DNA from: an uncultured Alphaproteobacteria bacterium
Lineage (GTDB): Bacteria > Pseudomonadota > Alphaproteobacteria > Methylaequorales > Methylaequoraceae
NCBI GenBank assembly: GCA_902524895.1
Contig: CABZFH010000001.1
Location: 62,001-126,000 of the forward strand
Length of the DNA: 64,000 bases
Direction: 5' to 3'
In this document: in pieces, positions 1-64,000 of the stretch
Layout: every line of letters begins with the position of its first letter
Numbering within the stretch: position 1 is the first letter of the stretch
The notes under the pieces: model-generated
Databases searched by the model: none
What the model was told of the DNA's origin: nothing
Seen by the model: the letters and a program-made list of their open reading frames with translations, nothing else
Made by a program: the position numbers and the translations under genes

Positions 1-401
1 ACAATTTAACCTTTGATCCAAGAGTCGCTGTGATTGGTGAGAGCATGATTGAAGATTTAATTGACGGTTTGGTAGATATTAATTTTATGTCTGGACCTAT
101 AGCCAGTCATTACCTTCATAAAAAAGGTTATACGACTAAAGACTTCACAATGATTCCTCTTGAAACAACTGATCAGGGTTGGGGCAGAATGGATTTCTAT
201 ACTACGATGGGTGTCCGGGATGGAGAAACTGACTGGAAAAAAAAGCTTAATAGGTTTATAAAAGGTAACCAGAAAGAAATTGATGCGATATTAGCAAAAC
301 ATAATATTCCTGTTCTTAGTTTGAGACCTGGAAAAAGAAAAAAAAGCGATGATGGTGGAACAACTGAAGCTTTAATCAAAGGTAGAGCTCCCGTTAAATA
401 G
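1..401 (+). CDS. XoxJ/MoxJ-like periplasmic binding protein, 3' part
   Basis: Open from the window edge in frame 3, so the 5' end is missing; about 133 C-terminal residues remain. Residues such as SGPIASHYLHKKGY and TDWKKKLNRFI fit the C-terminal lobe of a family 3 solute-binding fold, as in the quinoprotein dehydrogenase-associated binding proteins (MoxJ/XoxJ group). Such proteins are periplasmic partners of PQQ methanol/alcohol dehydrogenases and their cytochrome c. The gene runs convergently into pqqE and the two ends overlap by 8 bases. The tail after about residue 105 is Lys/Gly-rich and probably disordered. The family call rests largely on the adjacent pqq genes; the dehydrogenase should lie just left of the window. 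Confidence 0.6.
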   Translation, partial: NLTFDPRVAVIGESMIEDLIDGLVDINFMSGPIASHYLHKKGYTTKDFTMIPLETTDQGWGRMDFYTTMGVRDGETDWKKKLNRFIKGNQKEIDAILAKHNIPVLSLRPGKRKKSDDGGTTEALIKGRAPVK

Positions 402-1539
402 GACTATTAAATCTTACGTTATATTTCCTATAAATAAATTCTGGAGGAGCATTTCTCGCTTCTTCAGCAGCCATATCAAATATCTCGTTATGCAATGGTG
501 AAATAGAACATGCTGGGTCTGTATTTTTCGCATCACCTGTCAAAGCCATAGCTTGACATCTGCAACCTCCCCAATCAATTTCTTTTCTATCACACGACTT
601 GCAAGGATCTGGCATCCAATCAGTGCCTCTGTATAAATTAAATGCTTCTGAATTTTCCCATATCCATTTTAAACTATGGTCTCTTACATTATCAAATTTA
701 AGGTGCGGTATTGTTTCTGCAGCATGACAAGGTAAAACCTCGCCTTTAGGATTCATGTTTAAAAATCTTCTTCCCCATCCACCCATACAATTTTTTGGAT
801 GTTTTGCATAATAGTCAGGAATTACATAGTCAATAACTAACTTACCTTTAAGATCCACTCTTGCCTTTTCAACTATTTCAGTTGCATGATCTAATTGCTC
901 TGGAGTTGGAATAAAAGCTGCTCTATTTTTTAGAGCCCACCCATAATATTGTACTTGCGCAATTTCAACTCTTTCAGCATCTAAATCTAATGCCATTTTT
1001 ATAAAATTATCAAGATTATTGATATTTTGTCTGTGAACAACACAATTGCATGTTAAAGGTAAGTCAACGTCTCTTACCCACTTTGCAACTTCTAACTTTT
1101 TGGCGTGCCCTCCTTTAAAACCTCCAATTCTGTCAGCATTATCATTATCAGTATCTTGAAAAGAGAGTTGTACGTGTTCTAGACCAAGAGACTCAAGTTT
1201 ATTCAGTCTTTCAGGATTCAAAAGTACGCCAGAAGTGATTAAGTTTGTATATAATCCTGTTTTTGAACAATGCTCAACTATATCTTCAAGATCATGCCTT
1301 ACTGTTGGTTCGCCTCCAGACAAATGGATTTGATGCATACCCATTTCTACTGCTTGATCAATGACTGATTTCCATTCATCAGTAGTTAGTTCTCCTGTTT
1401 TCTTTTCTAGTTGCACTGGATTTGAACAGTATGGGCATTGTAGTGGGCATCTATGAGACAGTTCTGCTAAAAGGGCTAAAGGCGCCTGAATTCCGTGCTC
1501 AGAAGCTGTTTTGAGATTATTTTGTTTTAAATCATCCAT
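394..1539 (-). CDS. pqqE: PqqA peptide cyclase PqqE (radical SAM)
   Basis: Catalyses the first step of PQQ synthesis: with PqqD as peptide chaperone it joins Glu and Tyr of PqqA by a C-C bond. The radical SAM motif C31-x3-C35-x2-C38 (CPLQCPYC) is intact, followed by the GGEP element near residue 75. The C-terminal SPASM region keeps the auxiliary Fe-S cysteines (CMGGWGRR near 250; PCKSCDRKE and GGCRCQAM near 310-330). At 381 aa it has normal family length. Last gene of the pqqABCDE run, overlapping pqqD by 8 bases, so translation is probably coupled. Confidence 0.96.
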   Translation of the reverse strand: MDDLKQNNLKTASEHGIQAPLALLAELSHRCPLQCPYCSNPVQLEKKTGELTTDEWKSVIDQAVEMGMHQIHLSGGEPTVRHDLEDIVEHCSKTGLYTNLITSGVLLNPERLNKLESLGLEHVQLSFQDTDNDNADRIGGFKGGHAKKLEVAKWVRDVDLPLTCNCVVHRQNINNLDNFIKMALDLDAERVEIAQVQYYGWALKNRAAFIPTPEQLDHATEIVEKARVDLKGKLVIDYVIPDYYAKHPKNCMGGWGRRFLNMNPKGEVLPCHAAETIPHLKFDNVRDHSLKWIWENSEAFNLYRGTDWMPDPCKSCDRKEIDWGGCRCQAMALTGDAKNTDPACSISPLHNEIFDMAAEEARNAPPEFIYRKYNVRFNSPI

Positions 1540-1825
1540 TTTCTTCTATAAATCCTTTATCAGACAAATCTTGAAGCATGTCAGTGACATCTTTAAGTAT
1601 GATATCTTTAGGCGCATTAAACTTTTGACTAAGCTCAATAGAAATGTTTTTAACGGATTTTTCACCATCAACCAATTTGAGTATTTCGACAGCGACCATG
1701 TCAAGTTTCACCAGCCTTTCAGGAGCCAATATGACCCATTCATCTCTAGGTTTATTATATTTAAATTTAACATGCTTTGGGAATTTAGGCAAAACATCGT
1801 CAGTTATTTTCAGTGTATCTGTCAT
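1532..1825 (-). CDS. pqqD: PqqA-binding chaperone PqqD
   Basis: Small RRE-type protein that binds the PqqA precursor and presents it to PqqE. The frame is open further upstream, but the start was set at MTDTLK because an AGAGGA ribosome-binding site sits about 5 bases before that ATG; this gives a normal 97 aa product. It overlaps the 3' end of pqqC by 26 bases and the start of pqqE by 8 bases. Recognisable features are the PERLVKLD stretch and the winged-helix-like second half (KNISIELSQKF, LSDKGFIEENG). Confidence 0.93.
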   Translation of the reverse strand: MTDTLKITDDVLPKFPKHVKFKYNKPRDEWVILAPERLVKLDMVAVEILKLVDGEKSVKNISIELSQKFNAPKDIILKDVTDMLQDLSDKGFIEENG

Positions 1826-2591
1826 TAAAATCCTCTGGAATAAAAGCACCTGGTGGAACATGACCATTTATATAAGAGTGATATAAAGCATCTTGCATTA
1901 CCCACAAAACATCGGTTTTAAATTTAAGTGCATTACAAACATTTTCTTGTTCGCTTCGAGTTTTACAATTTTGAAGTGCATAGTTCAAAACAAAATCAGC
2001 ATCGTCTGTAGCTTGATCAACTCTTTTTTTAAAATATGCCATTGTTATGTCATTTATAAAATCGTAATTTTCAAGCATACCAACTATTCTTTCTTTATGT
2101 ATTTTTGGCGCAAATAATTCTGTAAGTGAAGATGTAACACCTTCCAAAAGACTTTTCTCTCTAACAAAAGTAACATATGCATCAACTGCAAATCTAGTTG
2201 CAGGCAATATACCTTTAGTTGACTTTACATAGTCTCTATCAAGACTCAATCCGTCTGTAAGTTTGTACCATCTCTCAATACCCCCTTCATCACCTTTTCT
2301 ACCATCATGATCTAGTATTCTTTTAATCCAAATACGTCTTAACGAAGGATCTGTTATTCTCGACATTAAAGCAGAATCCTTTATGGAAATATTGATTTGA
2401 TAGTAATATCTATTGATCGCCCATGCTTGAACCTGACCTTTATTTAATTTTCCACTATGAAGCAAATGATGAAACTTACAGTTATCATGATATCTTTTTT
2501 TACCAATTTTTCTTAATTCATTTTCAAACTGTTCATTTGTCCATGGGGTTTGATGCTCTTCTGTAGTAGTGTTCAGTGCTAAGTTTTTCAT
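1800..2591 (-). CDS. pqqC: Pyrroloquinoline-quinone synthase PqqC
   Basis: Cofactor-free oxidase that carries out the last step of PQQ formation: ring closure and eight-electron oxidation. 263 aa, within the normal 230-260 range. The opening CKFHHLLHSGKLNKGQVQAWAIN and the DHDGRKGDEGGIERW segment are typical of the haem-oxygenase-like PqqC fold. The ATG overlaps the pqqB stop by 4 bases (ATGA), and its 3' end overlaps pqqD. Nothing in the frame suggests loss of function. Confidence 0.95.
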   Translation of the reverse strand: MKNLALNTTTEEHQTPWTNEQFENELRKIGKKRYHDNCKFHHLLHSGKLNKGQVQAWAINRYYYQINISIKDSALMSRITDPSLRRIWIKRILDHDGRKGDEGGIERWYKLTDGLSLDRDYVKSTKGILPATRFAVDAYVTFVREKSLLEGVTSSLTELFAPKIHKERIVGMLENYDFINDITMAYFKKRVDQATDDADFVLNYALQNCKTRSEQENVCNALKFKTDVLWVMQDALYHSYINGHVPPGAFIPEDFNDRYTENN

Positions 2592-3520
2592 ATTTCTATC
2601 TCCATTCCGTCAAAACTTACTTCCCAACCATTATTTTCAACCTCTCTTCTTTCAGAAGAATTAGGTAATAAAATTGGGTTAGTAGTATTTATATGTATAA
2701 AAATTTTTCTTTCAACCTCAATGTCTTCGAATGCTGCCATAGAACCATCTGGTCCTGAGTTATTCATATGTCCCATTCTTTGACCAGTCTTTTGTCCAAC
2801 CTTACTATTCTCCATCTCGTCATTGACCCACAAAGTACCATCAAACAAAACTAATTTAGAACCATATAATCTTGCTCTCAGGTCATCAGTCATTTTTGCA
2901 CATGCAGGAATATAAAAAAAACTTTTTTTATCCTCAACAGACGATATTTTCAATCCTATTGTATCCCCTTCTTCCGTACCAAAGTTTTTACCTTTTGACT
3001 CATCTTCTAACCATAAAGCTATCTTTCCAGAAACTTCAAATGCTTCAATAGACAAACCTGTAAATTTTCCATCCTTATCCTTTAATTGAAATTCTTTATT
3101 CATTTCCATATCTCTCCTATCAACATAATCAGGGTTAAGAACATTAAATATTGAGTTTTGCTTTAATACTGAATGAACTCTTGGGTGCGCATAAATCGAT
3201 AAGTCTTGTCTTTCTCTAAGGCTTAATAGTCCTGCTACATGATCGACATCTCCGTTTGTCAAGACAACCCCTTTGATAGGACTATGCCGTAAATCTTTTT
3301 TTGGGTGCATTTGATGATTTTTAAAAATTTGAGAACCAAGGTCGGGTGAAGCATTAAATAAAAACCAACTCTCGCCATCAGAAGTGACCGCAATTGAAGA
3401 TTGAGTTCTTATTGAAGTACCCTCGTCTTGTCTTCTAACTGCCTTACTAACTTCTGAATTACAATTCCACTGGGGGGAACCGCCTCCTGCAGCAGATCCT
3501 AAAACTAATAATTTCAACAA
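2588..3520 (-). CDS. pqqB: PQQ biosynthesis protein PqqB (metallo-beta-lactamase fold)
   Basis: PqqB belongs to the metallo-beta-lactamase superfamily and is thought to hydroxylate the tyrosine of the excised PqqA Glu-Tyr unit. Typical N-terminus (LLVLGSAAGGGSPQWNC) and metal-site region (TNGDVDHVAGLL, near residue 90). 310 aa is normal. The start is TTG at 3520, supported by an AGAGG site 8 bases upstream. It is separated from pqqA by a stem-loop, which would let pqqA transcripts outnumber the rest of the operon. Confidence 0.95.
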   Translation of the reverse strand: MLKLLVLGSAAGGGSPQWNCNSEVSKAVRRQDEGTSIRTQSSIAVTSDGESWFLFNASPDLGSQIFKNHQMHPKKDLRHSPIKGVVLTNGDVDHVAGLLSLRERQDLSIYAHPRVHSVLKQNSIFNVLNPDYVDRRDMEMNKEFQLKDKDGKFTGLSIEAFEVSGKIALWLEDESKGKNFGTEEGDTIGLKISSVEDKKSFFYIPACAKMTDDLRARLYGSKLVLFDGTLWVNDEMENSKVGQKTGQRMGHMNNSGPDGSMAAFEDIEVERKIFIHINTTNPILLPNSSERREVENNGWEVSFDGMEIEI

Positions 3521-3537
3521 ATTTAATTCCTCTAAAG

Positions 3538-3569
3538 TTACCCCTCAAGAAAATTATCCCGAGGGGTAA
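3538..3569 (-). promoter_or_regulatory. Stem-loop between pqqA and pqqB
   Basis: A perfect 9-bp inverted repeat, TTACCCCTC at 3538-3546 and GAGGGGTAA at 3561-3569, with a 14-base loop, starts 15 bases past the pqqA stop. No U-tract follows on the minus strand, so it is more likely a partial terminator or a 3' RNA stabiliser for the short pqqA message than a full terminator. The role is inferred. Confidence 0.6.
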
Positions 3570-3584
3570 TAGCTTTAGCTAAGA

Positions 3585-3662
3585 TTACTTCTCAGCGCAA
3601 GCGTATGAATTGATTTCAAGACCCACAGAGATCTCAGAAATCATTGGTTTAGTCCAAGCCAT
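3585..3662 (-). CDS. pqqA: PQQ precursor peptide PqqA
   Basis: A 25-residue ORF beginning MAWTKPMISEI and ending in AEK. Glu16 and Tyr20 (EINSY) are the pair cross-linked by PqqE and turned into PQQ. An AGGAG site lies 6 bases before the ATG. It heads the pqqABCDE run. The 3663-3797 leader contains a short palindrome (CTCGA-ATC-TCGAG, 3694-3706), but no clear promoter could be assigned. The size, the E-x3-Y motif and the position directly before pqqB make the call secure. Confidence 0.96.
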   Translation of the reverse strand: MAWTKPMISEISVGLEINSYACAEK

Positions 3663-3797
3663 AATTTTTCTCCTTTTTATGGTTTGTGTTTCACTCGAAT
3701 CTCGAGCTTGAAGATATAATAAGAATCGAATATTAAAATACTCTGATAGAATTGTTCATGAAAGATTCATATTCTGAATAACTATTATTCTAAAAAG

Positions 3798-4460
3798 TTA
3801 TTTTACTATATAGGATAATATTCGTCTTGCCTGGTAACCGATTCTTTGTTCAAGATAAACAGGCTCTTCACAAACATATTCTGTGAGTCTAGTTCTTTGG
3901 TCGAAAACTCTAGTATTCCATTCCATTTGAGATGAAAACTTAACATATTCTGGATTTTTTATATCTACCCCTTTTTTTCTCAATTCTCTAAGTTTTTTTG
4001 AAGCAGAACCAATTGCTTTTCTGAATACATCTTGTCTTTCAACAAACTTAATTATTCCATTATATTGCCTAATTCTTTTATCTGAGGCCTTTTGATAGAG
4101 TCCTGAAAATAAATTAATTAACTTATCTTTTTGATTTTTTTTTGAAACTAAACCAAAATGGGTGTATTTTTTTGCAAATTCATCGATTATTTTTGTTCCT
4201 TCTTCTTCAGTAAGAACTGGATTTGACAATTTTGCAGCTACATCGATGACCTCATCATCTTTCCACCAATTTTTGATATTCTCTTTTATATCTGGACCTT
4301 GCCAAATAGCTGTTAGATTCAATTTTGGGTTGTATACTTGGTCACATGGCCATTTTCCAGGAGCTTTTTCTAAAGAAAAAGAAACTTTTGGTCCAAATAA
4401 AATTACCAATCCAAATAATATTAGTGGAATACCATATGACATACTTTTTAATTTTTTCAT
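3798..4460 (-). CDS. Unknown secreted protein of the PQQ/ABC cluster
   Basis: Not assigned to a named family. 220 aa, starting MKKLKSMSYG, with an N-terminal hydrophobic segment (IPLILFGLVILFG) that looks like a signal peptide. The mature part begins with EKAPGKWPCDQVYNP and is otherwise helical and Lys-rich, with only two cysteines after the signal (near 38 and 198), which could form a disulfide in the periplasm. The ATG at 4460 was chosen over an in-frame GTG because AAGG sits 8 bases before it. It lies 10 bases after the cupredoxin-like gene in the ABC run. An exported accessory role in the same system is inferred from position only. Confidence 0.7.
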   Translation of the reverse strand: MKKLKSMSYGIPLILFGLVILFGPKVSFSLEKAPGKWPCDQVYNPKLNLTAIWQGPDIKENIKNWWKDDEVIDVAAKLSNPVLTEEEGTKIIDEFAKKYTHFGLVSKKNQKDKLINLFSGLYQKASDKRIRQYNGIIKFVERQDVFRKAIGSASKKLRELRKKGVDIKNPEYVKFSSQMEWNTRVFDQRTRLTEYVCEEPVYLEQRIGYQARRILSYIVK

Positions 4461-4470
4461 AATTTGCACC

Positions 4471-4890
4471 TTATTCTATAATAAATTTTCCTTCCATACC
4501 TTTATTTGTAAGACCTTCTATTTCAAAATCGAACTCACCAGTTCTAATTGGGACAAAATTGATCTCAATTTCCCCTTCTCTATCAAATTCTATTTCTTTA
4601 ATTGAAGGAACTTTTATCTCTACTCCCTCAACTTCAATTTTTCTAATCCAAATATTTTCAAAAAATTCTTCTGCCTCAAATTCGTATTCTTTAAAACCTA
4701 AACTTGATATTTCAAGTCTGTATGCCTTTCCAGTCTCTAACTTAATTTCATTCGTAGACATATCATAGTCACTCTTTTCGGATCCAAGCTGTAATACAAT
4801 TTTTTTTGACCTAAGAGCTAAGTCCCCTTTTGCAAACGAGAAGGTAAAAAAACCTAAATTTATAAATAAAATAGTTAAAAAGTTGGTCAA
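4471..4890 (-). CDS. Cupredoxin-like periplasmic protein lacking the usual copper ligands
   Basis: 139 aa with a signal peptide (cleavage likely after SFA-K, about residue 20) and a beta-rich body. The end, TGEFDFEIEGLTNKGMEGKF, follows the cupredoxin C-terminal pattern (G-x-Y/F-x-F-x-C-...-H-x-x-M-x-G), but the expected Cys and His are absent and only the Met remains. It therefore may not bind copper. The start is TTG, backed by a GGGAGG site 7 bases upstream that lies inside the end of the permease gene, so the two are translationally linked. The fold call is tentative; expression with the ABC genes is well supported. Confidence 0.65.
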   Translation of the reverse strand: MTNFLTILFINLGFFTFSFAKGDLALRSKKIVLQLGSEKSDYDMSTNEIKLETGKAYRLEISSLGFKEYEFEAEEFFENIWIRKIEVEGVEIKVPSIKEIEFDREGEIEINFVPIRTGEFDFEIEGLTNKGMEGKFIIE

Positions 4891-4893
4891 GAT

Positions 4894-5694
4894 TTATCCT
4901 CCCTTTTTTTGAATAGATCCCCTTGATGGATCATACCCTAATATAGCTAAAGTTAAAAATATTATTGAAAAAATAATTACGCCTAACGAATATTCTATAT
5001 TAAATTCAGAATAAAGTGAAAATCTTAAAATTTCTACAGCATATGTAAATGGATTATATAAGCAAACATAATACAACCATTCACTTGTCTCTTCTATCTT
5101 CCATAAGGGATATAGAGCAGAAGAAGCAAAAAACATTGGAAAAATTACAAAATTCATTACTCCTGCAAAGTTTTCTAATTGCTTAATTGCTGAAGATAAA
5201 AACATTCCTAATGCTCCCAACATCAAGCCGGAAAACAACAAAGCAGGTAAAAGAGTCACATAACCAGAGATAGGGGGTACAATATTCCAAAATGAAGCTA
5301 TTAAAAGAAATGCATAAACCTGAAGTATTGAAACCAATACTCCAGCTAAAAGCTTAGATAAAATTAGGAACCATCTAGGCACTGGACTCACTAACATTGT
5401 TTTCATACTACCCATTTCTCTATCATATACCATTGATAACGAGCTTTGCATTCCATTAAAAAGCTGAATCATTGCGATGAGTCCAGGAGCAATGTATACT
5501 TCATAAGTAATATAGGTTTCATACGGAGGAATAATTGCTACTCCAAGTACTGATCTGAATCCTGCTGCAAAAATTCCCAACCAAACTAAGGGTCTAACTA
5601 ATGCAGAAAAGAATCTTTCTCGTTGATGTATAAATCTCAAAGCCTCTCTTAATACTATTCCATTAAAGCATCTTATGAAAAAAAGAATATTCAT
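4894..5694 (-). CDS. ABC-2 type permease, PQQ-associated (PedC / LutF-like)
   Basis: Integral inner-membrane protein of about 266 aa with six hydrophobic segments and the ABC-2 pattern (LVRPLVWLGIF near 35; PGLIAMIQLFNGMQSS; YNPFTYAVEILRFSLY near 225). It follows its ATPase directly. This permease type accompanies PQQ alcohol dehydrogenase genes, and homologous clusters have been linked to lanthanide acquisition. ATG 5694 was chosen; a TTG two codons upstream is possible and would overlap the ATPase stop. ABC-2 permeases are usually exporters, which is odd beside a binding protein. Confidence 0.85.
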   Translation of the reverse strand: MNILFFIRCFNGIVLREALRFIHQRERFFSALVRPLVWLGIFAAGFRSVLGVAIIPPYETYITYEVYIAPGLIAMIQLFNGMQSSLSMVYDREMGSMKTMLVSPVPRWFLILSKLLAGVLVSILQVYAFLLIASFWNIVPPISGYVTLLPALLFSGLMLGALGMFLSSAIKQLENFAGVMNFVIFPMFFASSALYPLWKIEETSEWLYYVCLYNPFTYAVEILRFSLYSEFNIEYSLGVIIFSIIFLTLAILGYDPSRGSIQKKGG

Positions 5695-5696
5695 AA

Positions 5697-6419
5697 TCAA
5701 ATTTTTACTAATTTATTAAAAGCGTCTCTTATGGTTTTTACTCTAGCTTTATTTATAATTTTATCAACATCTCCTGATATCAATACTTTTCCTTTATTAA
5801 TGATGATAACTTTTTCTCCTTTATCGATTTCATCAATTAAGTGTGTTGCCCAAAGAACAGCTAATTTTTCCTTTTTGCAAAGATTTTTCACATGATCAAG
5901 GATTAACTGTCTAGAACCTATATCTAGACCCACTGTTGGCTCGTCTAGTAAAAGTAGTTTTGGCTTATGAATCAGAGACCTAGCTATTTCAACTCTTCTT
6001 CTTTGACCACCTGATAAAGAACGTACTTTCATTTTTGTTTTGTCCAACATTCCAATTCTTTCCAATTCATTTGTAATTCTTATTTTTGCTTCCTTTTTTG
6101 AGATGCCGTGCAAAGCGGAGTGATACTGCAAGTTTTCTTCTATACTTAAATCTAAATCAAGAGTTGGTTGCTGAAATACAACACCTATATGTTTTAAGGC
6201 TTCTATAGAGTTATCTCTTACGTTATGGCCATAGATATTAATCAAACCAGTTCTATTGTTATACAACCTTGTTATAAGTGAATATAAGGTTGTTTTTCCT
6301 GCACCATTAAGGCCTAGCAAAACTGTAAAATCCCCTGGTTTTATTGAAATCTTGACTTTGTCAAGTGCACAAAAATCTCCAAAATAGTGGCTCAAGTCAT
6401 TTACGTCTAGGGCTAGCAT
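5697..6419 (-). CDS. ABC transporter ATP-binding protein, PQQ-associated (PedB / LutE-like)
   Basis: 240 aa nucleotide-binding subunit. Walker A GLNGAGKTT (residues 36-44), signature LSGGQRRRVE (135-144), Walker B LLLLDEPT (155-162) and the switch His in ATHLIDE are all intact. It should energise the permease encoded immediately downstream. It sits 4 bases after the beta-propeller gene. The genes on both sides match the set found beside PQQ-dependent alcohol dehydrogenases, which supports this family rather than a generic drug or nodulation exporter. Confidence 0.9.
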   Translation of the reverse strand: MLALDVNDLSHYFGDFCALDKVKISIKPGDFTVLLGLNGAGKTTLYSLITRLYNNRTGLINIYGHNVRDNSIEALKHIGVVFQQPTLDLDLSIEENLQYHSALHGISKKEAKIRITNELERIGMLDKTKMKVRSLSGGQRRRVEIARSLIHKPKLLLLDEPTVGLDIGSRQLILDHVKNLCKKEKLAVLWATHLIDEIDKGEKVIIINKGKVLISGDVDKIINKARVKTIRDAFNKLVKI

Positions 6420-6423
6420 ATTC

Positions 6424-7404
6424 TTAATTTGGGGTTATAGCAACGCCCCAAGGAAATCTACCGACTTTAACAGATTTTGTAACTTTAAGTTTTTCTACAT
6501 CAATAAAAGAAACATCATTACTAACGCCATTTGTACTTATTAAAGTTTTTTCGTCTGGTGTCAAATGCATCTGCCATACTCTCTGACCAACGAGCAAATA
6601 TTTAATTATTTCTTTAGTTTTTTGATCAATAACTGCTACCCTGTTTGCTGGACCTAAGGCCACAAAAGTAAACTTTCCATCTTTAGTGTGCCTCACACCA
6701 ACAGGCTGTATGCTTTCTTCATTAACACCAGGAATTTCAAAACTAATTGTATGACTTACTTTTCTATCCTCAGGGTTTATAACTTTAACTGTTCCACCAA
6801 TCTCTGCCGAAACCCAAACCTCGCTGTCGTCTGGCGTAAACATTGCCACTCTAGGGCGTTGATCAACCAAAACATTTTCAAAGATTTCAAGATTATCCGT
6901 ACTAATAAAGTGCGCCATATTGGTAGTCTCTGATGTATTTACTAAAACTTTTCCATTATTTGTAAGTCCCATACCCTCCGGCTCAACGCCTACAGGAATA
7001 TCATCAATAATCATCTTATCAGCCATATCAACAACAGTTACCATAGCATCGTCTTCATTTGCTATATATAAGACAGAATCGTCTGGTGAAAGAACCATAA
7101 GTTCAGGATCAGGTCCAGAAGGTAATATATACTTTAATTTCATAGTCTCTACATCTCTGACTTCGACTCTATCGTCATCTGATGCACATATTAAAACTAA
7201 TTTTCCATCGTTTGAAATTATAATTCCCCGTGGTCTTTGACCAACTTTTACTGTGTCGATAACTTTCATTTTTTTTACGTCAAGCACTGAAACCGTATTA
7301 TCTTTTTCATTTGTTATAAATGCTTTGTTTGCGTGAGAGACTTTAGAAAAAACTGAAAAGCAAAGAGCAATTAAAATGATATTTATTTTTAATAAAAAAT
7401 TCAT
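6424..7404 (-). CDS. YVTN-type beta-propeller protein, PQQ-associated
   Basis: 326 aa with a signal peptide (cleavage near SHA-N, about residue 26) and about seven repeats of 40-45 residues. Each repeat carries motifs such as NTVSVLDVKKMKVIDTVKVG and the consensus P-R-G-I/V...S-D/P-D-G. Periplasmic beta-propellers of this kind recur in ABC clusters with PQQ dehydrogenases. Their role is not settled; ligand capture or scaffolding with the binding protein is plausible. It lies 21 bases after the binding-protein gene and 4 bases before the ATPase. Confidence 0.88.
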   Translation of the reverse strand: MNFLLKINIILIALCFSVFSKVSHANKAFITNEKDNTVSVLDVKKMKVIDTVKVGQRPRGIIISNDGKLVLICASDDDRVEVRDVETMKLKYILPSGPDPELMVLSPDDSVLYIANEDDAMVTVVDMADKMIIDDIPVGVEPEGMGLTNNGKVLVNTSETTNMAHFISTDNLEIFENVLVDQRPRVAMFTPDDSEVWVSAEIGGTVKVINPEDRKVSHTISFEIPGVNEESIQPVGVRHTKDGKFTFVALGPANRVAVIDQKTKEIIKYLLVGQRVWQMHLTPDEKTLISTNGVSNDVSFIDVEKLKVTKSVKVGRFPWGVAITPN

Positions 7405-7425
7405 AACTAATATTTATATTATTTT

Positions 7426-8691
7426 TTAAAATTTACAAGTAGATTCAGGTTTGTCTACTCCAATAGTATCAAGTTCGCTGAAAGGGTGAATATACCCCTC
7501 TTGGGGTGATACTGTGACCATTGACCTAGGAGCAGAGATAAGTATTGGTTGTCTTAACTGATGATTCCAAGACCTAAATGATACTTTTACACCTTTGTAT
7601 GCACCTAAACCAAACTTTCCACTTACTAAATATTTTTTCACATCTTCTACATTATTGTTTCCTAACCTTGTAATTGCTTCACCTAGTGATCTCACAGCCA
7701 CCCAAGATGCATAATCAGTTTCTGTCATCCATCTTCCGCTTGTTCGTCTAAACCTATTTTGCATCTGTACTGCGCCCCATTGTTCATGGGTTCTATGCCA
7801 AGATTTAGGAGTTAATCCTTGAGTCCCAACTACAATATTTGGGTTCCAAGTTCTGTAAGGAAGGTATTCACCGAAAATTCCTTTTTCATCACTAACGACC
7901 AAAACATCGTACTTAATTCCTTTTGTAAACAGAGGAATTTCTTTTTGAGCTGTCCTTCTGAGATCTGCCTCATAATCCCATTTTCTTTCTTCCTTAATTT
8001 TAATGTTAAATTTTTTTGCTGAATATTTTAATGCATCAGAAAATAATTTATCATTTTCTTCATTTCCAGTAACAAGAAACCATTTGTTCCATTTTTTTTT
8101 AACCAAATATTGTGTCAATGCATCTGCCAACATTGCTCTACTAGGTGGTATGTGAAATAAATTTGATTTACAGTTTTTTTCTCTTAAAGAATTTGCTTTT
8201 GACCTTACATTCATAATAATAATGTTTTTATTTTTCTTTAAAGATAAGTTAGAAATCTCTAAAAGTTCTTTTTCATTAAGATCAGCAACAAAATATCTAA
8301 AACCAGAATTAATTAGCTCGTTGAACTCTGTTAACAAATCTTCTTTCAAAGAAACTTGAATCATTTTAGAATTATAATCATGCCCTACGAACCTACCGGT
8401 TGTTAAATTATCCTCAATGGCTAATTCAATTCCATAAAATCCTTCGTCAGAAAGTATAGGATCTAAATTTGATAATACTGATGGTATTTCTCTTTCTTTG
8501 GATAAAAAGACGATAGTTGTTGTAAATTCAATTTTTTTTGAAAATTCTTTTAACCCTCTAGATTCTCTTTTTTTTTGTCTTTCCACGTCAGCTTTTTTTC
8601 TTTCCTCTAATTTTTGAATTGACATTTCTCGTGAAAATACATTTTCAAAAAAAGAAAAAGATAAAAAAAACACCAAAAAAAATTTTACCAA
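7426..8691 (-). CDS. LivJ-type substrate-binding protein, PQQ-dependent alcohol dehydrogenase system
   Basis: 421 aa periplasmic binding protein with a signal peptide (first ~20 residues) followed by a charged Lys/Arg/Glu stretch (20-50), then a type I (leucine-binding-like) fold: LSDEGFYGIELAIEDNLTTG, the RAMLADALTQYL helix, VAVRSLGEAITRLG. Such proteins are paired with the beta-propeller and ABC-2 genes that follow and correspond to the LutA component of lanthanide-linked clusters. The start is TTG with an AGGT site about 8 bases upstream. First gene of the minus-strand run; its promoter should lie in 8692-8784, shared with divergent metZ. Confidence 0.8.
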   Translation of the reverse strand: MVKFFLVFFLSFSFFENVFSREMSIQKLEERKKADVERQKKRESRGLKEFSKKIEFTTTIVFLSKEREIPSVLSNLDPILSDEGFYGIELAIEDNLTTGRFVGHDYNSKMIQVSLKEDLLTEFNELINSGFRYFVADLNEKELLEISNLSLKKNKNIIIMNVRSKANSLREKNCKSNLFHIPPSRAMLADALTQYLVKKKWNKWFLVTGNEENDKLFSDALKYSAKKFNIKIKEERKWDYEADLRRTAQKEIPLFTKGIKYDVLVVSDEKGIFGEYLPYRTWNPNIVVGTQGLTPKSWHRTHEQWGAVQMQNRFRRTSGRWMTETDYASWVAVRSLGEAITRLGNNNVEDVKKYLVSGKFGLGAYKGVKVSFRSWNHQLRQPILISAPRSMVTVSPQEGYIHPFSELDTIGVDKPESTCKF

Positions 8692-8784
8692 TATAAATAC
8701 CTACCTAGATTTAAAATTAAATTTAAAAATAATAATATTATGATATTTATAAAAGATAAAATAAATTTTTAAAAGTACAAAATT

Positions 8785-9957
8785 GTGAAAAAAAAATCTA
8801 ACAACACACAACTTATTAGACATGGAAATCTTAGAAGTAACTTCAATGAAACCTCTGAGTCGCTTTTCTTGACATCAGGTTTTATATACAAAAGTGCTGA
8901 AGAAGCTGAATTGTGTTTCAAAGAGAAGAAAAAAAAATTTATGTACTCACGTTTTGGGAATCCGACAATTGAAATGTTTCAAAGAAAACTTGCAAAAATT
9001 GAGGGTGCAGAATCCTGTTGGGCAACATCTACTGGTATGGCTGCAGTTTTTGCAATATTTATGTCGCAATTAAACACCGGTGATAGAATAGTTTCAAGCA
9101 AAGCTCTTTTTGGGAGTTGTCAATATATTATCACAAAACTTTTACCAAAATATGGTATCGAGGTTATTTTAGTTGATGGTAAAAATATTGATGCGTGGAA
9201 AAAAGAGTTAAAAAAAAAAACAAAACTCGTTTTCTTTGAGACTCCTTCAAATCCGTGTTTAGAACTAATTGATATAAAAGAAGTAAGTAAAATTGCTCAC
9301 AAAAACGGTGCAAAAGTTATTGTTGATAACGTCTTTGCAACTCCTATTTTACAAAAACCGATTGCTTTGGGTGCTGACATCGTTATGTACTCAGCCACAA
9401 AACATATTGATGGGCAGGGTAGAGTATTAGGGGGAGCCATTTTAGGTAAAAAAAAATTTTGCGATGAAATTATAAAACCTTTTATTAGAAATACTGGCCC
9501 TTCAATTAGTCCTTTTAATGCATGGATACTGTTGAAAAGTTTGGAAACTCTTGAACTTAGAATCAACCAACAAGTGAAGAATGCTCAAAAAGTTGTAAAA
9601 TTTCTTCAAGGTCATAAGAAAATTAAAAAAGTTCTATATCCATGGTCTAAAGAATTTCCTCAGTATAAGTTAGCAAAAAAACAAATGTTATCTGGTGGTT
9701 CAATAATTTCTTTTGAGCTAAAAAATCAAAGTAAAATGCAAACGTTTAAATTTTTAAATAAGCTTGAAATGATAAATATTTCTAATAATTTAGGAGATAC
9801 CAAGTCTCTAATAACACACCCATCAACCACAACACATAGTAGATTGAGCAAAAGTGAAAAGACTGAGTTAGGAATTTCGAGAAACCTTGTAAGATTATCT
9901 GTTGGTTTAGAGTGTTCTGAGGATATAATCAATGACATCGAGAAAGGATTACGATGA
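8785..9957 (+). CDS. metZ: O-succinylhomoserine sulfhydrylase
   Basis: PLP enzyme of the Cys/Met metabolism family that makes homocysteine from O-succinylhomoserine and sulfide. The PLP lysine is K206 in SATKHIDGQGR, a MetZ-like context; SRFGNPT (55-61) and STGMAA (82-87) are conserved. 390 aa is normal. The start is GTG. It overlaps apaG by 4 bases. The 93-base upstream region shared with the divergent ABC run is nearly pure A/T, and I could not fit a SAM riboswitch to it. Confidence 0.9.
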   Translation: MKKKSNNTQLIRHGNLRSNFNETSESLFLTSGFIYKSAEEAELCFKEKKKKFMYSRFGNPTIEMFQRKLAKIEGAESCWATSTGMAAVFAIFMSQLNTGDRIVSSKALFGSCQYIITKLLPKYGIEVILVDGKNIDAWKKELKKKTKLVFFETPSNPCLELIDIKEVSKIAHKNGAKVIVDNVFATPILQKPIALGADIVMYSATKHIDGQGRVLGGAILGKKKFCDEIIKPFIRNTGPSISPFNAWILLKSLETLELRINQQVKNAQKVVKFLQGHKKIKKVLYPWSKEFPQYKLAKKQMLSGGSIISFELKNQSKMQTFKFLNKLEMINISNNLGDTKSLITHPSTTTHSRLSKSEKTELGISRNLVRLSVGLECSEDIINDIEKGLR

Positions 9958-10355
9958 AAGAACAAAAAAAAAAATCAACTCACAACATTAAAATTGAAGT
10001 AAAGTCTTTTTACCTAGAAGAACATTCTGAACCTGAAGAAAATTCTTTTTTGTGGGCATATCAAGTAAAAATAAAAAATAATGGCAAAAAGACAGTTAAG
10101 TTACTCAGAAGACATTGGAAAATAATTGATGCGTTTGGAAATACTAAGGAAGTAAGAGGAGAAGGAGTGGTTGGTGAACAACCCACGTTGGAGCCAGGAA
10201 AAAGTTTCGAATACACAAGCGGCACACCATTATCTACAAGCTCTGGTTTGATGCACGGAAGTTATTTTATGATAAATAATGAAGGTCTTGATTTTGAAGT
10301 TAAAATCCCAGCTTTTTCACTTGATATCCCAGACATTAAAAATAGATTAAATTAG
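9954..10355 (+). CDS. apaG: ApaG domain protein
   Basis: 133 aa, normal ApaG length, with the family pattern AYQVKIKNNGKKTVKLLRRHWKI, the GEGVVGEQPTLEPG stretch and the closing SGLMHGSYFM. ApaG has a fibronectin-III-like fold and is linked to cobalt/magnesium homeostasis, though its molecular role is unclear. Its ATG overlaps the metZ stop by 4 bases and trkH begins 2 bases after it, so the three are probably one transcript. metZ-apaG adjacency is common in alphaproteobacteria. Confidence 0.93.
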   Translation: MKEQKKKSTHNIKIEVKSFYLEEHSEPEENSFLWAYQVKIKNNGKKTVKLLRRHWKIIDAFGNTKEVRGEGVVGEQPTLEPGKSFEYTSGTPLSTSSGLMHGSYFMINNEGLDFEVKIPAFSLDIPDIKNRLN

Positions 10356-10357
10356 AA

Positions 10358-11806
10358 ATGAATAATTTTAGATCCTCACTTTTTGTAGTTGGAAATCTTT
10401 TAATTTTTTTTTCACTGTATCTTCTAATACCATTTGTAGTTGATTTAATAAATCAGGGTACTGATTGGTTAATTTTTATTTCAATTGCATCTTTCTGTTT
10501 TTTTATTGGTTTTAACATTTCATTTGTCTTTAAAAATAAGAATAAGAATGTAGGTATTAGTTCAGCTTTTTTTTTAACGCTCATTTGTTGGATAATACTA
10601 ACTCTTATTGGTGCTTTGCCTTTTTATTTGGGTTCTTTAAATCTAAATTTTATTGATTCTTTTTTTGAGTCAATGTCGGGAATGACTACTACTGGTGCAA
10701 CCATTCTAACCAATCTAGATAATACTCCAAAATCAATATTAATTTGGAGAGCTATGCTACAGTGGTTAGGAGGAATAGGGATAATCGTCATTGCAATCGC
10801 TGTGTTTCCTATGCTTAAAGTTGGAGGAATGCAACTATTTAAGACCGAATTTAGTTCCAAGGATGACAAAGCTTTACCCCGTACTGTAACAATTGCAAGT
10901 GGAATAGGTCTAGTTTATTTAGTTTTAACTTTATTTTGTTTTATATTTTTGGTTGCAGCAGGTATGGATCTTTTTGACGGAATAGCCCACGCAATGACAA
11001 TTATTGCAACAGGAGGATTCTCAACAAAAAATATGTCAATTGGTTATTTTGATTCTGTATATATTGAAGTTGTAACTATGTTTTTCATGTTGATATCAGC
11101 TTTGCCTTTTTTACTCTTATTTCAATTCTCAAAAGGAAAAATTTTTGAACTTTTAAAAAATTCTCAAGTTCATTTTTTTTTCTACGTAGTTTTATCTCTC
11201 ACTTTTATAACTTCTATTTGGTTACAAACCTATTATGAAGTAAATTTTTTTCAAGCTTTCAGAATTGCTTCATTTAGTGTAGTTTCCATAACAACTGGGA
11301 GTGGTTTTAGTACATACGATTTCAGCGTTTGGGGAAGCTTCACTACTCTAATATTATTATTTTTTATGTTGATTGGTGGTTGTTCTGGGTCTTCAAGTTG
11401 CGGTTTAAAAATATTTAGACTACAAATTTTGATTAATAATACTTTTACTCTCATTAAAAAAATTATTCAGCCCAGAGGAGTTTTCATACCAACTTACAAT
11501 TCCAAAGCAATTAGCAATGACATTTTGACTTCTGTTTCTGGATTTGTTTTTTTGTATATTGCCATATTTTGTCTTTTAACATTAATTTTGGCTTATGATG
11601 GATTAGACATCATTACTTCTTTATCAGGATCGGCTGCAGCTCTTGCAAACGTTGGACCTGGGTTAAGTGAAGTAATTGGTCCAAGTAGTAATTATAAAGG
11701 GTTAAGTGATTTCTCCAAAATATTTTTATCTTTTGCTATGCTTGTTGGAAGGTTGGAATTATATCCAATACTAATATTATTGTCACCAAACTTCTGGAGA
11801 AATTAG
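10358..11806 (+). CDS. trkH: Potassium uptake protein TrkH
   Basis: 482 aa K+ channel-like subunit. The four pore loops can be read as TTTGATIL (near 108), ATGGFST (near 218), TTGSGFST (near 308) and ANVGPG (near 433), each carrying the selectivity-filter glycine. Multiple hydrophobic segments span the whole length. Its partner TrkA, a cytoplasmic NAD-binding regulator, is not in this window. Its end overlaps the convergent gene at 11803 by 4 bases. Confidence 0.93.
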   Translation: MNNFRSSLFVVGNLLIFFSLYLLIPFVVDLINQGTDWLIFISIASFCFFIGFNISFVFKNKNKNVGISSAFFLTLICWIILTLIGALPFYLGSLNLNFIDSFFESMSGMTTTGATILTNLDNTPKSILIWRAMLQWLGGIGIIVIAIAVFPMLKVGGMQLFKTEFSSKDDKALPRTVTIASGIGLVYLVLTLFCFIFLVAAGMDLFDGIAHAMTIIATGGFSTKNMSIGYFDSVYIEVVTMFFMLISALPFLLLFQFSKGKIFELLKNSQVHFFFYVVLSLTFITSIWLQTYYEVNFFQAFRIASFSVVSITTGSGFSTYDFSVWGSFTTLILLFFMLIGGCSGSSSCGLKIFRLQILINNTFTLIKKIIQPRGVFIPTYNSKAISNDILTSVSGFVFLYIAIFCLLTLILAYDGLDIITSLSGSAAALANVGPGLSEVIGPSSNYKGLSDFSKIFLSFAMLVGRLELYPILILLSPNFWRN

Positions 11807-12324
11807 TTTGGAATCACAAAATCACCCAATCTAGTAAGTAATTTTTTTTTTAATTCATTGGTGAGTTTTACTTCTAACTCATTATATAAATTTTTGTTAA
11901 TCATTTTACGTTGACTGAATGTTAAGTTTTCGTTAACTTTTACTTCTGTCTGCGTCTTAATAGGTATTGAATCAATTTCATTTCCAGATTCATCATTAAT
12001 TTCAACTAACAAAAAAACTTTGTGGATGTAGATCTTATTTTCTTTCTTAAAGATATCAATTAAATCTTTTTCAGTTTTCTCTTTTCTCACAATCACATTA
12101 TATTTTTTAATAGTTATTTTCATTAAATATCTATTTAAGTTTCCCTCTTTGATTACTTTTTTATGGAGATAATTTACAATCTTAGATGCATATTCATAAT
12201 GACTTTTTTGAATGGGTTTGAACTCGACTTCAATTTCTTTAAAACGTAATTTAATATCTGAATATAAAGGAGTTTTATTAAAAAATAGTAATAAAAAAAT
12301 TGCAGCTACTAAAATTCTTTTCAA
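11803..12324 (-). CDS. Unknown exported protein at the end of the arginine operon
   Basis: 173 aa, no family recognised. A short N-terminal hydrophobic segment (ILVAAIFLLLFF) gives a likely signal peptide with cleavage near LYS-D. The mature part is Lys-rich with alternating beta-like stretches (LRFKEIEVEFKPI, YLMKITIKKYNVIV, HKVFLLVEIND) and a helical end. It overlaps argF by 4 bases and so is translated with it. In many alphaproteobacteria the gene after argF is hslO, which this does not resemble. The function is unknown. Confidence 0.75.
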   Translation of the reverse strand: MKRILVAAIFLLLFFNKTPLYSDIKLRFKEIEVEFKPIQKSHYEYASKIVNYLHKKVIKEGNLNRYLMKITIKKYNVIVRKEKTEKDLIDIFKKENKIYIHKVFLLVEINDESGNEIDSIPIKTQTEVKVNENLTFSQRKMINKNLYNELEVKLTNELKKKLLTRLGDFVIPN

Positions 12325-13238
12325 GTTTTATTTTCCATTCTTAAACACCAAATTAGAATTGCTTTTTGGACAAACAGTCTATTTTTAGCCTCTTCCCATA
12401 CTAATGAATTAGATCCATCGATAACCTCATCCGTTACCTCTTGTCCTCTATGTGCTGGTAAACAATGTAAAAAAAATGCATTTGACTTTGCGTGGTTCAT
12501 TAGAGATTTATTAATTTGATATCCTTCAAAATCACTTAAATTATTTTTATCTTCAAGACCCATCGAAAACCATGTATCAGTTATTATCACATCTGCGCCG
12601 CTGACGGCATCTGTGGGATTATTAAATATTTCAATTTTGTTTTCACAGTTAGTAACTTTTTTGAGTTCTTTTTTTTGGGGTCGGAAATTTTGTGGGGTTG
12701 CAATATTAAGTTTAAATTTAAAATGCTTACATGCATGAATCCATGAATTGCAAACATTATTACCGTCACCAACCCAACAAATTTTTAGTTTATTTAATGA
12801 ATCAAACTTTTCTTCAAGTGTCATAAGGTCTGCCATTATTTGGCATGGATGACTTAAATCAGTAAGTCCGTTTATTATTGGTACCGTTGAATTTTTAACT
12901 ATTTCACTCAACCTTTGGTTGCTTGATCCTCTGTACATTATAATATCAACATAATTACTCAAAACCTTTATTGTATCTTTAATGGACTCACCTCTACCTA
13001 GTTGTGTGTCATTTTGGTCTAAAATGACTACTTCGCCATTCATTTGCTTCATTCCAATTTCGAAAGAAACCCTTGTCCTTGTTGAAGGTTTCTCAAATAT
13101 CATTGCTAATATTTTTTGTTCCATATCAATGTCGACATTGTCAGTTTTTTTCAAATTGTGAGCAAGTGTAAGTAAATTTTTAACTGTTGCTGTATCAACA
13201 AGATCGATATCTAAAAAATGTCTTAATTTATTTTTCAT
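12321..13238 (-). CDS. argF: Ornithine carbamoyltransferase
   Basis: Makes citrulline from ornithine and carbamoyl phosphate in arginine synthesis. The carbamoyl-phosphate site STRTRVSFE (residues 53-61), the MYRGSS loop (97-102), HPCQ (130-133) and the ornithine site HCLPAHRG (about 261-268) are intact. 305 aa, normal. Overlaps argD and the downstream unknown gene by 4 bases each, a tightly coupled operon. Confidence 0.97.
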   Translation of the reverse strand: MKNKLRHFLDIDLVDTATVKNLLTLAHNLKKTDNVDIDMEQKILAMIFEKPSTRTRVSFEIGMKQMNGEVVILDQNDTQLGRGESIKDTIKVLSNYVDIIMYRGSSNQRLSEIVKNSTVPIINGLTDLSHPCQIMADLMTLEEKFDSLNKLKICWVGDGNNVCNSWIHACKHFKFKLNIATPQNFRPQKKELKKVTNCENKIEIFNNPTDAVSGADVIITDTWFSMGLEDKNNLSDFEGYQINKSLMNHAKSNAFFLHCLPAHRGQEVTDEVIDGSNSLVWEEAKNRLFVQKAILIWCLRMENKT

Positions 13239-14404
13239 ATTGATCCAAGCGCCTTATCAATTTTTTGAATTGCCTCTTCAACGTGTTTCATCTCTAATAT
13301 TAAAGGTGGTAACATTCTCACCACATTCCCACCTGCTCTAACTGTCAATAATCTTTGATTTCTCAAGGCGTCAATAATTAATGTATTCTCTACAACTGCT
13401 TCTAAGCCTATCATTAGTCCAATTCCTCGAACACCTTTAACAAGCTTGGGAAATTTTTTTACTATATTTTTTAATAGATTTTGTCTGAGTTCGTAGCCTA
13501 TTTCTCTCACATGGTCTAAAAAATCATCCTTCAAAACATGATTTAATACGACGTCAGCTACGGCCATGCCTAACGGATTTCCTCCAAAAGTTGAGCCATG
13601 AGAACCTTTTGTCATAGCCGCAGAAGTTTTTTTGTCTAAGAGTAAAGCACCTAATGGAAATCCACCCCCTATACCTTTAGCTATTGAAACAATGTTTGGT
13701 TTTAATGATGGAACCCATTCCACTGCTAGAAATTTTCCTGTTCTTCCCACCCCACATTGGACTTCATCAAAAAATAATAAAAGATCGTTTTTTTTGGCTA
13801 AACCATTAAGTCCTTTCAAATAATCTTTTTTTGCTGGGGTAATACCTCCTTCTCCTTGTACCGTTTCTACAAGTATTCCAGCTGTTTCATCGTCGATTTT
13901 TTTTTCAATAGCTTCTAAATTGTTAAATTCAACATGTTCGAAACCTTTTAAGTGTGGCTTAAATCCTTCTAATAACTTTTTTTGACCAGCTGCAGATATT
14001 GTTGCGAAAGTTCTACCGTGAAATGCATTGTTTACACATATTATTTTAAATCTTTTGCTGCCTTTTAAAAAATAATATCTTCTAATTGCTTTAATGCCTG
14101 CTTCAACTGACTCAGCTCCTGAGTTACAAAAAAAAACACTATGAGCAAAAGAATGATCCGTAATCTTTTTCGCAACAGCTTCCTGTTCTTTGATTTTAAA
14201 TAAATTTGAACAATGCCAAAGTTTTCCTGCTTGCTCTCTCAAAGCTGAAACCAAAGCTGGATGACTATGGCCTAAACAAGTTACACCAATACCAGAAGTA
14301 AAGTCTAAATATCTGGTTCCATCATCAGTGTATAAGTATACACCATCACCATGATCAAATGACATATTCAAAGAATTATAAACATTTAATACATTTTCAT
14401 TCAT
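13235..14404 (-). CDS. argD: Acetylornithine aminotransferase
   Basis: Class III PLP aminotransferase for the N-acetylornithine step of arginine synthesis; in many bacteria it also serves lysine synthesis as succinyl-DAP aminotransferase, which would fit dapD and dapE at 29-31 kb. Key elements: FCNSGAESVEA (PLP phosphate site, about 91-101), FDEVQCGVGRTG (about 217-228) and the PLP lysine in SIAKGIGGGFP (about 242-252). 389 aa. The start codon shares one base with the stop of the upstream permease (TAATG). Confidence 0.95.
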   Translation of the reverse strand: MNENVLNVYNSLNMSFDHGDGVYLYTDDGTRYLDFTSGIGVTCLGHSHPALVSALREQAGKLWHCSNLFKIKEQEAVAKKITDHSFAHSVFFCNSGAESVEAGIKAIRRYYFLKGSKRFKIICVNNAFHGRTFATISAAGQKKLLEGFKPHLKGFEHVEFNNLEAIEKKIDDETAGILVETVQGEGGITPAKKDYLKGLNGLAKKNDLLLFFDEVQCGVGRTGKFLAVEWVPSLKPNIVSIAKGIGGGFPLGALLLDKKTSAAMTKGSHGSTFGGNPLGMAVADVVLNHVLKDDFLDHVREIGYELRQNLLKNIVKKFPKLVKGVRGIGLMIGLEAVVENTLIIDALRNQRLLTVRAGGNVVRMLPPLILEMKHVEEAIQKIDKALGSI

Positions 14405-15204
14405 TAACTTTTTAGCCTGTAACCTTTCTTAAATATTAACATACAACAAAAAATTAAAATAAGGTTACCAATTACTAAGATAGAAATACCAACGTTTAAA
14501 TTACCATCTTTAATTCCTAAAAAACCATATCGAAATCCATCGATCATATAAAAAAATGGATTATAGATTGCTAGACCTTGCCAAAAATCTGGAAGTCTGG
14601 AAATTGAATAAAAAGTACCTGATAAAAAAGTAAGAGGTGTAATTATAAAGTTTGTTATAGCTGCCATATGATCAAACTTTTGTGACCATACACCACAAAA
14701 TACTCCTAGTAATGATAAAAAAAAGGCAGAAAAGACAGCAAAAAAGATTATGATAAATAAATTATAAATCTTTATTGGTACAAAAAAATAAATTGTTAAT
14801 CCTACTAATATTCCAACTAAAATACCTCGTGTGATTCCTCCTAATACAAAAGCAAAAGTTAATTCTGTATGCGATAATGGTGGCATTAAAATATCCACAA
14901 TATTGCCTTGGACTTTTGAAATTAAAATTGATGATGATGTATTAGCAAAAGAATTTTGAAGAATCGCCATGCAAATAAGTCCTGGTGCGAGAAATTCATT
15001 AAAACTTATTGTGTTTATAGTTAAATTATCTCTTCCTAAAGCAATAGAGAAAATTCCATAAAATAAAAGAGTTGTTACAGCTGGCGCAACTAAAGTTTGG
15101 GTACCAACATTAAGAAATCTTTTGGTTTCTTTTGTATATAAAGTATAAAATCCAATCCAATTAAAACCTGAATAATCCTTGATATTGAACCTATTTTTTG
15201 TCAT
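14404..15204 (-). CDS. ABC-2 type permease without a local ATPase
   Basis: 266 aa, six hydrophobic segments and the ABC-2 signature (APGLICMAILQNSFANTSSSILISKVQG near 90-118; YNPFFYMIDGFRYGFLG near 226), closest in style to YadH-like permeases. Usually an adjacent ATPase (YadG-like) is present, but here the gene is followed directly by argD and preceded by divergent recX. The ATPase must be encoded elsewhere. Substrate unknown. It belongs to the argD-argF transcription unit by a TAATG overlap. Confidence 0.85.
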   Translation of the reverse strand: MTKNRFNIKDYSGFNWIGFYTLYTKETKRFLNVGTQTLVAPAVTTLLFYGIFSIALGRDNLTINTISFNEFLAPGLICMAILQNSFANTSSSILISKVQGNIVDILMPPLSHTELTFAFVLGGITRGILVGILVGLTIYFFVPIKIYNLFIIIFFAVFSAFFLSLLGVFCGVWSQKFDHMAAITNFIITPLTFLSGTFYSISRLPDFWQGLAIYNPFFYMIDGFRYGFLGIKDGNLNVGISILVIGNLILIFCCMLIFKKGYRLKS

Positions 15205-15234
15205 TTTAATGTATCTAATTTAATAATATTCTAA

Positions 15235-15744
15235 ATGAATGAGACTGAAGACATATATAATTATCTTGAAAAATATTCAATATATTATTTATCAAAATAT
15301 ACAGTAACTAAAAAAAAATTTGAAGAAATAATAGAAAGAAAAGCTAAAAAAGATTTATTTAGTAAAAAAATTAGTCAAGAAGAATATTATGAATATTTAA
15401 ATCAAATTCCAAAATTGACCAAGAAGTTTTTAAATTTAAAAATAATTAATGAAAAATTCTTTATTGAGTCAAAAATTGAAAATTTTATCAAAAAAGGCTT
15501 TTCATTTAAAAAAATTAAGTACTATTTATTAAAATATAAATTCTCAGATGAACTAATAAGCAAAGAAATTATGCAATTAAAAAAAAGAGAGAATATTGAA
15601 TTTGTGTTAATGGAAAATTATTGTAAAAAGAAAATAAAAAGCACTGAGGATAATTTGACGAAAATCGAGAAACTTCTTAAGGAAGGCTTTAATTACGATG
15701 AAAGTAAAAAATACATTGAAAGCCTAGAAGAAAAGAAAATTTGA
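15235..15744 (+). CDS. recX: RecX-like regulatory protein
   Basis: 169 aa, helical, with the RecX pattern of three-helix repeats: YLSKYTVTKKKFEEIIERKAKK, IENFIKKGFSFKKIKYYLLKYKFSDELISKEI and IEKLLKEGFNYDESKKYIES. RecX binds RecA filaments and moderates recombination. It is more Lys-rich and divergent than textbook RecX, as expected for an AT-rich genome. recA is not in the window. Followed 51 bases later by a MscS gene. Confidence 0.78.
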   Translation: MNETEDIYNYLEKYSIYYLSKYTVTKKKFEEIIERKAKKDLFSKKISQEEYYEYLNQIPKLTKKFLNLKIINEKFFIESKIENFIKKGFSFKKIKYYLLKYKFSDELISKEIMQLKKRENIEFVLMENYCKKKIKSTEDNLTKIEKLLKEGFNYDESKKYIESLEEKKI

Positions 15745-15795
15745 ACATTTCTAAAATATTCTTTAAATTAATATTAAAAACTAAGCGAGATTAAC

Positions 15796-16872
15796 TTGAT
15801 TGACTTATTTGATAATTATTGGAATCTAGAAATCTTAGGAACAAGCATAAGTAAGATTATATTATCTTTAATAATCTTTTTATTTTTTTTTCTTACAAGA
15901 AATTATATTTCAAAATTTCTCATGAAGAAGGTCGAAATTTTAACTTCAAAATTTAACAAGGATTTTACAAAAAAATTAAAATCATCATTAAAAGGACCGT
16001 TTAATTTTCTTCCTGTAGTTTTAGGGTTTTTCTTTGCTTCGAATTTCGCTGGATTTGAAAAAAATATTTCTCTATTTTTTGAAAATTTAAATAAATCATT
16101 CATTACTATTTTAATCTTTTGGGTTATTCATCAAATTATAGAGCCTTTAATTGGGCTTATTAAAAAAATTGAAACTCACTTATCTAAAGATTTATTAAAC
16201 TGGATGATAAGAGCGACAAAGATTTTTATCTTTGTACTTGGTTTTGCTGCAGTTTTAGAACTTTGGGGAATAAAAATAGGACCTATAATTGCTGGACTAG
16301 GACTTTTTGGTGTTGCAGTCGCACTTGGAGCGCAAGATTTATTTAAGAATTTAATTTCTGGAATTTTAGTTTTAGTAGAAAAAAGGTTTAAAGTGGGGGA
16401 TGTTATAATAGTTGAAAATGTGATTGAGGGAGTAGTTGAAAAAATAAGTTTCAGATCAACTTCAATCAGAAAATTCGATAAATCTTTATGTACGATACCT
16501 AATTTTCAATTCGCAGAAAATGCAGTTACGAATATTTCAGAGATAACCCACAGAAGAATTAACTGGATAATTGGTTTGGAATACGTAAGTACGACTGAAC
16601 AATTATTGAAAGTGAAAAATGAGATTCAAGAATTCATCAATTCTAATTCATTATTTTCGAACTCTAAAAATACAAAACCTATAGTTCGTATTGACCAATT
16701 CTCAGCTAGCTCAATCGACATTCTTGTTAGGTGTTTTATAAAAACTAATGATTACAATGATTGGTTAGTAGCGAAAGAAGATTTAGCAATAAACATTAAA
16801 AAAATAGTAGAAAGTAACAACGCTGCTTTTGCATTCCCGTCTCAATCCATATATATCGAAAAAGACGATTAG
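15796..16872 (+). CDS. MscS family mechanosensitive channel
   Basis: 358 aa. An N-terminal membrane part is followed by the MscS pore helix and beta domain: IIAGLGLFGVAVALGAQDLFKNLISGI (about 165-191), then FKVGDVI and EGVVEKISFRSTSIRKFD. Releases solutes on hypo-osmotic stress. The reading frame begins with a TTG (LIDLFDNYW) and has only a weak AGCGAG site upstream, so the exact start is uncertain. Convergent with nrdB, 3 bases apart. Confidence 0.9.
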   Translation: MIDLFDNYWNLEILGTSISKIILSLIIFLFFFLTRNYISKFLMKKVEILTSKFNKDFTKKLKSSLKGPFNFLPVVLGFFFASNFAGFEKNISLFFENLNKSFITILIFWVIHQIIEPLIGLIKKIETHLSKDLLNWMIRATKIFIFVLGFAAVLELWGIKIGPIIAGLGLFGVAVALGAQDLFKNLISGILVLVEKRFKVGDVIIVENVIEGVVEKISFRSTSIRKFDKSLCTIPNFQFAENAVTNISEITHRRINWIIGLEYVSTTEQLLKVKNEIQEFINSNSLFSNSKNTKPIVRIDQFSASSIDILVRCFIKTNDYNDWLVAKEDLAINIKKIVESNNAAFAFPSQSIYIEKDD

Positions 16873-16875
16873 GCT

Positions 16876-17895
16876 TTATCCTAAATTCACTTTTTTATCG
16901 AAGTGCTCCCAAACACCTTTTTTTCCTTCCCAAGAACCTTTCGTCGCAACTTTTGAATACTCTGTTGCCCTAGCTTCAAAGAAATTTGCATGTTCTACTC
17001 CGTTAAGTATTTCAGTTAACCACGGGAGAGGATGTTCTTTAATGCCATAAATAGGGTTAAGTTTAAGCTGTTTTAAACGCCAATCAGCGATATACCTAAT
17101 ATACTTTTTAATATCTTCAGGCTTCATTCCTTCAACTGAACCCATTTCAAAAGCCAAATCGATAAAATTATCTTCCAAAGAAACTACTGTTTCACAACAT
17201 TCTAAGATATCTTTTTTTAAGCTAGAGTTTAAACATTGTGTTTCTTTTGTAAATTCATGGAAAAGTTTAATCATTCCCTCACAATGCAATGACTCATCTC
17301 TGACAGACCAAGTTATAATTTGCCCCATACCTCTCATTTTATTAAATCTTGGAAAGTTTAATAACATTGCAAAACTTGCAAATAATTGAAGTCCTTCTGT
17401 AAATCCTCCAAACATAGCAAGTGTTTTTGCTACTTCACTATCAGAATTAACATTAAAATTTTGCATATAATCATGCTTATCTGCCATTTCCTTATAATCA
17501 AGAAAAGCTGAAAATTCTGTATCTGGCATACCAATTGTTTCCAGTAAAAGTGCATAAGCGGCAATATGAACGGTTTCAATATTAGAAAAAGCAGCCATCA
17601 TCATTTTTATCTCAGTAGGCTTAAAGACTTGCGAATAATTTTCCATATAATTATCATTAACTTCAACATCAGACTGAGTAAAAAATCTAAAAATTTGAGT
17701 GAGAAGATTTCGTTCATTATCGTTTAATTTTGTAATCCAATCTTTACAATCCTCTCCAAGTGGAACTTCTTCTGGCATCCAATGAACTTGCTGCTGCCTT
17801 TTCCAAAAGTCAAAAGCCCATGGATATCTAAAGGGTTTGTAGGAATGCGAAGGTGTTAGAAGTCCTACTTTTTTTATTTTACTTATATCATCCAT
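16876..17895 (-). CDS. nrdB: Ribonucleotide reductase small subunit (class Ia)
   Basis: Holds the di-iron/tyrosyl radical that starts ribonucleotide reduction by NrdA. Metal ligands and radical residue are visible: D76 (FFTQSD), E107 and H110 with Y114 in ETVHIAAY, the later Glu of FTEGLQLFASF, and Glu/His of RDESLH. The Tyr is present, so this is a radical-bearing form rather than a Phe-type R2c. 339 aa. Lies 23 bases after nrdA in the same direction. Confidence 0.95.
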   Translation of the reverse strand: MDDISKIKKVGLLTPSHSYKPFRYPWAFDFWKRQQQVHWMPEEVPLGEDCKDWITKLNDNERNLLTQIFRFFTQSDVEVNDNYMENYSQVFKPTEIKMMMAAFSNIETVHIAAYALLLETIGMPDTEFSAFLDYKEMADKHDYMQNFNVNSDSEVAKTLAMFGGFTEGLQLFASFAMLLNFPRFNKMRGMGQIITWSVRDESLHCEGMIKLFHEFTKETQCLNSSLKKDILECCETVVSLEDNFIDLAFEMGSVEGMKPEDIKKYIRYIADWRLKQLKLNPIYGIKEHPLPWLTEILNGVEHANFFEARATEYSKVATKGSWEGKKGVWEHFDKKVNLG

Positions 17896-17918
17896 TTTTT
17901 TTCCTTATTATTTAGTTG

Positions 17919-19799
17919 TTATTGACATGACAAACATTCGTCATAGTCATTTTTTTCTTCCGAATTAAGCGCTTTTCTAGGCCATAGATTTGTATTATCA
18001 GCTTCAACACCAGCATAACTTGCTCTTTGAATAGACTTAGACCTACAATAATATAAACTTTTTACACCAGTTTCCCAGGCTTTCCAATGCAACATCATCA
18101 AATCCCATTTATCAATATCAGAGGATAAAAATAAATTGATAGACTGCCCTTGGCAAATAAATGGCGTTCTGTCAGCTGCAAATTCAACGATCCACCTTTG
18201 ATCAATTTCAAAAGCAGTTTTAAAAATACTTTTTTCATCTTTTGAGAGTTCTTTTATATGAGAAACAGAACCCTCGTTTTCTAAAATCGACTGCCATGTT
18301 TTTTTATTATTTATATTTTTTGTCTCTAGTAGTGCTTCTAAGTATTTATTTTTTACTGTGAAAGAACCAGATAACGTCTTATGAGTATACACGTTTGCTG
18401 GGATTGGCTCTATACATGCACTTGTTCCTCCACAAATTATACTAATTGAAGCAGTCGGAGCTATGGCAAGTTTATGGCTAAATCTAGCTTTTACACCCCT
18501 TTCCTCTGCGTCAGGGCAAGCTCCTTTTTCTAAGGCAAGTGTTAATGAAGCTTTATCAGCTTCTTTCCTGATGTGTTTAAAAAACTTGATATTCCAGCTT
18601 TTTGAAAGCGGACTTTCAAAAGGAATATTTTTCTTCTGAAGAAAAGAATGAAATCCCATCGCACCTAGACCTACAGATCTCTCTCTCATTGCAGAATAAA
18701 CTGCATTTTTCATGGAATCAGGTGCTCTTGTAATAAAATCCTGCAAAATATTATCTAAAAATCTCATCACATCTTCAATAAAATCAGATTGATCGTGCCA
18801 TTCATCCCATTTTTCTAAATTTAATGATGATAAGCAACATACCGCAGTTCTCTCCTTTCCCTTATGATCTATTCCTGTATGAAGCATTATTTCACTGCAT
18901 AAATTAGATGTAGTGACTTTTAATCCATTTTCTTTTTGGTGTTTTGACATACTTTTATTAACACTATCAACAAAAACAAGATAAGGCTCCCCAGTTGCCA
19001 TTCTTGTCTCAAGAATTTTTTGCCATAACTCTCTAGCATTAACTTTTCTCAATACTTCATGATTTTTTGGACTTTTTAATCCAAATTCTTTGTTTTCTTT
19101 TACACAATTCATAAATTCATCTGTGATATTTATTCCATGATGCAAATTTAAACTCTTTCGATTAAAATCTCCAGAAGGTTTTCTAATTTCTAAGAACTCT
19201 TCTATCTCAGGATGATGAACGTCGATATAACAAGCTGCTGAACCTCTTCTTAATGCTCCTTGTGAAATAGCTAGTGTTAGTGAATCCATTACTCTGACAA
19301 AGGGAATAATTCCAGAAGTTTGGCCATTTCCTTTTACTTCTTCCCCTATGGACCTTACTGACCCCCAGTAAGTTCCAATTCCTCCTCCATTGGAAGCTAA
19401 CCAAACATTTTCACCCCATTTTGATAATATTCCATCTAAGCTGTCTTGAACAGAGTTTAAAAAACACGAAATTGGCAGACCTCTTTTTGCTCCACCATTT
19501 GAGAGAACTGGGGTTGCAGGCATGAACCAAAGTTTGGATATGTAATTATAAATTCTTTCACAGTGCTCAAAGTCATCTGAATACTGCTTAGCAACTCTCA
19601 GAAACATGTCCTGAAATTTTTCTCCAGGGAGCAGATATCTATCAAGCAGGGTTGCTTTTCCAAAGTCTGTTAATAGATGATCTCTAGAATAATTAGGTCT
19701 TACATCATTTTTAGTATTATCTTTTTTTTTTTTTAATAGTACGTTATTTTTAGAATCGGACTCTATATCCAAAATTTTTGCAGTTTGAACTTTATTCAT
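17919..19799 (-). CDS. nrdA: Ribonucleotide reductase large subunit, short form
   Basis: Reduces ribonucleoside diphosphates. The active-site cysteines are in ISCFLNSV (near 111), NLCSEI (near 300) and CCLSSLNL (near 323), and the C-terminal redox pair is C622/C625 (ECLSCQ). At 626 aa it is about 130 residues shorter than E. coli NrdA: catalytic homology begins around residue 35 (NYSRDHLLTDFGKATLLDRYLL), so the N-terminal ATP-cone seems to be missing and dATP shut-off through it is not expected. The Lys-rich first 35 residues look disordered. Transcribed first, then nrdB. Confidence 0.95.
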   Translation of the reverse strand: MNKVQTAKILDIESDSKNNVLLKKKKDNTKNDVRPNYSRDHLLTDFGKATLLDRYLLPGEKFQDMFLRVAKQYSDDFEHCERIYNYISKLWFMPATPVLSNGGAKRGLPISCFLNSVQDSLDGILSKWGENVWLASNGGGIGTYWGSVRSIGEEVKGNGQTSGIIPFVRVMDSLTLAISQGALRRGSAACYIDVHHPEIEEFLEIRKPSGDFNRKSLNLHHGINITDEFMNCVKENKEFGLKSPKNHEVLRKVNARELWQKILETRMATGEPYLVFVDSVNKSMSKHQKENGLKVTTSNLCSEIMLHTGIDHKGKERTAVCCLSSLNLEKWDEWHDQSDFIEDVMRFLDNILQDFITRAPDSMKNAVYSAMRERSVGLGAMGFHSFLQKKNIPFESPLSKSWNIKFFKHIRKEADKASLTLALEKGACPDAEERGVKARFSHKLAIAPTASISIICGGTSACIEPIPANVYTHKTLSGSFTVKNKYLEALLETKNINNKKTWQSILENEGSVSHIKELSKDEKSIFKTAFEIDQRWIVEFAADRTPFICQGQSINLFLSSDIDKWDLMMLHWKAWETGVKSLYYCRSKSIQRASYAGVEADNTNLWPRKALNSEEKNDYDECLSCQ

Positions 19800-19819
19800 A
19801 TTTTTTCCCTGTAGTTGAA

Positions 19820-19855
19820 TACTATATATAGTAATTTAAACAACAATAATGTCAA
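19820..19855 (-). promoter_or_regulatory. nrdAB promoter with NrdR-like palindrome
   Basis: On the minus strand TTGACA (19850-19855) is followed after 17-18 bases by a −10-like element inside the perfect 14-base palindrome TACTATATATAGTA (19820-19833), about 20 bases before the nrdA ATG. The core CTATATATAG resembles NrdR boxes, which usually overlap nrd promoters. NrdR boxes normally come in pairs about three helical turns apart; the second copy is not convincing here. The promoter is well supported, the regulator inferred. Confidence 0.5.
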
Positions 19856-19900
19856 CAGGTAGTATAAAAGAATTATTTAAAAAAGCAAAAAAACTTTAAG

Positions 19901-19977
19901 TGGCGCGCTCGGAGAGACTCGAACTCCCAACCTTCTGATTCGTAGTCAGATACTCTATCCAGTTAAGCTACGAGCGC
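19901..19977 (-). tRNA. tRNA-Arg (anticodon ACG)
   Basis: 77 bases including an encoded CCA. Acceptor GCGCTCG pairs with CGAGCGC; anticodon loop CTACGAA gives ACG (read as ICG); the T arm carries TTCGAGT. Lies between nrdA and a divergent lipoprotein gene. The rest of 19856-20132 holds only AT-rich sequence with no further feature that I can support. Confidence 0.96.
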
Positions 19978-20132
19978 GTTTTTTGTATAAAAATGTATAA
20001 TTACTATTTTTTTGATGATTAATTTAAAAAATTTATTTATCTCATTATTTTTTTTTAGTTTATTTTATTTTACTAATGCGCTATATCTTGAGTTAGTAAA
20101 TTTACAATACTAACCTTATATTTATTTATGAT

Positions 20133-21257
20133 ATGAAATCAAACTTTTTTTCACTGCTTATATTAACAATATTTTTAAATTCCTGTTCAAATGTTTCAGA
20201 TTTTATTTTTCCGTCTTTATCTGATGAAGAAGTAGTTACACCTCCATCAATTGACGAAACAGTTCAAATTGTAGAAGAACCCGAAGTTGTTGCTGAGCCT
20301 CAAATACCCCCATCACAATATGCACCACCGCCTCAAAACATGCCAGATACAGGTCCGACTGGAACCTTTGTTGGTGGAAAAATTAATCAATTTAGAGGTG
20401 ATCTTGTTAGCATTCAAACAGCCATATCTTCTCATAATAATGACTATTTAAGATTTAAAGATTTAGTCGATGAGCAAACTACAGTATATCAGGGCCTTTC
20501 AAGCGCAATCAGGTCTAGACTTCAAATTGGGACAACACCAGGAAACCCCATACTAGTTGGTCAATGGAATGATGCGCAAAGAGCATTGGAAGATATTCAG
20601 AATAATGTAAATAATCTTCAGATAGTTAACAATCGTGTTACAGCTGATTTTGCTTTAATCTCACATTTAAAAAAGGCAATTGGTTCAAGCTTTTTTATTG
20701 CAGGAGCCATTGATGAAGATCACAATCAACTTAAGGTGCTTAGAGATGACGTAGAAAGAACAAAAGTTTTGTATGATAGACTTATGGGTGAACTTGACAG
20801 CAGAATTTCTAGAGAAATTAGTATACTGAATGATGAAAGACAATATATGAAAAATTTAGCTGTTGATATTGAAGTTGGTAAATTTGGAAAAAATATTTCG
20901 TCTCCACCTGCTTCTCAGACCAACGATACTTTAAATGTAGATGCAGTTAAATCTGCACCAATTAATTATGACAATGCGCTTGTAATTTTAAAATTTGATG
21001 ACACGGATTTAGATTACTCAACAGGCTTATTTGAAACAATCTCAAGTACTTTGGAACAGAAACCTTCAGCAAAATTTGAAATCGTTGCAGTTAGTCCAAC
21101 TGGTGGAGCTAGTTTTGCACAAAAAGCTAGAGAAAGAGCAGCAACTGTATTTAAACAAATTACTGAAATGGGTGTTCCCTCAGAAAGATTATCACTTACA
21201 TCATCAAATAGTTCAACAGCTCAGGCAGAAGAAGTTCATATTTATATCAGGAACTAG
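20133..21257 (+). CDS. Proline-rich lipoprotein with coiled coil and OmpA-like C-terminus
   Basis: 374 aa. A lipoprotein signal ends in LNSC (Cys18). A Pro/Glu/Val-rich linker (30-75) follows, then a helical coiled-coil-like middle (about 85-255) and a C-terminal domain (about 285-374) with the OmpA-like layout: ALVILKFDDTDLDYSTG, then QKARERAATVFKQITEMGVPSERL. This last helix-loop matches the peptidoglycan-binding face of OmpA/Pal domains, though divergent. An envelope anchoring role is inferred. The 3' end overlaps convergent panC by 11 bases. Confidence 0.75.
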   Translation: MKSNFFSLLILTIFLNSCSNVSDFIFPSLSDEEVVTPPSIDETVQIVEEPEVVAEPQIPPSQYAPPPQNMPDTGPTGTFVGGKINQFRGDLVSIQTAISSHNNDYLRFKDLVDEQTTVYQGLSSAIRSRLQIGTTPGNPILVGQWNDAQRALEDIQNNVNNLQIVNNRVTADFALISHLKKAIGSSFFIAGAIDEDHNQLKVLRDDVERTKVLYDRLMGELDSRISREISILNDERQYMKNLAVDIEVGKFGKNISSPPASQTNDTLNVDAVKSAPINYDNALVILKFDDTDLDYSTGLFETISSTLEQKPSAKFEIVAVSPTGGASFAQKARERAATVFKQITEMGVPSERLSLTSSNSSTAQAEEVHIYIRN

Positions 21258-22116
21258 TGTAGTATTTGTTATGAATACTAATTTGTCCTAGAGATAAATT
21301 ATCAATTAGCTTAACTTTTTCTATATTAGCAGATGCGAACAATCTAGCTTTGGTAGGTGTTGTATCTACATGGGAAAGATCATTTTCATTTCTAATTTCT
21401 AGATAATTAACTTTTTCAAATCCGGAGCTAATTAATAGGTCCTTATAATTATTAAATTCAGTTATGAGCAACCCTTTGTTTTTTATACTACTTTTAATAT
21501 CTTTCATTATTTTAAACAAATTTGCCGCATTAGCCCGACCAGCATTACTTAATAATAAATTTCTTGAAGATAGTGCTAGACCAGATTGCATTCTATGTGT
21601 TTTGATTAATTTTATTTTAGTTTTTAAAATCATATTTTGAACAAGTTTTTTTATAACTAAAGTTTGCTGAAAGTCTTTATCTCCTAGAATTAGATAATTT
21701 GGTTTAATAATATCCAAAAATTTACTTAATATCATAATAACTCCTTCAAAATGTCCAGGTCGGTTTTTTCCGCACAAAACTTTTATAAGTTTTTCATATT
21801 GATCAAGATTTTTAAATTTAATATTTTTAGAAAATGACACATTAGGGGCAAATAAGATTTCTACATTTAAATTTTTAATAATCCTTATGTCTCGTGTAAA
21901 AGTTTTTGGATAACTTAAAAAATCTAATTTATTTTCAAATTGTAAAGGATTCACAAAAATACTAACAATAGATATTCCTGAAATTTTTTGAGACTCAAAA
22001 ATCAGCTTTTTATGTCCATCGTGTAAATTTCCAAGAGTAGGGATAAATTTGATTGATTTATTGTTTATCTTTAAAATCTGCTTTAATTTTTCTAAGTTTC
22101 TAATTATAAGGGTCAT
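21247..22116 (-). CDS. panC: Pantothenate synthetase
   Basis: Joins pantoate and beta-alanine with ATP to give pantothenate. The HIGH-like ATP motif (PTLGNLHDGHKKLI, about 26-39), the FVNPLQFE pantoate site, LGDKDFQQT and the SSRNLLLS segment are present. 289 aa. Its ATG shares a base with the panB stop (TAATG), so panB-panC form one unit. The sequence is divergent and Lys-rich but no key block is missing. Confidence 0.94.
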   Translation of the reverse strand: MTLIIRNLEKLKQILKINNKSIKFIPTLGNLHDGHKKLIFESQKISGISIVSIFVNPLQFENKLDFLSYPKTFTRDIRIIKNLNVEILFAPNVSFSKNIKFKNLDQYEKLIKVLCGKNRPGHFEGVIMILSKFLDIIKPNYLILGDKDFQQTLVIKKLVQNMILKTKIKLIKTHRMQSGLALSSRNLLLSNAGRANAANLFKIMKDIKSSIKNKGLLITEFNNYKDLLISSGFEKVNYLEIRNENDLSHVDTTPTKARLFASANIEKVKLIDNLSLGQISIHNKYYTSS

Positions 22117-22913
22117 TAATATAAATAATCTTTGTTAGGAAATTTTTTACTTTCTACTTCAATTTTATATTTTTTTACTGCATTTCTAATCATTTTTCGA
22201 ATGTTGCAAAATTGTTTTATAAATTTAGCTTCAAATTGCGTTAAACCTATTATATCTTCTGTAACAAGAATTTGTCCTCGACATTTCTGTGAAGCTCCTA
22301 TTCCAATAAAAGGGAAATCATAGCTTTCTAAAACTTCTTCAACAAGCTTGGCAACCGTGGCTTCAATAACAATCGAGAAAACTCCGGCATTTTTTAATGA
22401 ATCAATATCTTTAAAAATTTTATCTCTATCTCTTTTTAGCTTTCCAAAAACTTTTTTTTGTTTAATTTTTTTAATTGATTGCGGAAGAAATCCGACGTGT
22501 CCCATTACATTTATCTTTTTCTTTACAAGATAGGTAACAGTTTTTTCAATTTCTGTACCTCCTTCTAGCTTAATTGCGCATGCATTTGATTTTTCTAATA
22601 GTTTACTGGCATTTCTATATGCTTGTTCTTTAGATTGTTCATAAGTTCCAAATGGCATATCAACAACAACTAATGATTTTTTAGTCGCATTACAAACTGC
22701 TCTTGCATGCCTTATCATTATTTCTAAACTTACTTCTCTAGTTGTTTCAAATCCGTATAATACTGTTCCGACAGAATCTCCAACTAAAATTACATCTACA
22801 AATTCGTCAACAATTTCCGCTATCATTCGAGTATAGGCAGTTAAACAAACAATTGATTCTTTTTTAACTAAATCTTCAACAGTTTTTCTTTTTAAATTTG
22901 ATAGATTTATCAT
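22116..22913 (-). CDS. panB: 3-methyl-2-oxobutanoate hydroxymethyltransferase
   Basis: First committed step to pantothenate: transfers a hydroxymethyl group from methylene-tetrahydrofolate to ketoisovalerate. VDVILVGDSVGTVLYG (metal site Asp, about 38-53), KLEGG (about 115-119), GHVGFLPQS (about 138-146) and the closing FPFIGIGASQKCRGQILV are intact. 265 aa, normal. Divergent from the gamma-glutamyltransferase gene 61 bases away. Confidence 0.95.
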   Translation of the reverse strand: MINLSNLKRKTVEDLVKKESIVCLTAYTRMIAEIVDEFVDVILVGDSVGTVLYGFETTREVSLEIMIRHARAVCNATKKSLVVVDMPFGTYEQSKEQAYRNASKLLEKSNACAIKLEGGTEIEKTVTYLVKKKINVMGHVGFLPQSIKKIKQKKVFGKLKRDRDKIFKDIDSLKNAGVFSIVIEATVAKLVEEVLESYDFPFIGIGASQKCRGQILVTEDIIGLTQFEAKFIKQFCNIRKMIRNAVKKYKIEVESKKFPNKDYLY

Positions 22914-22974
22914 TTAAAGCTTATTAAATTAAAAGTTTAGTTTTTTATACAAGTAATTATTAAAATAAACAGGT

Positions 22975-24663
22975 ATGCATAAAAAGTCCTTAATTTATAT
23001 TTTTTTTTTAACTTTTATAATTTCAAATGGCTTGTTAGCAGATGAAAACTATGATCAAAAAATTCAACCAGAATTTAATTCTATTGAAGCTACCAAAGAA
23101 AATAAAATATCATCTGGCAAAAAGCTAGCTGTTGTAAGCGCTAATAATTATGCAACTAAAGGTGCGCAAGAAATACTGTCAATTGGCGGAAATGCAGCTG
23201 ACGCAGCAGTTACTCTACAACTAATTTTAGGTTTAGTCGAACCGCAATCCTCAGGTTTAGGTGGCGGCAGTTTCGCGTTATATTTTAATAATAAAAATAA
23301 GACAGTTACAAACTTTGATGGAAGGGAAAGAGCTCCAAAAAAAATACTTAAAAATCACTTTCTGGATAAAGACAATAAACCACAAAAATTTTTTGATGCT
23401 GCAATCGGAGGGAAATCAGTAGGTGTTCCTGGTACAATAAAAACATTACACAAAATTCACAATAAATTTGGAAAGTTGGATTGGAAACAACTTTTTGAAC
23501 CTGCCATTAAACTAGCTTCAGAAGGTTTTATTCCACCACCAAGACTTATTCAATCTTTGAAAAAAGAAAAGCATCTTTGGAGAATTAATCAAGACAATAG
23601 CTTTTTTGAAAAAATAATAGAAAATCCCAATCAAAAAATTAGAAATATTAAATATGAAAAAACTTTGAGAAAATTATCAGAAGATTATAATGAATTTTAT
23701 AACGGTAAAATTGCAAATAACATCGTTCAAGCTGTAAAAAATTCAAATATAAACCCTGGTTTATTGGAAAAAAGCGATTTTCTTGCATACGACACCAAAT
23801 ATGGTAATGCTTTATGTACAGAATTAAAAAATAAGATATTATGTGGTCCAAAATTACCTTCGTCAGGAGGTATTTTATTGTCTCAAGCTCTTATCATTTA
23901 TGAAAATTACAATTTTGATTCAACCATTAGTCATAAGAGAAAACTTTTAGATATTTTAGCCTTTGTATACAATGAAAGAGCTATTTTTTTGGGTGATCCA
24001 GAGTTTGATTTTGTGAATACAGAAAAATTAATTCAAAAAGATTATTTATTAAAAAAGTTTGATTTATTCCAAGAAAACTTTGTCAAAAAAATTGATTTTC
24101 CTGAAAAATTTCATTCTACCACTCACTTTTCAATACATGACAATGAAGGTAATGTGATATCTATGACCTCTAGTATTGAAAATGGCTTTGGGTCTAGATT
24201 GTTTGTAGATGGTTTTTTTCTAAACAATCAATTGACTGATTTTTCATTTAAAATAAAGAGAAAAAATAAAATTCTTAAGAATATACCTGAGGGAGGTAAA
24301 AGACCATTAAGTTCAATGAGCCCAATTCTGATTTTTGATAAAAATTATAATTTTTTATTTTCAATTGGCTCTCCAGGAGGGACCGCAATAATCGCATACG
24401 TTTTTAAGAATATTGTAGATATTTTATATCTCAACATTGATCCAATTCATTCTGTAAATTCTGGAAATTACCTAAAAAAAGGAGAGAAGATTTATGTAGA
24501 GAAAAGTAAATTTAAAACTAGAGAATTCGATGTAATTAAAAGATCAAATGAAAAAATTTTACAGATGCCTCTTACTAGCGGCCTAGGTATTATAATTAAA
24601 AAAAATGATCTTCTTTTTGGTATAGAAGACTCAAGAAGAGATGGTAATGTTTTTGCTAAATAA
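22975..24663 (+). CDS. ggt: Gamma-glutamyltransferase, periplasmic
   Basis: N-terminal nucleophile hydrolase acting on glutathione and other gamma-glutamyl compounds. A signal peptide is visible (cleavage near LLA-D, residue 22). The autoprocessing and catalytic Thr is T382 in the TTHFSIHD block, giving large and small subunits. The GSPGG oxyanion-side motif (near 468) and the SSM segment before it are kept. 562 aa. Allows use of external gamma-glutamyl peptides or recycling of periplasmic glutathione. Confidence 0.93.
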   Translation: MHKKSLIYIFFLTFIISNGLLADENYDQKIQPEFNSIEATKENKISSGKKLAVVSANNYATKGAQEILSIGGNAADAAVTLQLILGLVEPQSSGLGGGSFALYFNNKNKTVTNFDGRERAPKKILKNHFLDKDNKPQKFFDAAIGGKSVGVPGTIKTLHKIHNKFGKLDWKQLFEPAIKLASEGFIPPPRLIQSLKKEKHLWRINQDNSFFEKIIENPNQKIRNIKYEKTLRKLSEDYNEFYNGKIANNIVQAVKNSNINPGLLEKSDFLAYDTKYGNALCTELKNKILCGPKLPSSGGILLSQALIIYENYNFDSTISHKRKLLDILAFVYNERAIFLGDPEFDFVNTEKLIQKDYLLKKFDLFQENFVKKIDFPEKFHSTTHFSIHDNEGNVISMTSSIENGFGSRLFVDGFFLNNQLTDFSFKIKRKNKILKNIPEGGKRPLSSMSPILIFDKNYNFLFSIGSPGGTAIIAYVFKNIVDILYLNIDPIHSVNSGNYLKKGEKIYVEKSKFKTREFDVIKRSNEKILQMPLTSGLGIIIKKNDLLFGIEDSRRDGNVFAK

Positions 24664-24719
24664 TTTTTATGCTTTAAATATCTTGAAGTTTGTTGTATTA
24701 ATTAAATTGGAGTTATAAA

Positions 24720-24854
24720 ATGAAAAGACCATTTCAACCAAGTGAAATTAAAAGAAAAAGAAGACATGGCTTTAGATCCAGAATGTCTACCATTGCTGGT
24801 CGAAAAATTTTATCAAATCGAAGATCTAAGGGTAGAAAAATAATTTCTGCATAA
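24720..24854 (+). CDS. rpmH: Ribosomal protein bL34
   Basis: 44 codons: begins [18 protein letters not shown], contains [13 protein letters not shown] and ends KIISA. This is the full L34 pattern. A GGAG site lies about 7 bases before the ATG. Its TAA overlaps the rnpA ATG (TAATG), the usual rpmH-rnpA pairing. Confidence 0.97.
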
Positions 24855-25195
24855 TGCAAAATCGAATAAAAAGTTTAAAAAAGAGGAGTGATTTTATTTT
24901 ACTTCGAAATGAAAAGAAAAGAATATTTGGTAAAGATATCTTGATCAATTACAGTATAAATAAGATTAATAAACAAACTAGAATAGGAATAACTGTAAGC
25001 AAAAAGCATGGAAATGCTGTTAGACGAAATCATATAAAAAGACTTTTCAAAGCTGTATTTATAAAGCACAATGATAAATTACCTACTGGGTATGACATAG
25101 AGTTTATTCCAAAGAAAAATGAAAATAAAGTTAGATTTTTGGAACTAGAGAATGACGTATTAACTTCTTTAAAAAAATTAAATACGCTTTATTAA
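24854..25195 (+). CDS. rnpA: Ribonuclease P protein component
   Basis: 113 aa basic protein that assists RNase P RNA in tRNA 5' maturation. The RNR-type motif is read in GNAVRRNHIKRLFKAVF (about 56-72), with the N-terminal SLKKRSDFILLRNEKKRIF. Directly follows rpmH with a one-base overlap. No yidD lies between it and yidC, unlike many bacteria. Confidence 0.96.
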   Translation: MQNRIKSLKKRSDFILLRNEKKRIFGKDILINYSINKINKQTRIGITVSKKHGNAVRRNHIKRLFKAVFIKHNDKLPTGYDIEFIPKKNENKVRFLELENDVLTSLKKLNTLY

Positions 25196-25208
25196 ATAAT
25201 AATGTAAT

Positions 25209-26900
25209 ATGGAAAACCAAAAAAATTTGATTCTCGCAGTTGTTTTTTCAATTTTAGTACTACTAATTTTTGATTTTTTTTTCCCACAACGTCAAGTTAA
25301 TAATGTACCTTCAGAGCAGTTAAGTGAAGTAACGAATCAAGAAAGAATTGAACCAGAAATTAGTGGATCAGTTCCCAAAATAAAAACATCAAAGTCTTAT
25401 AAACAAGACAGAATAACCTTTGATATGAACCGAGTAAAAGGATCAATAAACTTGTACGGAGCTACTTTTGATGATGTTATTTTAAAAAATTATCGATTAG
25501 ATGTCGATAAAAGCAGCGAGTTAATTCATTTATTAAAAATGGAGGATTCAAAAAGTCCATATTTAATAAGAATGGGATGGGCATCGACTAGAAAATTAGA
25601 TCTTCCAAATAAAGATACTCTGTGGAAATCAGATAAAAAACATTATAATTCTGGAGAAAAAATCAATCTATCCTGGGAAAATTCTGATAAAATAAAATTT
25701 ATAAGAAGTATTTCAATTGATCAAAACTTTATATTTAAAGTTGTAGATTCAATAGAAAATAACAGTGAGAAAGAAATACAAGTCTCGAATTTCGCATACA
25801 TTCAAAGGAAAAATTATAGACCAAAAAACAAGTTTTTCATTCTTCACGAAGGTCCACTAGGAGTGTTTAATGAGACGTTAAAAGAAGTTTCTTATGATGA
25901 CCTTGAAGAAAATGGAACAATTACCGAAACATCCCAAAACGGATGGATTGGTATTACAGATCATTATTGGCAAGTAGCAATTTTCCCTGAAGTTAATCAA
26001 ACTTTCAAAGCTAGATTTAGGTTCATAAATAAACAAAAAAACTCAGTTCAAGTTGACTACATAAATAATGATATAATTACAATTCAACCCAAAGAATCTG
26101 AAAGTGTTGATTCATATATATTTGCTGGTGCAAAAGAAGTTCCACTTATTGATTCTTACATTGAAGACTTAAAAGTCGCTAAATTTGATCTTTCTGTTGA
26201 TTTCGGCTGGTTCTACTTTTTGACTAAACCATTGTTTTATGCACTTTACTATCTCTCAAATTTTTTTGGTAATTTTGGTGTAGGAATAATCTTTCTGACC
26301 ATCTTTGTCAGAATTATACTTTTTCCTTTAGCAAATAAGTCATTCAAATCTATGAATGCAATGAGAATACTAACGCCTGAAATAAAAAATATAAGAGATA
26401 GATATAAAGATGACAGAACAAGAATGAATCAGGAAATGTTTGCCCTATATAAAGAAAAAAAAATAAATCCGGCTGCGGGCTGTTTACCTATTTTAATTCA
26501 GATTCCTATTTTCTTTGCACTTTACAAAGTTTTGTTTGTCTCGATTGAGATGAGGCATGCAAAATTTTTTGGTTGGATACAAGATTTGTCAGCTCCGGAT
26601 CCAACGAGCTTATTTAATTTATTTGGTTTAATTCCTTGGGATCCACCAAATATTTTAGGGATTGGTATATGGCCAATATTAATGGGGCTTACAATGTACT
26701 TGCAGCAGAAGATTAATCCTCCTCCACCTGATCCGATCCAAGCAAAAGTTTTCATGATGTTGCCATTTGTTTTTACATTTTTATTAGCAACATTTCCTGC
26801 AGGCATGGTTGTATACTGGACAATCAACAATATTTTATCAATTTCTCAACAAGCCATACTTCTTAAAAAGCAAAAAGAAACTGGACCGGGGAAAATTTAA
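25209..26900 (+). CDS. yidC: Membrane protein insertase YidC
   Basis: 563 aa inner-membrane insertase acting alone or with SecYEG. An N-terminal anchor (LAVVFSILVLLIFDFFF), a large periplasmic beta domain (about 55-330) and the conserved C-terminal transmembrane core (about 340-550) with GVGIIFLTIFVRIILFP and PAAGCLPILIQIPIFFALYKVL. Starts 13 bases after rnpA; its stop overlaps the engB ATG by one base. Confidence 0.96.
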   Translation: MENQKNLILAVVFSILVLLIFDFFFPQRQVNNVPSEQLSEVTNQERIEPEISGSVPKIKTSKSYKQDRITFDMNRVKGSINLYGATFDDVILKNYRLDVDKSSELIHLLKMEDSKSPYLIRMGWASTRKLDLPNKDTLWKSDKKHYNSGEKINLSWENSDKIKFIRSISIDQNFIFKVVDSIENNSEKEIQVSNFAYIQRKNYRPKNKFFILHEGPLGVFNETLKEVSYDDLEENGTITETSQNGWIGITDHYWQVAIFPEVNQTFKARFRFINKQKNSVQVDYINNDIITIQPKESESVDSYIFAGAKEVPLIDSYIEDLKVAKFDLSVDFGWFYFLTKPLFYALYYLSNFFGNFGVGIIFLTIFVRIILFPLANKSFKSMNAMRILTPEIKNIRDRYKDDRTRMNQEMFALYKEKKINPAAGCLPILIQIPIFFALYKVLFVSIEMRHAKFFGWIQDLSAPDPTSLFNLFGLIPWDPPNILGIGIWPILMGLTMYLQQKINPPPPDPIQAKVFMMLPFVFTFLLATFPAGMVVYWTINNILSISQQAILLKKQKETGPGKI

Positions 26901-27496
26901 TGATAAATATTTTAAGAAAAAAAGTTTTTTTTCTTAAATCTGTTTCATCAATAAAAAATCTTCCAGATAATTCACTTTTTGAATTTTGTTTTTGGGGTAG
27001 ATCTAATGTTGGCAAATCATCGTTACTTAATTCAATTACAAACTTCAAATTAGCTAATGTGTCTAAAACACCTGGAAGGACATACACAATAAATTTCTTT
27101 GAAAAAGACAAATCCTTTAGGCTTGTTGATTTTCCAGGTTATGGTTATGCTAAAAGAAGTAAAATAGATATTTACAATTGGAATAAATTAATACTTAATT
27201 ATCTCGAAATAAGAAAAAATATTGGTTCTATTTTTTTATTAATAGATTCAAGACATGGGGTTAAAAAGATTGATGAAGAAGCACTGAAAATTTTAAATGC
27301 ATTTAATATAAAAAATAATTTAGTGCTGACGAAGATAGACAAAATAAAAGATGCGGAATTAAATATATGTTTGGATAAAATTAATTGCCTTAAAAAAAAA
27401 CTTACATCAATTAGTGAAAAAGTTTTTTTAACAAGTTCCAGGAAAAACTTAGGTATTAAAGAAATTAACCAAGAAATAACTAAAATTCTTTCGTGA
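26900..27496 (+). CDS. engB: Ribosome biogenesis GTP-binding protein YsxC/EngB
   Basis: 198 aa GTPase needed for large ribosomal subunit assembly. G1 GRSNVGKSS (about 33-41), G3 DFPGYGYAKR, G4 TKID and a G5-like SSRKN are present. Follows yidC by a TAATG overlap, a common alphaproteobacterial order. Confidence 0.95.
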   Translation: MINILRKKVFFLKSVSSIKNLPDNSLFEFCFWGRSNVGKSSLLNSITNFKLANVSKTPGRTYTINFFEKDKSFRLVDFPGYGYAKRSKIDIYNWNKLILNYLEIRKNIGSIFLLIDSRHGVKKIDEEALKILNAFNIKNNLVLTKIDKIKDAELNICLDKINCLKKKLTSISEKVFLTSSRKNLGIKEINQEITKILS

Positions 27497-27507
27497 AAGG
27501 AGTAAAG

Positions 27508-28401
27508 TTGTCAAAAATTTCAAAAACTAAAGAGTCAGAATGGTATAAACAAGCCTCTATTTTGTCAAAAGCTCTTCCATTTATGCAGTATTATAATATG
27601 AAAAACATAACAATTAAATTGGGCGGGGCGGCAATGGGAGACAAGGGGCTTTCAACTAGCTTTGCTAAAGATATCGTATTATTAAAACAAGTTGGGATTA
27701 ATCCTCTGATTGTTCATGGTGGTGGACCAAGAATCAAAGAAATGCTTGAAAAGTTAAAAGTAAAAACCACAAAAATCGACGGATTAAGAATAACAGATAA
27801 CCACTCAATTCCTATTATTGAAATGGTGCTTTCTGGTTCAATTAATAAAGAAATTGTAATGGAAATTAATAAAGAAGGTGGTAGAGCAATTGGGTTATCT
27901 GGAAAAGATGCACTTTTGGTCAAAACTTCAAAACTTAAAAACATCAAACAAAAGTCATTAGAAAACAAAGACTTAGGCTTTGTTGGTAAACCAGAAAAAA
28001 TTAACAAAGATTTTTTAGAATGGTGCATCGATTCGAACTTTATACCAATAATATCGCCAATTGGATATGGAGAAAATTTTGAAACATATAATGTAAATGC
28101 AGATACAATGGCGGGTCATATCGCACCTGAAATTAAGTCTGAAAGACTAATATTGTTAAGTGATATTAGAGGAGTAATTGATAAAAAAGGCAATCTATTG
28201 ACTCACATTTCTATCAAAGAGGCTGAGAAATTGATCAGGAATGGTACTATTACTGAAGGTATGATTCCAAAGGTTGAAACTTGCATACATGCGGTAAAAA
28301 AGGGAGTCAAAGCTGCTGTTATATTAGATGGTAAACTTCCACATGCGCTGTTGTTGGAAATATTCACTGAACATGGAGTTGGAACATTAATAACAAAATA
28401 A
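27508..28401 (+). CDS. argB: Acetylglutamate kinase
   Basis: Phosphorylates N-acetylglutamate in arginine synthesis. IKLGGAAMGD (substrate/ATP Lys), VHGGGPRIKEML, AIGLSGKDA and NADTMAGHIA are conserved. The frame also permits a GTG at 27493, but a strong AAAGGAG (27496-27502) sits inside that extension, 5 bases before a TTG at 27508, so the TTG was chosen (297 aa). Transcribed with engB and the following HAD gene. Confidence 0.95.
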   Translation: MSKISKTKESEWYKQASILSKALPFMQYYNMKNITIKLGGAAMGDKGLSTSFAKDIVLLKQVGINPLIVHGGGPRIKEMLEKLKVKTTKIDGLRITDNHSIPIIEMVLSGSINKEIVMEINKEGGRAIGLSGKDALLVKTSKLKNIKQKSLENKDLGFVGKPEKINKDFLEWCIDSNFIPIISPIGYGENFETYNVNADTMAGHIAPEIKSERLILLSDIRGVIDKKGNLLTHISIKEAEKLIRNGTITEGMIPKVETCIHAVKKGVKAAVILDGKLPHALLLEIFTEHGVGTLITK

Positions 28402-28405
28402 CACA

Positions 28406-29083
28406 GTGAAAAATTTTAATTTAAAATTTAAAAATAAGAATTTTTGGATTTTTGACTTAGATAACACCCTATATGATGCCTCATCGGGTATTTTTAAAAA
28501 AATTGACATAAGAATGACAGAATTTATTTCTAAAAAAATTCGTGTTACAAGAGATGAAGCATACATAATTCAAAAACAGTTGTACAAAAAATATGGCACA
28601 ACACTTTTTGGTTTAATAAAAGGTCACAGTATAGACCCTTTTGAATTCTTAGAATATGTTCATAATGTCAGTCTCAAAAATATAAAAAAGTCAAAAAAGT
28701 TAAAGGATTTTATTAAACAACTTCCTGGAAATAAATTTATTTTTACTAATGGTGACGAAAAGTGGGCGAGAAAAATTATTAACGCCTTAGGGATTCAAGA
28801 TTCTATAGATGAAGTCTTTGATATCATAAAAGCTAATTTCGTTCCGAAACCTCAACTAAAAACTTACGATAACTTTTTAAGAAAATTTAATATCAATCCT
28901 CAGGAATCAGTTTTTTTTGAAGATACAGAAAGAAATTTAAAATATGCGAATAGCCTTGGGATAACAACAGTCCTTATAGATGAAGAATTAAAGAACAAAA
29001 AGTTAAAATCATTTGTTGACTTTCGATTTAAATGCATAAAAACTGCACTTGAAATTATTAGTAAGAACTTAAACAATTATTAG
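28406..29083 (+). CDS. HAD family hydrolase, pyrimidine 5'-nucleotidase type
   Basis: 225 aa. HAD motif I DLDNTLYD (D17/D19), motif II FTNGD, the motif III lysine region [11 protein letters not shown] and motif [10 protein letters not shown] are intact. The [14 protein letters not shown] opening is typical of the pyrimidine 5'-nucleotidase-like subgroup often found between argB and dapD in alphaproteobacteria. The start is GTG, 4 bases after the argB stop. The exact substrate cannot be read from sequence. Confidence 0.85.
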
Positions 29084-29090
29084 AGGAATT

Positions 29091-29936
29091 ATGGATAAAG
29101 AATTAATTAAAAACATTGAAAAATATTGGCTTGAAAAAGAAAAAATAGATTTTTCTTCTAATAAAAAACTTAAGGATGATATTCTTAATGTTTTAAAAGG
29201 GCTAGATGATGGAAATCTTAGAGTGTGCGAAAAAAATGGAAAAAATTGGATTGTTAATCAATGGATAAAAAAAGCAATATTATTATCATTTAAAATTAAT
29301 GATAATGTACTTTTTTCAAGTGGAATTTCTAACTCAATAAAAGGTCAATACGGTTATTTTGATAAAGTTGACCTTAAGACCTCTGGCTGGAGTGAAGACG
29401 AATGGACAAAAAAAAATTTCAGGTCAGTGCCAGGTAGTATAGTCAGATTTTCAGCCTACATAGCTTCTGGTGTTGTTCTAATGCCAAGTTTTGTAAATTT
29501 AGGGGCATACGTCGACAGTGGTACCATGATAGATACCTGGGCTACAGTTGGATCCTGCGCACAGATAGGAAAAAATGTTCATATCTCTGGGGGTGCTGGG
29601 ATAGGAGGAGTTCTTGAGCCGCTTCAAGCAAATCCTGTAATTATTGAAGACAATTGTTTCATAGGTGCTAGATCAGAGATTGCAGAAGGAGTAATTGTCG
29701 AAGAAGGCAGTGTAGTATCCATGGGGGTATATATCGGAGCTTCAACAAAAATTATAGACAGAAGTACAGGTGAAATTTTCTATGGAAAAATCCCGGCTTT
29801 TTCTGTTGTTGTCCCAGGTTCTTTGCCAAGTTGTAGTAATGATACCTCACCAAATCTTTATTGTGCAGTAATAGTAAAAAGAGTTGATGAAAAAACTCGA
29901 TCTAAAACATCAATAAACGAACTGTTAAGGTCCTAG
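29091..29936 (+). CDS. dapD: Tetrahydrodipicolinate N-succinyltransferase
   Basis: Succinylates tetrahydrodipicolinate in the succinylase route to DAP and lysine. The C-terminal half is a left-handed beta helix of hexapeptide repeats (from about residue 120: [20 protein letters not shown], then [21 protein letters not shown]). 281 aa, normal. A GAGGAA site lies 3-4 bases before the ATG. Followed by dapE one base later, giving two consecutive pathway steps. Confidence 0.96.
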
Positions 29937-29937
29937 T

Positions 29938-31074
29938 GTGGATTTAATAAAACTTACTTCTGAATTAATAGAATTTAAGAGTATTACACCAAAAGATGAT
30001 GGAGCAATAGAATTTTTATATAAAATTCTAACTTCAAATGGCTTTAAATGTAAAATTTTGAAATTTGGAAAAAATAACAAGGTAAATAATTTATATGCTT
30101 CGTTTAAGGGAGGAAATGGTCCAAATTTTTGTTTTGCAGGTCACACGGATGTGGTGCCAGCGGGAATCATGTCTGAGTGGAAAACTGACCCATTCAAACC
30201 TAAAATTATAAATGGGAAGATTTTTGGCAGGGGAACTTCCGATATGAAAGGTGCTATTGCTGCATTTTTAAGTGCGGGATTTAAATACATCGATAGTTTT
30301 CCAAAATTCAATGGTACGATAAGTTATTTAATAACTGGTGATGAAGAGGGAGAGGCAAAATATGGCACTAAAAAAGTTTTAAACTGGTTAAGTGAAAATA
30401 AAAAAAAAATAGATTTCTGCATTGTTGGAGAACCAACAAACCCTAATTTTCTTGGAGAGATGATTAAAAATGGTAGAAGAGGTAGCTTAAATGGTGAAAT
30501 AGAAGTTTTTGGGATTCAGGGTCATGTAGCTTATCCAGAGAAAGCAAAAAATCCGATTAAAGTTGCACTTCTGTATTGTAATGAGCTGTTAAAGCCTCTT
30601 GACAATGGCAACAAAATTTTTGAACCTTCAAATTTAGAAATCACATCAATTGATGTAGACAATGAGATAGTAAATTTAATACCCAGTAAAGTTAATATAA
30701 AATTTAACGTGAGATTTAATGACAAATTTACTTCCAAGACATTACTTTCAGAGATAAGAAAAAGACTAAATACAGTTGGGAGAAATTATAAACTTTCTGC
30801 TAAAGTAAGCGGTGAAGCATTCCACAACTCCTCTGAAAAACTGACATCTCTTCTTTCTCAAGCAATAATACAAATTTCAAATAGAAAAGTTAAATTAAGT
30901 ACAAGCGGAGGCACATCTGACGCAAGATTTATATCAAAATTTTGTCCAGTAATTGAATTTGGTTTAGTTGGAAAAACAATGCACAAGGTAAATGAAAACG
31001 TTAAGATTTCTGATATAAAAAAATTATCCGAAATATATGAAAAATTTTTAAATCTATTTTTTATTTCTCAGTAA
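29938..31074 (+). CDS. dapE: Succinyl-diaminopimelate desuccinylase
   Basis: M20 metallopeptidase-like enzyme releasing succinate from succinyl-DAP. Zinc site: H69 and D71 of GHTDVVPAG, the Asp of GRGTSDMKGA (near 102), and the Glu pair of TGDEEGEAKYGTKK. 378 aa. GTG start immediately after the dapD stop. Its 3' end overlaps convergent truA by 7 bases. Confidence 0.95.
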   Translation: MDLIKLTSELIEFKSITPKDDGAIEFLYKILTSNGFKCKILKFGKNNKVNNLYASFKGGNGPNFCFAGHTDVVPAGIMSEWKTDPFKPKIINGKIFGRGTSDMKGAIAAFLSAGFKYIDSFPKFNGTISYLITGDEEGEAKYGTKKVLNWLSENKKKIDFCIVGEPTNPNFLGEMIKNGRRGSLNGEIEVFGIQGHVAYPEKAKNPIKVALLYCNELLKPLDNGNKIFEPSNLEITSIDVDNEIVNLIPSKVNIKFNVRFNDKFTSKTLLSEIRKRLNTVGRNYKLSAKVSGEAFHNSSEKLTSLLSQAIIQISNRKVKLSTSGGTSDARFISKFCPVIEFGLVGKTMHKVNENVKISDIKKLSEIYEKFLNLFFISQ

Positions 31075-31808
31075 TCAATTTTTTTTAAATAAAGTCCAAG
31101 TGGTGGAGCTGTTGGACCGGCAAAATTTCTATTTTTAGCTTGAAGAATTTCGAGTAATTTCTGATCATTCCAGAATTTTCTTCCAATATTTAACAAGGTA
31201 CCAACAATTATTCTCACTTGATTGTGGAGAAAAGATTTAGCTGAAATCTCGATTTCTATTTTATCATCATTTCTTATAATAATTATGTTTTCAATAGTTC
31301 TTACTGAATTTCTTGCTTGACAATCTTTGGACCTAAATGAATTAAAATCATGATTCCCTATTAAATAGCGTGAGGAATTTATCATTAAATTCTCGTCTAA
31401 AAAAAAAGGGATTTGATAAAATCTATTATAATCTAGAGGAGAAAAGGTTTTTCTATTTAATATTTTGTAAAGGTATGTTCTTTTTTTTGCTGAAAATCGT
31501 GAATGAAAACTTGAGCTTACTTCTTCAGAATTTAAGATAGATATCTTATTTTTTGATTTTTGAAGTAAAGAATTAAGTGCAAGATATATTTTTTTTGGAT
31601 CGATGCAATAATTAGTATCAAAATGAGCTACTTGTTCGATAGCATGAACACCAGAATCAGTTCTTCCAGCTACATAAAGATCTATTTCTTCTTTAAAAAG
31701 ATGTTTCAAACATTTTTCAATTTCTTCTTGAATAGATTTTCCATTTATTTGTTTTTGCCACCCCACATAATTAGTTCCATCATATTCAATTGTGATTTTG
31801 ATTCTCAA
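31068..31808 (-). CDS. truA: tRNA pseudouridine(38-40) synthase
   Basis: 246 aa. The catalytic Asp is D51 in AGRTDSGVHA. N-terminal ITIEYDGTNYVGWQKQ and the later RSFLHNQVRIIVGTL motifs are as expected. Lies 4 bases after fmt; the unit is def-fmt-truA, the usual alphaproteobacterial order. Confidence 0.96.
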   Translation of the reverse strand: MRIKITIEYDGTNYVGWQKQINGKSIQEEIEKCLKHLFKEEIDLYVAGRTDSGVHAIEQVAHFDTNYCIDPKKIYLALNSLLQKSKNKISILNSEEVSSSFHSRFSAKKRTYLYKILNRKTFSPLDYNRFYQIPFFLDENLMINSSRYLIGNHDFNSFRSKDCQARNSVRTIENIIIIRNDDKIEIEISAKSFLHNQVRIIVGTLLNIGRKFWNDQKLLEILQAKNRNFAGPTAPPLGLYLKKIDY

Positions 31809-31812
31809 AAGC

Positions 31813-32763
31813 TTAACCTAGAAAAAGATTACTAGTCTCATAGCCATTTATAAATTCTTCTCTAGTCATTATTTTTTTTCCCTCCGGTTGAAGTTTTTTG
31901 ATTTTTAAAAATTTATCATTACATTTTACATTTAAACACTGAGTGCATTCTCCAACTTTTAAATTTTTAAAAGTTTTATTATTTTCTAAAATCTCAGTTT
32001 CAAAAATTTTTATTCTATAATTCTTCTTTAAAACGTTTGACCACGCACCTGGAAACGGATTGTAAGCTCTTATGAACCTATTAATATCACTAGCGCAATT
32101 TTTCCAATTTATTTTTGCATCCTCTTTGGATATTTTTCTTGCATATGTCGCAAAATCCTCATTTTGTGGAGTTAATTCAAATTTCTGCGAACAAATATCT
32201 TTTATTGCCTGATTCAAAGTTTCGTTACCATGCAAAGACATTTTATTTTCTATGCTTGATGCGGTATCATTACTACCGATAGCAATTTTTTTTGTGTTTA
32301 CAATTGGGCCTGAATCCAATTTTTCTGTCATTTTTATTATTGATACACCTGTTTCCTTATCTCCATATTTTATTGAGCTTTGTATCGGAGATGCTCCTCG
32401 CCATCTTGGAAGTAAAGAGGTATGAACATTCAAACACATATGTTTTGGAATCATCAGTATCTCTCTTGAAATCTTTTGTCCATATGCAACTACAACAAAA
32501 AGATCTACTTTAATTTTTTTTATACTCTCAACAAAACATGTGTCATTTATATTTTTGGGGAAAAAAACAGTGTAGTTAAATTTTTTTGCCCACTCATGCA
32601 CCGGTGAAAAATTTACTTTTTTTCCTCTTCCTGAGGGTTTAGGAGGCTGGGTCACTACATATTCAATTTTATAACTATTTTTATGAAGATTTTTTAAAAA
32701 ATCTAAAGAAAATTTTGGAGTTCCAAAAAAACCTATACTTATTTTTTGAATACTAGTCATCAT
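31813..32763 (-). CDS. fmt: Methionyl-tRNA formyltransferase
   Basis: Formylates initiator Met-tRNA. The catalytic Asn-His-Asp set is visible: LNVHTSLLPRWRGASPIQ (N and H) and the Asp of KLDSGPI. A C-terminal OB-like domain is present in 316 aa. Its start overlaps the end of def by 11 bases; ATG codons 1 and 2 are both possible. Confidence 0.96.
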   Translation of the reverse strand: MMTSIQKISIGFFGTPKFSLDFLKNLHKNSYKIEYVVTQPPKPSGRGKKVNFSPVHEWAKKFNYTVFFPKNINDTCFVESIKKIKVDLFVVVAYGQKISREILMIPKHMCLNVHTSLLPRWRGASPIQSSIKYGDKETGVSIIKMTEKLDSGPIVNTKKIAIGSNDTASSIENKMSLHGNETLNQAIKDICSQKFELTPQNEDFATYARKISKEDAKINWKNCASDINRFIRAYNPFPGAWSNVLKKNYRIKIFETEILENNKTFKNLKVGECTQCLNVKCNDKFLKIKKLQPEGKKIMTREEFINGYETSNLFLG

Positions 32764-33283
32764 TTTTTGAAGTTTTATTTTTTTTATTGAATTTTAGTAC
32801 TTTATCTAGAGCCATTTTTTTTTTTAAACCTGACAAATAATCAATAAACAAAACTCCGTTTAAATGATCTACCTCATGCTGTATACATATTGATAGAAGT
32901 CCCTGAGCAATGCCTGTTTGTTTGTAACCATCTTCATCAAACCATTCATATTCTATTTCCATGGACCTTTCAACATCAGCATAATAACCTGGAATAGACA
33001 AGCAGCCCTCTTGATTAATAAATTTTTCATTTGATTTATTTATAATCTTTGGATTTATCAATGTTAAAGGCTTAGATTTACTATCTTCTTTCAAATCAAT
33101 TACGACTATTCTCTCAAAAATTCCAACTTGTGGAGCAGCTAAACCAATACCATTTTCCGAAAAATATAGTGTGTCATATAAATCTTTTATTTTTTGTTTT
33201 AACTCCTTATCGTATTTATCTACATCAAGAGATTTGTTTTTTAATCTAGAGTCAGGTATTGTGATTATTTTAAGAACGCTCAT
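32753..33283 (-). CDS. def: Peptide deformylase
   Basis: Removes the formyl group from nascent proteins. All three motifs are intact: GIGLAAPQVG (about 42-51), EGCLSIPG (about 93-100, metal Cys) and HEVDHLNG (about 135-142). 176 aa with a Lys/Asn-rich tail. First gene of def-fmt-truA; divergent from rmuC 33 bases away. Confidence 0.97.
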   Translation of the reverse strand: MSVLKIITIPDSRLKNKSLDVDKYDKELKQKIKDLYDTLYFSENGIGLAAPQVGIFERIVVIDLKEDSKSKPLTLINPKIINKSNEKFINQEGCLSIPGYYADVERSMEIEYEWFDEDGYKQTGIAQGLLSICIQHEVDHLNGVLFIDYLSGLKKKMALDKVLKFNKKNKTSKNDD

Positions 33284-33316
33284 AATTTAAAATTATATAA
33301 AAATTAAAATTTTTCA

Positions 33317-34300
33317 ATGTTTGAAATTTTTGAAATATTAATAATTATCTCGGCGGTTAGTATAATTATATCAACATACATTTTTTTTAGAGGTTCTGGA
33401 AATAGCGAAAGACTAAAAGTTCTTTTAGAGAGGCAAGATAATTTGCAAAAAAATATTATTGATATAATAGAAAATAATATAAACAAAATAGATTTAAAGT
33501 TTGAAAAATCAAGCAACGAACATTTAGATAACCTAAATATTATTAGAGAAAAAATTGGTATAATTGATAAAGCACAAGAAAATATATCTGGACTATCGGA
33601 AAATGTTTTAAATCTTAAAAATATACTTTCAAACACCTCTAAGAGAGGACGATTTGGAGAAATATTATTAGAAAATCTAATAAAAGATCAGTTACCTAGT
33701 TCTAACTTCGAATTTCAAAAAACATTATCAAATAAAACTAGAGTTGATTGTATTTTAAAATCTACTGGCCCACTCGGCAAGCTTTGTATTGACGCAAAAT
33801 TTCCAAAAGAAGGTTATGAAAAAGTTATGAATTCAAAAACAAAAACTGAAAAAATAAATAATTTAAAAGTATTTAAATCAGACATTTTAAAACATATTGA
33901 AGATGTAAGCACCAAATATATTATTCCAGGAGAAACATCAGAAATGGCTCTAATTTTTATTCCAAGTGAATCAATTTATTTAGAAATTTTTAGATATTTT
34001 CCTGAAATTTCAGAAGTTTTTTTTTCAAAAAAAACTTTTCTAATTTCTCCTACTACCCTTTGGGTGATTTTAAGTTCAATTGAAAGTGTCTTAAGGGATC
34101 AAAAAATCAAAGAAAATGCTCATATTATTCAAAATCAATTACTTCAACTTTCAGAGGAAATGCAAAGATTAGAGATCAGAGTAAAAAAATTAGATAGCCA
34201 TTTCAATAATGCGCAATCTGATTTAAATGATATAGTAATTACTACTAAAAAAATTAATCAAAAAAATCAAAATCTACTTAAAGTTGATCTAAACAAATAA
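33317..34300 (+). CDS. rmuC: DNA recombination protein RmuC homologue
   Basis: 327 aa. An N-terminal membrane anchor (FEILIIISAVSIIISTYIFF) is followed by a coiled coil (about 25-105) and the RmuC nuclease-like domain: KRGRFGEILLENLI, LCIDAKFPKEGYE (acidic/Lys residues of a restriction-type fold), then LIFIPSESIYLEIF. Linked in other bacteria to limiting inversion at short repeats. The family call is firm; the reaction is not established. Confidence 0.93.
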   Translation: MFEIFEILIIISAVSIIISTYIFFRGSGNSERLKVLLERQDNLQKNIIDIIENNINKIDLKFEKSSNEHLDNLNIIREKIGIIDKAQENISGLSENVLNLKNILSNTSKRGRFGEILLENLIKDQLPSSNFEFQKTLSNKTRVDCILKSTGPLGKLCIDAKFPKEGYEKVMNSKTKTEKINNLKVFKSDILKHIEDVSTKYIIPGETSEMALIFIPSESIYLEIFRYFPEISEVFFSKKTFLISPTTLWVILSSIESVLRDQKIKENAHIIQNQLLQLSEEMQRLEIRVKKLDSHFNNAQSDLNDIVITTKKINQKNQNLLKVDLNK

Positions 34301-34303
34301 ATC

Positions 34304-34891
34304 TTAAATTTTTTTTCTTGATCTAAATGATTCTAGCAACGTACCATTATCCATAAAATCTAATTCGCTACCCATTGGCAATCCTTGCGCTAGTCTTGTT
34401 ATCAAAATATCGTTGTTTTTAAAAATATCAGCAATATATTGTGCAGTAAGTTGACCTTCTACTGTTGAGTTTGTTGCTAAAATAATTTCCTTGGTTCCTT
34501 CCATATTTACTTTTTTAACTAAATTTGAAATGTTTAATTCATCAGGGCCAACTCCATCAATTGCAGAAAGCACCCCCCCTAAAACGTGATATTTTCCATC
34601 ATGTAAATTACATTTTTCAATTGCCCAAAGATCCGATACTTCTTCTACAACACAAATCCTTTCGTTAACTCTTAATTCGTCTTGACAAATACGGCAAGGT
34701 GTTTTCGTGTCAATATTTCTGCAAACCTCACAGTCAACAAGTTCAATATTTACTTTATTGAGCAAATTAATTGTATCTTTAAGAAAATATTGTCTGTTCT
34801 TTAATAAGAAAAGTATAACTCTTCTAGCAGATCTTGGACCTAATCCAGGAAGTTTTGAAAAAAGGCTTATTAAATCATCTAGTGATGACAT
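34304..34891 (-). CDS. recR: Recombination mediator RecR
   Basis: Acts with RecO/RecF to load RecA. An N-terminal helix-hairpin-helix (LPGLGPRSARRVIL), the four-Cys zinc finger (CEVC...CRIC, about 54-69) and a Toprim domain (ICVVEEVSDLWAIE, GVGPDEL) are present. ATG 34891 (MSSLDD) is preferred over an in-frame TTG three codons upstream; neither has a clear ribosome-binding site. 195 aa. Last gene of dnaX-ybaB-recR. Confidence 0.95.
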   Translation of the reverse strand: MSSLDDLISLFSKLPGLGPRSARRVILFLLKNRQYFLKDTINLLNKVNIELVDCEVCRNIDTKTPCRICQDELRVNERICVVEEVSDLWAIEKCNLHDGKYHVLGGVLSAIDGVGPDELNISNLVKKVNMEGTKEIILATNSTVEGQLTAQYIADIFKNNDILITRLAQGLPMGSELDFMDNGTLLESFRSRKKI

Positions 34892-34904
34892 ATTGACCAA
34901 GTGT

Positions 34905-35228
34905 TTAAAATGGTAACTTCATTCCTGGTGGTAAGTTTAACCCTCCAGACAGGTTTCCCAACTCATTACTCATTTTTTCTGAAATTTTTTTTGTGGCATC
35001 ATTTATTGCTGCAACTATTAAATCTTCTAGAACGTCACTTTCTTCTTTAATTAGTAGTGATTGATCTATAAATACTTTTTTTGCATTGTGTTTTCCATTA
35101 ATAGTTACTTTTACTAACCCACCACCTGCAGTGCCTTCAACTGTTTCCTGCTCAATTTTTTTTTGAAGATCATTCATCCTCTCTTGCATTTCTTTTGCTT
35201 GTTTCATAATTTGAGAAATGTTGTTCAT
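34905..35228 (-). CDS. ybaB: Nucleoid-associated protein YbaB/EbfC
   Basis: 107 aa DNA-binding dimer found between dnaX and recR in most bacteria. N-terminal coiled helix (ISQIMKQAKEMQERMNDLQKKI), the EGTAGGGLVKVTINGKH strand and the NLPPGMKLPF tail are typical. 12 bases separate it from dnaX. Confidence 0.96.
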   Translation of the reverse strand: MNNISQIMKQAKEMQERMNDLQKKIEQETVEGTAGGGLVKVTINGKHNAKKVFIDQSLLIKEESDVLEDLIVAAINDATKKISEKMSNELGNLSGGLNLPPGMKLPF

Positions 35229-35240
35229 ATAATACCTCTT

Positions 35241-37028
35241 TTAATTTTTATCTTTAAGATTCTTAATAGAAACTATTTCAGAACCTGGAATTATTTCAAG
35301 CAATTTTTTAATTTCTTTAATTTTAGAGAACTTTTCTATTTCTTTTTTTTTTCTCCTATCATAAATCTCTTGAAGAGATTCTATGCCTCCTTTATTTACG
35401 ATTGTAACTATCCATCTAGACTTAGTAAAGTCCTCTAAAAATTTTGAAATCTTCCACAAAATATCATTATTTATTTTAGTACTATCAATATTTTGAAGTT
35501 CTAAAACTCCATTTTCGTCAATCTTTTTAGGAAAATATAATGAAACAACTCGATAATTATTGATTAATTGGTGACAAATATAAAATTGTTTCTTTAACTC
35601 AAGAATCTCTATTATACTTTCAAATTTTGTTATTAATCCCTCATTTATAATATTCGAAGTTGGGATATTAGAATTGATTTCGGATCTTTGAGTTAGTATA
35701 TTACTTTTTATGTTTTTATTTTCAATTTTAGTTTGAATTGCTAAATTGTTTTCAATTTTTTGTTCTGTAACCAGATTTTGGTCAAATGTTTTACTTTCAG
35801 TTTGAAGTATATTTGATTCATTAGATTTATCATTTATTTGATTTTTTTTTAAAGATGACCTGTAATCTTTTTTGACATTAATTTCTTTCTTTTCATTAAT
35901 GACTTCAAACGGAGTCGGGATCAACGAAATGTAACATAATCTGATAACTATCATTTCAAAGGACTTCCTTTGATCATATGAGTTATAAAGTTCTTCGAAG
36001 TACTTTTGCATTAATTCCCATAATCTAATAATTATATCCATTTCCATTTTTTCAGAAAATTTTAATAAACTTTTAATCTCATATTCATTTAAGCCCAAAT
36101 TAGAAGAATCATATTCTATTTTTAATCGAGAAATATAATAGATTATATTGTTCAATTCTTTAGCTAGTTGATCATAATACACTCCATTAACGTGCAAGCT
36201 ATTTGTTTTCTCTAATGCTTTGATTACATCTCCCTCGCATATATGTTTAAATAGTTCTAAAACATCATCTGAATTTGATAAACCTAAGACTTTTTTAACT
36301 ACATCTACAGTAATTTTTACTCCTCTAGTAATAACGTTATCTAGTATTGATAGTGCATCACGTACCGATCCTTCAGAGCATCTAGCAATAATTTCACATG
36401 ATTCTTTATCTATTTCAATATTTTCATTTTTACAAATTTTTAGTAAATGATTTAACATGTCTCCATGTTCTATTCTTTTGAGTTGAAAATGCTGGCACCT
36501 TGAGAGAATTGTAAGAGGTATTTTTTGGGTTTCAGTTGTAGCTAGCAAAAAGAGTATATCTTTTGGTGGCTCCTCAAGAGTTTTTAGCAAAGCATTAAAC
36601 GCAGATTTAGAAAGCATATGAACTTCATCAATTATGTAGATTTTTTTTAAAGCTGAGACTGGCTTGTAAGAAATGTTTTCTATTATTTCTCTAACATCAT
36701 CTACACCAGTTTTACTTGCAGCATCTAATTCTATAACGTCTATATTATTCTCTTTGTCTATTGAAGTACAATTTTCGCAGCTATCACAAGGATCCATTTC
36801 TCTGTTTTTTGCAATTTCTAGACAATTTACAATTTTAGAAATAATCCTTGCTATTGTTGTTTTTCCTACACCTCTGGTTCCTGAAAATAAGTATGCGTGG
36901 GCTAATCTGTTTTGACGAATTGCACCCTCAATTATTAACTTAATTTCGTCTTGACCCACAAGATCTGATAGTTTTTTTGGTCTATATTTTCTTGCCAGGA
37001 CTAAGTATTGATCAACTTTATCTAACAT
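35241..37028 (-). CDS. dnaX: DNA polymerase III subunit tau (and possibly gamma)
   Basis: Clamp-loader ATPase. Walker A GTRGVGKTT (50-58), the zinc module C69/C81/C84/C87, Walker B YIIDEVHML (131-139) and SRC sensor (176-178) are intact. Domains I-III end near residue 375; a low-complexity linker (about 376-450) leads to the tau-specific C-terminal domain (about 455-595). The linker contains nine A residues at codons 393-396. Slippage there gives stops within a few codons and a product of about 398-399 aa, the size expected of a gamma form. Preceded on the same strand by the SRP RNA gene. Confidence 0.96.
   Translation of the reverse strand: MLDKVDQYLVLARKYRPKKLSDLVGQDEIKLIIEGAIRQNRLAHAYLFSGTRGVGKTTIARIISKIVNCLEIAKNREMDPCDSCENCTSIDKENNIDVIELDAASKTGVDDVREIIENISYKPVSALKKIYIIDEVHMLSKSAFNALLKTLEEPPKDILFLLATTETQKIPLTILSRCQHFQLKRIEHGDMLNHLLKICKNENIEIDKESCEIIARCSEGSVRDALSILDNVITRGVKITVDVVKKVLGLSNSDDVLELFKHICEGDVIKALEKTNSLHVNGVYYDQLAKELNNIIYYISRLKIEYDSSNLGLNEYEIKSLLKFSEKMEMDIIIRLWELMQKYFEELYNSYDQRKSFEMIVIRLCYISLIPTPFEVINEKKEINVKKDYRSSLKKNQINDKSNESNILQTESKTFDQNLVTEQKIENNLAIQTKIENKNIKSNILTQRSEINSNIPTSNIINEGLITKFESIIEILELKKQFYICHQLINNYRVVSLYFPKKIDENGVLELQNIDSTKINNDILWKISKFLEDFTKSRWIVTIVNKGGIESLQEIYDRRKKKEIEKFSKIKEIKKLLEIIPGSEIVSIKNLKDKN
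35842..35850 (-). other. A9 run in dnaX, candidate slippage site
   Basis: Nine consecutive A residues on the coding strand span codons 393-396 and include A-AAA-AAA. A −1 shift would add KSNK and then hit TGA; a +1 shift would add IK and then hit TAA. The position, right after the clamp-loader domains, is where gamma would need to end. A chance A-run in an AT-rich genome cannot be excluded. Confidence 0.45.
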
Positions 37029-37045
37029 ATAATTTTTTTAATAAT

Positions 37046-37138
37046 AGAAGTTGAACTCAACCCAGAAAAAAACGTTGCAGCTGCTACCTTTCAGTCCTGA
37101 CTGGATTCACGAAATTTCTGCCTGAGTCCAACTCCCAA
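37046..37138 (-). ncRNA. ffs: 4.5S signal recognition particle RNA
   Basis: The minus strand carries the SRP core GTCAGG-ACT-GAAA-GGT-AGCAGC (37080-37101). Compared with the E. coli core, the pair next to CAGG/AGCAG has switched from U-A to A-U, a compensatory change, and the tetraloop is GAAA in place of GGAA. Flanking strands (GTTGGACTCAGGCAGAAA with TTTCTGGGTTGAGTTCAAC) pair into a long hairpin with a few wobbles. It lies 18 bases upstream of dnaX on the same strand, a normal location. The ends are approximate. Confidence 0.9.
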
Positions 37139-37170
37139 TATAATTTAACATTATTTAAATTACTTGAAAA

Positions 37171-38004
37171 TTAATTTATTTTTGTTCGAAAACTAGATGC
37201 TTTATAAAAACCTAACAATTTTACATTAGAGGAATAAAATTTTAATTCTTCTAGTGCTAATAAAAATGATTTTTTTTTTGGGTGACACTCTACATCAATT
37301 ATAAAAGACGACTGATTAAAATTTTTATTGGTAAAGAAATTTTCTAGTCTAGCTAAATTTATGCCATTTGTTGCAAACCCACCTAATGCTTTATACAAGG
37401 AGGCCGGCAAATTTTTAGTTTTAAATGTCAATGTACTTATTACTCTTTGATTGATATCGATATTTATTGATTTCCGGGCAAATACAAGAAATCTAGTTAT
37501 ATTGTTGACCTCATCCTCTAAATTTTTCTTAATAATTTTTAAGCCATAAGTTTTAGCAGCTAAATCAGAGGCAATTGCAGCATTATGCTCAGCTGAATTA
37601 GAAACAAATTCTGCAGCCGCTGCAGTATCAATAAAATTTATTGGAGAAAGTTTTAATTTCTTTATGTTTTTTTTACACTGAGATAACGCTTGTACATGAC
37701 TATAAACATTTTTAACATTGTACCTTGACGAACTTTCTTTGATTAGCAAATGATGTTCGATTTTGTTAAAATATTCTGCCACAATTTTAAGGTCAGTATA
37801 TTCTAACAAAATATGCATATCATTGACACGACCTGCAATTGAATTTTCAATGGGAATCATAGCTAAGTCAGCAAAACCTTTTTTAACCGACGATAGCGCC
37901 GTTTCAAAAGTGTTACAGGGCAAAGTTTTATAGGATTTGTAAAATTTTTTACATACCAAATCTGAATAAGCCCCACTAATTCCCTGAAATGAAATCTTCT
38001 TCAT
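37171..38004 (-). CDS. pheA: Prephenate dehydratase
   Basis: Makes phenylpyruvate for phenylalanine. Monofunctional: no chorismate mutase domain. FQGISGAYSD at the start, DLAMIPIENSIAGRV (about 52-66), NITRFLVFAR (catalytic Thr-Arg-Phe, near 166) and a C-terminal ACT domain with GINLARLENF in place of the usual ESRP segment. Start set at MKKISF; a GTG four codons upstream is also open. 277 aa. Follows kdsB in the same direction. Confidence 0.93.
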   Translation of the reverse strand: MKKISFQGISGAYSDLVCKKFYKSYKTLPCNTFETALSSVKKGFADLAMIPIENSIAGRVNDMHILLEYTDLKIVAEYFNKIEHHLLIKESSSRYNVKNVYSHVQALSQCKKNIKKLKLSPINFIDTAAAAEFVSNSAEHNAAIASDLAAKTYGLKIIKKNLEDEVNNITRFLVFARKSINIDINQRVISTLTFKTKNLPASLYKALGGFATNGINLARLENFFTNKNFNQSSFIIDVECHPKKKSFLLALEELKFYSSNVKLLGFYKASSFRTKIN

Positions 38005-38031
38005 ATTAATTACCACATTAAATCGAATATC

Positions 38032-38775
38032 TTAATTAATCAGGTTTTTTCTTAAAAGTAATCTAATTTTTTTTAAGTCATCAATACTATCAATACTTAC
38101 AGGGTTATCAGAAACTTTAACTAAACCTATCTTCATATTATTGTTAAGTGCCCTCATTTGTTCCAATCCTCTTGAAACTTCCTCTTGTGTCTGCTTTAAA
38201 TTTACAAATTTTTTTAATGTATTAGGCCTAAAAGCATAAATACCTATATGGTGATAAAGATTTGTGAAATGATCAGTTTCTCTTAAAAAGTTAGTTGCAT
38301 ATCCAAACTTATTTTTAAAAACAACCTCCGCTTTAACAACGTTAAAATTATTTAACTCATTTTGTTCCAAACCACATACCGCAGAACCAATATCAACATT
38401 TTTATTTTTCATTAATTCAATTATAGAAAAAATTAATGAATCAGAAAAGTATGGTAGATCACCTTGAATATTTATTATTAATTCATTTTCATCTTCGCAC
38501 ATTTTTTTAAACGCTTCATAAACCCTATCTGTTCCACTTTTATGGTTTTTAGAGGTTAAAACGTTTTTAATATTAAATTTGTTCAATACTTCGCATATCT
38601 CTTCATTTCCTGATGCTACTACTACATCACCAACATTCAAATTTTTTGATTTTTTAGCAACTTTAACAATCATAGGTTCACCATCAATAATTTTTAATAC
38701 TTTATTTGGCAATCGTTTTGATTCTAGACGTGCCGGTATAATTATAATTATTTTTTTTTGGTTATTGCTAATCAA
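38032..38775 (-). CDS. kdsB: 3-deoxy-manno-octulosonate cytidylyltransferase
   Basis: Activates Kdo as CMP-Kdo for lipopolysaccharide. IPARLESKRLPNKVL (about 13-27, CTP site), NIQGDLPYF (metal Asp, near 101) and HHIGIYAFRPNTL (near 168) are clear. 247 aa. Shows that the organism makes a Kdo-containing LPS. Upstream lies a 234-base AT-rich divergent region. Confidence 0.95.
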   Translation of the reverse strand: MISNNQKKIIIIIPARLESKRLPNKVLKIIDGEPMIVKVAKKSKNLNVGDVVVASGNEEICEVLNKFNIKNVLTSKNHKSGTDRVYEAFKKMCEDENELIINIQGDLPYFSDSLIFSIIELMKNKNVDIGSAVCGLEQNELNNFNVVKAEVVFKNKFGYATNFLRETDHFTNLYHHIGIYAFRPNTLKKFVNLKQTQEEVSRGLEQMRALNNNMKIGLVKVSDNPVSIDSIDDLKKIRLLLRKNLIN

Positions 38776-39009
38776 ATAGTTCCTATTTTGTGATAAGTTA
38801 TTTTAAAAGATTAAGACAAGAATGTTAATCATTAAACCATTTTATAACATAAAAATTAAAAAAATTATTAAAACATAATTTTTTGTCTGCTTTTTTTATC
38901 TATATTATATAATATTGTAATCATGTTAATTGTGAATGGTTTTAATTAAAAGTATTATAAAGAATAATATCGCAGTTGACTTAATTTTACATTTTACCAC
39001 ATTTTAGAA
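38776..39009. other. AT-rich divergent intergenic region
   Basis: Lies between kdsB and the HisN-like gene. It contains TATAAT at 38908-38913 inside a TA-rich stretch and a TTGACT at 38976-38981 close to the plus-strand gene. Neither pairs with an ideal second element at 17 bases, so promoter positions are unresolved. No ORF or RNA structure could be supported. Confidence 0.3.
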
Positions 39010-39795
39010 ATGATTGAAGATCTTAATAGTTATTTAGTTTTCGGGGAAAAGTTTGTTGACTCATGTGGAGAACTTTTAAAAGAACATTATCAAGCAAATG
39101 TTCAAATTGAAATCAAATCTGATGGTTCTTTTGTTACAAATATTGATAAAGAAATTGAAAATTTATTTCTTAAAAAAATCAAGAAAGAATTTCCAGATCA
39201 TGGTGTTTTGGGAGAGGAATTTGGTCATCATAACCCAAAATCAAAGTATTTATGGGTGCTTGATCCATTAGATGGAACACACAGCTTTATAGCTGGAAAG
39301 CCTCTTTTTGGTACACTCCTATGTTTAACTATAGATGGTAAGCCATCTTTAGGAATTATTGATATGCCAATATTGAATGAAAGATGGATTGGAGCAACAA
39401 AAATTGGTATTAAAAAAAATAAAAAAAGATGTTCTCTTATTAATTGTAATAAAAAACTTAGCGAATGTATTTTATCTTCAACATCATTACTAATGTTTAA
39501 TGAATCGCAATCAGAGATTATAAAGAAAATTTATAGTAAAATTAGATTTCCTATTTTTGGAACAGATTGCTACGCTTATGGTCTTTTAATTTCTGGAAAC
39601 GTTGACATGGTTATAGAGGCTAATATGAAACCTTGGGATTATATGGCACAAAATTTTTTAATAAAAGAAATTGGTGGTTATATAAGTGATTGGTCTGGCA
39701 ATCCTCTAACAATTTATTCTAGTGGTAATGTGATTGCAGCAAAATCTAAACTAGCTTTTGATGAGGCCCTAGAATTTTTAAAAGAAATTAAATAA
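39010..39795 (+). CDS. Inositol monophosphatase family, probable histidinol-phosphatase
   Basis: 261 aa Mg-dependent phosphatase. Metal motifs: GEEFG (near 74), DPLDGTHSFIAGKPLFGTLLCL (near 92) and the C-terminal PWDYMA (near 217). The HSF-x-x-GKPLFGTL context is the form seen in HisN-type histidinol phosphatases rather than in general SuhB. The family is firm; substrate assignment is inference, as no other his gene is in the window. Confidence 0.75.
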   Translation: MIEDLNSYLVFGEKFVDSCGELLKEHYQANVQIEIKSDGSFVTNIDKEIENLFLKKIKKEFPDHGVLGEEFGHHNPKSKYLWVLDPLDGTHSFIAGKPLFGTLLCLTIDGKPSLGIIDMPILNERWIGATKIGIKKNKKRCSLINCNKKLSECILSSTSLLMFNESQSEIIKKIYSKIRFPIFGTDCYAYGLLISGNVDMVIEANMKPWDYMAQNFLIKEIGGYISDWSGNPLTIYSSGNVIAAKSKLAFDEALEFLKEIK

Positions 39796-39798
39796 TAA

Positions 39799-41727
39799 AT
39801 GTTTGCTTTTCTAAAATTCATATCATTCTTAATTTTTTTAAATTATTTATCTTCCCCAGATCTTTTAAAAGGATATGAACATGGTATAGCAATGCATGGT
39901 ACAGTAAAATATAAAAAAGGATTTGAAAGTTTTGATTATGCATACCCTAAGGCACCAAAAGGAGGTAAAGTTAAATTATCTTCAATTGGTACTTTTGATA
40001 ATTTAAATCCTTATATATTGAAGGGCGTTGCAGCCTGGCAAACAGCTTATCTTTTTGAAACATTGATGAAATCATCTTCAGATGAAGCATTTAGTCAGTA
40101 TGGTCTCTTAGCTAGTGGTATTAGAGTGCCAACCGATAGATCATGGGTTTCTTTTAAAATAAATCCGAAAGCTAAATTTTCTGATCAATCATCGGTTCTG
40201 GCTGAAGATGTGGTTTTTTCATTTAATATAATGACGACAAAAGGTCATCCAGCCTGGAAGAATTATTACAGCCAAGTTGATAGAGCAGAAAAGTTAGGTG
40301 ATAGAGAAGTTAAATTTTTTTTTAAAGGAGAAATTAATCGTGAATTACCGCTTATAATTGGTTACCAACTCCCAATATTTTCAAAAAAATATTGGGAAGG
40401 AAAGGATTTTTCAAAAACCACACTAACTCCACCAATTGGTAGTGGACCTTACTTGGTAAGTGATATAAACCCTGGAAGAAGTATTACTTTGAGAAAAGAT
40501 CCAAATTATTGGGGTAAAGATCTGAATGTTAACAAAGGAAAATTTAACTTTGAAGAAATCCACACAGACTTTTTTAGAGACGAGACTGTTGCTATGGAGG
40601 CATTTAAATCAGGTTCCTATGACTTTAAACTAGAAAATTCTTCAAAAAACTGGGCAACATCATACAAGTTTAATGCTGTAAAAAATCAGAAAGTCATTGT
40701 TGAAGAAATACCATATGAAAGACCAAGTGGAATGCAAGGATTTGCATTTAATACAAGAAAATCTATTTTTAAAAATCGAGATGTAAGAAAAGCACTTACC
40801 TATGCTTTTGATTTTGAATGGTCTAATAAAAATCTCTTTTATGGCGCATACACAAGGACAAAAAGTTTTTTTGATAACTCTGAATTATCCTCACAAAGTT
40901 TACCTAATTCGAGAGAATTAAACATATTAAAAAAATACAAGGGGAAAATACCAAACGAAGTTTTTACTGAAATTTATAAACCTCCTACAACTTTTGGAGA
41001 AGAAAATAGTCTGAGAAATAACTTGCGTATTGCTCGGAGGATTCTAAAGAAAGAGGGATGGATAATAAAAGATGATAAATTAGTAAATAAAACAAGTGGA
41101 GAGATCTTCAAATTTGAAATATTACTTAGATCTCCTTTGTTTGAGAGAATAGTTCTTCCTTTAAAGAGAAATTTCAAAAAATTAGGTATTGATGTAAGTA
41201 TCAGAACAGTTCAAGATGATTCACAATACCAAAAAAGACTTGAGGAATTTGATTTTGATATGATAGTTTCTAATTTTGGATCTGTAATTTCACCTGGAAA
41301 TGAACAAAAAAACTGGTGGGGTTCCGAAGCAGCTAATCAAGTCGGTAGCATGAATGTAGTTGGTGTTCAAGATCAGGTAATTGATGAGATTATAGATAAA
41401 TTAATTAGTGCAAAGAATAGAGAAGAACTTGTAGATTATACGAGAGTTTTAGACAGAATATTATTATTTAATTATTACTTAATTCCACAGTTCCACATAG
41501 GACACTATAGGGTTGCCTACTGGGATAAATTTTCAAGACCTAAATTATCCCCTAAATATGATCTTGGTTTCGACTTTTGGTGGTATGATTCAGAAAAAAG
41601 CAAAAACATCAAAAATACAATAGATAAAAAAGAAGAAAATAACAACAATTTTAATTTCTTTTATTATTTGTTAATAATTTTTATAATATTATTAATTTTC
41701 TATAAGAAAAAAAAGAAAAATGCTTGA
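39799..41727 (+). CDS. yejA: Peptide-binding protein YejA-like with C-terminal membrane anchor
   Basis: Family 5 (oligopeptide/microcin C type) periplasmic binding protein, first gene of yejABEF. Signal peptide in the first ~22 residues; [26 protein letters not shown] and [25 protein letters not shown] are typical. The fold ends near WWYD (about 592), but the protein continues for ~45 residues through an Asn/Glu-rich linker into a hydrophobic helix ([14 protein letters not shown]) and a Lys5 tail. The tail predicts a C-terminal inner-membrane anchor, not usual for a Gram-negative binding protein. Its end overlaps yejB by 8 bases. Confidence 0.9.
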
Positions 41728-42820
41728 ATATATCCTTAAAAGGCTTCTACTCATCATCCCCACTTTATTTGGAATTTTAACTGTAAATTTTATTATTATT
41801 CAAGCAGCGCCGGGTGGTCCAGTTGAAAAAGCAATTGCTCAAATTAAAGGAAATGATGTTTCGTTGACTCAAAGATTTACTTCTTCAGGAGGTGAACAAA
41901 AGCAAAGTGAACAAAAAAGTTTTCAAGTAAATAACTCTGATTCAAAATATCGCGGCTCTCAAGGTATCGATCCAGATCTGATTAAAGAATTAGAAAAAGA
42001 ATATGGATTCGACAAACCTCCGCTTGAAAGATTTCTTTTGATGGTTAAAAATTTCTTAGTTTTTGATTTTGGGGAATCATTTTATAAAGACAAAAAAGTT
42101 GTTGATCTTATTAAAGAAAAACTGCCAGTATCAATTTCTCTTGGATTATGGACCACTTTAATAATTTATTTAATTTCAATCCCTTTAGGTATTAAAAAAG
42201 CTATTAAAGATGGAAGTGACTTTGATCTTTATACATCATCATTGATTATTATTGGATATGCTATTCCAGGTTTTTTATTCGCAATTTTTTTAATAGTTAT
42301 GTTCGCTGGAGGAAGTTATTTTGATGTTTTTCCGTTAAGGGGCTTGGTATCTGATAACTGGGATGAACTCACAACCACAAATAAAATACTAGATTATTTT
42401 TGGCATATTACTTTGCCTGTTGTAGCAATGGTAATTGGAGGTTTTGCGAGTCTAACCATGTTAACTAAGAATGCATTTTTAGACGAGATTAACAAACAAT
42501 ATGTAATAACTGCTAGATCCAAGGGGTTAACACAGAAACAAGTTCTTTACGGACATGTTTTTAGAAATGCTATGCTAATTGTTATATCTGGTTTTCCAGC
42601 AGCGTTTATAAGTATTTTATTTACATCTTCGTTGCTAATTGAAGTAATTTTTTCACTAGACGGTCTGGGCCTTTTGGGTTTTGAAGCTGCATTGGGAAGA
42701 GATTATCCAGTCGTTTTTGCTAGTCTTTATGTCTTTACACTTATAGGTTTAATTATGAAACTAGTTAGTGATTTAACGTATATGTTTATAGACCCTAGAA
42801 TAGATTTCGAGACAAGATAA
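41720..42820 (+). CDS. yejB: Peptide ABC transporter permease YejB
   Basis: 366 aa, six transmembrane segments; opening [34 protein letters not shown] is the YejB form of the DppB family. A polar periplasmic insert (about 45-85, Gln/Ser/Lys-rich) precedes the membrane domain, as in other YejB proteins. The EAA-type loop is [21 protein letters not shown] (near 270). Pairs with YejE; energised by YejF. Confidence 0.93.
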
Positions 42821-42835
42821 GAAAGATAAAAAATA

Positions 42836-43858
42836 ATGAAAATTTCTCCATTAACTCAAAGAAGAATTAATAATTTTAAGTCAAACAAAAGAGGATTAAT
42901 TTCTTTCTATCTATTTCTTGGAATTTTTTTTATTTCATTATTCGCTGATTTTATAGCAAATGACAAACCTATAGTAGTGGTTTTTGAAGAAAAAGTTTAT
43001 TTTCCCGTTTTCCAAAGCATACCAGAAACTTTTTTTGGTGGAGAATTTGAAACAGAGGCTGATTACAAAGATCCATTTGTAACTAGTTTAATAGAAAAAA
43101 GTGGCTTTGTGATTATGCCATTAATTGAATATTCTTATGACACAATTAATTATGATTTAGATGTGCCCTCACCATCACCCCCAACTCTTGATAATTTACT
43201 TGGAACCGATGATCAAGGAAGAGATGTATTAGCAAGGCTTATATACGGATTTAGAATTTCTGTTTTTTTTGGATTGGTGCTAACTTTTTTCTCCTCTATA
43301 ATCGGTGTTATTATAGGGGGAATTCAAGGATATTTTGGCGGAAAAATAGATTTGTTTGGACAACGATTTATTGAAATATGGTCTGGCTTACCTGTACTTT
43401 ATTTACTAATAATAATTGCTAGTTTTGTTCAACCAAGCTTTTGGGTGTTGTTATCAATAATGTTGTTATTTAGTTGGATGTCTCTTGAGGGAGTGATTAG
43501 AGCAGAATTTTTAAGGGCAAGAAATTTTGAATATGTAAAAGCTGCCAAAGCCTTAGGAGTTGGAAATATCAAAATAATGGTTAGACATGTTTTACCTAAC
43601 GCGATGGTCGCGACCTTAACTTTGCTTCCATTTATATTGTCTGGGTCCATTGCAACACTAACCTCACTTGATTTTTTAGGTTTTGGATTGCCACCTGGAT
43701 CTCCTTCTTTAGGAGAAATGGTGGCGCAAGGTAAAGCAAATCTTCAAGCTCCATGGCTAGGTTTGTCAGCCTTTATAACACTTTCCTTACAATTAAGTCT
43801 GTTAGTTTTTATAGGTGAAGCTGTCAGAGATGCGTTCGACCCAAGGAAGGTAATTTAG
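42836..43858 (+). CDS. yejE: Peptide ABC transporter permease YejE
   Basis: 340 aa second permease (DppC family). An N-terminal anchor is followed by a long periplasmic loop (about 40-120) that includes the YejE-like FGGEFETEADYKDPFV, then LLGTDDQGRDVLARLIYGFR and the EAA loop YVKAAKALGVGNIKIMVRHVLPNAM. Its TAG overlaps the yejF GTG by one base. Confidence 0.93.
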   Translation: MKISPLTQRRINNFKSNKRGLISFYLFLGIFFISLFADFIANDKPIVVVFEEKVYFPVFQSIPETFFGGEFETEADYKDPFVTSLIEKSGFVIMPLIEYSYDTINYDLDVPSPSPPTLDNLLGTDDQGRDVLARLIYGFRISVFFGLVLTFFSSIIGVIIGGIQGYFGGKIDLFGQRFIEIWSGLPVLYLLIIIASFVQPSFWVLLSIMLLFSWMSLEGVIRAEFLRARNFEYVKAAKALGVGNIKIMVRHVLPNAMVATLTLLPFILSGSIATLTSLDFLGFGLPPGSPSLGEMVAQGKANLQAPWLGLSAFITLSLQLSLLVFIGEAVRDAFDPRKVI

Positions 43859-45447
43859 TGTCTGTATTACTAAAGGTAGAAGATCTTAAAATCTCTTTTA
43901 ATGTTAATGGAAAAAAGATCAAAGCTGTTGAAAGCAGTAATTTTGAGGTTCAAACAGGTGAAACATTTTCAATTGTTGGAGAAAGCGGTTCTGGAAAGTC
44001 GGTAACAGCATTGTCAATAATGCAACTCTTAACTAAAAGTAATAGTTCAGAAATCTCTGGAAAAATTTTTTTTAAAGATAAAAATATTTTATTGATGTCT
44101 GAAAAAGAGTTAATGGAGATAAGAAACAAAAAAATATCCATCATATTTCAAGAACCTATGACATCTCTTAACCCTCTACATACAATAAAAAAACAAATTT
44201 TGGAATGTATCGAAACAGTTGTTAAACCTAAAGAAGAAAAGATGAATAGAGTGAAAGAGCTTTTAAACTTAGTAGGTATTCAAGATATTGAAACCAAACT
44301 TAATTCCTATCCTCATCAACTATCAGGAGGTCAACGTCAAAGAGTTATGATAGCGATGGCCATATCAAATAATCCTGATCTTTTAATTGCTGATGAACCA
44401 ACAACTGCATTGGATGTAACTATTCAAAAACAAATTCTCGAACTTCTTAATAATCTCACGAAGAAATTTAATATGTCCTTATTACTTATAACTCACGATC
44501 TAGGAATAGTAAAAAAGTTATCAGATCGAATTTGTGTTATGAAATTAGGAAAGATAATGGAAATTGGTAAAACATCTAGTATTTTCAATAAACCAAAAAA
44601 TAGTTACACCAAAAGGCTTATTAATTCAGAGCCAAAAAATAAGTTACTATCTCATAAGCAGGCATCAAAGACTATTTTAGATGTTTCTGAACTTGAAGTG
44701 GATTATGAAATACAAAAAAGATTTTTATGGAAACCTAAGAAAATATTCAAAGCAGTAAATAAAGTAAATTTTAAACTTTTAGAAGGAGAAACTTTAGGTA
44801 TAGTGGGTGAGAGCGGAAGTGGAAAAAGCTCACTTGCTCAAGCGCTTTTAAAATTAATTGCCTCACAAGGGCAAATAAAATTATTTGATGATTTAATTTC
44901 AAATTTTAACCAAAGTAGATTCAGAAAGATTAGGAAAAATATTCAAATAATTTTTCAAGATCCATTTGCTTCCTTAAGTCCTAGAATGACTATTGAGAAT
45001 ATAATTGGGGAGGGATTGAACGTTCATAAAATTGCAGAATCAAAAAAAAAAAAATTATTGCTTATTAAAAATACACTAAAAGAAGTAGGACTTGAAAGTG
45101 ACATGCTAAATAGATATCCTCATGAGTTCTCTGGAGGTCAAAGACAGAGAATTGCAATTGCACGGGCTTTAATCCTTAAGCCAAGTCTCGTTATACTTGA
45201 CGAACCAACGAGTGCACTAGATATGACTATTCAATCTCAAATAATTGATTTATTATTAAGCCTTCAAATGAAGCATAAACTTTCATATATTTTCATCAGT
45301 CACGATTTAAAAGTAATAAAAGCTATCTCAGACAGAATAATTGTTATGAAAGATGGAGAAATTGTAGAATCTGGCTCCAAATCAAGTATTTTTAGTAATC
45401 CTTCAAAAAAATATACTAAAGATTTAATAAATTCAGCTTTTTTTTAA
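43858..45447 (+). CDS. yejF: Peptide ABC transporter ATPase YejF (two nucleotide-binding domains)
   Basis: 529 aa with two full ATPase units. First: GESGSGKS near 41, LSGGQRQRV near 160, LLIADEPT near 178. Second: GESGSGKS near 318, FSGGQRQRI near 423, VILDEPT near 445. Fused DppD/DppF-type domains are the mark of YejF. GTG start. With YejABE it should import small peptides; related systems take up microcin C-like compounds or help resist antimicrobial peptides. Confidence 0.93.
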   Translation: MSVLLKVEDLKISFNVNGKKIKAVESSNFEVQTGETFSIVGESGSGKSVTALSIMQLLTKSNSSEISGKIFFKDKNILLMSEKELMEIRNKKISIIFQEPMTSLNPLHTIKKQILECIETVVKPKEEKMNRVKELLNLVGIQDIETKLNSYPHQLSGGQRQRVMIAMAISNNPDLLIADEPTTALDVTIQKQILELLNNLTKKFNMSLLLITHDLGIVKKLSDRICVMKLGKIMEIGKTSSIFNKPKNSYTKRLINSEPKNKLLSHKQASKTILDVSELEVDYEIQKRFLWKPKKIFKAVNKVNFKLLEGETLGIVGESGSGKSSLAQALLKLIASQGQIKLFDDLISNFNQSRFRKIRKNIQIIFQDPFASLSPRMTIENIIGEGLNVHKIAESKKKKLLLIKNTLKEVGLESDMLNRYPHEFSGGQRQRIAIARALILKPSLVILDEPTSALDMTIQSQIIDLLLSLQMKHKLSYIFISHDLKVIKAISDRIIVMKDGEIVESGSKSSIFSNPSKKYTKDLINSAFF

Positions 45448-45467
45448 TCGATATTGTTTGGATCATA

Positions 45468-46820
45468 TCAAGTATAGTTTTTTTCTATTAACCTAAAAAG
45501 AGATCTTATACCCATTGCTTCACCTCCAATGTAGGACGTAAGGTTTTTACTAAGATTCCAAGCCATCAAATCAACGTGGATCCAATCAATATTTTTGTCA
45601 ACAAACATATTTAAAAATAGGGCTGCTGTGATTGCACCCCCGAATGTACCACCTAAGTTTTTTATATCGGCATGATTTGAATTTAACTGCTGAGTGTAAT
45701 TCTTCCAGAGAGGAAGTTGCCAAATTGGATCTCCCACTTCTAAAGAACATTTAATTAAATTTGTTGCAATTTTTTCATTGTTTGTGAAAAAACTTGGTAC
45801 ATCAGTACCTAGTGCGACTCTTGATGCACCAGTGAGAGTTGCCATATCAATAATCAAATCTGGATTTGATTCACAAGCATAAGATATTACATCTGCCAAA
45901 ATTAGCCTCCCCTCTGCGTCTGTATCTTCAACCTCAACAAAAATACCTTTTCTGCTTTTAAATATGTCTGAGGGTCTCATTGACTTTCCAGATACAGAAT
46001 TTTCTACCAATGGTAACATCAACCTTAAATCAATATCAATTTTGCTTTCGACTAACATTTTTGAAAGTCCTATGCAATTCGCAGCACCACCCATATCTTT
46101 TTTCATTAATGTCATACCTGAGCCTGTTTTTAAATTTAAACCTCCGGTATCAAAAGTTACACCTTTACCAATTAATATAATTTTTTTCTTTTTATTACGC
46201 TTTTTTTTACCTATCCATGAAAATTCTGCAAAAATAGGTTTTTTGCTTTTTTCTGAACCTTTGCCAACTTCAAATACCAACGGAAAATCTTTTTTTAATT
46301 TTTCATCTTTTACTAATATTTTTTTATCGAAAGATCTTAGATACTTATTTTTAACGCTAGCGTATAACTCATTTGGGCCCAGTAAATTTGCTGGTAAATT
46401 TATTAAGTCTCTAACAGTAAAAATTGCATCAGCTTTTTTTCTAATTTTATCGGTTAAATTAGAAAGACTTTTTTTTAATTTCTTCCTTTTCTTTGATTTA
46501 TACATATCAAATGTATATTCCCCAAGACACCAACCTAATAATAAATTTTCATAACAATTTAATTCTTTTATATTCATTATGCTGTAGTTACCTTCTTTAC
46601 AAAAATTATTAAGTTTTACACCTACCCAAAGAAGGTTGTATGAAAACTCAAGTTGTGAAAAACCATTGAGTGTATTTAAGAATACATAGACCTTAGAGTT
46701 TGATTCAGAAAAAATATTATCAGGAAAACTTTTATTTTTTGAAATAATTTTTAAGTCTATTAAGTTCAAAGGATTATTATTGCATTGGTCAATCAACCAA
46801 ATTTCTTTTTTTATTGTCAT
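45468..46820 (-). CDS. Leucyl aminopeptidase family protein (M17)
   Basis: 450 aa PepA/PepB-like metallopeptidase. GKGVTFDTGGLNLK (metal Lys/Asp), MKKDMGGAANCIGL, the signature-like EDTDAEGRLILADVISYA and DMATLTGAS are intact. The N-terminal half is weakly conserved, as is usual. ATG 46820 (MTIKKEIW) is the best canonical start, but a GGAGG lies 21+ bases upstream, too far to serve it. May process peptides imported by the neighbouring convergent Yej system. Confidence 0.9.
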   Translation of the reverse strand: MTIKKEIWLIDQCNNNPLNLIDLKIISKNKSFPDNIFSESNSKVYVFLNTLNGFSQLEFSYNLLWVGVKLNNFCKEGNYSIMNIKELNCYENLLLGWCLGEYTFDMYKSKKRKKLKKSLSNLTDKIRKKADAIFTVRDLINLPANLLGPNELYASVKNKYLRSFDKKILVKDEKLKKDFPLVFEVGKGSEKSKKPIFAEFSWIGKKKRNKKKKIILIGKGVTFDTGGLNLKTGSGMTLMKKDMGGAANCIGLSKMLVESKIDIDLRLMLPLVENSVSGKSMRPSDIFKSRKGIFVEVEDTDAEGRLILADVISYACESNPDLIIDMATLTGASRVALGTDVPSFFTNNEKIATNLIKCSLEVGDPIWQLPLWKNYTQQLNSNHADIKNLGGTFGGAITAALFLNMFVDKNIDWIHVDLMAWNLSKNLTSYIGGEAMGIRSLFRLIEKNYT

Positions 46821-46869
46821 TATTTTTAAAGCTATATATATTACCTCCAATAACATTTAAAGGTTAATA

Positions 46870-48285
46870 ATGAAATTTTCAACTAAACTCTTAACTTTCT
46901 CTATAATCCTATTATTTTCGTTCACCTTACCATCCATATCATTTGCTGCATCAAACGGAGATGGTCCATTATCATTAGATATGATAACTTCTCCATTGGG
47001 GATATTTTGTCTGTTGGTTTTTATTCTCGCCTATGGTTTTGTTATGTCAGAAGAATATACTCATTTTCGAAAGTCTAAACCAGTAATTTTAGCGGCAACA
47101 ATTATCTGGGCAGGAATCGCTTTACATGCTAGTGGAGATCCTAGTCTTTCAACTCATTGGGCCGAAGGAAAGTTCAAACATTTAATATTAGAGTTTGCAG
47201 AATTATTTTTCTTTTTATTTGTCGCAATGACCTATGTTAACGCTCTTACTGAAAGAAAGATGTTTGATTCACTGTGTTCATGGTTATCAAACAATAAATT
47301 TAGTTTTAAAAAAATATTCTGGATAACTGGTGTTATAGCTTTCTTCTTATCGCCAATAGCTGATAATCTAACTACCGCTTTAATACTTGGTACAGTTGTG
47401 CTTGTTGTTGGAAAAGGAAACAAAAACTTTATTACAATAGGTATGATCAACATTGTTGTTTCGGCAAATGCTGGGGGTGCTTTTTCTCCTTTCGGAGACA
47501 TTACTACGCTAATGGTATGGCAACGTGGATTTGTTTCATTCTTTGATTTTTTCAACATTTTTATACCTTCAGTAGTTAATTACATAATTCCAGCTGTTAT
47601 TATGTCTTTCTTCATTTCTAACAAAATACCTGAAGGAGACGGTAAAAAAGTTGAAATTTTACCAGGTGGAAAAATTATAGCCTTTTTAGGTATCTTAACT
47701 ATTTCAATAACAGTAGCAGGTCATCAGGTGCTTCATTTACCACCTGTTTTTGGAATGATGTTTGGTTTAGGTATGTTAGGAACTTACGGTTATTTCCTTA
47801 AGACCAAATCTACTGGGAAAAATAAGTTCGATATATTTCATTTAACTGGAAAAGCTGAATGGGATACTCTTTTGTTCTTTTATGGTATTCTAGTTTGTGT
47901 AGGAGGACTTGCTGCTCTTGGTTATTTAAAATTAATTTCAGATGATATGTATATAACACTTGGTGCTACATATGCTAATATCTTAGTTGGTTTTCTTTCA
48001 GCTATAATTGACAATATTCCAATAGTATATGCAGTTTTGACTGCTCATCCAGAGATGGATATGGGACAATGGTTATTAATTACATTAACAGCAGGAGTAG
48101 GAGGATCCCTATTGTCAATTGGGTCAGCTGCTGGTGTTGCACTAATGGGACAGGCTAGAGGTATTTATACTTTCTTTTCGCACTTAAAATGGTCGTGGGC
48201 AATATTACTTGGCTATGCAGCAAGTGTGGTTGTTCATTTATGGTTAAATGCTGATTTGTTTGATTTAGTGCCTTTAGAGAGATAA
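46870..48285 (+). CDS. nhaD: Na+/H+ antiporter NhaD
   Basis: 471 aa, 12 or so hydrophobic segments, with the NhaD pattern MSEEYTHFRKSKPVI near 60, FFLSPIADNLTTALILG near 160 and SANAGGAFSPFGDITTLMVW near 200. The first ~28 residues look like a cleavable signal. Exchanges Na+ or Li+ for protons, in keeping with a saline habitat. Divergent from the aminopeptidase gene 49 bases away. The 135 bases after it show no clear terminator. Confidence 0.93.
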   Translation: MKFSTKLLTFSIILLFSFTLPSISFAASNGDGPLSLDMITSPLGIFCLLVFILAYGFVMSEEYTHFRKSKPVILAATIIWAGIALHASGDPSLSTHWAEGKFKHLILEFAELFFFLFVAMTYVNALTERKMFDSLCSWLSNNKFSFKKIFWITGVIAFFLSPIADNLTTALILGTVVLVVGKGNKNFITIGMINIVVSANAGGAFSPFGDITTLMVWQRGFVSFFDFFNIFIPSVVNYIIPAVIMSFFISNKIPEGDGKKVEILPGGKIIAFLGILTISITVAGHQVLHLPPVFGMMFGLGMLGTYGYFLKTKSTGKNKFDIFHLTGKAEWDTLLFFYGILVCVGGLAALGYLKLISDDMYITLGATYANILVGFLSAIIDNIPIVYAVLTAHPEMDMGQWLLITLTAGVGGSLLSIGSAAGVALMGQARGIYTFFSHLKWSWAILLGYAASVVVHLWLNADLFDLVPLER

Positions 48286-48420
48286 TCAACAAATCAAAAC
48301 AACGTAAAAATTAAAGTTCCACATTATTTTAAATAAATTGTTGTGTAATTAACTCTTATTTTGCTTTGTTATGAGCAGGAATAAAACAAACCATTAAGTT
48401 TCTTTGGTAATTGTCCCTTA

Positions 48421-50850
48421 TTAAAATCTAACGTTAAAACCTGAATATACGCTTATTGGTTGTCCAGGAGTAACGAATGTCCCATCACTTCCGGTACCGT
48501 CGACTTCGTTCTCAGCGTATATTCCACCAGTTTCATAATTTTCGTTTAATAGGTTATTTAGATTTAAGAAAAATGAAGTGGTGGATCCTATTATAGGATT
48601 CTTAAAGTTATATTCCGTTTTTAAATTAACTAAAAAATAACCAGGGACCTTTTGATTAGCAGCGTTGTTTTCGTCGCCTCTGTAAAATTGCGCAGAATTA
48701 GCTTCTACATCAATACCAATTCTCCAATTTTGATTTGCGAAGTAATCAACACCAAATCTACCTATATGTGGAGAAATTCCTGGAATAGCATCTCCTCTGC
48801 CAACTTGGATCTGAAATGCCTCTCTAAGTTCATTGTCGTCGAAATCATCGTCATCAAATCCATTTGATGGATGCCCAACACTTGAAATTTTTTGACTAGT
48901 TTCAAAGGTTGCCCTTACATAAGCATAATTTGCAAACCATCTCCATTTTCTTCCTATTTCACCATTAACTGCAAATTCTGTCCCTAATCTCTGAGTATTT
49001 CCTACATTTCTGAAATAACCAGTACCTACTTTATTACCACCAATAAAAATGATGTCATTAAAATTTCTTCCAGCAAAGGCATTTAATGTCCAATTAACAT
49101 TTGTTTTAAGATTATTAATTAAATTTATTTTTTTTGATCCACGTGCACCTAATTCAAAATTTCTGTTTACAACTTGATCTAAAGGAGGATCAGCTTGAAA
49201 AGAATTAGGCAATCTACATGGGTTGTTTGGATCTGCACAAGCTAATTCAGCTACAGAGGGTGTTCTACTTGATTCTTTATATGAGGCAAAATAAGTCGTA
49301 CCATTAATTCTTTTTGTAAAACCTATACCAGGATTGAGTCTCCAAAAAAAGTGATGTCCTTCTAAATCACTTCCATGTTGATCATCAATCTTGAGTGATG
49401 CCCAATTATATCGTAAGGATAAATTTAGCGAAGACGATTCGTCTAAATCAATAATATCTGAGGCAAATAAGCCTAAATTATGCGTTTTTGCTTCAATGTT
49501 AGTTATAAATTTTTCTTCACCTTCAGCATCCGTATCTACCATCACCCCAGTCCCAACAACACCTCTATCACTTTGTAGTACAGCTAATTCTGTTGAAGAA
49601 CCAAAACTATTTTTAGAAAAATCATAAGTTAAACCAGCAATCAAAGTATTAAATTTTTCTTTGAGTGAAAAATCCTGAGTAGATTGAACCCCAAAACCAA
49701 ATGCGTTTGTTTTAGTGTTACTTCTATTTATTGCCCCAATACTTTCAATCTCATTCTCGCTACTTTCTAACTCAAATCCCAAAGTATCATAATTGATTGT
49801 GGTGCCCCCTGGAGTCAATAAAAAATTCGTAGAAGCGGACGAAGAATCCTCAAATTCCAAGCAGACCAAGTTATTTGCAGTACCTGAATTATCAAATCCC
49901 TTACCACAATCCGATCCTTCAAATTCGTCTCCATTATAATTTCTTCTTTCCATATGACGGAAGTAATAATTTGCTTGGATAGAATGAGAATCATTAATAA
50001 AATGATTCACACCACCAAGAAGATAATAATTTTTGTTATGTGTATTATCAGGATAAGTGTAAACTGCATCTCTTCCTTCTAAATCCATAAGTGCAAGAGG
50101 AACCGCACCGTTACCATTTAAATCTGTGTAAGCCTGACCAAGATTAATAAAGAACTCAGTATTTTCTCCTCTATATCTTAAATCTGTAAATAAATTTTCA
50201 AGATAAGATTCGGATTCTTTTCTATAACCTGTTTCATAATTAAAGTTACCACCGACATACACAGCATAATTACCATTGTTAGCCCCATATTCAATAATTT
50301 CATTTGTTCTTCTAAAACTTCCTCCAGATAATTGTGTTTCCGCACCTGTAAAGGTAAATCCGTTTTTCATTTCCATTGATATAGCACCACCAATTGCATT
50401 TTGTCCAAACACTGGATCACCACCTGGAAATACTTGCATACTATTTATTGCAAATTCAGGCACTAAGTCCCATTGAACAACTTCTCCAAAAGATTCATTA
50501 ACTCTCATTCCATTTTGGTAAACTGCTAATGCCTGCGCTGTTCCCAATAAAGGACCAGCTACATATCCTCTAAAATTAATATCATTTTGCATTGGAGAAC
50601 TATTCAAGTTTGAAATAGAAATGCCAGCTGTTTTTTTATTTAAAGATTCAGTAACAGTAAAGTTTTTATTTTCCTTAATATCATTTTGTTTGACTGTTTG
50701 AATGTTAGATGGAATCCTATCAAGAGTTACTCCAGAACCTTGAATAGGTGTTATAGAAATAACATCAACGTCTGGTGTAATAAAATCGTCGTTTACATCT
50801 TGCCCATGAGCATGAGTAATATAAAACAAAATAAAAATAAATATTAACAT
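48421..50850 (-). CDS. TonB-dependent outer-membrane receptor
   Basis: 809 aa. Signal peptide (cleavage near AHG-Q, residue 16), a plug domain (about 38-165: VTESLNKKTAGISISNLN, FGQNAIGGAISMEMKNG) and a 22-strand barrel ending in aromatic-rich SGFNVRF with terminal Phe. The region ACADPNNPCRLPNSFQADPP (near 530) holds a Cys pair, and a loop near 665 is very acidic (FDDDDFDDNE). The substrate is not evident: siderophore, cobalamin or another metal complex are all open. The only such receptor in the window. Confidence 0.9.
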   Translation of the reverse strand: MLIFIFILFYITHAHGQDVNDDFITPDVDVISITPIQGSGVTLDRIPSNIQTVKQNDIKENKNFTVTESLNKKTAGISISNLNSSPMQNDINFRGYVAGPLLGTAQALAVYQNGMRVNESFGEVVQWDLVPEFAINSMQVFPGGDPVFGQNAIGGAISMEMKNGFTFTGAETQLSGGSFRRTNEIIEYGANNGNYAVYVGGNFNYETGYRKESESYLENLFTDLRYRGENTEFFINLGQAYTDLNGNGAVPLALMDLEGRDAVYTYPDNTHNKNYYLLGGVNHFINDSHSIQANYYFRHMERRNYNGDEFEGSDCGKGFDNSGTANNLVCLEFEDSSSASTNFLLTPGGTTINYDTLGFELESSENEIESIGAINRSNTKTNAFGFGVQSTQDFSLKEKFNTLIAGLTYDFSKNSFGSSTELAVLQSDRGVVGTGVMVDTDAEGEEKFITNIEAKTHNLGLFASDIIDLDESSSLNLSLRYNWASLKIDDQHGSDLEGHHFFWRLNPGIGFTKRINGTTYFASYKESSRTPSVAELACADPNNPCRLPNSFQADPPLDQVVNRNFELGARGSKKINLINNLKTNVNWTLNAFAGRNFNDIIFIGGNKVGTGYFRNVGNTQRLGTEFAVNGEIGRKWRWFANYAYVRATFETSQKISSVGHPSNGFDDDDFDDNELREAFQIQVGRGDAIPGISPHIGRFGVDYFANQNWRIGIDVEANSAQFYRGDENNAANQKVPGYFLVNLKTEYNFKNPIIGSTTSFFLNLNNLLNENYETGGIYAENEVDGTGSDGTFVTPGQPISVYSGFNVRF

Positions 50851-50901
50851 ATTAAACCTAAATATTATATTATAATAGTATACTTTAACAGCTTTTAAGT
50901 T

Positions 50902-51351
50902 ATGTTCAAATTTTTTAAAAACGAATCTCCAGACATTAAAAATTTAGATGTAAATGACAAAAATTTTTTAATTGCATCAATACTGGTTGAGTGTGGTTAC
51001 GAAGATGGTGATTTATCGGAGAACGAAAAAGAACGTATTTCCAAAATTTTAGAAAAAAAACTATCGCTTTCAACCGAAGATGTGAGCAACATTATCCAAG
51101 ACGCACTGGAAAATAAAGAAAAAACTGTTGAGATTTACAGCTTAATAAGAAACTTAAGAGAGAAATTACCTCACGATGAAATTCTTACTCTGTTCATTTC
51201 AATGTGGGAAATTGTTTTGATTGATGATAAAGTTGACGATTTTGAAGCAGCACTAATGCGAAAACTAGTTGGTCTATTTCACATTACGGATAGAGAATCA
51301 GCTGAAGCTAGACAGCAAGCTGAAAAAAACATTAAAAATTATCAACCTTGA
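50902..51351 (+). CDS. TerB-like (tellurite resistance TerB domain) protein
   Basis: 149 aa all-helical protein. DKNFLIASILVECGYEDGDLSENEKERISKIL and LFISMWEIVLIDDKVDDFEAALMRKLVGLFHI are the two acidic helical repeats of the TerB/COG4103 fold, which may bind a metal. No ter operon accompanies it; the group is often a stand-alone gene in alphaproteobacteria. Divergent from the TonB receptor with 51 AT-rich bases between them. Its end overlaps the convergent DUF2805 gene by 20 bases. Confidence 0.8.
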   Translation: MFKFFKNESPDIKNLDVNDKNFLIASILVECGYEDGDLSENEKERISKILEKKLSLSTEDVSNIIQDALENKEKTVEIYSLIRNLREKLPHDEILTLFISMWEIVLIDDKVDDFEAALMRKLVGLFHITDRESAEARQQAEKNIKNYQP

Positions 51352-51625
51352 TTTTTTCTCTTTTTAATTCTTTTCGAGTTGATTTGAAACGTTTTAAATG
51401 CTTTATTGATTTTTGATTTACCCTCTTTCTCCAAAGTTTAAAGCTATTTGGCTTTAAATTCTTTCTCATAATTAAAATTACATCTTTTTCGGTTTTGCCA
51501 GTTTTTTTTTGTATTTCTTCAAAAGTAATTCTATCAGCCCATGCCGCCCAAATTATCCAATCATTATTAATTTTTTTAGGTTCAGGTTTCTTAACTTTTG
51601 TTTGAGGGTATAAATCTTTTTTCAT
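51332..51625 (-). CDS. DUF2805 / TIGR03643 family protein
   Basis: 97 aa. The core WAAWADRITFEEIQKKTGKTEKDVI followed by NLKPNSFKLWRKRVN matches the DUF2805 helix-turn-helix-like family of unknown role. The C-terminal tail is very basic (KHLKRFKSTRKELKREKIK), which suggests nucleic-acid contact, though this is inference. Its start overlaps the CIA30 stop by one base. Confidence 0.8.
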   Translation of the reverse strand: MKKDLYPQTKVKKPEPKKINNDWIIWAAWADRITFEEIQKKTGKTEKDVILIMRKNLKPNSFKLWRKRVNQKSIKHLKRFKSTRKELKREKIKVDNF

Positions 51626-52179
51626 TAAAAAAACTCTAAATCTTTTATGTCAAGCTCAGCATTATAATCTTGACCAAATGCAACAAATGCAATCGATTTA
51701 ATTTTTGTTGATAAAAATTCTGAAGGTTGAAGTTTGTGTGATTTTTTAAAATCAGAAAGCAAGAACTTTATTTCTGTCCATTCTTTTTGAGTGTAAAAAG
51801 GATAGAAATAGTATTGCCATGGGAGAAATGTAAAAGGAGTTCTTACATGAACAAAATACTTTTCTCCATTTCCTCTAACTTTAAATTTTATTCCTTTGAG
51901 TGATATATCACTAATTTCAATTTTTGATCGAAATTGAATAAATCCTCCATTATTTTCTGTGCTTACCTTTCCTTCAAGTCTGTAAAACATTTCCCCTTCA
52001 TCATTGTTGATTTTTAATTTACCGAATGACTTTCCTCCCATTACATTGTCACTCACAAATTCCCATTTATGATTGAAAACATTTTTTTCAGGAGCTGAGG
52101 GACTAAATATTTGCATAGAAAAAAGGTTTGAATAGGCAAATAAATATATACCAAGTAATAGAAATTTAGTTACACTCAT
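51625..52179 (-). CDS. CIA30 family protein with signal peptide
   Basis: 184 aa. N-terminal hydrophobic segment (first ~22 residues), then a galactose-binding-like beta domain: WEFVSDNVMGGKSFGKLKI, NGGFIQFRSKI, GIKFKVRGNGEKYFVHVRTP, and the closing IAFVAFGQDYNAELDIKDLEF. This is the complex I intermediate-associated protein 30 domain; in bacteria the role is unknown and no complex I genes are near. Coupled to DUF2805. Confidence 0.82.
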   Translation of the reverse strand: MSVTKFLLLGIYLFAYSNLFSMQIFSPSAPEKNVFNHKWEFVSDNVMGGKSFGKLKINNDEGEMFYRLEGKVSTENNGGFIQFRSKIEISDISLKGIKFKVRGNGEKYFVHVRTPFTFLPWQYYFYPFYTQKEWTEIKFLLSDFKKSHKLQPSEFLSTKIKSIAFVAFGQDYNAELDIKDLEFF

Positions 52180-52345
52180 TTTCCAAATATGAATATTTTA
52201 AAAAAAATTATCAAGGGTAATATTATTCTCTAAATATTAACTTTTATAGTTCTCATCCCTAAAATCAGTTAGCATCGTTAAAAGTGAATTATATATTTTA
52301 ATTTTAGATTAAGATATACGACTTATAATTTTAATTGTATATTTA

Positions 52346-52549
52346 TCAAAGAAGTTTTAGATTTGCAGCTGAAATTTTTCCCTTATTTGTTGCGGTCTCA
52401 AAGCTAATCTTTTGTCCTTCATTCAAACTTTGAATTCCAGCTCTTTCTAGTGCGCTAATATGAACAAATACATCCTTACCTCCATCTTCAGGTTGTATAA
52501 ATCCATAGCCTTTGTTTGGGTTAAACCATTTTACTGTTCCATTTGCCAT
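52346..52549 (-). CDS. Cold shock protein
   Basis: 67 aa single-stranded nucleic-acid binding OB fold. RNP1 KGYGFI (13-18) and RNP2 VFVHI (26-30) are intact. A good AAGGA site lies about 8 bases before the ATG. The leader has a 6-bp hairpin (GTTTAG at 52569-52574, CTAAAC at 52581-52586), possibly part of a cold-responsive 5' UTR. The remaining 52587-52766 shows nothing I can support. Confidence 0.95.
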
Positions 52550-52766
52550 TTAATATCCTTTTATGTTTGTTTAGAATAGACTAAACGTTGTTTAATATTA
52601 GAGTCGTTCAAAATGAAGCCACATAGCCAATTAAAATACTCTTATATTAAACTTCAAAACCAAATAATTAATTTCAGGCATTAAGTTTAAGAGTAAATAG
52701 AAAACTCTTACAAAATCATTATACTATTAAATGTAATAAAGCAAAATCATTTTTAATTTAGAATAT

Positions 52767-53444
52767 ATGAACAAAAACTTACTTACCAATATAATTTCTT
52801 TTTCAATAATGATATTGGGAGCTTTTTCACCCTTATATCAAAATATCATATTTTCAATTGGTCTCTTCTCGCTTTCAGGTGGGCTAACTAATTGGTTAGC
52901 AATTTATATGCTTTTTGAGAGAATACCCTTGATTTATGGTTCAGGAATAATTCCCAACAAATTTGAATTAATTAAAGAAGAGATAAAGAAATTAATCTTT
53001 GATGAATTTTTTACTGAAAAAAATCTAAAAACAATCGTTATGTCAGAAGTTCAATTTGATCCCGACCATTTAATAGAATCTGTAGGAAAAAATAATCTAT
53101 TTTCAAAGTTTGTTGAAGCCATTGAAGAATCATCTTTAGGAAATATGCTTACATTAGTTGGGGGAAAGGCTGCACTGGAACCGCTAAAAGATCCATTGAT
53201 TGAGAAGATGAGAATCATACTTGAAGATTTTTCCAAAATTTCAGAAAATGGAAATTCTGATTTAGTCAAATCTATAAAGTCACAAGTAGAAAATATAATT
53301 GAAATTCGATTAAATGAGTTGTCTTCTGATGATATAACAAAGATTATAAAAGAAATGATTGAAAGTCATCTTGGATGGCTTGTAATATGGGGTGCGGTGG
53401 TTGGTGGATTTATTGGTTTTATTGTTGGTTATTTGAATTTATAA
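52767..53444 (+). CDS. DUF445 family membrane protein
   Basis: 225 aa. Two N-terminal hydrophobic segments with SGGLTNWLAIYMLFERIPLIYGSGIIPNKFELIKEEI, the hallmark of DUF445, a helical soluble middle part (about 75-195) and a C-terminal transmembrane helix (WGAVVGGFIGFIVGYL). Function unknown. Followed 13 bases later by the start of the split lipoprotein hydrolase. Confidence 0.83.
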   Translation: MNKNLLTNIISFSIMILGAFSPLYQNIIFSIGLFSLSGGLTNWLAIYMLFERIPLIYGSGIIPNKFELIKEEIKKLIFDEFFTEKNLKTIVMSEVQFDPDHLIESVGKNNLFSKFVEAIEESSLGNMLTLVGGKAALEPLKDPLIEKMRIILEDFSKISENGNSDLVKSIKSQVENIIEIRLNELSSDDITKIIKEMIESHLGWLVIWGAVVGGFIGFIVGYLNL

Positions 53445-53516
53445 GTGATTTTTAATTATGAGTGAACAATTTAAAAAAAAAAGAACCAAAATTTTTTTTT
53501 TATCCTAATTATTTTT

Positions 53517-54476
53517 ATGTCTGGATGCGTCAATAAAAACCGAAAATATAGTGATTATTATTTATTAAATAAAAATTACAATTATAATTTTAAAACTTGG
53601 AATTCAAAAGAGGAATCAAAATTTTTAGTTCTAGCAGTTCATGGCTTTAACGACTATGCAAACTCATTTTTAATACCTGCCCAATTTTTGTCCAATTTTC
53701 AGATTAAAACAATTTCTTTTGATCTAAGAGGATTTGGTTCTAATCAAGATGCAAAAAGCTGGTTTCCGTTAGAAGTACATATTTTTGATATAAAAAAAAT
53801 AATACTCAACTTAAAGAAAAAAAATCCAGAAAAAAAAATTTTTCTTTTGGGAGAAAGTATGGGCGGAGCTATTTTACTAAGTCTAGTATCACAAGAAAAA
53901 TATCTTCCAATTGAAGGCGTGATATTGGTTGCTCCTGCAATTTGGAATTTTTCAGAGTTAAATCCCATAAAAAGTTTCATACTTAACAGTTTTTCAAAAT
54001 TATTCCCGAAATTTAATATTAGCGGAAAAGGTTTAGTCAAGGTTAAAGCAAGTGATAACATAGAAATGTTAAGACAGTTATCAAAAGACAAATATTTCAT
54101 TCATGAACCAAATCTTGAAAGTATTTACGGTATTACCGAACTTATGGATTTAGCATTCAAAAGTACAAAAGTTTATCTAAAAAAACCGAGTTATGATACA
54201 TTGATTGTTTTGCCTCTTTTAGACGAGATTATTCCAAGAAAACCCATTAAAAATTTACTTAGTGAATATGAAATTAGAAGAAATATAGAAAAAAAGGTTG
54301 ATTTGGCGGTATATGATAAAAACTATCATATGATTTTAAGGGACCTTGATGGAAATAGAGTTACAAGAGAGATTAAAGAATGGATTTTTGATAGAAAAAG
54401 GATTAAGGATCTTTATTCATTTAAAATGAGCTTGGAAAGATTAGAAAGTTCACAATATATTCATCAATTAGATTAA
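53517..54476 (+). CDS. Alpha/beta hydrolase (monoacylglycerol lipase-like), lipoprotein signal split by frameshift
   Basis: 319 aa from ATG 53517. Nucleophile Ser in GESMGGA (near 113), HG oxyanion motif VHGFND (near 43), and late Asp/His in PLLDEIIPR and NYHM. As it stands the protein begins MSGC, the end of a lipobox with no signal before it. An ATG at 53458 encodes MSEQFKKKRTKIFF and then stops after a 10-T run (53492-53501). One added T, or a −1 slip, joins it to FILIIFMSGC, making a complete lipoprotein signal. So the true gene probably begins at 53458. The lipid or ester substrate is unknown. Confidence 0.82.
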   Translation: MSGCVNKNRKYSDYYLLNKNYNYNFKTWNSKEESKFLVLAVHGFNDYANSFLIPAQFLSNFQIKTISFDLRGFGSNQDAKSWFPLEVHIFDIKKIILNLKKKNPEKKIFLLGESMGGAILLSLVSQEKYLPIEGVILVAPAIWNFSELNPIKSFILNSFSKLFPKFNISGKGLVKVKASDNIEMLRQLSKDKYFIHEPNLESIYGITELMDLAFKSTKVYLKKPSYDTLIVLPLLDEIIPRKPIKNLLSEYEIRRNIEKKVDLAVYDKNYHMILRDLDGNRVTREIKEWIFDRKRIKDLYSFKMSLERLESSQYIHQLD

Positions 54477-54547
54477 GTTTTAAAATATTAAATTTATGAT
54501 AATTTATAATTTTCAGTAGCTCCTTAATTAGCCAACAATTCACATCA

Positions 54548-54576
54548 CACCTTACGTAAAAGTCTTACGTAAGGTG
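54548..54576. repeat. Perfect 12-bp inverted repeat built from two TTACGTAA palindromes
   Basis: CACCTTACGTAA (54548-54559) and TTACGTAAGGTG (54565-54576) are exact reverse complements around a 5-base loop. Each arm also contains the self-palindrome TTACGTAA. It lies between two converging genes, but no U-tract follows on either strand, so an intrinsic terminator is not certain. It could be a bidirectional termination hairpin or a dimeric operator. Confidence 0.7.
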
Positions 54577-54592
54577 ACATATTATGTTGTAT

Positions 54593-54910
54593 TTATTTTG
54601 TTGTTTCAGGTTTTTCTTCTGAAGTAGGAGAGGTGATATCTGTTTTTATGCTTATATTTTGAGCAGAAACTTTATCTAAGCTCCCATTTGATTTTGTTAA
54701 ATCAATTTTTTTTGTTTTTGACATATTTTTGCCAGTGAAATGAGAAGTTTTGGTAGCTTTTTTGTCACTTTTTTGAAGTCGAGCTTTTAACTTTCTATTG
54801 TTACTTTTTAATTTTTTAATAACTTTTTTAGGTTTATTAAGTTTAGATTCTAATTTCTTATTAACCTTTTTTAATTTACTAACGTTTTTATTAGGTTTCT
54901 TAAATTGCAT
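54593..54910 (-). CDS. Lys-rich hypothetical protein (uncertain)
   Basis: 105 aa if started at the ATG at 54910. The first half is a Lys/Leu/Asn heptad-like stretch (KKVNKKLESKL, KKVIKKLKSNNRKLKARLQ), suggesting a basic coiled coil; the second half is Ser/Thr/Lys-rich and probably disordered. No ribosome-binding site is visible. The ATG overlaps the ATG of the divergent XRE gene in CATG. It may be a real nucleic-acid-binding protein or a chance frame in A-rich DNA. Confidence 0.35.
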   Translation of the reverse strand: MQFKKPNKNVSKLKKVNKKLESKLNKPKKVIKKLKSNNRKLKARLQKSDKKATKTSHFTGKNMSKTKKIDLTKSNGSLDKVSAQNISIKTDITSPTSEEKPETTK

Positions 54911-55121
54911 GGAAAAAGAACAGTTCAAAAAATGGAGAAAAAAGAATGGGTTTTCTCAAGCAGAGGCTGCTAATATACTTGGCCTAAAAAGAAGAATGAT
55001 TCAGTATTATGAGAAGGGTAAAAAAGGAGAAAAAAATATACAAATACCAAAATATATAAAATTAGCATGTGAAGCGATAGAACTTAGGAAAAAGTTAAAA
55101 AAAAAACTGGATAAGCGTTAA
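54909..55121 (+). CDS. Small XRE-type helix-turn-helix protein
   Basis: 70 aa. [32 protein letters not shown] is a clear lambda-repressor-like HTH (residues 5-36), followed by a basic helical tail. The frame is open far upstream, but that part is a hydrophobic artefact antisense to the Lys-rich ORF, so MEKEQF was taken as the start. The ribosome-binding site is poor. Single-domain regulators like this often bind a nearby palindrome; the TTACGTAA hairpin 330 bases away is a candidate. Confidence 0.75.
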
Positions 55122-55131
55122 TTTTTGTCTA

Positions 55132-55221
55132 TGGCGGAGAGAGAGGGATTCGAACCCTCGAAACAGTTTCCTGTTTACACGCTTTCCAAGCGTGCGCCTT
55201 CAGCCACTCGGCCACCTCTCC
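55132..55221 (-). tRNA. tRNA-Ser (anticodon GGA)
   Basis: 90 bases with encoded CCA. Acceptor GGAGAGG pairs with TCTCTCC (one G-U); anticodon loop TTGGAAA gives GGA; a long variable arm (AAACAGGAAACTGTTT) and TTCGAAT T loop are typical of class II tRNA-Ser. The 269 bases from here to the MarC start are AT-rich, with no other feature I can support. Confidence 0.96.
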
Positions 55222-55490
55222 TAGGCAAAATGTTTATCTAAAAAATATTTTCAAAGCCTCATTGATTTTCACTAAGCGAAAAATAATAAAACATTGTTTA
55301 ATACATTTTTAACTAGCACGCTATTAATAATTAGAAAAAAATTAAAAATAACATTTACTTCTAACACTTCTTAAAAGTTAAAAAAATATTTTTATAAAAA
55401 TCTTAAATTTTCGGTTTTTACTTGATGATCTTTCTAGCTTTATGGTAGTTGATAACAAAATATTCAATTTATTCAGATGTAATAGAGTTT

Positions 55491-56114
55491 ATGCATGAGC
55501 TTTTTCTTCAAAATTTTGTAAAACTATTTGTAGCTATTGATCCGATTGCCTTAATTCCAATTTTCGCTTCTCTTTCGTCAAAAATTCCAATTGATAAAAT
55601 TCTTAAACTTGGAAGTATAATGTTTTTGATATCACTTTTTTTATTGATTTTTTTTGTGGTATTTGGAAATGCATTATTAGATATTATTGGTATTTCAATC
55701 GCATCATTTCAAATTGCTGGAGGTATTTTTCTTTTTATAATTGCTTTTGAAATGCTATTTGAAAAAAGATCAAAAAGAAAAGAAAAACTAGTGGATAAAA
55801 AAATTAATGAAGATTTTTTGATTGCGTTTATAATTTTTCCAATCACAATTCCTTTAATTATTGGCCCATCTGCCATAACATTATCGATTCTTATTTCAGA
55901 AAACTTTTCTTTTAATTTTTTAAATTTATATACAAAAATTTTGCCGATTTTTATTGTTATCACTTTCACAGTACTTATTTTTATCACTTCAAAAATTACA
56001 GCTTCAATTTTAGGAAAATTTCCAGTTCTAATTTTACAAAAAATCTTTGGAATAATTCTTGGTTCTTTGGCCATTGAATTTGTTTTAAATGGAATTAGAC
56101 TCAGTGAATTATAA
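55491..56114 (+). CDS. MarC family integral membrane protein
   Basis: 207 aa, six hydrophobic segments. FVAIDPIALIPIFASLS (about 12-28), ISIASFQIAGGIFLFIIAFEMLF and FPITIPLIIGPSAITLSILI are family hallmarks. Function unknown; earlier links to antibiotic resistance were not upheld for E. coli MarC. ATG 55491 was chosen over an in-frame TTG 14 codons upstream because the conserved region begins right after it. Convergent with lepA. Confidence 0.88.
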   Translation: MHELFLQNFVKLFVAIDPIALIPIFASLSSKIPIDKILKLGSIMFLISLFLLIFFVVFGNALLDIIGISIASFQIAGGIFLFIIAFEMLFEKRSKRKEKLVDKKINEDFLIAFIIFPITIPLIIGPSAITLSILISENFSFNFLNLYTKILPIFIVITFTVLIFITSKITASILGKFPVLILQKIFGIILGSLAIEFVLNGIRLSEL

Positions 56115-56124
56115 ATTTTTGTAA

Positions 56125-57921
56125 CTAATCATTAGTCTTAAGTACATTTATGAATGCTGATTGTGGTATTTCAACTTTTCCGAACTGTCTCATCCTTTTC
56201 TTTCCTTTTTTTTGTTTATCTAGTAATTTATTTTTCCTTGTAACATCCCCCCCATAAAGTTTGGCGGTAACGTCTTTTCTAAAACTACTTATCGTTTCTC
56301 TAGCAATAATTTTACCCCCAATTGCTGCTTGTAAGGGTATCTTAAATTGCTGTCTAGGAATTAAGTTTTTTAACTTTTCACAAAATACTTTTCCTCTTCC
56401 AGCAGCACTTTCCTTATGACATATGAATGATAGTGCATCAACAGACTCGTTATTTACTAATATTTGAACCTTTACTAAATCGTTTTCACGATTTTTTTCA
56501 AACTCGTAATCAAAACTTGCATATCCACTTGTTATTGATTTTAGCTTATCATAAAAATCAAAAACTACTTCTGCTAGTGGAAGAGAAAAAACCAACATCG
56601 CTCTATTCCCTACATATGTAAGATTTTTCTGAACTCCCCTCCTTTCATTGCATAGCTTCATTACAGCACCTAAATATTGATCTGGTAACAAGATTGTTGC
56701 ACTTATGAATGGTTCACTTATGTTTTTAATATGGGATATATCTGGCAAGTTAGACGGATTATCAACATCAATAATTTCTCCATTTGTTTTTTCAATCTCA
56801 TAAACCACCGAAGGTGATGTTGTCATCAAATTTATATTAAACTCTCTACTTAATCTTTCTTGTATTATCTCTAAATGTAGAAGTCCTAAAAATCCACATC
56901 TAAAACCTAAACCTAAGGCCGCAGATGTCTCTGGTTCAAAAGAAAAACTTGCATCGTTCAAGCGCAGCTTACCTAAACTGTCTTTTAAAACATCATAATC
57001 ATCTGCATCAATTGGATATAATCCACAAAACACAACTGGTATACTTGGTTTAAACCCTGGTAATGATTTTTCAGCAGGTTTTAAATCATCAGTTATTGTG
57101 TCACCAACCTTACAATCTGAAACATGTCTTATGCCAGCAGTAAAAAAACCAATTTCTCCAACTTGTAATTCATCTACGTAATTGATTTTCGGTGTAAAAA
57201 AACCACATTTTTCTACTGAATAACTTGCCTGTGTGCCCATCATTCTGATTTTCATACCTTTTTTTAAAGTTCCTGATTTAATCCTTACTAATATAATCAC
57301 TCCTAAAAAAGCGTCATACCAGCTATCAATAAGAAGAGCTACTAAGGAAGAGGAATCAAGCAAACAAGGAGCTGGAAGTTTTAAAATTATATCTTCAAGT
57401 ACTTTTTCAATTCCTTGACCTGTTTTTGCTGAAACTTCTATCGCTTGTGATGCGTCAATACCAATGACATCCTCAATTTGCTTTTTAACTCTTTCAGGTT
57501 CAGCTGATGGTAAATCAATCTTATTTAAAATAGGAATTATTTCATGATTATTATCTATTGCTTGATAAACGTTTGCTAATGTCTGAGCTTCAACCCCCTG
57601 ACTAGCATCAACAACCAACAATGAACCCTCACATGCAGCAAGAGAACGGCTTACCTCATATGAAAAATCAACGTGACCAGGGGTATCCATGAGATTAAAA
57701 TTATAAATCAAATTATCTTTAAATTTATATTGTAAATAAACTGTTTGAGCTTTAATAGTAATTCCTCTTTCCCTTTCAATGTCCATAGAATCTAAAACCT
57801 GTTGTTTCATTTCTCTTTCAGATAAGCCACCACAGGTTTGAATAATTCTATCAGCTAGAGTAGACTTGCCATGGTCAATGTGTGCAATAATTGAAAAATT
57901 TCTAATTTTTTCGATCGTCAT
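56125..57921 (-). CDS. lepA: Elongation factor 4 (LepA)
   Basis: 598 aa translational GTPase. G1 AHIDHGKST (about 13-21), G3 DTPGHVDF, G4 NKID are intact, followed by the EF-G-like domains and the LepA-specific C-terminus ([36 protein letters not shown]). Helps ribosomes under ionic or cold stress. Last gene of the minus-strand translation block, one base after pheT. Confidence 0.97.
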
Positions 57922-57922
57922 A

Positions 57923-60331
57923 TTAGGCTCTTAGTTTAGCATTACACTGATTTTCTATATTATTGATGATCTTCGATGAGATTAAATCAATCTCATCATC
58001 TGTGAGTGTTTTTTCTTTTGATTGTATGATCACCTCAACCGCCAGTGCTTTTTTATTTTTTCCTATTTCCTCACCACTAAAGAAATCGAAAATTTTAATA
58101 CTTTTTATTAATTCTTTATCTATTTTTTTAATTATGTTAGTAATTTCACTCGAAAGTATTTCTGAATCTAAAATAAAAGAAAAATCCCTTGTTATTGCTT
58201 GATATTGTGAAACTTCTAAATCAGGTCTGGAGATTTTTTTTCTTTTAACAAAACTCATTATATTATCAAAATTTAATTCAAACCCTACTAAGTTGGAGGC
58301 AATATCAAACTGATTGAGTAAATTTGGATGTAAAACCCCAAAGAATCCGATTAATATATTTCCTATCTTCACTCTTCCACTTTTACGTGGATGAAAATGT
58401 TGAGGTATTTCTAAGTTATCAATAGTTATATTATTTTCGTCGAAATTACATACGCCCAAAACATTTAAAATATCAACTTTTATGTCATATAAATCTACCG
58501 ATCTTTTTTTTTGCAACCATTCCTTTTTTCCGCATTCTCCTGATCTTATACCAGATATCAACTCTGTTTGTTCTCCAGGAGAAAATCCATTGAATACTGG
58601 TCCAATTTCAAATATTGAAATATCTGAATATCCTCTATTAAAATTTTTTTTAAACGCACTTAAAAGATTTATTAATAAACTTTGTCTCATACACGAGAGT
58701 TCAGAACTTATCGGATTGTCAATTTTAATAATTTTTCCAAAAGATTTAAAAAAATTTGAACTTTTTTCGTCTACAAATGACCATGTTTTAAGTTCACACA
58801 TACCTGTTGAGACTAAAGTTCTACAAATCATTTTTTTATATTGTTGCGATAAAGAAGTAACTTTTTTATTTAGGCTGCTTACCAATGTCATTGGGGCGTC
58901 CTTGATATTTTCATATCCATATAATCTAGCTATTTCTTCAATTATATCTTCTTTTATATTCAAGTCGTTTCTCCATGAAGGAGGAGAAACTTTTAATTCG
59001 CTTTCCGAGATATCTAAATCGCACCCCAAAAGTATTAATTTTTCCTCAATAAATTTTGGATCAATCTTCAAGCCAATCAATTTTTCAAAATCAAAAAAAT
59101 TTAAGGTAATTATTTTTTCATTTATTTTAAGTTCTTTGTAACCAATAATTTGACTGAATTCTCCTCCACAAAATTTTTTAACCATATCTGAAGCGTAATG
59201 AATTCCGTCTATTGTTGAATATGGATCGATCCCTCTCTCAAAACGATACCTGGCATCACTATCAATTAGTAATTTCCTTCCTGTCCATGAAATTTTTGAT
59301 GGATTGAAATAAGCTGATTCAATTAAAATATTCTTCGTTTCAAAACTACATGCTGTTCTGTCTCCTCCCATAATGCCTGCTAAACTGATTACTCCTAAAT
59401 CATCACAAATTACAATCATTCCTTTTTCAAGTTTGTAAGTTACACCGTCGAGTCCTTTAAATGATTCATTATCTAAAGAATGTCTGATAACAATTTTTCC
59501 AACAATCTTGTCATAATCAAAAATATGTAAAGGTCTACATTGATCAAAAGTGATAAAATTTGTGATGTCTACCAACGGAGAAATTATTTTTATTCCACAA
59601 TTTTCAAACCTTTTTTCATATCCATTAAACAAACCATCATTTTTAACATTTCTTACTAACCTTAATAAAAATTGTGGGCAGTCTGAATTTTCAATATTAT
59701 TTACAATTGCGAAATTAGATTCAAAATCATTACTAATAAGGCATTTTTCTTTTAGTTTTAGTTTTCCAAGTCCTGCTGCAGCTAAATCGCGGGCTATGCC
59801 AAACACACCAGCACAGTCAGGTCTATTTGGTGTTATAGAAATCTCAAAAATTATCAACTCCTCATCGATGCACTCTGAAAAACTACTACCTATTTCTTGT
59901 CTATTATCTAACTCAATAATGCCATTTGAATCATTTCCAATTCCTAATTCTTGTTCAGAGCAAAGCATTCCAAAAGAATCAAGGTTTCTAATTTTTCCTT
60001 TTTTTATTTTTATTTTTTGCCCATTTTTTTGCATTGGTAATTCAGTCCCGATTGGAGCTATTACAGTCATTAATCCTTTTTTGGCATTAGACGCACCGCA
60101 AACTACTTGTAAAGTTTCTTTGCCATTATCAACCTTACAAACATTTAATCTGTCAGCCTCAGGATGTTTTTCAATATCTATAATTTTACAAACTAAAAAA
60201 CTATTCAACGATTCGTAAGGATTATTAACGGTTTCTACCTCTAGGCCGATGCTAGTTAATTTTTCAGATATTTCAGAAACTTTGCAATTCAAATCTAGAT
60301 GTTCTCTAAGCCATTTTAATGAAAATTTCAT
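57923..60331 (-). CDS. pheT: Phenylalanine-tRNA ligase beta subunit
   Basis: 802 aa, full length. The tRNA-binding OB domain (about 40-150: [16 protein letters not shown]), B3/B4 editing region (about 210-380, LAGIMGG), B5 (about 400-470) and the C-terminal anticodon-binding ferredoxin-like domain ([11 protein letters not shown] onward, about 708-802) can be followed in order. Forms the alpha2beta2 enzyme with PheS. One base separates it from both pheS and lepA. Confidence 0.96.
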
Positions 60332-60332
60332 A

Positions 60333-61403
60333 TCATTCCCAATTTAAGTCGGGGTAATTAAAGAATGAGAATCCATAGTGATTTAACCATCTTAGGTCAT
60401 TATCAAAAAAGTCTCTTAAATCTGGCATACCATATTTAAGCATACATAATCTTTCAATTCCAACACCAAAAGCAAAACCAGAGGTTTCTTTATTTTCCAA
60501 ATTACATGCTTTAAATACATTTGGATGAACCATACCACACCCCAGAATTTCCATCCAGTCGTCACCTTCGCCCAAATAAATTTTATTATTTTTCCTAAAA
60601 CAATTTATATCAACTTCTGCGGAGGGTTCTGTAAAAGGAAAAAAAGAGGGTCTAAACCTTAATTTTAAATCTTTTTTATTGAAAAAAATATGACAAAACT
60701 GGGTGATAAACCATTTTAAGTTGGAAAAACTTAAGTCTTTATCTACTATCAGACCTTCTACTTGATGAAACATAGGGGTATGCGTTATGTCAGAGTCACA
60801 TCTATATGTTCTTCCAGGTGCAAAAATTTTAATTGGTAAATTTGAGTCTTTTAGAGAACGTATCTGCACTGGTGATGTATGAGTTCTGAGAACATTTTTT
60901 TTGTCTTCCTTTGAACCTATATAAAAAGTGTCGTGCATTTCTCTTGCTGGATGATTCTCAGGAATATTTAAAGCTGTAAAATTGTGAAAATCATCTTCTA
61001 CATCTGGTCCTTCAACATATCTTAGACCCATAGAACCAAGAATAGCAACAATTTCTTCAATCGTTTGTGTAATTGGATGAACTCTTCCGAGATTTAATAT
61101 ATTTTGCCTAGTTGGCATTGTCGGATCTGAGAATTCAGCTTTTATCTTATTTTCGATTTCTTTTTTTCTTAAAAAATCCTTCCTCTCCAAAATAAGTTCT
61201 GAAAATTCACGTTTAAATAAATTTAATTGTTTACCAATTGTTTGTTTGCCTTCGGCATCTAAAGACGAAAGTTTTTTCATCTCATTATTTATTAATCCAT
61301 TTTTCCCGAAGTATTTAACTTTTATCTTCTCTAGACTTTCGATCGAATTAGATTTTAAGACTTCATTTTTAGCTGAAAAAATAACATCTCCGAAATCCGT
61401 CAT
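60333..61403 (-). CDS. pheS: Phenylalanine-tRNA ligase alpha subunit
   Basis: Catalytic class II synthetase subunit. N-terminal coiled coil, then motif 2 (FAPGRTYRCDSDITHTPMFHQVEGL) and motif 3 (GFAFGVGIERLCMLKYGMPDLRDFF). The E-G-P block GLRYVEGPDVEDDFHNF is intact. Start set at ATG 61403 (MTDFGD); a TTG five codons upstream would abut rplT. 356 aa. Confidence 0.96.
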   Translation of the reverse strand: MTDFGDVIFSAKNEVLKSNSIESLEKIKVKYFGKNGLINNEMKKLSSLDAEGKQTIGKQLNLFKREFSELILERKDFLRKKEIENKIKAEFSDPTMPTRQNILNLGRVHPITQTIEEIVAILGSMGLRYVEGPDVEDDFHNFTALNIPENHPAREMHDTFYIGSKEDKKNVLRTHTSPVQIRSLKDSNLPIKIFAPGRTYRCDSDITHTPMFHQVEGLIVDKDLSFSNLKWFITQFCHIFFNKKDLKLRFRPSFFPFTEPSAEVDINCFRKNNKIYLGEGDDWMEILGCGMVHPNVFKACNLENKETSGFAFGVGIERLCMLKYGMPDLRDFFDNDLRWLNHYGFSFFNYPDLNWE

Positions 61404-61418
61404 GAAACTTTTATTCAA

Positions 61419-61772
61419 TTATTTACTTGCTTGAATTTTATCAATAATATTTTTAAAAACTTTTGGCTCTCGAGCAGCAAGATCTGCTAATATTTTTCTG
61501 TTAAAATTAAGATTTAATTTTTTTAAACCATTCACGAAGCTTGAATATTTTAATCCATGCAAACGACAACCAGCATTTATTCTTTGTATCCACAAACTTT
61601 TGAATACTCTTTTTTTGACTTTTCTATCTCTATAAGCATATTGGGCTGATTTTTCAACGGCTTGGTTAGCCGCACGGAATGTATTTTTTCTTCTTCCATA
61701 AAAGCCCTTTGCTTGTTTAATAATTTTTTTGTGTCTTGACCTTGTTGTTACACCAGATTTAACTCTTGACAT
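61419..61772 (-). CDS. rplT: Ribosomal protein bL20
   Basis: 117 aa, standard L20: [29 protein letters not shown] at the start and [18 protein letters not shown] in the middle. Involved early in 50S assembly. Lies between rpmI (11 bases) and pheS. In other bacteria L20 represses this operon; I did not find a clear operator. Confidence 0.97.
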
Positions 61773-61783
61773 TTTCTTACTCT

Positions 61784-61984
61784 TTAAATTTTGGTATTCA
61801 TATATTTTTTTACAATATTACCATCTTGCTTTGACATAATGATAGGACCTTTAGCATTTCTTTTCATCTTTTTTGATTTTTGTGATAAATTGTGTCTTTT
61901 GTTACTTGCATACATTACAACTTTTCCAGTTGAAGTAACTTTAAACCGCTTCTTAGTTCCACTTTTTGTTTTTAATTTAGGCAT
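61784..61984 (-). CDS. rpmI: Ribosomal protein bL35
   Basis: 66 aa beginning [17 protein letters not shown], the usual L35 start. The open frame extends three codons upstream (MKF), but the MPK ATG at 61984 was chosen by family convention. Very basic. Followed by rplT. Confidence 0.96.
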
Positions 61985-62058
61985 AAATTTCAATATAAAT
62001 GTTGTTAGTTTTAACTTATAAAGATTTTTAATATCAAATCAAGAGAGATTTAATAAAA

Positions 62059-62586
62059 TCACTTAGGAGCTATGATCATGGTCATCTGCCTACCTTCTAA
62101 TTTTGGCACTTGCTCAATTTTCGCTAAAGATTCTATTTCTTTTTCAAGTTTTTGTAAAATTTCCATACCTTTTTGATGATATGCCATTTCTCTTCCTCTA
62201 AATCTAAGGGTAATTTTAACCTTGTCTCCTGAGCCTAGAAATCTTTGAATTGATTTAAGCTTTACGCCATAGTCATGGTCTTCAATTCCAGGTCTTAGCT
62301 TAACTTCTTTAACCTCAAAAGTTTTTTGTTTCTTCTTTGCTTCAGCTAATTTCTTTTGAAGTTGATATTTATATTTACCGTAGTCGATTATTTTACAAAC
62401 AGGTGGTTTTGCGTTCGGAGAAACTTCCACTAAGTCTAATCCTAATTCTGAGGCTTTTTTTAATGCATCTTCGATTTTCAGTACACCCAGCATCTCTCCA
62501 TTTTCAAGTACTACTCTCACCTCAGCCGAAGATATAGATTCGTTAATAGCCGGTCCACGATTATTGGTGCGGCTTACCTTATTCAT
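62059..62586 (-). CDS. infC: Translation initiation factor IF-3
   Basis: 175 aa: N-terminal domain (NEEI-like NESISSAEVRVVLENGEMLGV), Lys-rich linker (KKLAEAKKKQKTF) and C-terminal domain (EVKLRPGIEDHDYGVKLKSIQRFLGSGDKVKITLRFRGREM). Starts with ATG, unlike the autoregulated AUU start of enterobacteria, so initiation-codon feedback is not indicated. 69 bases separate it from thrS. Confidence 0.97.
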   Translation of the reverse strand: MNKVSRTNNRGPAINESISSAEVRVVLENGEMLGVLKIEDALKKASELGLDLVEVSPNAKPPVCKIIDYGKYKYQLQKKLAEAKKKQKTFEVKEVKLRPGIEDHDYGVKLKSIQRFLGSGDKVKITLRFRGREMAYHQKGMEILQKLEKEIESLAKIEQVPKLEGRQMTMIIAPK

Positions 62587-62655
62587 TTACCATCAATTTT
62601 ATTTACCTATGATTTTTTCATTTATGTAATTCCCATATTTTTTAAAACAAAGCCA

Positions 62656-64000
62656 TCAATTGCTCACATTTTCAGAAATACTGCAAGAGTTTTTTATTTT
62701 TTTTAAAAAATCCTTTAAATTTAATACTTGTTGATCTTTTTTTCCGAGTGTTCTTAGAGACACAGTTTGTGTGTCAATTTCTTTGTGACCTGCAACTACA
62801 ATATATGGAATTTTATTCACTGCATGTTCTCTGATTTTATAATTTATTTTTTCTTTTCTATCATCAATAATAGTTTCAATTCCTAGTAGTTTTAATTCAT
62901 CATTAATAAGTTTAATATAATCTAAACAATCATCATTAATATTAATAAGTACAACTTGAGTAGGCGCTAACCAATTAGGTAGTTTACCTGAAAAATTTTC
63001 AATTAAAATTCCTATAAATCTTTCAAATGAACCTAAGATTGCTCTATGAAGTATAACTGGTCTGTACTTTTGTCCATCTTCGCCTATGTAAGAAGCATCC
63101 AATCTTTCTGGTAAAACAAAATCAACCTGAAGAGTACCACACTGCCAATCTCTTCCAATTGCGTCTTTTAAGACAAATTCAAGTTTAGGGCCATAAAATG
63201 CTCCCTCTCCTTTGTTTAATTCATAAGAATATCCAGCCTGATTGATTGCTTCTCTTAATGCATTCTCAGCTTGATCCCAAACCGCATCTTCTCCTGCTCT
63301 GTTTTCTGGTCTATCGGCAAATTTGATTACCACCTCTTCAAAACCAAAATCCTTATAAACTTCCATTAGAAATTTACAGAATTTTTCTGTTTCTGAAACA
63401 ATTTGTTCTTTTGTACAAAAAATGTGCGCGTCATCTTGTGTAAATGCTCTCACTCTCATCAAACCATGTAAAGCTCCAGAAGGTTCATTTCTATGGCATG
63501 ATCCAAACTCCGCCATTCGAATTGGAAGATCTTTATAGCTTTTAATTCCTTGTCTAAAAATTTGAACATGACAAGGACAATTCATAGGCTTAATAGCTAA
63601 TGTTTTTTCCTCAGATTCACTAGTAAACATATATTCTCTAAATTTTTCCCAATGCCCGGATTTTTCCCACAATGACTTGTCTACCAGTTGAGGGGTGTTG
63701 ACCTCATGATAACCATTCTTTTCTAACTTTTTTCTCATGTAATTCAAAATTTTTCTATATATTTTCCAACCCTTTTTGTGCCAAAAAACTGATCCCACAG
63801 CATGCTCTTGAAAATGAAAAAGGTCCAACTCCTTACCAATTTTTCTATGATCTCTTTTCTCAGCTTCTTCAATCATCATTAGATATTTATTTAATTCATT
63901 TTCATTCTTCCAAGCAGTTCCATAAATTCTTTGCAGCATTTCATTTTTGGAATCACCTCTCCAATAAGCTCCTGAGAGTTTCGTTAATTTAAACGCTCCC
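62656..64000 (-). CDS. thrS: Threonine-tRNA ligase, C-terminal part
   Basis: Open through the window edge: in-frame codons upstream of the first visible ATG read [24 protein letters not shown], typical internal ThrS sequence, so the TGS and editing domains lie outside. About 448 residues are present: class II core with CPCHVQIF (zinc Cys), QDDAHIFC, motif 3 [17 protein letters not shown], and the anticodon-binding domain from about [10 protein letters not shown]. First gene of the translation block. Confidence 0.97.

Follow-up and report, generated by a model that had tools for sequence, protein, structure and literature searches.

Genes whose frame is broken in a homopolymeric run may still be expressed if the RNA polymerase or the ribosome slips on that run. 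The reporter study that provides a length requirement for such rescue was, as we understand it, done in E. coli. Restoration of the frame was reported there to require A or T runs longer than seven; the host RNA polymerase, assayed on four runs, favored T runs and made insertions about three times as often as deletions (PMC6260861). E. coli ribosomes have also been reported to slide on iterated AAA codons, with a truncated product from three AAA codons upward that was robust at A11 (PMC4363877). In Citrobacter rodentium, an A11 run in tssM1 is described as rescued by transcriptional slippage (PMC4256274), and Blochmannia vafer genes that are frameshifted in such runs, with no acceleration of their evolution, were interpreted as rescued by slippage (PMC3017870). 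According to Baranov et al., AT-rich genomes that do not avoid such runs are unlikely to slip at 9A or 9T (PMC1088944). In a literature search on slippage in streamlined marine bacteria, the phrase "transcriptional slippage" was absent among the best 10 of 243 matches.

Here, we describe a frame break in a predicted lipoprotein gene of an uncultured alphaproteobacterium. The stretch of DNA analyzed, hereafter the window, comprises 64,000 nucleotides with a GC content of 27–35%, from a 1.43 Mb genome in 27 contigs. The organism is presumed to be marine because the corresponding locus of its sister genome matched the record uncultured Alphaproteobacteria AG-337-B08; AG-337 appears in a paper on single-cell genomes of marine waters (PMC6122165).

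The hydrolase gene and its divided signal peptide

The gene lies on the forward strand, downstream of a gene for a DUF445 protein (52767–53444, 225 aa); the corresponding position in the sister genome holds an ORF of equal length. Read from ATG 53517, it encodes an alpha/beta hydrolase of 319 aa (53517–54476), which matched the Pfam Hydrolase_4 profile with an E-value of 1.3e-32 and 113.4 bits, against a curated cut-off of 27. None of the eight NCBIfam models listed for the hydrolase reached its cut-off. The protein also matched monoglyceride lipases of solved structure (best match 9.7e-10), and its Ser (GESMGG), Asp (LLDEII) and His (NYHMI) residues are in register with monoglyceride lipase 3pe6_A, whose triad positions we take to be the catalytic ones. 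The gene, present in 29 of 32 genomes of the family, looks like a monoglyceride-lipase-like hydrolase that is lipoprotein-like throughout the family. When the gene was used to search plasmids, no match was obtained, and a contig search returned one locus, that of the sister.

The lipoprotein signal peptide predicted at the 5' end is divided between two frames. A zero-frame ORF of 16 codons plus stop (53458–53508, MSEQFKKKRTKIFFLS*) starts with ATG at 53458–53460, encodes a basic n-region and the first half of a hydrophobic core, and ends with TAA at 53506–53508. The remainder of the signal peptide, with its lipobox (FILIIFMSGC), is found not in this frame but in that of the hydrolase, which encodes the second half of the core and the lipobox FMSGC at 53475–53528, with the lipobox Cys codon at 53526–53528. 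The hydrolase frame is open from 53475, where it reads KKKNQNFFFILIIFMSGC..., has its first ATG at 53517, encodes FFFILIIFMSGC and continues to 54476. An A10 run at 53473–53482 and a T10 run at 53492–53501 are separated by a spacer of nine bases; the coordinates given in the sequence-only reading are correct, including the A10 run nine bases upstream of the T10 run. Single A/T runs of 9–11 are unremarkable within genes of this genome (observed/expected 0.90 to 1.60), but of its 76 A/T runs of at least 10, counted in 264 kb, no other two lie within 20 nt of each other.

The two ATGs are 59 nt apart, so that a net change of +1 (mod 3) is needed to join the frames, and one additional base in either A10 or T10 would join them. 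It had been suggested that a single T change restores the frame; this holds for the gain of one T, but not for the loss of one. A comparison with close relatives had also been suggested. In the sister genome G001 (93% protein identity), the only congener compared, the same ATG precedes runs of A9 and T11, and the frame stays open: MSKQFKKKDLKFFFFLIIFMSGC. When judged by eye and with a simple lipobox pattern, the n-region, core and lipobox Cys lie in a single frame in the sister and in two frames in the window. The window's stretch is 2 nt longer than the sister's and carries several substitutions besides, so the addition of one T does not recreate the sister sequence. A usable upstream NUG in the hydrolase frame is present in the sister and absent in the window, where a search for an alternative in-frame start found no NUG between 53475 and ATG 53517.

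All 31 loci compared (30 from the family, including the window's own and the sister's, and one from outside) have a Cys after a hydrophobic stretch, from which we conclude that lipidation is probably ancestral. The lipobox pattern is fitted by 27 of the 31, the others (L006, L025, L027 and L032) not fitting it exactly. The proposal of a split lipoprotein signal peptide is thus supported both by the nearest genome, which reads from the same start in an unbroken frame into FMSGC, and by a family-wide trait. Among the loci with an ATG-type start, the break was found only in the window's genome (24 loci that overlap another gene have no such start). The sole congener compared is in frame and does not share the broken state, and the break appears to be lineage-specific, as far as the compared genomes show.

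Accuracy of the assembly and constraint on the gene

One option put forward for the break was a sequencing error, in which case the true genome would be in frame and encode an ordinary lipoprotein. Two adjacent ten-base homopolymers are a poor site for a consensus. Over 71.5 kb of collinear sequence, in which the two genomes are about 95% identical, all 41 coding A/T runs of at least 9 have the same span in the sister, 31 of them being unbroken and equal in length. A further 20 kb at 92.5% identity, in which runs with unaligned flanks were left out, contain 12 counted coding runs of at least 9, all of which keep their span. In total, 53 of 53 counted runs are congruent between the two genomes, a count that omits both target runs, since no selected ORF covers them in the window's genome, as well as an A10 run at 55097–55106. 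Because the counted runs keep their span, a generally bad consensus is unlikely, and the homopolymers of this assembly look sound. Of the long runs that were not counted, three differ from the sister, two of them being the target runs.

A survey with 377 proteins from two relatives, not all of them distinct orthologs, gave matches of at least 80 bits for 307 proteins in 264 kb of the window's genome, and none of these was frame-broken; a break registers in this survey only through an additional 30-bit match in a different frame, so that breaks this near the start escape it. The same survey on 351.5 kb of the sister yielded 159 matches and one broken gene, gyrB, split at an A7 run that is A8 in the window's genome (L036, G001:C6 near 66059) and seen by two queries. 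Since gyrB is normally essential, the split is probably a consensus error in the sister assembly. Runs of 7–8 also differ by one base in the sister in two other places, the beginning of a 318-aa gene and a gene at C1:261507. Errors probably do occur in this kind of assembly. Together with the intact sister, the purifying selection on the enzyme body described below, and the A10 run at 55097–55106, which is also off by one, the gyrB split gives some weight to an error at the target site. The 53 congruent runs and the 307 unbroken proteins disfavor it, however, and the substitutions in the stretch relative to the sister are unexplained by an error. We consider an error to be a serious but rather unlikely explanation.

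The window and sister hydrolase genes differ with an omega of 0.153 (dN 0.032, dS 0.211), the 52nd lowest value when the 72 genes of the collinear region are ranked (span 0 to 0.596, median 0.111). The enzyme body is under ordinary purifying selection, although omega cannot date a recent break. That the gene is already dead is disfavored by this value. From 53517 to 54476 there is no indel relative to the sister, despite an A9 run contained in this interval (window 53830). The amino acid changes between the two proteins, polarized with distant outgroups, gave a mixed list from which no inference was drawn.

The surroundings of the gene were also compared. Of 45 indels between the two genomes in the 71.5 kb, 28 lie within 3.3 kb of the window, at 52123–55379, several of them in a Lys-rich ORF (54593–54928) with an omega of 0.449. 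The A10 run at 55097–55106, which is A9 in the sister, is at the 3' end of a probable small helix-turn-helix-like gene (a label given by eye) and alters its C-terminus. Elsewhere, a TP_methylase-type gene of 229 aa (G000:C1:175419–176108) is intact in the window's genome and has decayed in the sister via several indels.

Start codons in the related loci

E. coli infC has a non-canonical AUU start, and pcnB is said, in the title of a paper, to have one as well. Such a start has also been reported for Staphylococcus cvfC1 (PMC13009471). In 24 loci from 23 genomes and six genera (L004, L005, L007–L027 and L032), the lipoprotein gene starts within the 3' end of an ABC-transporter ATPase gene, which ends ...SDLEDIFIKLLK* or close to that, and overlaps it in the −1 frame (for example, at 1432–1456 in L013). 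ATG, GTG, TTG and CTG were absent more than 8 codons before the Cys in all 24. In L007, L009, L010 and L012, there is a stop just ahead of TTT AGA GGA YAT ATT, so translation cannot begin further upstream. The ATT is the sole codon one base from AUG before the first Lys codon, although most loci have more AUU or AUA codons after it. If started at this AUU, the signal peptides would read, for example, (M)YKIIKRIVFLKILLLINGC.

The ATPase Glu codon that forms the GAGG is GAG in 24 of 24 overlap loci, in counts that ignore relatedness among the loci, whereas GAG makes up 20% of the Glu codons in these genes and at most 10 of 21 in other conserved Glu columns. The Ile codon that forms the ATT is ATA in 24 of 24, compared to 42% overall. 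ATA counts of up to 19 of 23 occur in other Ile columns, however, and the Ile two positions further on has ATA in 22 of 22, which makes the codon evidence mixed. In the best ATPase matches that lack the overlap (the window's own genome, the sister, G002, G004 and G013), the Glu codon is GAA in all five, with GAG as the next codon in the window's own genome, and the Ile is ATA in three. Four more distant paralogs without this overlap have GAG (L095, L099 and L100) or GAA (L098), and the GAG in three of the four weakens the codon evidence. We nevertheless consider it likely that the overlap-locus lipoproteins start at a conserved AUU behind the SD-like GAGG. No AUU start of this kind in marine alphaproteobacteria was found in open-access literature titles and abstract openings, including the best 10 of 232 matches. 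An AUU start in the window, as in the relatives, was also considered and rejected: the window's AUU codons sit within the hydrophobic core.

The probable AUU start of the relatives, which is directly testable, may matter more than the frame break in the window. Gene callers that accept only NUG would truncate or misplace the same lipoprotein in the 24 loci. One could also imagine that a low output of the lipoprotein lipase is selected throughout the family by different "bad starts", either the AUU buried in the upstream ABC-ATPase gene (in six genera) or the slippery A/T double run (in this genus, where the gene is elsewhere and has an ATG), which would let only part of the transcripts or ribosomes through in frame, but we regard this as a long shot.

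Expression across the break and comparison with known systems

Our preferred reading, held with roughly even confidence, is that the break is a genuine and probably recent mutation specific to this lineage, with leakage that is not programmed. Net indels among the signal peptide codons, which are rich in A and T, would have shifted ATG 53458 out of the frame that encodes the lipobox and the enzyme. Most transcripts would lead to a 16-residue dead end. In a minority, slippage of the RNA polymerase or the ribosome on the A10 or the T10 run would produce a net +1 (mod 3) and so the full lipoprotein, and reinitiation at ATG 53517, 8 nt past the stop, might provide an untargeted form. The break is inside A/T runs of at least 9, the frame is otherwise open, the body is under purifying selection, and the change needed is a one-base insertion in A10 or T10. 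Non-programmed slippage is the likely leak; we infer that the break is present in the cell and that slippage occurs there, as well as how much protein would result. Counting against this reading, the congener is in frame, and genes do not avoid A/T runs of 9–11 (236 genes, 200 synonymous shuffles; observed/expected 0.94 for A10 and 1.05 for T10), so slippage may be weak here. A consensus error would look identical.

Weak slippage would fit a real break that lacks any meaningful rescue, leaving only an untargeted enzyme from ATG 53517, which is in frame and close behind the stop, or no enzyme, as in an early pseudogene. The product MSGCVNK... would then have no signal peptide, while a Cys after a hydrophobic stretch is encoded at all 31 loci, and the body is constrained and free of indels relative to the sister in spite of its A9 run. 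This outcome seems improbable to us.

Phase variation, another of the options put forward, would have the run length switch the lipoprotein on and off between cells to adaptive effect. The frame logic permits on and off states, both runs differ in length between the genomes, unlike the 53 counted coding runs, and variable surface lipoproteins have been described in mycoplasmas. Nevertheless, a comparison of two genomes from different species, one for each, is uninformative on switching, and the surroundings are rich in indels, with another changed A10 run at 55097. The window's genome also has mutL and mutS, the latter as a MutS_V protein with an open frame of 900 aa. Their presence speaks against phase variation and led us to reject absent mismatch repair as the cause of unstable runs. 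With no positive support, we find phase variation very hard to credit.

The last option, programmed slippage, would set the amount of lipoprotein through a −1 shift of the ribosome at U UUU UUA or A AAA AAA. Slippery heptamers are indeed in the zero frame, as the T10 run with its next base holds U UUU UUU (53493–53499) and U UUU UUA (53496–53502), and the stop is the second codon past the T site. In E. coli, the U UUU UUA heptamer is reported to be a far weaker site than A_AAA_AAG (PMC5009743). The sister is read in one frame, so the site is not conserved, and no downstream RNA structure was found at 53502–53600 (z +0.69; 147 of 200 shuffled sequences folded equally well or better). These results leave programmed frameshifting with almost no credibility.

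Most likely, the break is a frame break of a known kind in a conserved lipoprotein gene, ordinary and possibly leaky, and not a designed switch. If it is real, slippage-tolerated frame breaks, known from insect endosymbionts, would extend to an AT-rich planktonic alphaproteobacterium, and gene callers would drop the signal peptide of such lipoproteins.

The window's protein shares with the Hydrolase_4/monoglyceride lipase family the profile match and the catalytic residues in register, but is predicted to be a bacterial lipoprotein form. The relatives of the gene share with infC, pcnB and cvfC1 an apparent AUU start, which is known from sequence only and stands behind an SD-like GAGG; they differ in that the gene is another one and the start lies within the upstream gene. 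As described for tssM1 of C. rodentium, a stop follows shortly past a homopolymer and a base inserted in the mRNA would restore the frame. Both tssM1 products are reported to be needed, and the mRNA heterogeneity was measured, whereas the short product in the window is a 16-mer and the case is known from sequence alone. There is also a close likeness in kind to the Blochmannia and Buchnera genes frameshifted in poly(A) or poly(T), for which rescue is reported as thought or shown (PMC3017870): the break is in a long A/T run, the rest of the gene is intact and constrained, and slippage could restore the frame. Unlike these genes, the one described here comes from a bacterium other than an insect endosymbiont, has its break in the signal peptide and contains two runs, and the congener compared is without the break.
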